Positions 1 through 21,874 of a DNA stretch of 21,874 nucleotides are shown in pieces. The DNA comes from a virus. Position 1 is the first letter of the stretch; the number at the start of each line of letters is the position of its first letter. The DNA is taken from positions 1 through 21,874 of IMG/VR virus record IMGVR_UViG_3300031566_000417. One strand, given 5' to 3'. A program made the translations under genes and the position numbers. Below the pieces are notes generated by a model. The model was not told the origin of the DNA and ran no database searches. It saw only the letters and a program-made list of their open reading frames with translations.

Positions 1-517
1 CATCGAACAGGAACGCCTCGCGCCGGATTCGAACAACGAGCTTCTCGATCTCGGCTGCGACATCCTCGTCAGTGACGTCGCCTTGTTCGTCGTCTCCCTG
101 TTCCTCGCCATCCGCCTTGGCTGCCGCATCCATCGCGGCCTCCTCTTCCTCGACCCATCGCTCGATCTGAAGGGCGTTGCGAACGGCGTCGCGCGCCTCC
201 TCGCTTTCGAGGTCCTTCATCCACGGTTCGACCAGGATTGCGCGGAAGCCGTAGCCCTCGATGTTGTTCTGGTAGCTCGCGATGTTCGGCACGAGGTGCG
301 GCGTCAGCTCGATGTAGTTGAGGAGCGACTCGGGATCGTACGGCGGATCAACGGCTCCGACGTCGCCATACGCGTCACGCCGCTCCTTCATGTCGGCGAT
401 GGCAGACGGCTCGCTCACCTCTCTGCCAGTCATCACGGCTGCCTTGGCGAGTATTCGCCTGATGTCGACCTGTGCTTCTCCGGTCTTCTTCTGCTCGCTG
501 ACGCCGTGGTCGTCCAT
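1..517 (-). CDS. Phage portal protein, N-terminal part (cut by window edge)
   Basis: The reading frame opens with ATG at 517 and stays open to base 1, so about 172 N-terminal residues are present and the rest lies outside the window. After an acidic N-terminus the protein reads LNYIELTPHLVPNIASYQNN and then IEGYGFRAILVE. This is the pattern of portal proteins of the PBSX/SPP1-like type, where a conserved stretch around residues 75-105 leads into 'N-I-x-G-x-G'. A long acidic linker (EEEEAAMDAA, GDDEQGD) follows, before the charged EIEKLVVRIRREAFLFD segment. Portals form the dodecameric DNA channel at the capsid vertex and dock the terminase. Its place downstream of the large terminase fits. 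The start overlaps the upstream stop (TGATG), so translation is probably coupled. Family recognition is by eye. Confidence 0.72.
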   Translation of the reverse strand, partial: MDDHGVSEQKKTGEAQVDIRRILAKAAVMTGREVSEPSAIADMKERRDAYGDVGAVDPPYDPESLLNYIELTPHLVPNIASYQNNIEGYGFRAILVEPWMKDLESEEARDAVRNALQIERWVEEEEAAMDAAAKADGEEQGDDEQGDVTDEDVAAEIEKLVVRIRREAFLFD

Positions 518-834
518 CACAGAACCTTTCCCGCCGCCACGAGTCGCGTCGTCGCACCGAACGCGCCCGCCACCGTGCAGTTCACACGAAGGTAGTTGTA
601 CTGCGCCGCAACGGCACCCTGCCCGGACGCCGCGAGCGCCACGACCAGCGTCCAGTTGTCACCGCTGACGCTTCCCTCGAGCGTCGCTGTGAAGGCAGCG
701 CCGGCGTCGCGGGTGTAGTCATAGCCCTTGTCCGTGAGCTGCCTCGCGTCGACGACCGTCCCGGTACGCGCCTCGACCGTCGTTCCGAGTGCGTCGAGGG
801 GAAACCCCATCAACCTCAATTCTGGCATCGACAT
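517..834 (-). CDS. Small beta-rich hypothetical phage protein (105 aa)
   Basis: ATG at 834 follows a good SD (GAGGAGG, about 6 nt spacing), and the stop overlaps the portal start by one base. The protein has alternating hydrophobic residues and small Gly/Ser/Thr-rich strands, for example FTATLEGSVSGDNWTLVVA followed by QYNYLRVNCTVAGAFGATT. This resembles the single beta-sandwich modules ('EGS.DG.NW...Y.RVN.T') of phage head or tail decoration-like proteins. I do not recognise a defined family. Lying between the large terminase group and the portal, a virion or head-assembly role is plausible but unproven. No catalytic motif or signal peptide is visible. Confidence 0.7.
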   Translation of the reverse strand: MSMPELRLMGFPLDALGTTVEARTGTVVDARQLTDKGYDYTRDAGAAFTATLEGSVSGDNWTLVVALAASGQGAVAAQYNYLRVNCTVAGAFGATTRLVAAGKVL

Positions 835-844
835 CGTGTCCTCC

Positions 845-1396
845 TCAGTTCATCTCGCGTCGGGCGGATTCCATCGCGCTCCTCGCGAGTCGTTTCGTGG
901 CTTCGTCGCTCGTCTCGTCGGCGGCGTCGCGCATCAGGATTCTGATCGCCATGCTTCGGAGGTCGTTCCAGTCCTTCCGCCTCGTCAGCAGGTCCAATGC
1001 TTTCTGTATCGCGTTGCGCGCCGTGGCGCTGAGCCTCTTGTCGACGACGTCGCGGAAGAACGCGGCAACGACGCGCGGCTTCGCCTCGTCCGGCATCGCG
1101 TGGAAGTCGGCAACCAGGTGCTCGTGGAACGTACCGTCCTCCAACTGTTTCGCCGTCTCGGCGCAGATGCGGTCGAGCTCGTCCGGCTTTACGCCCCCTG
1201 CCCGCGACACGCAGCGGCAGATGACCGGGATGCGCTGCTCGCCGTTCCCGTCGCCGAGGTCGGCGCGCTTGTAGCCGACAATTCCACGACCGTGGCAATG
1301 ACCGCAGCCAGGCTTCGCCTTCGACGTGTCGATGTGCGACGCCAGCCTGACCCGCGGCGGCGGAGCTTCTCTCCTGTGCTTTCTGTCGTCATCCAT
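845..1396 (-). CDS. Hypothetical protein with DnaJ-type CxxCxGxG zinc knuckle
   Basis: The 183-aa protein starts at ATG 1396, eight bases inside the end of the upstream gene, after an AAGGTGGG-type SD. Around residues 31-38 it carries CGHCHGRG, the CxxCxGxG knuckle familiar from DnaJ zinc fingers, and ICRCVSRAGG at about 58-67 supplies two more cysteines, enough for one zinc site. The C-terminal two thirds is predicted mostly alpha-helical, rich in Arg/Asp/Glu (for example RLSATARNAIQKALDLLTRR). Function unknown. Its place between the large terminase and portal groups makes it a late gene by context. Confidence 0.75.
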   Translation of the reverse strand: MDDDRKHRREAPPPRVRLASHIDTSKAKPGCGHCHGRGIVGYKRADLGDGNGEQRIPVICRCVSRAGGVKPDELDRICAETAKQLEDGTFHEHLVADFHAMPDEAKPRVVAAFFRDVVDKRLSATARNAIQKALDLLTRRKDWNDLRSMAIRILMRDAADETSDEATKRLARSAMESARREMN

Positions 1397-1931
1397 CAGG
1401 CAGTCCCACCTTCCTCGCCTCAGCTATCCACCATCTGCGGAAGCAACCCCGGCACTTCGTCTTCCCCATCTCGCCCTTCGTGTGCCTGCAGATCGTCGGC
1501 GCGGTTGCCGTTCCGTCTTCCGCCCTCGCCTTCACTCCGGCGCCACGGGCGATGGCCTGGAACGACTGGCCAAGGACTTCGAGACGCACGAGGACTCGGA
1601 CCCGTGGAAGGTCTGCGTCATTCACTACCAGAGGCACCATGAGGCCGTACCGCCCGCTCCCGCCGTCGGCCGACGGTAGGATCGCGAACAGACCGGGGCG
1701 ACGCTTGGCCGCGTCCTGCCAGTCCTCGTCGCACTCCTCGATATCCTCGAGCGCCCGGTCAATCCTGGCGTCAGAAACGTCAACCTCGCAGCCACCAGGG
1801 AGCTTGAGACGCAGCCCAAGGACCCGTTCCCACTCGTCGTCGTCTACGAGGGCCACGATGTCATCGGTGAGCGTCACGAACGCCTTGCCCTTCAGCCGTC
1901 GGTAGGGATGCTCTGTGATTTCCACGGTCAT
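1389..1931 (-). CDS. Hypothetical protein with C-terminal Cys/His zinc-binding tail
   Basis: The frame is open back to 2135, but that extension lies inside the large terminase gene. The ATG at 1931 is preceded by a strong GGAGGTG SD, so the protein is about 180 aa (MTVEITEHPYRRLKGKAF...). The body is a mix of strands and acidic helices (LEDIEECDEDWQDAAKRR). The last 35 residues hold ICRHTKGEMGKTKCRGCF, a C-x-H...C-x2-C arrangement likely to bind zinc, followed by an aromatic RRWWIAEARK helix that could contact nucleic acid. It overlaps the next gene by 8 nt. No family recognised. Confidence 0.75.
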   Translation of the reverse strand: MTVEITEHPYRRLKGKAFVTLTDDIVALVDDDEWERVLGLRLKLPGGCEVDVSDARIDRALEDIEECDEDWQDAAKRRPGLFAILPSADGGSGRYGLMVPLVVNDADLPRVRVLVRLEVLGQSFQAIARGAGVKARAEDGTATAPTICRHTKGEMGKTKCRGCFRRWWIAEARKVGLPDG

Positions 1932-1998
1932 CGTCGCACCTCCGATGTCGAACCGCGTGAACGAGGAACCGGTGTCCGTATCAACGAGCGCGGCGCGG

Positions 1999-3597
1999 TT
2001 AGAAAAGGTATCCATCATCATCGTCCTCGCCGAAGTGGATTTCAGGTACATTCTCGCCGTCGTCGGCGTCCACGTCAAGGAAGTGCGTGCGGGCTGCTCC
2101 GACAAGCTGGCTGAAGGCATCGACCATGTCGTCATGCTTTCCGAAGGGGAACTCGATCAGCTCGTCGACTAACGACCCGCGCGAACCGTCGAACCGTGAG
2201 GCGTTCGGGTCCAGGTGCGCTGAGAAGATTACCTTGCCCTTCTCGAGCAGCGGCGTCGTTCCGAGCAGCCGCATCTGCTTCGACATCTTCGGCTTCGTCA
2301 CCTTCACGAGCGAGGTCATCTCCGGGTACTCGTTCATCACCCACTCGTCTACCGTCGCCAGGCCCGCCTTCTCGATCAGAACCTGCCACGGCTCGTACGT
2401 CATCGCCTCCTCGTGGATCACATCCGCGATGGACTTCACCGACATCCGGCGGTGCCACGCGTCGACGATGTAGATGTCTCCGCGCTCGCGGTCGATGGCG
2501 GCGATGCACGCTCCAGTGAAGTCCTGGTCCTTGTTCCCCGTCGGCGTTCCGGCCGGATCGTAGCTCGTCAAGAAAATCGCCTTCTCCTGCTCGACGATCT
2601 GGTTGAACCGCTCGTTCATCCGAAGGTCGGAGAACTTGAACCACGACGGCTGGATGAGCGCGCTCTCCGTGTCGATGGCCTGGTTGCGGAACGCCCTGTT
2701 GAACTCGATGCTCCCGATCTCGTCGTACCGCAGCCGGAGCGCAGCGTCGCTCCACTTCCCCGGCCAGATCGCGCCGAAGTTCTCGTCAATGTCGTACCGG
2801 AGAACGCGATACGCCTTGTTCTCCATCAGCTCGTGCGACAGGTCCGACGGTGACCACAGCGTGCAGATGTACCAGACGCGCGAGTCGGGCTCGAGGAGGT
2901 TCGTCCAGTCCGACTTCCACGCCTGCTTGATCTGCTCGCGCAGCGCCGGGAATGACAGGGCGTTGCGCCGGTCGACGACGTCGTCGGCGATGAGCAGGTC
3001 GGCGCGTCCACCTGTCGCCGTCGACGTGATACCGAGGGCCTCGACGCTCGCGTCGCGGTGTCGCGCGCTCCTCTTCAGCACCAGGCGGTGCGCGTTCCAC
3101 GGCGCGGCCGGATCCGGTACGAGGTGCGGGAAGACCTCGCGCACCTTCGGGTTCGTCGTCAGGTGCTGATCGATCTCGAACAGCCTCTCCTTGGCTCGAC
3201 CGTCGGACGCGCACACGATCTTCGTCCGCAGGTTCGGGTTGCGCCCGAGCTCCCAGATCGCCCGGCCGACCACGTTGCTCGTCTTCGCGTGATCGCGGGG
3301 CGCGATAACCATCACGCGCTGATACCTGTCCCACGCGTGGTGCCATTCGTCGTGGAACCACTGCTGCTTAAAGGGCAAGGTCGTCGTCTCGTCGATGAAG
3401 CAGTACTCCATGAACGACGACGCGGATTCACGAGCAAGCATGACGTGGCGGAGGCGCATCGCCTCGGCTCGATGAATGAGCTGCGACCTCGACTGCGTCG
3501 CGATAAACTTCTCTCGATTAAGACGCGGGAGGTGGCCGCTCGGATCGCGGTACTTGTGATGAATTACTCCCATCAGCTGTGCGGCCGTCGCGTTCAC
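1999..3597 (-). CDS. terL: Terminase large subunit (ATPase-nuclease)
   Basis: This is the DNA-packaging motor: an N-terminal ATPase translocates phage DNA into the prohead and a C-terminal RNase H-like nuclease cuts the concatemer. In the 532-aa product I see a Walker A-like VIAPRDHAKTS (about residues 98-107), a Walker B LLIADD (201-206), and a coupling-motif-like TLWSPSDLSHEL (246-257). The nuclease half has SYDPAG (D347), DQDF (D359), LIEK (E409) and the C-terminal KHDDMVDAF (488-495) acidic cluster. The start is GTG at 3597, sharing one base with the methyltransferase stop (TAGTG), behind a GAGGGGGG SD. ATG at 3573 is the alternative. The frame continues upstream, but only as a shadow of the methyltransferase gene. 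It ends in an acidic tail (GEDDDDGYLF). Confidence 0.93.
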   Translation of the reverse strand: MNATAAQLMGVIHHKYRDPSGHLPRLNREKFIATQSRSQLIHRAEAMRLRHVMLARESASSFMEYCFIDETTTLPFKQQWFHDEWHHAWDRYQRVMVIAPRDHAKTSNVVGRAIWELGRNPNLRTKIVCASDGRAKERLFEIDQHLTTNPKVREVFPHLVPDPAAPWNAHRLVLKRSARHRDASVEALGITSTATGGRADLLIADDVVDRRNALSFPALREQIKQAWKSDWTNLLEPDSRVWYICTLWSPSDLSHELMENKAYRVLRYDIDENFGAIWPGKWSDAALRLRYDEIGSIEFNRAFRNQAIDTESALIQPSWFKFSDLRMNERFNQIVEQEKAIFLTSYDPAGTPTGNKDQDFTGACIAAIDRERGDIYIVDAWHRRMSVKSIADVIHEEAMTYEPWQVLIEKAGLATVDEWVMNEYPEMTSLVKVTKPKMSKQMRLLGTTPLLEKGKVIFSAHLDPNASRFDGSRGSLVDELIEFPFGKHDDMVDAFSQLVGAARTHFLDVDADDGENVPEIHFGEDDDDGYLF

Positions 3598-5099
3598 TAG
3601 AGCATCGCCCCCCTCGCGTGCTCCGCGATGGCTCGCATCAGCATCGGAGGAACCGCGTTTCCGATGCACGCCCACTCGTCCTCGAACGTACCGACGAAGC
3701 GGAACTCGTCGGGGAAGGACGTCAACCTCGCGATCTCCTCGATGGTAAGCGAGCGCGGCTCCTGCCAGTGCGTGTGACCGCCGCCGCCCGGGAAGCCCTT
3801 CGGGATCGTCGGCGACGGCTTCTCGGGATTCACCTTCACGTTGTTGAAGTAGCGGCCACGCGTCCAGTCCAGGTCGGATTCCGTCTGACCGGGACGCGAC
3901 GTGTGCCACAGCCGGCGCGCGAGCGGACCGAGCGGACGCGCGAAGGTGCTCGGCGTGCAGCCTTCGACCGCTTCGCCCGCCGTCACCTGTTTCGCCGCGG
4001 GCTTCGGGTGGCTCGGGTCGATCCCGAGGTCGTCGCGAACGCCGATGAAGATCAGGCGCTGCCTCGACTGCGGGACGTGATACCACATCGCGTTCATCAT
4101 CCTCGCGCTGACCTTGTAGCCGCGGGCCCGGAGGTCTTTCAGGATCTCGACGAACACGAGCTTCATCTTTCCCTTCACCAGCCCGCTGACGTTCTCCATC
4201 ACGAAGATCCTCGGACGAAGACCCGACAGCAGCCGGCCGAATTCGCGGAACAGCTGGTTGCGCTCGTCGGTCATCCTACGCTTCCCGGCCGTCGAGAAGC
4301 CCTGGCACGGCGGCGATCCGTCGAGAACGTCGAGCTCGCCTTCGGCTAGGCCAATCCTTCGCAGCGTCTCGTCGACTGACAGCTTCGCGATATCACCGGC
4401 GAAGACATCGACCGCGGGGAAGTTCAGGCGGAACGTCTCGACCGCGTTATCGTCCCACTCCACGGCGAGCAGTTCCCGGAACCCAGCGACGCTGTATCCG
4501 AGCGATGAACCTCCGCAGCCGGCGAAGGTCGAGACGAGGGTCGGCGCGGCCGCGGACCGCGGCGCGAGGTGCCTCGCCCACGCGTCGTCGAGGATCTCCT
4601 TGTAGGTCATGTTCTCGTCTGGCATCCACGGCTCCGTTCCGTCGAGCGCCTCGCGACGAATCGCTCCGGCAATCGCACGCATTAGCATAGGTGGGACCGA
4701 ATTCCCGATCTGATAGATGGTGTGCTTCCAGTCCTTCGGGTTCGTCGGATGCTGGCCCCTGAACCAGGAGAACTCGTCAGGGAAGGACGTAAAGCGCGAG
4801 TATTCTTGCGCTGTGAATCGACGTCGTTCAGTCCAGTGCATCCCGCCGTACGCGTTCAGATTCCCATCGTTTCGCAAGACGGTCGGCGCCGGTCTACTCG
4901 GATTGTACTTTTTGGCGCTGTACCCCGACGTGATCCCAGGCAAGGAGTTGTAGCCGTGGCCCGACGTGATCCTGCTCCAGTCGTCGTACACCTTGTGCCG
5001 CCCCGCTTCGATCAGCATCTTGACTTCGTCGGCGCGATTTACGATATCCGCGATGGCATCGCGACACGAGAACGGCTTCCGCTGGGGCCTCGGGTGCAT
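3597..5099 (-). CDS. C5-cytosine DNA methyltransferase with an extra N-terminal half-methyltransferase
   Basis: The 500-aa enzyme should transfer methyl from S-adenosylmethionine to C5 of cytosine. The C-terminal ~315 residues hold a full motif set: motif I TLVSTFAGCGGSSLGY (from 187), motif IV DGSPPCQGFS with catalytic C265, motif VI MENVSG (about 301), motif VIII QSRQRLIFIG (344-353), motif IX SLTIEEIARLTSFPDEF and motif X IGNAVPPMLMRAI (479-491). Residues about 65-150 repeat only motifs IX-X (FTAQEYSRFTSFPDEF, QIGNSVPPMLMRAIAGAI) with part of a target-recognition-like segment (RPAPTV, paralleling KPSPTI). There is no motif I-VIII partner for that copy. The ATG at 5099 overlaps the ParB gene stop (TGATG). 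The N-terminal third is less GC-rich than its surroundings. Target site cannot be read from sequence. Confidence 0.93.
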   Translation of the reverse strand: MHPRPQRKPFSCRDAIADIVNRADEVKMLIEAGRHKVYDDWSRITSGHGYNSLPGITSGYSAKKYNPSRPAPTVLRNDGNLNAYGGMHWTERRRFTAQEYSRFTSFPDEFSWFRGQHPTNPKDWKHTIYQIGNSVPPMLMRAIAGAIRREALDGTEPWMPDENMTYKEILDDAWARHLAPRSAAAPTLVSTFAGCGGSSLGYSVAGFRELLAVEWDDNAVETFRLNFPAVDVFAGDIAKLSVDETLRRIGLAEGELDVLDGSPPCQGFSTAGKRRMTDERNQLFREFGRLLSGLRPRIFVMENVSGLVKGKMKLVFVEILKDLRARGYKVSARMMNAMWYHVPQSRQRLIFIGVRDDLGIDPSHPKPAAKQVTAGEAVEGCTPSTFARPLGPLARRLWHTSRPGQTESDLDWTRGRYFNNVKVNPEKPSPTIPKGFPGGGGHTHWQEPRSLTIEEIARLTSFPDEFRFVGTFEDEWACIGNAVPPMLMRAIAEHARGAML

Positions 5100-5686
5100 C
5101 AGCCTACCGAAAACTCCTCGCCGCACTTCGGACAGGTGACGGTCTTGATACCATCGGCTGCGTCCTCGTCGTGCTCCGGCATGTCGTCAGGCGGCGCGCC
5201 GTCGATGCTCATCAGCGCCTCGAGCGCCTTCGAGTCAAAACCTGTCAGGTCCATGTCGAACGCGCCGGTGTCGATCTCCACGAGGAGGTCCTTCAGGATC
5301 CCGGTATCCATCTGCGAAAGCTCCGCGATGCGGTTGTCGGCGATGAGGTCGGCCCACTCCTCGGCATCGCTCACATAGTCCTGATAGTCGACAGGCACTT
5401 CGTCGACCTGCATCAGCTTCGCGGCCTCGTACCGTCCGTGGCCGCGGACGATGAAGCCGGACCGCTTCGACACCGTGATCGGCGCGCGCCAGCCCTGGTT
5501 CATGATGATCTTCGCGAGCAGCTCGACCTGCTTCTCCGGGTGCTTGTTCGGGTTGCGCGGGTTCGGCACGATCTTCGTCAGGTCGACGAGCTTGTCGAAC
5601 GCGCAGAACACCTTCACGCCGCTCGCCTCCGGTGCGCTGTCGTACCCGCTAGATTTTTCGGTCGCCTTCGTCTTGTCCTTCGCCAT
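5099..5686 (-). CDS. ParB/sulfiredoxin-fold domain protein linked to the methyltransferase
   Basis: The 195-aa product has a ParB N-terminal-type domain: VPNPRNPNKHPEKQVELLAK (about 41-59), APITVSKRSGFIVRGHGRYEAAK (68-90; GHGRYEA sits where ParB has GERR) and ADLIADNRIAELS (112-124). Such domains bind or hydrolyse CTP in true ParB. In phages they often stand next to, or fused to, DNA methyltransferases, and that context holds here. The C-terminus ends in an acidic linker plus TCPKCGEEF, half of a zinc ribbon. ATG 5686 is chosen for its AAAGGA SD with 9-nt spacing. ATG 5713, which overlaps the radical SAM stop as ATGA, would add nine residues. No helix-turn-helix like that of segregation ParB is seen, so plasmid partition is unlikely. 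Confidence 0.85.
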   Translation of the reverse strand: MAKDKTKATEKSSGYDSAPEASGVKVFCAFDKLVDLTKIVPNPRNPNKHPEKQVELLAKIIMNQGWRAPITVSKRSGFIVRGHGRYEAAKLMQVDEVPVDYQDYVSDAEEWADLIADNRIAELSQMDTGILKDLLVEIDTGAFDMDLTGFDSKALEALMSIDGAPPDDMPEHDEDAADGIKTVTCPKCGEEFSVG

Positions 5687-5709
5687 CGGTTTCCGTCCTT
5701 TCGTTGAGG

Positions 5710-6912
5710 TCATGCGTTCCACGCATCCCAGTCGGCCATCGTCAGCGCGACCTTGTCCTGCTCCTTCGCGTAACTCTCGAAGGAATATTTCGTGTAGATG
5801 CCCGCCATCAACCAGTAGTGGCGAAAGACCTTCACGAGCGAGTCCGTCCAGTGCTTGCCGATGAATCGCTTCGTGCGACGGTCGACTGCCTGGTTCAGCG
5901 GCGTATACTGCTGCGGGTACGGACGAATTCCGAGTCGAACACATTCGCGCGCTCTGTAGTAAGCATCGCGCGGAGTATCATTAAAGTTGAAAAGGCAGTA
6001 GGCCATAATTTCATGTTTGGGTACTCCGTGCGCCTTCAACATTTCGACCGCCGGCTGGAATACGCCGTCTTCCTCAATCCGGTCGAAGGCGACGCGCATT
6101 CCGCTCCGCGTATACTTGATCTTTCCGAGTCGTACCGCTATTTCATCGGTGATGTATTTCACGTCGAAGCCGTTATCAAAGTTAACCCTCTTGCCACATG
6201 CTACTAGAAAATCGAGGACCTCGTTGAGGTGCTCCGGCGGCGTTGCCGGTAAATTATTATCGATTAGCATCACGTGTTTCTTCTCAGCAACAATATGATC
6301 GCGCCAGTTAGGGATTATCAACGGTTCGGATTCAATCCTCCATGTCGCGCAATAGGCGCATTTGTTAGGACAGCCGCGCGACGTGAAGCTATAGCTGAAA
6401 TCATCCCACGGCGCTTCAAGCTTCCACGGAAGAGAATAGTCTGGAACGCAGTAATCGAGTGCAGGAGAATAGCCGAGGAACAGGTCAGACTTCCCGTTCG
6501 TCCTCGCCTTAATATCCTGCGGCATAAGCGACGCGTACACGCCACCGACGAGGATCGGCGTACCGCGACCGAACTTCTCTGCGTGCTTGATCGCGCCGAC
6601 GACCTTGCCGGAATCGTAGGTGAACAGCGACGTCACGCAGATGAGATCGACAGGCGGACCGTAGTAGCCGCGGCCGAACCAGACCTTCCCGCCGTGCTGC
6701 TTCACGAAGGTCGCGATTTTCGCGAGGCCTAGCGGGACGTGCTTTCTGGTATAGCCAGGCTCGAGCAGAAATACTCGTTTTGCCTGGCGAAGCCGGTCGA
6801 GCATCTCGTCCTCGGTCAGCGCGCCGTCGACAGTCCGAAGGCACGTCCCGCACTTCAACCTGGTCTCGACTTCGTCGTCGGCGTCGAAGTTGGTGGTGTT
6901 GATGTCGTTCAT
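5710..6912 (-). CDS. Radical SAM protein with B12-binding-like N-terminal domain
   Basis: The 400-aa enzyme contains SRGCPNKCAYCATW (cysteines 181, 185, 188), the CxxxCxxC [4Fe-4S] site that cleaves S-adenosylmethionine to a 5'-deoxyadenosyl radical. Before it, residues about 45-155 resemble the Rossmann domain of B12-dependent radical SAM enzymes (VFLLEPGYTRKHVPLGLAK, DLICVTSLFTYDSG, ILVGGVYASLMPQDI). I see no DxHxxG cobalamin motif, so cobalamin may not be bound. A CGTC pair lies at 21-24. ATG 6912 has a strong GGAGGG SD. The stop overlaps a possible ParB-domain start (ATGA). The stretch 5930-6500 is visibly more A/T-rich than neighbouring genes, suggesting separate acquisition. Substrate unknown. 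Coupling to a C5 methyltransferase suggests DNA or nucleotide modification (inference). Confidence 0.88.
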   Translation of the reverse strand: MNDINTTNFDADDEVETRLKCGTCLRTVDGALTEDEMLDRLRQAKRVFLLEPGYTRKHVPLGLAKIATFVKQHGGKVWFGRGYYGPPVDLICVTSLFTYDSGKVVGAIKHAEKFGRGTPILVGGVYASLMPQDIKARTNGKSDLFLGYSPALDYCVPDYSLPWKLEAPWDDFSYSFTSRGCPNKCAYCATWRIESEPLIIPNWRDHIVAEKKHVMLIDNNLPATPPEHLNEVLDFLVACGKRVNFDNGFDVKYITDEIAVRLGKIKYTRSGMRVAFDRIEEDGVFQPAVEMLKAHGVPKHEIMAYCLFNFNDTPRDAYYRARECVRLGIRPYPQQYTPLNQAVDRRTKRFIGKHWTDSLVKVFRHYWLMAGIYTKYSFESYAKEQDKVALTMADWDAWNA

Positions 6913-7105
6913 TGCTACCCTCCGCTACTCTTCCCTACCTCGGACGTGGCCTGTTACACCAGCAATGTACAGGCTGCCAGGCGACCTCCTGACAGCCCCG
7001 CCGACGACCAAGACCTGGAAGGCCCGGATAAGGGACGTCGACGACCTGGCAGGCGTCCAGCGTCTTCCTGAGCGCCTCCTGGAGCGCCAGCCTGGGGGCT
7101 ATCGT
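6913..7105 (-). other. Intergenic gap with strong hairpin and possible decayed reading frame
   Basis: This 193-nt gap is one of the few longer breaks in the array. A near-perfect hairpin lies at 6972-6997 (10-bp arms, 6-nt loop, one G-U pair on the minus-strand RNA), without a U-tract. Two further reading-frame traces exist. Just past the TGA of the upstream gene the same frame continues with high GC3 codons (PRLALQEALRKTLDACQVVDV). Nearer the radical SAM gene a second frame ends at 6925 and reads FQVLVVGGAVRRSPGSLYIA. An ATG at 7109 opens a 51-codon frame to 6954, but its third-position composition is unlike real genes here. This may be a frameshifted gene remnant or a structured leader. Confidence 0.3.
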
Positions 7106-7768
7106 TCATCGGTCGACCTTCCCCGCCCTGACGAGGAACCGGAGAAGGAGGTCGGTACCGTTTCTCGCCGGTTCCTTGGTCGAGAACCCGTTCATCGCCT
7201 TCACCTTCACGATGCGCTCGATTGCCGCGGTATTGCCCTCTCCTGGCAGAGAGTCAGCGAGCCCCGAGAGGTCAGCAGCAAAGCGAATCAGGAGCGCGTC
7301 GATAATCCGCAACGCGACGGCCGATGGGTTCGGGTCATCCTGACCCTCGATGTCCGTCCACGGGATCGCGATCTCGATGCGGTACACTTCAGCCTCGGCA
7401 AGCTCGTCGACGACTTCGAGCCTCGGATCGTCCGAACCCGAATCCGGTTCGACGGCGCGGACGAGGTGTTCGACGATGTCGCCGTGCCACTCGTCATCGA
7501 CCGGCTCGTGCGTCGCGACGTGAAACAGGCCACTCGCCTCGATGAAGGTTTTCAGTCTTGCGTCCATCTTCAACTCCTTTCGCGTCGGCGCCTGGTACTG
7601 CCGACGAGCGAGCGCGTCGGCCACGGCATCGGTGACTTCACCGACAAGAACCACGAGAAGATTCGGCGTGATGGTCTTTCCGATGAACTTCGTGAGTTTG
7701 TCCCTCGACGCCCCGAGCACTTCGTTCCGGAAATACTCCTCGCGCACGGCCTTTGTTCGGTCTTCCAT
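7106..7768 (-). CDS. Hypothetical protein between small terminase and radical SAM gene (220 aa)
   Basis: I do not recognise this protein. ATG 7768 is chosen because GAGG lies about 5 nt upstream. GTG 7774 and ATG 7771 are in frame just before it, and the upstream gene stops at 7771. The N-terminal ~65 residues are helical with a hydrophobic stretch (NLLVVLVGEVTDAVADAL) too short and too acidic for a membrane span. The remaining part is acidic, with a helix-rich core (PSAVALRIIDALLIRFAADL). In-frame ATG 7567 also has an excellent AAAGGAG SD, so a shorter 153-aa form could be made. No catalytic motifs seen. Confidence 0.75.
   Translation of the reverse strand: MEDRTKAVREEYFRNEVLGASRDKLTKFIGKTITPNLLVVLVGEVTDAVADALARRQYQAPTRKELKMDARLKTFIEASGLFHVATHEPVDDEWHGDIVEHLVRAVEPDSGSDDPRLEVVDELAEAEVYRIEIAIPWTDIEGQDDPNPSAVALRIIDALLIRFAADLSGLADSLPGEGNTAAIERIVKVKAMNGFSTKEPARNGTDLLLRFLVRAGKVDR
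7567..7580 (-). promoter_or_regulatory. Possible internal ribosome binding site and start
   Basis: AAAGGAG stands about 6 nt before an in-frame ATG at 7567, inside the 220-aa gene. It is better than the SD of the upstream start. A second, N-terminally shortened product is possible. The bases also encode ordinary residues (KELK), so chance is not excluded. Confidence 0.3.
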
Positions 7769-7770
7769 CA

Positions 7771-8430
7771 TCACCTCGCGTGGTCCGGCAGCTTGCCGGA
7801 CGTCATGAACTCGACGATGTCCTCGTCAGACCAGTTGCCATACCTGTCCTCGCCGCGGTGCTCAATGCTCGCGTCCGGCGCGCCAAGCACGCGCTCCATC
7901 AGGTGGACCGCGCTCTCGTACGACTTCAGCGCCGACGACAGCGACGCCCCCGTCTCGATCTCCATCCCCTTGCTGTCCTTGTACTTCTTGACGCGCCGGA
8001 AGACCTCGGCACGAATCAGCTTCAGTTCCGCAATGGTCGTGCCGACGATCTCCTCGAGCTCCTTCGTCTGCTCCTCGTGGAACTTCACCAGCGTCAGCTG
8101 CCGCTTCTCCTGCGCCTCGACCTGGACGTCGAGCCACGCAGCCTTGATCGGCACCAGCCCCACGTCCGGTCGCGCCGGACCCTCGATGTAGAATTTCGCC
8201 GTGCGGAAGGTAACGCCGACCGCCTTCGAGGCAGCATCGATGGATTGCTTCGCGAAGTATGCCTTCTGCAAGGCGTTGTACTTCTCGACCGAGATACCCG
8301 GCGCATTGACCCGCTTCTTTTTCGGCGCGCGTGGAGGCGGCGCTGGCGGTCCGTCCGGCACCTTTCCTGCCCCCATCTTACCAGTCGGTTTGGCCTTACC
8401 GCCCACGCTTGGCTTGCGTCCGTGGCTCAT
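7771..8430 (-). CDS. terS: Probable terminase small subunit
   Basis: The 219-aa product would recognise phage DNA and load it onto the large terminase. A basic Pro/Gly/Lys-rich N-terminus (about 45 residues) is followed by a helix-turn-helix-like region, EKYNALQKAYFAKQSIDAAS then KAVGVTFRTAKFYIEG (about 48-85). Next comes a long charged coiled coil (EAQEKRQLTLVKFHEEQTKE; ELKLIRAEVFRRVKKYK) suited to oligomerisation. The C-terminal segment reads LKSYESAVHLMERVLGAPD then IEHRGEDRYGNWSDEDIVEF, a pattern common at the end of small terminases. ATG 8430 overlaps the RHH gene stop (ATGA). Unusually, it is separated from terL by four genes. Family call is by eye; a generic HTH protein is the alternative. 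Confidence 0.62.
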   Translation of the reverse strand: MSHGRKPSVGGKAKPTGKMGAGKVPDGPPAPPPRAPKKKRVNAPGISVEKYNALQKAYFAKQSIDAASKAVGVTFRTAKFYIEGPARPDVGLVPIKAAWLDVQVEAQEKRQLTLVKFHEEQTKELEEIVGTTIAELKLIRAEVFRRVKKYKDSKGMEIETGASLSSALKSYESAVHLMERVLGAPDASIEHRGEDRYGNWSDEDIVEFMTSGKLPDHAR

Positions 8431-8633
8431 GTCTTTCCCTCGTTCAGCATCCTGCGGAGGGTTCCGACGAATGGCCTGGTCTCGCGCCTCACCTTGTCAA
8501 GGGTGGCCGACACCATCAGCTCCGTAACGGTGGTCTTCTGTACCACGGCAGCGGTCTGGATCTCTGCTTTCTCCTCTGGCGTGACCCGGATGTTGAGCTG
8601 CTCGGTTCTGCGTCGTTCGCGTGTATACGCCAT
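8427..8633 (-). CDS. Ribbon-helix-helix DNA-binding regulator
   Basis: The 68-aa protein has the RHH layout: a basic arm, a beta-strand TEQLNIRVTPEEKAEI (about 10-25), then two helices (AEIQTAAVVQ and TVTELMVSATLDKVRR). It resembles the DUF1778/TacA-like antitoxin and CopG/Arc groups, which bind operator DNA as dimers. No GNAT or other toxin gene is adjacent; the next gene is the probable small terminase, overlapped by ATGA. The frame is open upstream to 8798, but that extension runs through the tmRNA. ATG 8633 has no SD, and a sigma70-type promoter places the transcription start at or near this ATG, so translation is likely leaderless. An inverted repeat around the start suggests autoregulation. 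Confidence 0.85.
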   Translation of the reverse strand: MAYTRERRRTEQLNIRVTPEEKAEIQTAAVVQKTTVTELMVSATLDKVRRETRPFVGTLRRMLNEGKT

Positions 8634-8649
8634 TGCTAGTCTATACACG
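8620..8649. promoter_or_regulatory. Inverted repeat, probable RHH operator
   Basis: CGTGTATA (8620-8627) and its exact complement TATACACG (8642-8649) flank a 14-nt centre. The repeat covers the -10 box and the start codon of the RHH gene, the expected place for an autoregulatory operator. RHH proteins typically bind short inverted half-sites. The left arm also contains the palindrome GTATAC. Confidence 0.55.
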
Positions 8650-8669
8650 AGCCACGACCATGGTGTCAA
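8640..8669 (-). promoter_or_regulatory. Sigma70-type promoter for the RHH-terS operon
   Basis: On the minus strand TTGACA (8669-8664) and TATAGA (8645-8640) are separated by 18 nt. Six bases after the -10 box comes the ATG of the RHH gene, so the transcript would begin at about 8633 without a leader. The -35 box lies 7 nt beyond the mature 3' end of the tmRNA. Confidence 0.7.
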
Positions 8670-8675
8670 GCGATT

Positions 8676-9016
8676 TGGAGATGCCCGGAGTCGAACCGGG
8701 GTCCGCCGGGATCTGCTTTCCGCATCGTTCACGAGCGTAGCTCCTTCGTTCCTGGAGCCCTGGGCCAGGAGCACTCCCAGGGCTCGCGCCTCCACCACCG
8801 GCCCTTTGAACGGAGGCCGGATACCGCTTTCGTCCGTGTGATGACGCGCCTACCCGCTACTCAGACTCCTCGCGGGCGGCACGGGGGCCGATTATCAGGC
8901 CGCCAGTTTCCAAGCGTTTTCGGCGTTTGGAGTTTCCCAGCCGTTCTGACCCGGTGACTGGAAACCGGGGCGCGCAGCGGATCGCTTCCTCTCGGCGTCG
9001 AAACCGTTTCATCCCC
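8676..9016 (-). ncRNA. ssrA: tmRNA (transfer-messenger RNA), one-piece
   Basis: The 5' end (9016) reads GGGGATGAAACGGTTTCGACG, shown here without its final bases' context, the hallmark tmRNA start. The 3' end reads GGTTCGACTCCGGGCATCTCC plus discriminator A at 8676. GGGGATG and CATCTCC form a 7-bp acceptor stem with one G-U pair. CCCGG-TTCGACT-CCGGG makes the T arm. CCA is not encoded. A pseudoknot-like pairing (CCCGGT/ACCGGG with GTTTCC/GGAAAC) lies just before the tag. The tag frame ends AWKLAA followed by TGA TAA (8897-8892). The RNA would rescue stalled ribosomes with SmpB and mark proteins for proteolysis. It lies between phage genes on the same strand. No alphaproteobacterial-type permutation is seen. 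Confidence 0.93.
8892..8930 (-). other. tmRNA tag-peptide reading frame
   Basis: The frame reads PNAENAWKLAA and then TGA TAA. It aligns with the E. coli tag ANDENYALAA, including N-x-EN and the terminal LAA that ClpXP-type proteases recognise. The resume codon is uncertain: CCA at 8930 by alignment, or GCC at 8924, which would give AENAWKLAA and the alanine start usual in tmRNAs. Confidence 0.7.
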
Positions 9017-9077
9017 TTGTCAATGAGCTGGTGTGCTGATCATCCTGAGCGAGGGTCTAGTTCTGCTGCTATCCCGC

Positions 9078-9461
9078 TTAACCGCGTATCCAGCGGTGGA
9101 TGGGGCCCGCGGCACTGGCGAAATTGACGCCGCGCCACAGCAGCAGTTCTCCCGTCTTGTCGTTGGCGATATCCACGGAATTGACGCCGGTGCACTTGTC
9201 CAGATAGTTCATGTGTTCGGACGAGTTGAGCACCGAGAAGCAGAGCAGCCGCACCACGTCCTCCGGCTTCGGCTCCGCGTCGGGCAACACCACCGCCTCG
9301 ACCTGCTGGTCGAGTACCACGGCGGAGTCCATGCCCAGGTCCACCTGGACGGTAACCCCGTCCTCGTCGTTGCCAACGTCGTGCTGCGCGGCCCCGCCCA
9401 TGATCATGAGCAGAGCCAGGCAGACGATGCAGGCGAACATCACTCCGAGCAGCTTCATCAT
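9078..9461 (-). CDS. Small exported protein of unknown function
   Basis: The 127-aa product begins with KLLGVMFACIVCLALLMIM and then GGAAQ, a signal peptide or N-terminal membrane anchor with a possible signal-peptidase I site. No lipobox cysteine follows. The mature part is acidic with valine-rich strands (DGVTVQVDLGMDSAVVLDQQ) and two cysteines. ATG 9461 follows AGGAGG at 5 nt; ATG 9458 is equally possible. It is the last gene before the tmRNA. No family recognised; a phage-coded envelope or superinfection protein would fit, but nothing shows it. Confidence 0.75.
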   Translation of the reverse strand: MMKLLGVMFACIVCLALLMIMGGAAQHDVGNDEDGVTVQVDLGMDSAVVLDQQVEAVVLPDAEPKPEDVVRLLCFSVLNSSEHMNYLDKCTGVNSVDIANDKTGELLLWRGVNFASAAGPIHRWIRG

Positions 9462-9524
9462 CGCGTCCTCCTTCTGTCGGTTCGGTCTAACCACCGTCAT
9501 GCAGGTTTCATTATCTCCCAACTG

Positions 9525-9550
9525 GCACAGAAAGGAAAGGTTTTCTGCGC
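9525..9550 (-). terminator. Hairpin after the nuclease gene, terminator-like
   Basis: On the minus strand GCGCAGAAA pairs with TTTCTGTGC (9 bp, one G-U) around an 8-nt loop, 11 nt past the nuclease stop. No U-tract follows, so intrinsic termination is doubtful. An A/T-rich GATAAT (9515-9510) downstream could be a -10 box for the exported-protein gene, but I see no convincing -35. Confidence 0.3.
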
Positions 9551-9560
9551 GGTTTATCGA

Positions 9561-10163
9561 TCATCGTGCGCTTGACTTCTCAGGCGTCCGACCGTGGCGA
9601 TGGACCGAGCCGCCGCGGCGAACGTCCACCGGGCCCTCGGCGTCAGTGAACGTCACCGTGGCCGTCGGTTCCTCGATCATATGCTGGTACGCGCGGATCG
9701 CCACGTGCTTCCCCGGGTCCACTTTGAGCCGGCGCAGCAGCGACAGCAGCACGCGGACCTCGGCCCTGCGATCAACGTCGAACGCGGAAGACGCACGACG
9801 GACGTGGACCCGGTGGTCATCGTCGGCTTCGATGAATCCCCAGCCCTGTGGGATCTCGTCCTCGGCGAGCACGCCGACAGGAGCCAGGTAGTACCGCTGA
9901 ACGCCCATCCCCATCTCCGGGTGGCGCCGGCATGGCTTCGCGGCATCGGCCTTGAAGTCTGAACGGGAGGTCTTGCACTCGATGAGGACCGAACTCGCGA
10001 AGCCCATCCACCCCAGGACGTCCGGCGTCTCGCTGGCGCTCGTGACGATCTCCGTGAGCACGACGCAGCACGCAGAATGACCTCCGTAGGCAGAAGACGC
10101 CGGATGCCACGGACGGAGAAGCCACCTGCGGCCTACCTCGACAAGCTCTGCGTGCTTCAGCAC
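9561..10163 (-). CDS. PD-(D/E)XK-type nuclease-like protein (MmcB-like)
   Basis: The 200-aa protein contains VLIECKTSRSDFKADAAK (about 59-76), the E-x-K plus 'SR-x-DF-x-x-D' pattern of the MmcB/PD-(D/E)XK repair-nuclease group. Next come GVQRYYLAPVGVLAEDEIP and GWGFIEADDD (about 87-115), the 'YY.AP.G...P..WG' strands that follow in that family. The likely metal-binding residues are the Glu and Lys of ECK and an upstream Asp or Glu. It would cut or process DNA. GTG 10163 is used: it overlaps the upstream stop by 7 nt, and its SD (GAAGG) is very close. The C-terminus is Arg/His-rich. Confidence 0.7.
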   Translation of the reverse strand: MLKHAELVEVGRRWLLRPWHPASSAYGGHSACCVVLTEIVTSASETPDVLGWMGFASSVLIECKTSRSDFKADAAKPCRRHPEMGMGVQRYYLAPVGVLAEDEIPQGWGFIEADDDHRVHVRRASSAFDVDRRAEVRVLLSLLRRLKVDPGKHVAIRAYQHMIEEPTATVTFTDAEGPVDVRRGGSVHRHGRTPEKSSAR

Positions 10164-10384
10164 CCTTCAACCACAACGCGCCGGTACACCCCTCCCGGCT
10201 CGATGGTCATCCCGCTCCGCAGATACGCGAAGATGGCGATCCGCGCGCCTCGAAGGCACTCGAGCGGACCAACGTAAGGTCGAAGGCCGATGATGGTGTC
10301 GAGACCGGGCTTCCACCAGACCTCGATGACGTCTCCGACCTTCAACAGCGCGGCGGGTACGTTGACCTTTCTACGCTCGCTCAT
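10157..10384 (-). CDS. Small hypothetical protein (75 aa), beta-barrel-like
   Basis: ATG 10384 follows GAGGAG at about 8 nt and lies 14 nt inside the upstream gene. The sequence is strand-rich (VGDVIEVWWKPGLDTIIGL; RIAIFAYLRSGMTIEPGGVY), suggesting a small SH3-like or OB-like barrel. No family recognised. Codons 6-12 (KVNVPA region) come from a DNA block shared with the leader of the gene at 17038. Confidence 0.7.
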   Translation of the reverse strand: MSERRKVNVPAALLKVGDVIEVWWKPGLDTIIGLRPYVGPLECLRGARIAIFAYLRSGMTIEPGGVYRRVVVEGC

Positions 10385-10715
10385 CCGACTTCTCCTCGGT
10401 TCGGGCCGTCGACTCGCAGACTCCGATGACGCCGCAGAAATGACATCGGAAGGGAACGCCCTTGTCCGCTGGCGAATCGAAAACCTTATGGCACATCGTA
10501 CACCTCACCTCGAGCTTCTTGATCTGCGGTGGAGCGTCCGGCCGTTTCCAACGCGTGAACGCCTTCGGTACACCAGCCGGACACGACACATGGACGATCA
10601 CGCGGTCGGTCATCTCTTCGTTGGAAATATAGAGAGCCTGTTCACCTGCCAGCATCAGCTGCTTGCAGTTGGAACATTTTCGGTCTGCCCTGAGCGTGAT
10701 CTCCTTCAATGCCAC
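10371..10715 (-). CDS. Double zinc-ribbon protein (114 aa)
   Basis: GTG 10715 is chosen because AAGGAG, in the last codons of the upstream gene, lies 7 nt before it. The first zinc site is KCSNCKQLM with VHVSCPAG about 30 residues on. The second is VRCTMCHKVF with FRCHFCGVIGVC. This arrangement of two treble-clef or rubredoxin-like ribbons suggests a nucleic-acid-associated or structural protein. No enzyme motif seen. It overlaps the next gene by 14 nt. Confidence 0.78.
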   Translation of the reverse strand: MALKEITLRADRKCSNCKQLMLAGEQALYISNEEMTDRVIVHVSCPAGVPKAFTRWKRPDAPPQIKKLEVRCTMCHKVFDSPADKGVPFRCHFCGVIGVCESTARTEEKSDERA

Positions 10716-10719
10716 CGTC

Positions 10720-10956
10720 CTACTCCTTCCCCGCGAGGGCGGCAATCTCCTTGGCCTCTACTTCAAGTGCATCCACGCGACGCTGGAACCGCCTTGCAAT
10801 TTCCCGTGCCGCGTTCGACAACTGGCGGACCCAATCACGTGGACTCGTCTCGATCACGAGGCGTCTGCGGCCGTCGTCGATTTCTACTACCGCACTATTG
10901 ATCGTGCATTCCGTCACCACGATGCGCGGATACTTCATGCGGCCAAGAGACTTCAT
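10720..10956 (-). CDS. Small helical protein of the ALA-(E/G)KE tail family (78 aa)
   Basis: ATG 10956 follows AAGGAG at about 8 nt; the longer open frame upstream covers other genes. The N-terminal part forms strands (YPRIVVTECTINSAVVEI), followed by a charged coiled coil (REIARRFQRRVDALEVEAKE) and the tail AALAGKE. The tail codons contain the SD of the zinc-ribbon gene. Function unknown. Confidence 0.72.
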   Translation of the reverse strand: MKSLGRMKYPRIVVTECTINSAVVEIDDGRRRLVIETSPRDWVRQLSNAAREIARRFQRRVDALEVEAKEIAALAGKE

Positions 10957-10985
10957 CTCGTTCTCTCCTTCTCCGCGAGGGCGGC

Positions 10986-11090
10986 TTACAACCGATGCCC
11001 TTTTTTGTGTAGTGCTAGGCTCAAAACCAAACCCGACAACATCCCGACCAGATAGCTCAGCCCACACAGCGACAATATCATCGTGGACAT
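10986..11090 (-). CDS. Tiny single-span membrane protein (34 aa)
   Basis: ATG 11090 is preceded by AAGGAG with 6-nt spacing. The product is MSTMILSLCGLSYLVGMLSG followed by LVLSLALHKKGHRL: one hydrophobic helix of about 22 residues with a basic C-terminus, so probably N-out/C-in or a small holin-like or accessory membrane peptide. Immediately after its TAA, in the same frame, the shared SD cassette continues (GCCGCCCTCGCGGAGAAG). It serves only as the ribosome binding site of the next gene. No family recognised. Confidence 0.65.
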   Translation of the reverse strand: MSTMILSLCGLSYLVGMLSGLVLSLALHKKGHRL

Positions 11091-11093
11091 GAT

Positions 11094-11291
11094 CTACTCC
11101 TTCTCCGCGAGGGCGGCGCGTGCCCATCCGGCAGCATCTTCGCACGTGGATTCGCACTCGATCACGCGTAGCGTTTCCCGCAGCCGCTCCACCTCGGCCT
11201 GGTGGTCGGCGTATGCCACGAACGCACCGTCGTCAGCCTCGACGACATCACAGGGCAGGTGCCCGTTGAACGCCACGTTATACCGTTTCAT
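11094..11291 (-). CDS. Small coiled-coil protein with ARAALAEKE tail (65 aa)
   Basis: ATG 11291 follows GGAGGAGGAG. A short strand-rich N-terminus (RYNVAFNGHLPCDVVEADDG) precedes the helix HQAEVERLRETLRVIE and the tail WARAALAEKE. The tail codons provide AAGGAG for the tiny membrane-protein gene three bases after its stop. Function unknown; member of a modular local family. Confidence 0.75.
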   Translation of the reverse strand: MKRYNVAFNGHLPCDVVEADDGAFVAYADHQAEVERLRETLRVIECESTCEDAAGWARAALAEKE

Positions 11292-11293
11292 CT

Positions 11294-11698
11294 CTACTCC
11301 TCCTCCGCGAGGGCGGCGCGGCTGCTGATGAGTGCGGCGCGGACGAAATCACAATCGGTGTATAGGTTGGTTCGTATCATCTCCATGTCCGCTTCGCACT
11401 CTGTGTTTAACCCGCCACTATTGGTCAAGTTGCGAGCGAAAGCCTCACTCATGTCAAGATAGGCTTTTACGATGATGCCCCGCAGTCTCTTCGACTGGGC
11501 CTCGGCCTCTGCTATCTGCTTGGCACAATGACCACAGCACATTCCGGGATGCATGACCATCAACTCTTTATGATACTTGACCTCGGCCTCGGCTTTCTCG
11601 GCACGGGCCCGCAACTCGTTGATCGTGGCGCACGCCTTCCGGTATTCGTCGGCCAAATACTCGCGGGTGATCTCCGGTTCCAATCCGATGTTTCCCAT
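11294..11698 (-). CDS. Coiled-coil protein with SRAALAEEE tail (134 aa)
   Basis: ATG 11698 lies just after the tail cassette of the upstream gene (AGAAGAAGTAGGACG leader). The frame extends upstream only as a shadow. It has the helix RARAEKAEAEVKYHKELM, a CCGHC motif (about residues 55-59) that could join other ligands in metal binding, and a helical acidic C-terminus ending in SRAALAEEE. Function unknown. The region is less GC-rich than average here. Confidence 0.72.
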   Translation of the reverse strand: MGNIGLEPEITREYLADEYRKACATINELRARAEKAEAEVKYHKELMVMHPGMCCGHCAKQIAEAEAQSKRLRGIIVKAYLDMSEAFARNLTNSGGLNTECEADMEMIRTNLYTDCDFVRAALISSRAALAEEE

Positions 11699-11702
11699 CG
11701 TC

Positions 11703-11906
11703 CTACTTCTTCTCCGCGAGGGCGGCGCGGGCGGCACGAACTGTCTTCGGGGCCTTGACGCGACGTGCCCCAAGCGCCCAGCCAAAACACGTAGGACCAA
11801 AACGCCCCAGCGAAAGGTGGTACGCCTCAGCCAAATCCCATACCAGTGACCACAGCGCCCGCCATGGAGACGAGAAGCTACGCCACGATAATAGTTTAAT
11901 TGCCAT
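11703..11906 (-). CDS. Small Trp-rich protein with ARAALAEKK tail (67 aa)
   Basis: ATG 11906 follows AAGGA at 9 nt, contributed by the end of the previous gene. The N-terminal half is aromatic and amphipathic (LLSWRSFSSPWRALWSLVWD), possibly membrane-associated. The C-terminal end is the shared ARAALAEKK tail. Not recognised. Confidence 0.65.
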   Translation of the reverse strand: MAIKLLSWRSFSSPWRALWSLVWDLAEAYHLSLGRFGPTCFGWALGARRVKAPKTVRAARAALAEKK

Positions 11907-11908
11907 AG

Positions 11909-12745
11909 TTATCCATCCTTCTCCGCGAGGGCGGCACGCATGGCGTCCTCAACGAGGAAATCTTCCCTGGTACGGTTGCGCTCGATCATGTCCATCAAGG
12001 CTCCATCGCCGAACGCGCGCCGGAAGTCGTCCGGCCAAACCGATGCCATGGTCACGGTTGCGATCTCTAGCGCCCCCCGCAGCCGCTCCACCTCGGCCTC
12101 GGCTTTCTCGGCACGGGCTTCGGCGCGACGGAATGCCCTAAGTGCCTTGTCGGCGCGCTCGGACTCGCACGCGTACATCCGTCCCCAGTATTCAGGATCG
12201 TCCGCCTTCCCTGCTGGGTTGTCAGCCCGCAGCCGCTCGACCTCAGCCTCGGCCGCGTGCGCGTGCGCCACGGCGATGTCGGCATCGCGATGGCTTCTTT
12301 GAAGCATCATAACAGCGCGGTAGGCTGCGTCCTCCGCGTCCATCGGGCCGTCGGCGCCCACCGCAGCAACGAGGATCTGAGCCGTCTCACGCAACCGGAC
12401 CAGCGCCTCGTCACGTTGCTTCTCCTCATCGCGCCTTCGCATGTCTATCTCGGACACCACGTCCGCGCCTGCCGCGTAGCCGCTGCCACGCGTCATTGAC
12501 TCCTCATACCGCTCGCGGTGCGTCGCGTACGCTCCCTCCGTGTGCTCCCCATCCCCCGGTGGTCTGGCAATGGCCGCCGCTCCAATCGCGCCATCCCGCC
12601 ATTCCGTTAAATCGTCCAGCTCCAGCAGCGCCGCCCCGTAGGCCTCGACCAACTCACGCAGCGCCACAGCCGCGGATTCCGGAAACACTGCGTCCAACAG
12701 AATCTGGGCCATCTGTACACGATCCATGAGGTTCTGATCGATCAT
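11909..12745 (-). CDS. Long coiled-coil protein with MRAALAEKDG tail (278 aa)
   Basis: ATG 12745 overlaps the upstream stop (ATGA) and follows GGAGG at 6 nt. The protein is almost entirely helical: an N-terminal helical block (ALRELVEAYGAALLELDDL), then repeats of heptad-like segments (HAHAAEAEVERLRADN; RRAEARAEKAEAEVERLRGA) and the MRAALAEKDG tail. It looks like the full-length version from which the shorter neighbours borrow modules. A structural or adaptor role is possible; no enzymatic signature. Confidence 0.78.
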   Translation of the reverse strand: MIDQNLMDRVQMAQILLDAVFPESAAVALRELVEAYGAALLELDDLTEWRDGAIGAAAIARPPGDGEHTEGAYATHRERYEESMTRGSGYAAGADVVSEIDMRRRDEEKQRDEALVRLRETAQILVAAVGADGPMDAEDAAYRAVMMLQRSHRDADIAVAHAHAAEAEVERLRADNPAGKADDPEYWGRMYACESERADKALRAFRRAEARAEKAEAEVERLRGALEIATVTMASVWPDDFRRAFGDGALMDMIERNRTREDFLVEDAMRAALAEKDG

Positions 12746-12933
12746 CGTCTTCCTCCGTCAGTAGGACCGGCACGCCTTCGTCTGGCCTCGAACTCGGCCC
12801 ACAGCTGGCGCATGTCCTTTTTGGCCAACCGTCTTACACGCTCTCGCCGGCGCCGGATGACTTCTCGACGGATCGCCAGACCAGCTATCGCCACCACCGC
12901 GAGGACAATCGAACCCAGTACGATCCAGATCAT
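12742..12933 (-). CDS. Small single-span membrane protein (63 aa)
   Basis: ATG 12933 is chosen for its GGAGGT SD at 5 nt; ATG 12945 would add four residues. The N-terminal span MIWIVLGSIVLAVVAIAGLA is followed by a very basic segment (RREVIRRRRERVRRLAKK), giving an N-out, C-in orientation. The cytoplasmic tail is Arg-rich. It could be a small holin/spanin accessory or membrane anchor; no proof. Confidence 0.72.
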   Translation of the reverse strand: MIWIVLGSIVLAVVAIAGLAIRREVIRRRRERVRRLAKKDMRQLWAEFEARRRRAGPTDGGRR

Positions 12934-12961
12934 CGTGACCTCCATCGGGAACCTGTACCGG

Positions 12962-13159
12962 TCATACCGCGACCACCAAGGCGATGATCACGGCCGTCGC
13001 CAGCGCCAGCGCGGACAAGACCAGACTCCATCGAGCGAGCCGGCGTTGCCGCGCCATCTCCGAAACGATGTCCAAAACGATGTCAACGATATCGTCGATA
13101 TCGTCGATCACGAGTTCCAGTTTCCTATTTCGCGTCAAGTCCACTATCGGCTTTTTCAT
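12962..13159 (-). CDS. Small tail-anchored membrane protein with DDI/DIV repeats (65 aa)
   Basis: ATG 13159 overlaps the upstream stop (ATGA) and has GGAGG at 7 nt. Residues 15-32 are a repetitive acidic-hydrophobic stretch (LVIDDIDDIVDIVLDIV) encoded by a short tandem DNA repeat. After a basic linker (RQRRLAR) comes a C-terminal span (LVLSALALATAVIIALVVAV). The adjacent gene also encodes a small membrane protein, so the pair may act together. Function unknown. Confidence 0.72.
   Translation of the reverse strand: MKKPIVDLTRNRKLELVIDDIDDIVDIVLDIVSEMARQRRLARWSLVLSALALATAVIIALVVAV
13059..13112. repeat. Short tandem repeat, 9-nt unit around GATATCGTC
   Basis: The plus strand shows repeated cgatatcgt/cgatgtcaa/cgatgtcca units, rich in the palindrome ATCGAT/GATATC. 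It lies within the membrane-protein gene and produces its D-D-I / D-I-V residue repeats. Replication slippage is the simplest origin. Confidence 0.6.
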
Positions 13160-13395
13160 CGCTTGCCTCCAATCGCGGCGAGCAGGTCGGCGAGCGGGAC
13201 GTACCTCAGAATGTCGTCGGCGGTCGTGTGAAGTACCCGCCCGGAGTCCGGGTCTGTCCACAGATATCCATCATCATCCACGGTGCAGACGATGTAACAC
13301 GGAGTCGGCCCGTCAGACTCGACTGCTACAAACAGCCATTCATCCACCGGCGGCGGCTCGTCAACGGTCGGCGTGATCCAGTTCAGCGTGGTCAT
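13156..13395 (-). CDS. Hypothetical acidic protein (79 aa)
   Basis: ATG 13395 overlaps the upstream stop (ATGA). Its SD AAGGAG lies in the tail codons of the upstream gene. The protein reads as a single beta-domain (PPVDEWLFVAVESDGPTPCY; DDDGYLWTDPDSGRVLH) with a helical end (ILRYVPLADLLAAIGG). It resembles the small 'DEWLLVA...GYWYD...HWMPLP' DUF551-type phage proteins in layout, but I cannot confirm the family. Confidence 0.68.
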   Translation of the reverse strand: MTTLNWITPTVDEPPPVDEWLFVAVESDGPTPCYIVCTVDDDGYLWTDPDSGRVLHTTADDILRYVPLADLLAAIGGKR

Positions 13396-13739
13396 GGTGT
13401 CGGCTCCTTGGCGGTGAGGGCGGCGCGGGCTTCGTACAACCACTCAATCACGATGTCCATGCGATCCCTATTTTTTGCCGTTGTCGAAACCTCTCTCGCA
13501 AGCTTCGCGCGAGAGATGAACGGATCGATACCGGACCGCAGCCGAGCCACCTTGGCCAGCGCCTCGTCACGCTGGCGACGGAGGCCGGGGATGCAGCGGC
13601 CGCCGGTCCACGCCTGGGCCGGAACGCGTCCGATCTGACACCACGTATTGAATGCGCCCGGTGGTGCGCTGAACGCTGGGCACTCACACCCGTTGCACAC
13701 CGGCTCGCCGTCCATGATTCTCGGTTTGATGTCGGTCAC
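13392..13739 (-). CDS. Cysteine-motif protein with coiled coil and ARAALTAKE tail (115 aa)
   Basis: GTG 13739 overlaps the upstream stop (GTGA); ATG 13715 is an alternative. The N-terminal third has VCNGCECPAF and NTWCQIGRVP, four cysteines that may bind zinc or a cluster. A basic coiled coil follows (RRQRDEALAKVARLRSGID), ending EARAALTAKEPTP, a diverged copy of the local tail that still supplies AAGGAG to the next gene. Function unknown. Confidence 0.72.
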   Translation of the reverse strand: MTDIKPRIMDGEPVCNGCECPAFSAPPGAFNTWCQIGRVPAQAWTGGRCIPGLRRQRDEALAKVARLRSGIDPFISRAKLAREVSTTAKNRDRMDIVIEWLYEARAALTAKEPTP

Positions 13740-14542
13740 GGCTTCCACCCGTGCCGGGCTGCGAGTTTCGCCACGGCTTCGGGGCCGAGCGCGTCCTCGC
13801 ACTCTTTGGCCGCCAGCAGTTGCGCCTCCAGCACGTCCTCGGTCGTCAGGCCGTACCGGTCGCCGTGGGCCGTTGCGACAACTGCCTCGCAGGCAGGCTC
13901 CAACCGTCGCACCTTGGCCGCCAGCTCGTCCATGTAGGCGGACTTCTCGTCGAGCAAGCCCATGGCGTATTCCACGACCTCCGCCGGGCTGGCGATGTCC
14001 AGGTGCATCCGGTCAGCAATGACTTGCAACGCCCCCCGCAGCCGCTTGATCTCCGACACCTCATCACGCCAGCCGGGAACGAACATGTCCAACTCGCCGG
14101 TGCCAAACCCGCCCCGCTCGGCGATGCGCTCTGGCGACTGGTCACGACCACACCTGGCGGCGTAGGCGTCCCACGCTCGGCGATGCAGGGACCACGGGAT
14201 GCCGGCGGAGTAGCCCTGGACCGGTGCCATTTTCTGTTTGTCTTGCAGCCGCTCGACATTCGCCCGCGCCTCGTCCAGCTTGCGCTCCAGTTCCTCGGCG
14301 AGATCCGCGCCGAACCGTGCCGTGTCCTGGGCTCTCGCAAGCTGCCGACGTGCCTCGTCCCTCTCGAACTGTGTCCTGATGAAATCCGCCTGGAGCTTCT
14401 CGGTCGCCGCCAGGGCCTCATCTCCAGCCGCGAGCTTCTCCGCCAGACAGGACTCGCACAGCCAGCCGCGGATCGTGCTGACCTGTTGACCGTCGATGTC
14501 CTCCTCGCCACACCCGGCGCAGCAGTATTTCCCCTCGCTCAC
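13736..14542 (-). CDS. Zinc-ribbon/coiled-coil protein with conserved phage ERGGFG segment (268 aa)
   Basis: GTG 14542 overlaps the MazG-like gene stop (GTGA) and has GAGGTG at 5 nt. The N-terminus has KYCCAGCGEED and LCESCLAEK, one zinc ribbon. Residues about 45-105 form a coiled coil. Then comes HRRAWDAYAARCGRDQSPER directly followed by IAERGGFGTGEL, a stretch I have seen repeatedly in phage hypothetical proteins. After that SEIKRLRGALQVIA echoes the local coiled-coil module. The C-terminus is helical. No known activity. Confidence 0.75.
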   Translation of the reverse strand: MSEGKYCCAGCGEEDIDGQQVSTIRGWLCESCLAEKLAAGDEALAATEKLQADFIRTQFERDEARRQLARAQDTARFGADLAEELERKLDEARANVERLQDKQKMAPVQGYSAGIPWSLHRRAWDAYAARCGRDQSPERIAERGGFGTGELDMFVPGWRDEVSEIKRLRGALQVIADRMHLDIASPAEVVEYAMGLLDEKSAYMDELAAKVRRLEPACEAVVATAHGDRYGLTTEDVLEAQLLAAKECEDALGPEAVAKLAARHGWKP

Positions 14543-14904
14543 GATGACACCTCGTCTTCAGCGGCTGTCAGTTTCATGTTCCGACACTCCGGGCAGCGGT
14601 AGTGGCCGTCCGAGAAACAGGATCCGTTAGGGACACCCTGGTCCCAATCATCGCACGGACAGCCAGGATCGCGACCACTGGCGCGGCGCTCCATGGCCTC
14701 GAGCCACGCCACCCCGACCGCCGTGACCTGTACCAGTTCTCGACGGGCTTCAGCCAGTCGCCCCTCGATCAGTTCCTTCGCCAGCTCGCCCACCTCTTCG
14801 GTGAGTACCGCCAGCCAATAGAGATCGGGGTGGTTCTGCTCGCCCCACTTTTGATCCTGTCGGGCGCGCTCCAGCATGACCTCGCTCAGCGGATCATTGC
14901 TCAT
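14539..14904 (-). CDS. MazG-like nucleotide pyrophosphohydrolase with zinc tail
   Basis: The 121-aa protein has a MazG-like all-alpha core: LERARQDQKWGEQNHPDLYW, then LTEEVGELAKELIEG (the E-E-x-x-E metal-binding helix, about 35-49) and RRELVQVTAVGVAWLEAMER. Such enzymes hydrolyse NTP or dNTP to NMP plus pyrophosphate, cleaning or shifting nucleotide pools, and are common in phages. The C-terminal ~45 residues add cysteines (GCPCDDW, HYRCPECRN), which is unusual for small MazG-like proteins. ATG 14904 follows AAGGTG at 5 nt and overlaps the upstream gene by 11 nt. Confidence 0.8.
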   Translation of the reverse strand: MSNDPLSEVMLERARQDQKWGEQNHPDLYWLAVLTEEVGELAKELIEGRLAEARRELVQVTAVGVAWLEAMERRASGRDPGCPCDDWDQGVPNGSCFSDGHYRCPECRNMKLTAAEDEVSS

Positions 14905-15130
14905 GTTGCACCTTGAACCGGTCGGCCTGCTCGAGTAACGCGCCCGCTACCACGTCCCGCCGAGACGGCGACATCTTTCCGATATCGACCGCCTTGAGAA
15001 CCATGTACGCCGCGCTGATCGCCGTAAAGTATTCGGCTTCGTTGACATCCCTGAGCAGCGCGGCCACGTCCTCCCACCCAATTTCCACTTCTACCTGCTG
15101 CTCAATGCTGATCCACTTCTCGATTTTCAT
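14894..15130 (-). CDS. Hypothetical helical protein (78 aa)
   Basis: ATG 15130 overlaps the upstream stop (ATGA) and has GGAGGT at 6 nt. Two or three amphipathic helices are visible (WEDVAALLRDVNEAEYFTAI; RRDVVAGALLEQADRF). It precedes the MazG-like gene with overlap, so co-translation is likely. No family recognised. Confidence 0.7.
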   Translation of the reverse strand: MKIEKWISIEQQVEVEIGWEDVAALLRDVNEAEYFTAISAAYMVLKAVDIGKMSPSRRDVVAGALLEQADRFKVQHEQ

Positions 15131-15330
15131 CCACGTACCTCCCATCGCAGGCAGGCCCGGCAGCGGAGGGGCCGGTCGCGGCGATCAAGTTCCAGGGCAC
15201 GCATCCACCCTCCATCCCGGTAGAACTTGCAACGCGGACCGCTTACCGTTGGTCTGAACCCCTCACACGCTTCCAGACACCGCTTCCGGTCCCGCGATAC
15301 CCGCGCTTCGACTGATACTCGAACCTTCAT
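15127..15330 (-). CDS. Small cysteine-rich protein (67 aa)
   Basis: ATG 15330 is taken, with a weak SD (AAAGAACGGTGACGTG leader). The cysteines in RKRCLEACEGF, GPRCKFYRDGG and LRCRACLRW could form one or two metal sites. It is Arg-rich (KVRVSVEARVSRDRKR), consistent with nucleic-acid binding. Function unknown. Confidence 0.65.
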   Translation of the reverse strand: MKVRVSVEARVSRDRKRCLEACEGFRPTVSGPRCKFYRDGGWMRALELDRRDRPLRCRACLRWEVRG

Positions 15331-15359
15331 CACGTCACCGTTCTTTCTGCGATCCCTCG

Positions 15360-15611
15360 TTACCTGGGCGGCAGCGGCATCGGGCCTCCGGCCGTCGCGC
15401 TGACCCTCTTCGTGGCCTCGAAGCCCTTGCCCTTCGTCGCGACCACGCGCTGCTCGTCGAACCACACGCCGTCGTCGACCTTGCCATCCTTGGTAAGTCC
15501 GATCTGCTCGATGAGGACCTTCACGCAGCCGTTCAGGTAATCGGTTCGCCCGGTGACAATCCCCTCGAACCCGCTGATACTGTCCTTCGCTCGCTGTCCT
15601 AGCTTTACCAT
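15360..15611 (-). CDS. Small SH3-like hypothetical phage protein (83 aa)
   Basis: ATG 15611 follows GGAGGAG closely. ATG 15623 upstream lacks an SD. The sequence GFEGIVTGRTDYLNGCVKVL followed later by DDGVWFDEQRVV is a pattern met in many small phage and bacterial proteins ('GF.G.VT.R..YLNGC...WFDE'), with a predicted beta-barrel. The role of that family is unknown to me. Confidence 0.75.
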   Translation of the reverse strand: MVKLGQRAKDSISGFEGIVTGRTDYLNGCVKVLIEQIGLTKDGKVDDGVWFDEQRVVATKGKGFEATKRVSATAGGPMPLPPR

Positions 15612-15698
15612 TGTCTCCTCCATGCGCGGCTAACGATAGCCGCTGGTTGCGGTCACGGTTTGACCGGACCGGGTTCTACTGTCCGATCACTTGGACAG
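15612..15698. other. Structured intergenic region with three hairpins
   Basis: Downstream of the ParB-like gene three inverted repeats follow each other. They are CTGTCC/GGACAG (15679-15698, holding the ParB stop codon in its loop), GGTCA/TGACC (15651-15665) and GCGGCTA/TAGCCGC (15626-15643, perfect 7-bp stem, 4-nt loop). None is followed by a U-tract. They may terminate or process the transcript, or form operators. Confidence 0.5.
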
Positions 15699-16499
15699 CG
15701 CCTCGAAGTCGCAGTCTTCGCCCAGGAACCAGCGAAGCACCGGGGTGAACGCCGCGTCCTTGTAGACCTCCAGGAGGGCCGTCACCTCCGCCTTGTGGCG
15801 AACCAGGCGCACCCTGCGGCCCGCCTTGGCCCTCATGGACCTGGCGATACCGGAGACCGCCTTGGACGCCCCTGTGGACTGCGACACGGCCTCAGCGAGG
15901 GCCTCCTCCTGCTCCTTCGTGGATAGGCCCGCGAGCTTCGCCGCCGCCGACGTCGAGATCTTGCCCGAGCGCACCGCCGCACGCACCGCCGTCGAGGTGT
16001 CCAGGATCTTCTCCCATGCCTTGATCGTCTGGACCGAGACCCCGAACACCACGGCAGCCTCCTCCCTGGTCTTCCCGCCCTGCATGACCTTCGCGGCCTT
16101 GGTGGCGCGGCTCATCGGATCGTCGCCGGAGCGCAGTTCGTTCTCCGCGATCATCCCGCAGAACAGGTCGAGGTCATCACCGCGCTGAACGACGCAGGGG
16201 ATCCGGATCCTGTCCGCGTTCCTGCTCCGTTCCTTCATCTGCCTGTTGACCTCGCGCGCAGCCTTCACGCGCTGGCGGCCGTAGACCACGATGATATCAT
16301 CGCCGTCCTTCTTCACCGTGATCGGCTGGAGAACGCCCTGCATCGCGATGCTCGCGACGAGGGCATCATCTACAGGCCGCTCCACACGCGGGTCGTAGAA
16401 CGGACTGGTTTTATCGTCGACCAGCGTCAGATCCTCCGGATAGAGCATCCAACAGTCGCGACGTCCCGCATCGATCCCCTTGAACTGTTTGCTCGACAT
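15687..16499 (-). CDS. ParB-like DNA-binding protein with helix-turn-helix
   Basis: The 270-aa protein has a ParB/RepB/Spo0J N-terminal domain. ERPVDDALVASIAMQGVLQP and ITVKKDGDDIIVVYGRQRVKAA (about 40-81) include YGRQRVKAA in the position of the GERR box. A helix-turn-helix follows (KTREEAAVVFGVSVQTIKAW, 143-162), then KISTSAAAKLAGLSTKEQEE, the second helical block. This is fuller than the ParB-domain protein at 5099 and could bind phage sites for segregation, transcription or silencing. ATG 16499 follows AAAGGCGGAGGAA. A perfect inverted repeat lies just upstream. No parA partner or evident parS site is in the window. Confidence 0.85.
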   Translation of the reverse strand: MSSKQFKGIDAGRRDCWMLYPEDLTLVDDKTSPFYDPRVERPVDDALVASIAMQGVLQPITVKKDGDDIIVVYGRQRVKAAREVNRQMKERSRNADRIRIPCVVQRGDDLDLFCGMIAENELRSGDDPMSRATKAAKVMQGGKTREEAAVVFGVSVQTIKAWEKILDTSTAVRAAVRSGKISTSAAAKLAGLSTKEQEEALAEAVSQSTGASKAVSGIARSMRAKAGRRVRLVRHKAEVTALLEVYKDAAFTPVLRWFLGEDCDFEALSK

Positions 16500-16516
16500 T
16501 TCCTCCGCCTTTCTCC

Positions 16517-16532
16517 AGGTTCTATTGAACCT
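16517..16532. promoter_or_regulatory. Perfect inverted repeat before the ParB-like gene
   Basis: AGGTTC-TATT-GAACCT forms 6-bp arms with a 4-nt centre. It includes the stop codon of the upstream gene and ends about 18 nt before the ParB start. It could be an operator or an RNA hairpin near the ribosome binding site. Confidence 0.35.
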
Positions 16533-16746
16533 TGCCTTCGCCTGTTTTACCACTATTGGCCACGCTAGATTCTGCCACAATTCCAGCGTTGTATTTCCGT
16601 AGCAGTTCGCCGAGATTCGTACCGATCCGTACGGACCTCCTTGTGTTCTTGCGCTGCTCCGACGTCATCTCCACACCGTCTGACAGTTCTTCCAGCGCCC
16701 GCTCGTCGACGTCGTTCCTCCTGCCATCGCGATCTGATTTCGTGGC
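16522..16746 (-). CDS. Small basic hypothetical protein (74 aa)
   Basis: TTG 16746 is proposed because AAGGAGG, in the last codons of the upstream gene, lies 6 nt before it. ATGs upstream are in shadow sequence. The protein is charged and has SEQRKNTRRSVRIGTNLGEL then LRKYNAGIVAESSVANSG. No family recognised. Confidence 0.55.
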   Translation of the reverse strand, partial: ATKSDRDGRRNDVDERALEELSDGVEMTSEQRKNTRRSVRIGTNLGELLRKYNAGIVAESSVANSGKTGEGKVQ

Positions 16747-16750
16747 CAAC

Positions 16751-17038
16751 CTAATCCTCCTTCTCGTCGGCAAACGAAACTGACAGCGTCGCCAGCGGGA
16801 ACTCCACCAAGCCCGACGGATCATCGTGTGTACGCTCCACGCCGTCTGACACGTAGATCCTCACGTAGCCTTCCCGCGGCTCGTAGAACCGAGGAGGTCC
16901 GACGCGACCATCCTTCATCCTCTGGATCTCGCGCTGGATCGCCAGCATCGGAACAGCCGTCCCGCCGTTCCCCTGGAGTATTCCGCGCACGACTTCGCCG
17001 GTCTCCGTGTTCGTGAACTTCCTGACGTATATTCCCAT
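16751..17038 (-). CDS. Hypothetical protein (95 aa)
   Basis: ATG 17038 is used. The only SD-like element (AAAGG) is 14 nt upstream, inside a leader block shared with the gene at 10384. The sequence opens with strands (GIYVRKFTNTETGEVVRGIL), then a helix (LAIQREIQRMKDG) and more strands. The end EKED encodes AAGGAGG for the next gene. Function unknown. Confidence 0.68.
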   Translation of the reverse strand: MGIYVRKFTNTETGEVVRGILQGNGGTAVPMLAIQREIQRMKDGRVGPPRFYEPREGYVRIYVSDGVERTHDDPSGLVEFPLATLSVSFADEKED

Positions 17039-17057
17039 GGCCGGTACGTTTACCTTT

Positions 17058-17669
17058 CTAGCTCGCGAACGATTCCTTCTCGTACGTGAAGCCGTAGTGC
17101 TGCATCCACTCCCAGACCTTGACCGCCCACTTCCTACCCATCCACCGACGGACATGAAAACCGGAGACCGACCCTAGAGGGAACTCCACCATACCGGCGG
17201 TATCGAAGTACTGACAGAACGTGTGCTTCTCGACCACCTCTCGCATCCTGGCAACAGCGTACTCCGTGCCATCGACCAGAACCGGCGGTCCAATCCAGTA
17301 GCATCGCTGCGAGTTGTAGAGCTGGTTCCCGAAGATTCTCACTTCCTTCTCGAACACCTTTACCGGGGAGCGCGCCGAGTTCATCCCCAGCGACACAATC
17401 AAGAGATCCGGCTTCCAGAAATCGGTCACCTGGTGGAACGCTTCGTCCTTCCGAATCGTGGATACCCGTGCTCCGACCCGCCACTCCGTCTTCACGAGCG
17501 CCCCCTGCTCCTTGAACCGTTTGCGCAGTTCCATCGCCAGGCCAGACCCGTCGCCAACGAGAGAATCCCCGACGATGAAGACACGCGTGCCAGCCAAGGT
17601 TCTCGCGTCGCTCGTCATCGGGATCACCGAAAGGACCACAGCAAGCAGGATGATTCTCGGATCGCGCAT
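17058..17669 (-). CDS. Exported SGNH/GDSL-like hydrolase
   Basis: The 203-aa product starts with a signal peptide (RIILLAVVLSVIPMTSDA). RVFIVGDSLVGDGSGLAM follows, the GDSL block with nucleophile Ser about residue 36. LLIVSLGMNSARS carries the G-x-N block (Asn about 97). A C-terminal histidine in SGFHVRRWMGRKWAVKV may complete the triad, though the usual Asp two or three residues before it is replaced (GSVSGFH). SGNH enzymes remove acyl groups from polysaccharides or lipids; an exported phage enzyme might act on envelope polymers. ATG 17669 follows AAGGGG at 8 nt. Confidence 0.78.
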   Translation of the reverse strand: MRDPRIILLAVVLSVIPMTSDARTLAGTRVFIVGDSLVGDGSGLAMELRKRFKEQGALVKTEWRVGARVSTIRKDEAFHQVTDFWKPDLLIVSLGMNSARSPVKVFEKEVRIFGNQLYNSQRCYWIGPPVLVDGTEYAVARMREVVEKHTFCQYFDTAGMVEFPLGSVSGFHVRRWMGRKWAVKVWEWMQHYGFTYEKESFAS

Positions 17670-17673
17670 CCCG

Positions 17674-17859
17674 CTACCCCTTCCCGATTTCGTCAGCAGC
17701 GTCGTCCATCATCTCCTGTAACGTCCGCTGGATGACTTCAAAAGCTCGAATCCGCTGCCCCATGTTGACGTGCCCACTGTGCAACTTGCGTAGACGTTCA
17801 ATGCGCGCCACCACCATTCCGTGAAGTAGATCCAGTTCGAAGAACTCCAACTTCCGCAT
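17674..17859 (-). CDS. Small helical hypothetical protein (61 aa)
   Basis: ATG 17859 shares one base with the upstream stop (TGATG) and has AAGGGA at 9 nt. It is one or two amphipathic helices (LEFFELDLLHGMVVARIERL; AFEVIQRTLQEMMDDAADEI). It ends four bases before the hydrolase start, so co-expression is likely. Function unknown. Confidence 0.68.
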   Translation of the reverse strand: MRKLEFFELDLLHGMVVARIERLRKLHSGHVNMGQRIRAFEVIQRTLQEMMDDAADEIGKG

Positions 17860-18269
17860 CAGTCGATTCCCTTCGCCGGCGCCGTGACGCGCACCTTCAG
17901 CGGGTGGATGGTGACGCGCTCGATAACGACGCCTGCATCGTTGCTTCCGAATTGCATTGCGTCCTTCTCTTCGAGCTCGTACCGGCGGAACCTGCAGCCG
18001 GTCATCAGGATCCGGCGTCCGACGCTGCCGTCGTCGCAGACTTCGATCACGTCGACGGTCGACCGGCCCTTGTGGTGGACGAACGCCGCGAGGCCGACGC
18101 CACCGACACGTGGCGCACCTTCGAGGACGACCGGCTTCACGCGCCTGTTGCCGTGGCGTTCGTCGAAGACCTCGAGCGCGCCAATCCGCGCGATGCTGAT
18201 CGGCTTGCCGTTCACGTCGACGCGGAACCGGAACGACTTCAAGAACTCGACTGCCTGTACCTGTGCCAT
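17859..18269 (-). CDS. Hypothetical protein (136 aa), strand-rich, possibly virion-related
   Basis: ATG 18269 follows AAGGAGG at 9 nt. The protein is mostly beta: VEFLKSFRFRVDVNGKPISI, STVDVIEVCDDGSVGRRILM, then RRYELEEKDAM and GVVIERVTIHPLKVRV. The final 'E-x-V-x-I-H-P' strand pair recalls tail-tube-like folds, but the similarity is vague. It lies far from the head genes. I leave the function open. Confidence 0.68.
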   Translation of the reverse strand: MAQVQAVEFLKSFRFRVDVNGKPISIARIGALEVFDERHGNRRVKPVVLEGAPRVGGVGLAAFVHHKGRSTVDVIEVCDDGSVGRRILMTGCRFRRYELEEKDAMQFGSNDAGVVIERVTIHPLKVRVTAPAKGID

Positions 18270-18270
18270 T

Positions 18271-18465
18271 TTATCTTCCCTCCTTCGTAGCTTCATCGGT
18301 CGTAATTTCGATGAAGAGATCGCCAAGCGCGAAGAAGCCGTCACTGATCTGACGAAACGCCTGAGCGACTGTCTTGATCGCTATCGCAGCCTCTAGGGCA
18401 GTGACCCCAGTTTCGCTTATCCTTGAAAGGCACTGCCGCACGATTTCCATATCTTCGGCTTTCAT
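18271..18465 (-). CDS. Small helical hypothetical protein (64 aa)
   Basis: ATG 18465 overlaps the upstream stop (ATGA) behind a GAGGAGGAGG SD. Helices are KAEDMEIVRQCLSRISETG and ALEAAIAIKTVAQAFRQISD. Not recognised. Stop and next start are only one base apart. Confidence 0.68.
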   Translation of the reverse strand: MKAEDMEIVRQCLSRISETGVTALEAAIAIKTVAQAFRQISDGFFALGDLFIEITTDEATKEGR

Positions 18466-18752
18466 CGCCCCTCCTCCTCGGATTCCGTTCCCGTCGGGTT
18501 CCACGGGAACTTCTCGATGCTATAGTCGTTGCCGTCCCCCTTCGTGATCCCTCTCCCGTGGCAGACCCAGCACTCAATCATCTTCTTGTCGGATACCGGA
18601 CCCCACTCCCCGGTGCCCTTGCAGTTGAGACATGGCCTCTTCAGCGTACGGACACGGATCCATTCCTTCGCCTTCTCCTCGCTCTCGAACAGCGCGGCGA
18701 TCATGTAGTCGCTATACTCTCCGTGCGTGGCTCCGTACACAATCGCTCCCAT
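18462..18752 (-). CDS. Zinc-knuckle protein with two CxxCxGxG-type motifs (96 aa)
   Basis: ATG 18752 follows GAGGAGG. The N-terminal half (IVYGATHGEYSDYMIAALFE) is a small alpha/beta domain; EEKAKEW may be a helix. Then CLNCKGTGEWG and CWVCHGRGITKG form a DnaJ-like zinc site. Such knuckles bind proteins or nucleic acids. Function unknown. Confidence 0.75.
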   Translation of the reverse strand: MGAIVYGATHGEYSDYMIAALFESEEKAKEWIRVRTLKRPCLNCKGTGEWGPVSDKKMIECWVCHGRGITKGDGNDYSIEKFPWNPTGTESEEEGR

Positions 18753-18754
18753 GA

Positions 18755-19561
18755 TCACCCCTCCTCGTCCTGGCACTTCCAGAACCAGTCGCACGCGTCG
18801 TCCGTGCAAAAGGCGTACACGCCGACTCCTCCGCCCATCAGGCCATACCCGCTCTCGGCCGGAGCGCCGCACTCGGGGCAGACCTGCCGACCGTCGACGA
18901 CCGCGGCGGGCTTCCCGCACTCGCGCGGGGTTCCGCACGCCTTCGCCATCACCGGCTCGTCAGGAATCTCGACGCCGTCGTGCATCCGGCAGACGTCGGC
19001 CGTGAACTCGTCGAGGACCGCGCGCACGACCGACCCGCCGTTCACGCGCTCGACCGAGCAGCGGCAGGGCCCTTCGTCCTTCCGGACAGCGTGCGGAGGG
19101 AACGGACTCCCCGTGACGACCACGCTCAACTTCACCTCGGACGGTCGCCAGCTGATCGCGCCTTCCGGCGTGACGAAGGCGTCGAGTCCCTGCGCCCGCA
19201 GCTGCAGCACAATTTCGTCTAGCGTCGAGCCGCCTGGGTCTACGAACCTGTATTCCACACCATCGATGGAAAAGGTATCCTCGACATAGTCGATGCCATC
19301 TCCATCCTTCGTCGGTTCGACCATACCGCCCAGAAGCTCGACCGCGGCGTCGACTGCGCGTAGCGCCTGGTTGGGGCCCTGCTCGAACAGGTACGGGAAC
19401 AGGCACTTCCGCGCCTCGGCCAGTCGCTCGAGCGCCTCCTTGATTCGTTCGTCGTCGGGACCGCGCGGAACGAACAGCGTGCAGGACGTAGCACCCTTCG
19501 CTCTCATCGGACAGGTCGCCTCCGTGTTACACCACTGGCAGATGTCAGTCGTCGTCGCCAT
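18755..19561 (-). CDS. Cysteine-rich hypothetical protein with terminal zinc ribbons (268 aa)
   Basis: ATG 19561 has GGAAGTG upstream; ATG 19573 would add four residues. Cysteines occur in CQWCNTEATCP and TSCTLF at the N-terminus, CRCSVERV in the middle, and ACGTPRECG, VCPECGAPAESG and FCTDDACDWFWKC at the C-terminus. The last group looks like a zinc ribbon closed by an aromatic tail. A helical segment (RIKEALERLAEARKCLFPYL) and an acidic strand region lie between. It is probably a metal-rich structural protein; family unknown. Confidence 0.72.
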   Translation of the reverse strand: MATTTDICQWCNTEATCPMRAKGATSCTLFVPRGPDDERIKEALERLAEARKCLFPYLFEQGPNQALRAVDAAVELLGGMVEPTKDGDGIDYVEDTFSIDGVEYRFVDPGGSTLDEIVLQLRAQGLDAFVTPEGAISWRPSEVKLSVVVTGSPFPPHAVRKDEGPCRCSVERVNGGSVVRAVLDEFTADVCRMHDGVEIPDEPVMAKACGTPRECGKPAAVVDGRQVCPECGAPAESGYGLMGGGVGVYAFCTDDACDWFWKCQDEEG

Positions 19562-19793
19562 CGCCACTTCCATCGTCGTCGAATTTTATGACGCGCACCG
19601 TGAAGGAGAAGATCCAGGTATGCTCGCACTCAGCACAGTCCAAGTCGAGTCTCCACACGCCGTCATCCGGATTCGGGTCTCCGTCATCCATGTCGTAGTC
19701 ATCGAAGAATGTGGCGACAGTCCCGCCGCACTTCGGACACTTCGCTGTATCCGGTAGTCCGAGCATCCTGATCAGGTTCACGCCGAGTCCCAT
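19545..19793 (-). CDS. Small zinc-ribbon protein with acidic tail (82 aa)
   Basis: ATG 19793 (or 19796) follows AGGAG. The ribbon is KCPKCGGTVATFF with LDCAECEHTWIF about 30 residues on, the usual four-cysteine layout. The acidic DDYDMDDGDPNPDDG loop and the C-terminal FDDDGSGDGDDD could mimic nucleic acid or bind metal. It overlaps the next gene by 17 nt. Confidence 0.74.
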   Translation of the reverse strand: MGLGVNLIRMLGLPDTAKCPKCGGTVATFFDDYDMDDGDPNPDDGVWRLDLDCAECEHTWIFSFTVRVIKFDDDGSGDGDDD

Positions 19794-19803
19794 CATGGCA
19801 CTC

Positions 19804-19953
19804 CTATCGCGGCGCCCCGCAGTTCCGGCACTTGTACTCCGTCGCTGGCGTCGACGCCTTGCAGAACGGACACTGCCACACCATCTCGTGCTTCTCACGC
19901 TTCGGCGGCGGCGACTGTAGTACTGCGCCCATCATACGCAAGCTGTCCGGCAT
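19804..19953 (-). CDS. Tiny zinc-ribbon protein (49 aa)
   Basis: ATG 19953 follows AAAGGAG at 6 nt and lies 22 nt inside the previous gene. After a short leader it has WQCPFCKASTPATEYKCRNC, a complete rubredoxin-like four-cysteine ribbon of the type found in RNA polymerase or ribosomal partners. Function unknown. Confidence 0.72.
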   Translation of the reverse strand: MPDSLRMMGAVLQSPPPKREKHEMVWQCPFCKASTPATEYKCRNCGAPR

Positions 19954-20438
19954 GCCGTCTCCTTTGCCTTCCTTCCGCGAGACCTCGACGCGAGCTCCTC
20001 GCGGATTCGTTCTTCCCACGGGTGCGGCCCCGTCGGGAACACCTTCGGAATCCAGATCCGGCCGAGCATCACTCCGTACGGGCCGACAACGAACTCGCCC
20101 TTCCGGATGACCTCGCCGTGTTCCATCGCCGTCACCGGGTAATCGTCAGCCATCACCGCGTCGAACCGCTCCGGATTCTCCGGAAGGCAGCACGGACCGA
20201 GGAGGTGCTCGTAGGTCGCGTTCATCCCGACCTGGTAGCCGTCCTCGTCCCGCGTGTTGTAGCGGTAGTAGTACGCGAACACGCGACCGAGGAAGCGCGC
20301 GCCGCACTTCGAGCATAGGAGGCGCTGCGCGCAGCAGTCGCATCCGTCGCCGTCGTCGTCGTGTCCAATCGGTCCGATGTGCTTCGAACCCGTTGACGGC
20401 GGAGGCGTGAAGTCCAGCGTGGTCTGCGAATAGTTCAT
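19932..20438 (-). CDS. Cysteine-rich hypothetical protein (168 aa)
   Basis: ATG 20438 overlaps the upstream stop (ATGA) and has AAGGA at 9 nt. GCDCCAQRLLCSKCGARF (about 32-49) and GPCCLPENPE supply six cysteines. A tyrosine-rich segment (GRVFAYYYRYNTRDEDGY) and strands (GEFVVGPYGVMLGRIWIP) follow. The C-terminus is basic. Not recognised. Confidence 0.72.
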   Translation of the reverse strand: MNYSQTTLDFTPPPSTGSKHIGPIGHDDDGDGCDCCAQRLLCSKCGARFLGRVFAYYYRYNTRDEDGYQVGMNATYEHLLGPCCLPENPERFDAVMADDYPVTAMEHGEVIRKGEFVVGPYGVMLGRIWIPKVFPTGPHPWEERIREELASRSRGRKAKETACRTACV

Positions 20439-20662
20439 CGAAACGATCCTTCAAGCAGCGCGATCCGCGCCTTCGCCCAGGCGTTCTCGTCCTTCAGCCT
20501 CTTGACTTCTGTTCGGTGCGCCGCCTCCTTCGCGAGGAACATCTCCGTGAACCGCTTCGACTCCGGAAGGTCGAGGCCTCGGAGACGCCATGCAAAGCCG
20601 GCGCCAAGAAGAAAGCCGACGCCGATGGCGACGCCGACGCTGATAACGGTGGCAGCGATCAT
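20435..20662 (-). CDS. Membrane-anchored coiled-coil protein (75 aa)
   Basis: ATG 20662 overlaps the upstream stop (ATGA) and has AAAGG at about 8 nt. The span AATVISVGVAIGVGFLLGAG is followed by a charged helix (AKEAAHRTEVKRLKDENAWA). The layout resembles small phage Rz-like or accessory proteins but is too common to assign. Confidence 0.72.
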   Translation of the reverse strand: MIAATVISVGVAIGVGFLLGAGFAWRLRGLDLPESKRFTEMFLAKEAAHRTEVKRLKDENAWAKARIALLEGSFR

Positions 20663-20865
20663 CGCTTAACCTTTCTCTCGAAGATGGCATGCCCGTGATC
20701 CGTCCTAACCCAGCGGAAGCCGCGCTTCATCAGTTCGTCGAACCGTTCCGACTCTGCATCCTTCGAGACGTATCCTTCTCCCCTCTCCTTCACGACTGCT
20801 CGCGCTTCGAGAAGGCCAACGACGAATCCGACCGGCAGCGTCTCGTATTCCCATCGTTCTCGCAT
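20659..20865 (-). CDS. Small hypothetical protein (68 aa)
   Basis: ATG 20865 (or 20868) overlaps the upstream stop in a GATGATG cluster after GGAAGG. The sequence has WEYETLPVGFVVGLLEARAV, then RFDELMKRGFRWVRTDHGHA and IFERKVKR, a compact alpha/beta layout. No family recognised. Confidence 0.65.
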   Translation of the reverse strand: MRERWEYETLPVGFVVGLLEARAVVKERGEGYVSKDAESERFDELMKRGFRWVRTDHGHAIFERKVKR

Positions 20866-21083
20866 CATCCTTCCGTTCCGCAAGCAGGACACGCGTCTGG
20901 CGGATCATCGATGGATGTCCCAAACGGAAGGTCACGCGCGTGCGTCACGGCGCGGCAGCGGTAGCACTCGATGTAGCGTTCTCCCGGCATTGACTTCCGC
21001 GAGATCGGATCGCGGACGACGTCGCAACCCTTCGACACGATCCACGGCTTCCATCCAGGCCACGTTTCTCGCTGCGTGCTCAT
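20865..21083 (-). CDS. Small zinc-ribbon protein (72 aa)
   Basis: ATG 21083 overlaps the TOPRIM gene stop (TGATG) and has AAGGTG at 5 nt. YIECYRCRAVTHARDLPFG and ACPACGTEG give the CxxC...CxxC ribbon. The tryptophan-rich N-terminus (ETWPGWKPWIVSKG) is unusual. Function unknown. Confidence 0.72.
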   Translation of the reverse strand: MSTQRETWPGWKPWIVSKGCDVVRDPISRKSMPGERYIECYRCRAVTHARDLPFGTSIDDPPDACPACGTEG

Positions 21084-21874
21084 CAGACACCTTCCTCTCG
21101 CTCGCGCCGTTCCCATTCCTTGAACCAGCGTTCGGCGTCATAGGTCTTCGCGATGGCCTCGAGCTCCGCCTTCATGTCGGCCTCGTCCTGGCACGCGCGC
21201 TCCCACTTTTCCTCGTCGCGAAGATCCTCGACTTCGTCGCGGACCAGTTCGGCGAGGATGCGCGGCTCGAGCGCGTCGAGCTCCCAGCTCTGCCGACCGT
21301 ATTTCTTAATGTACGGGCCGACGCGGCTATCTGTCATCTTCGCCGGATTCGGCGGAGGCTTGTGCGTTCGCACCTGGATTGTCGTCAGCGCGACGCGTGT
21401 CAGGTCGAGGCTCTTGAAGTACAGCGCGAGCTCGTGGCCGGCGAACATCCGGAGCCGTTCCTCGACGTCGCGATCCATGTCGAGGCCGGACGGGTCGTGG
21501 TCGCCGAGGTAGAGGATGTGGACGTCCTTCCCGTCGGCCGCGGCGCGCGCCATCTCCTTACCCTTGCGGTACATGAACGACTGCGATGCGTACCCCTTGT
21601 TGGACGTGAACGGGACGTCGAGTTCGTTGCAGACCGGGACGAGGACTCCCTCGAGCGCCTGCTTCTCGCACATCACCTCGATCCGCACCGGCTGGTCGTG
21701 CCACTTGTCGATACCGAACCAGGTGGCAGCCGACTTTAGGATCGATCCCGGGTGCCGCCAGTGCGAGTTCGCCTCCGTCGACCGGCCGCGGTCGACGATG
21801 ATGTCCCAATCCATCAGTCCGGCCAGGCGCGCGTCGTTCACGATAGACCCGAGACGCGTGTAGTTCTTCTGGTT
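21083..21874 (-). CDS. TOPRIM-domain protein, topoisomerase VI-A/Spo11-like (5' end outside window)
   Basis: The frame is open to base 21874, so 263 C-terminal residues are seen. NYTRLGSIVNDARLAGLMDW then DIIVDRGRS matches the DNA-binding region that precedes TOPRIM in Spo11/TopoVI-A-like phage and plasmid proteins. The TOPRIM core shows VMCEKQALEGVLVPV (catalytic Glu), SNKGYASQSFMYRKG and HILYLGDHDPSGLDM (the D-x-D acidic pair). A charged helical tail follows (RDEVEDLRDEEKWERACQDE). Such proteins cleave or remodel DNA with Mg2+; the tyrosine domain would lie upstream, outside the window. No TopoVI-B gene is seen here. GTG 21841 is not taken as the start because similarity continues upstream. 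Confidence 0.75.
   Translation of the reverse strand, partial: NQKNYTRLGSIVNDARLAGLMDWDIIVDRGRSTEANSHWRHPGSILKSAATWFGIDKWHDQPVRIEVMCEKQALEGVLVPVCNELDVPFTSNKGYASQSFMYRKGKEMARAAADGKDVHILYLGDHDPSGLDMDRDVEERLRMFAGHELALYFKSLDLTRVALTTIQVRTHKPPPNPAKMTDSRVGPYIKKYGRQSWELDALEPRILAELVRDEVEDLRDEEKWERACQDEADMKAELEAIAKTYDAERWFKEWERREREEGV

Follow-up and report, generated by a model that had tools for sequence, protein, structure and literature searches.

The window analysed here, a 21,874-base IMG/VR virus record of an uncultivated phage, carries a complete, structurally intact one-piece tmRNA (ssrA) gene on the minus strand at positions 8676–9016. The reading that we favour, with a probability of roughly 0.7, is that this is an intact tmRNA of a tailed-phage lineage, placed between two conserved phage genes, processed by the host, and active in rescuing ribosomes together with host SmpB. 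Eight loci from related phages cover the same site without the gene, and both the origin of the tmRNA and its possible use to the phage are considered below in the light of that contrast.

Identification and anatomy of the tmRNA gene

A first-pass annotation of the sequence had proposed a complete tmRNA gene at 8676–9016 and had named an Rfam covariance search as the check. ARAGORN reported a single RNA gene in the window, a tmRNA, at exactly these coordinates on the minus strand, and the Rfam model RF00023 matched 8673–9016 on the same strand over all 374 model positions with 81.2 bits (E 2.1e-30), far beyond chance and well above the family's gathering cut-off of 47 bits; RF00023 was the sole family reaching threshold in an Rfam scan of the window. 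The parts of the gene are as follows.

8676–9016, minus strand: tmRNA (ssrA) gene, one-piece, 341 nt (ARAGORN; RF00023, full length)
8677–8683, minus strand: CAUCUCC, the 3' strand of the acceptor stem, pairing with GGGGAUG at 9010–9016 (7 of 7 pairs)
8892–8924, minus strand: tag reading frame, GCC GAA AAC GCT TGG AAA CTG GCG GCC TGA TAA, giving AENAWKLAA and two stops (ARAGORN; resume codon by alignment)

The 7-bp acceptor stem contains a G3-U70 wobble, the mark of alanine acceptors, and carries a discriminator A at 8676, which together satisfy the requirements for alanine identity; a T arm is also present. The discriminator is followed by AAT rather than an encoded CCA, so the CCA end must be added post-transcriptionally. 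This absence had been recognised at first pass and stands, whereas its interpretation as a sign of specialisation is not supported, given that a full CCA end is encoded in only three of 13 comparison phage tmRNAs. All four pseudoknot regions were located: pk1 with both stems (5 and 6 bp), pk2 with its long stem (6+6 bp) and its second strand not resolved, pk3 with both strands (the two strings overlap and, taken as successive stems, give 4 bp and 5 bp), and pk4 with both strands (stems of 10 bp and 6 bp). Helix 5 consists of 4 bp (GGCC/GGCC), and its loop encloses the stops UGA UAA. The plain folding energy of the RNA was not better than that of shuffled sequences (z -0.68), a value that carries little weight because pseudoknots are absent from the folding model.

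The tag frame occupies tmRNA positions 93–125, and since CCA, AAC and GCC share one frame upstream of and within it, several starts are possible. GCC aligns with the alanine resume codon column of 13 other phage tmRNAs, and the preceding CCAAAC is common to the tmRNA of a different phage (L042, IMGVR_UViG_3300009037_000004), where it is followed by GCG; the tag is therefore read as AENAWKLAA plus the alanine that the charged RNA would supply. Of the tag NAENAWKLAA first proposed, the LAA-ending frame holds, but its first residue, N (AAC), falls within the pre-resume CCAAAC. A CCA resume codon (proline; tag PNAENAWKLAA) was dropped, as the alignment with L042 and the other phage tmRNAs places GCC at that point. 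In a published alignment, alanine is the usual resume codon, Gly, Asp, Arg, Ser and Glu are the exceptions, and proline is absent from those listed (PMC1168896), which makes the GCC resume codon here an ordinary one. The +2 codon, GAA, departs from the commoner AAN, and the second codon of the Mycobacterium tuberculosis tmRNA, GAU, likewise departs (PMC4236655). A resume codon, a hydrophobic LAA-type end and a stop in helix 5 are thus all found in the frame.

Genomic neighbourhood and the unoccupied site in related phages

The genes flanking the tmRNA lie on the same strand, as had been noted at first pass, and the same-strand genes of the window include those for the terminase large subunit (TerL), a cytosine methyltransferase, ParB-like, radical-SAM, candidate small terminase, ribbon-helix-helix (RHH), membrane/lipoprotein-like, MmcB-like and DNA-topoisomerase-like proteins. 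The features on which the comparison turns are these.

1999–3501, minus strand: TerL (PHROG 38, E 3.6e-72)
7771–8430, minus strand: conserved gene, a small-terminase candidate on positional grounds only (54–64% identical in nearer relatives)
8427–8633, minus strand: small RHH-like gene directly downstream of the tmRNA (Pfam NikA-like, E 3.8e-9; TacA1, E 2e-6)
8640–8669, minus strand: RHH promoter-like element, TTGACA-18-TATAGA, with the -35 starting 6 nt past the tmRNA 3' end
9078–9521, minus strand: small membrane/lipoprotein-like gene directly upstream of the tmRNA (C-terminus matched in L012 and L044)
9561–10163, minus strand: MmcB/DNA-repair-like gene (PHROG 631, E 1.3e-33; PHROG 5429, 'DNA repair protein')

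The 7771–8430 gene matched no Pfam or PHROG family. The earlier placement of the tmRNA inside a packaging region was right as to the phage genome and less so as to the exact position, for TerL is about 5 kb away and the immediate neighbours are the RHH and membrane/lipoprotein-like genes. The packaging half also contains a radical-SAM-like gene (5710–6912, PHROG 9298) beside the ParB-like and cytosine methyltransferase genes; the radical-SAM-like product is 60–65% identical in L008 and L012.

Searching IMG/VR with the window's TerL gave 38 loci, 37 of them at about 50% identity or more, on contigs that reach about 102 kb. The best-listed TerL matches from isolates are only about 21–25% identical, and the phage group is therefore an uncultivated one. 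In relatives whose TerL is 52–82% identical, the gene order is kept but the tmRNA is missing. ARAGORN found no tmRNA in any of the 38 TerL loci, and RF00023 gave no match over the cut-off in 28 whole related records (one 89-base sub-threshold match occurred in G026). Eight relative loci, two of which (L003 and L005) have nearly the same sequence, span the RHH gene (protein 53–61% identical) and its upstream side, and there the gap to the next open frame is 34–145 bp, compared with 444 bp in the window, 341 of which are the tmRNA. The order in L012 is that of the window, namely MmcB-like (51% identical, same position), membrane protein, RHH and conserved gene, and in L044 the membrane protein likewise precedes RHH; the C-terminus of this protein reads ..GPIHRWIRG in the window, ..SPIHRWIRA in L012 and ..SPIHQWIKS in L044. 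Its neighbours recur in L012, L044 and other relatives, and the tmRNA gene is accordingly embedded in phage DNA.

It follows from the L012-like order without tmRNA that either the window lineage gained the gene or all sampled relatives lost it. The simplest reading is a gain in the window lineage, just upstream of a promoter common to the relatives; the alternative, a loss in every relative sampled, is possible but less economical. Two contigs, L002 and L038, are 99.96–100% identical to the window and end before the site, so that the tmRNA is known from one contig, and searches with the candidate small terminase and the MmcB-like protein disclosed no new sites with a tmRNA. TTGACA stands both directly before the tmRNA 5' end (9018–9023) and just past its 3' end (8664–8669), a pair that is possibly a trace of insertion or target duplication, or possibly chance.

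Comparison with known tmRNAs

With bacterial one-piece tmRNAs (ssrA, RF00023) the window's gene shares the full-length covariance match, tRNA-like domain, tag frame, helix-5 loop stops and pseudoknots; it differs from them in being phage-borne and in its tag AENAWKLAA, its +2 codon GAA and its lack of an encoded CCA. Complete tmRNA genes are also present in the genomes of other phages, including mycobacteriophages (Bxz1/Wildcat) and Bacillus phage G (PMC4131195), Melnitz-like marine phages, Bradyrhizobium elkanii phages (PMC12656738) and huge phages (PMC7162821); compared with these, the window's one-piece gene belongs to a different, uncultivated group and is accompanied in the window by neither a riboswitch nor a tRNA array. 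The first-pass view of phage tmRNAs as rare is not supported, since a published survey counts 402 carriers among 18,146 phage genomes, a share that it gives as 2.3% (PMC9004378), and one sequence pattern run on IMG/VR returned 13 further contigs with tmRNAs. The 137-kb phage contig L042 packs 31 tRNA genes into 13.3 kb and also carries a tmRNA, whose tag, ANDNHFVEEIRAAA, is unusual.

The window tmRNA is about 43–49% identical to 13 aligned phage tmRNAs, with the likeness concentrated in the ends; its GUGAACGA motif before the T arm is found in other phage tmRNAs too, while most of the others found have ANDNVEFDYALAA-like tags, unlike this one. A DNA similarity search of phages and plasmids gave no near match to the tmRNA, only tiny chance matches, and no closely similar bacterial tmRNA was found. 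Neither the tag pattern nor a longer tmRNA pattern had a viral match, and a T-arm/acceptor pattern was set aside: of the three contigs that it matched, two had it in tRNA-Arg genes and none in a tmRNA. The first 21 bases occur in one genome among 84,980 species, a Candidatus Uhrbacteria bin, which was rejected as the source lineage because the rest of its tmRNA is different; its phylum is also an unlikely host. In that bin, different contigs (L041/L061 and L060) give two full-length tmRNA matches that exceed the cut-off. Neither is called by ARAGORN, and they may represent a second gene, a foreign element or contamination.

Predicted expression and function

No promoter was recognised for the tmRNA itself, and its RNA may arise by transcription from upstream followed by processing. 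The promoter on its downstream side is that of the RHH gene: in most relatives the same distance separates TTGACA-18-TATATA from the start of RHH, and a TTGACA-17/18-TATATA-like element is kept in nearly all relative loci. Motifs resembling GTATATAC recur at this promoter, in the window (8590–8675) and in L003, L004, L005, L008, L009, L011, L012 and L044, and the RHH start region also carries such motifs in most relatives (GTCTATACGCG), which suggests a putative operator for autoregulation by the RHH protein.

Trans-translation by tmRNA with SmpB, alanyl-tRNA synthetase and EF-Tu is established. On the favoured reading, host enzymes would process the transcript (RNase P for its 5' end, exonucleases and the CCA-adding enzyme for its 3' end), which would then be charged with alanine by host alanyl-tRNA synthetase through G3-U70. 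No match to SmpB families was obtained in the window or in 12 related records, whereas control genomes do match, so host SmpB would be needed; with it and EF-Tu, the tmRNA would free ribosomes that stall on broken mRNAs in the course of infection, and the rescued chains, tagged with A-AENAWKLAA, would pass to host ClpXP-type proteases. The earlier suggestion of rescue late in infection or redirected tagging is a plausible hypothesis.

Alternative explanations

Among the alternatives, the one with most weight, though still unlikely, is that the gene is a recently captured host ssrA, carried as a passenger after imprecise excision or recombination, of no benefit to the phage and intact only through recency. 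Host ssrA is a known integration site, ssrA fragments occur in prophages (PMC9004378), and the absence of the tmRNA from all eight relative loci covering the site and, above cut-off, from the 28 related records agrees with such a capture. However, tyrosine integrase families had no match in the window or in 12 related records, several of about 95–102 kb, although control genomes do match, and no second partial tmRNA copy was found in the window; with the gene itself complete, a remnant of ssrA integration (att) is therefore, as far as tyrosine integrases can tell, improbable. Moreover, the tmRNA has the GC content of the phage, its helices are intact, and its sequence leads to no near phage or plasmid match and to a single bacterial genome that shares only the 5' end.

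It is considerably less probable that the tmRNA serves to alter tagging or proteolysis, either through competition for SmpB with the host's own tmRNA or through a different fate that AENAWKLAA gives to tagged proteins. The departure of the tag from ANDNVEFDYALAA-like sequences would fit this, as would the RNA of phage DS6A, which comprises little beyond a tRNA-like domain and has been discussed as tmRNA-inhibitor-like (PMC4131195), but LAA, on which the tag ends, is the standard protease signal, and with an intact mRNA-like part nothing points away from ordinary trans-translation. A counter-host device with its own tag, acting through SmpB competition or altered fate and situated next to the RHH/packaging operon so that its expression is timed, would be a long shot. 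An assembly chimera of phage DNA and a bacterial ssrA locus, the concern raised at first pass, is scarcely credible despite the restriction of the tmRNA to one contig, since both flanks are of the same phage type, with the order and orientation of L012 and of relatives without the gene, and two precise joins within the one intergenic gap that the tmRNA fills would be required.

Implications

Phage tmRNAs were already known, and in this respect the window offers a further, fairly ordinary example. It adds an uncultivated phage group, with related contigs of about 95–102 kb, to the carriers of tmRNA, and it provides a clean presence/absence contrast between one lineage with the gene and eight relative loci in which the same site is empty. 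This contrast is useful for asking what a phage gains from a tmRNA of its own.
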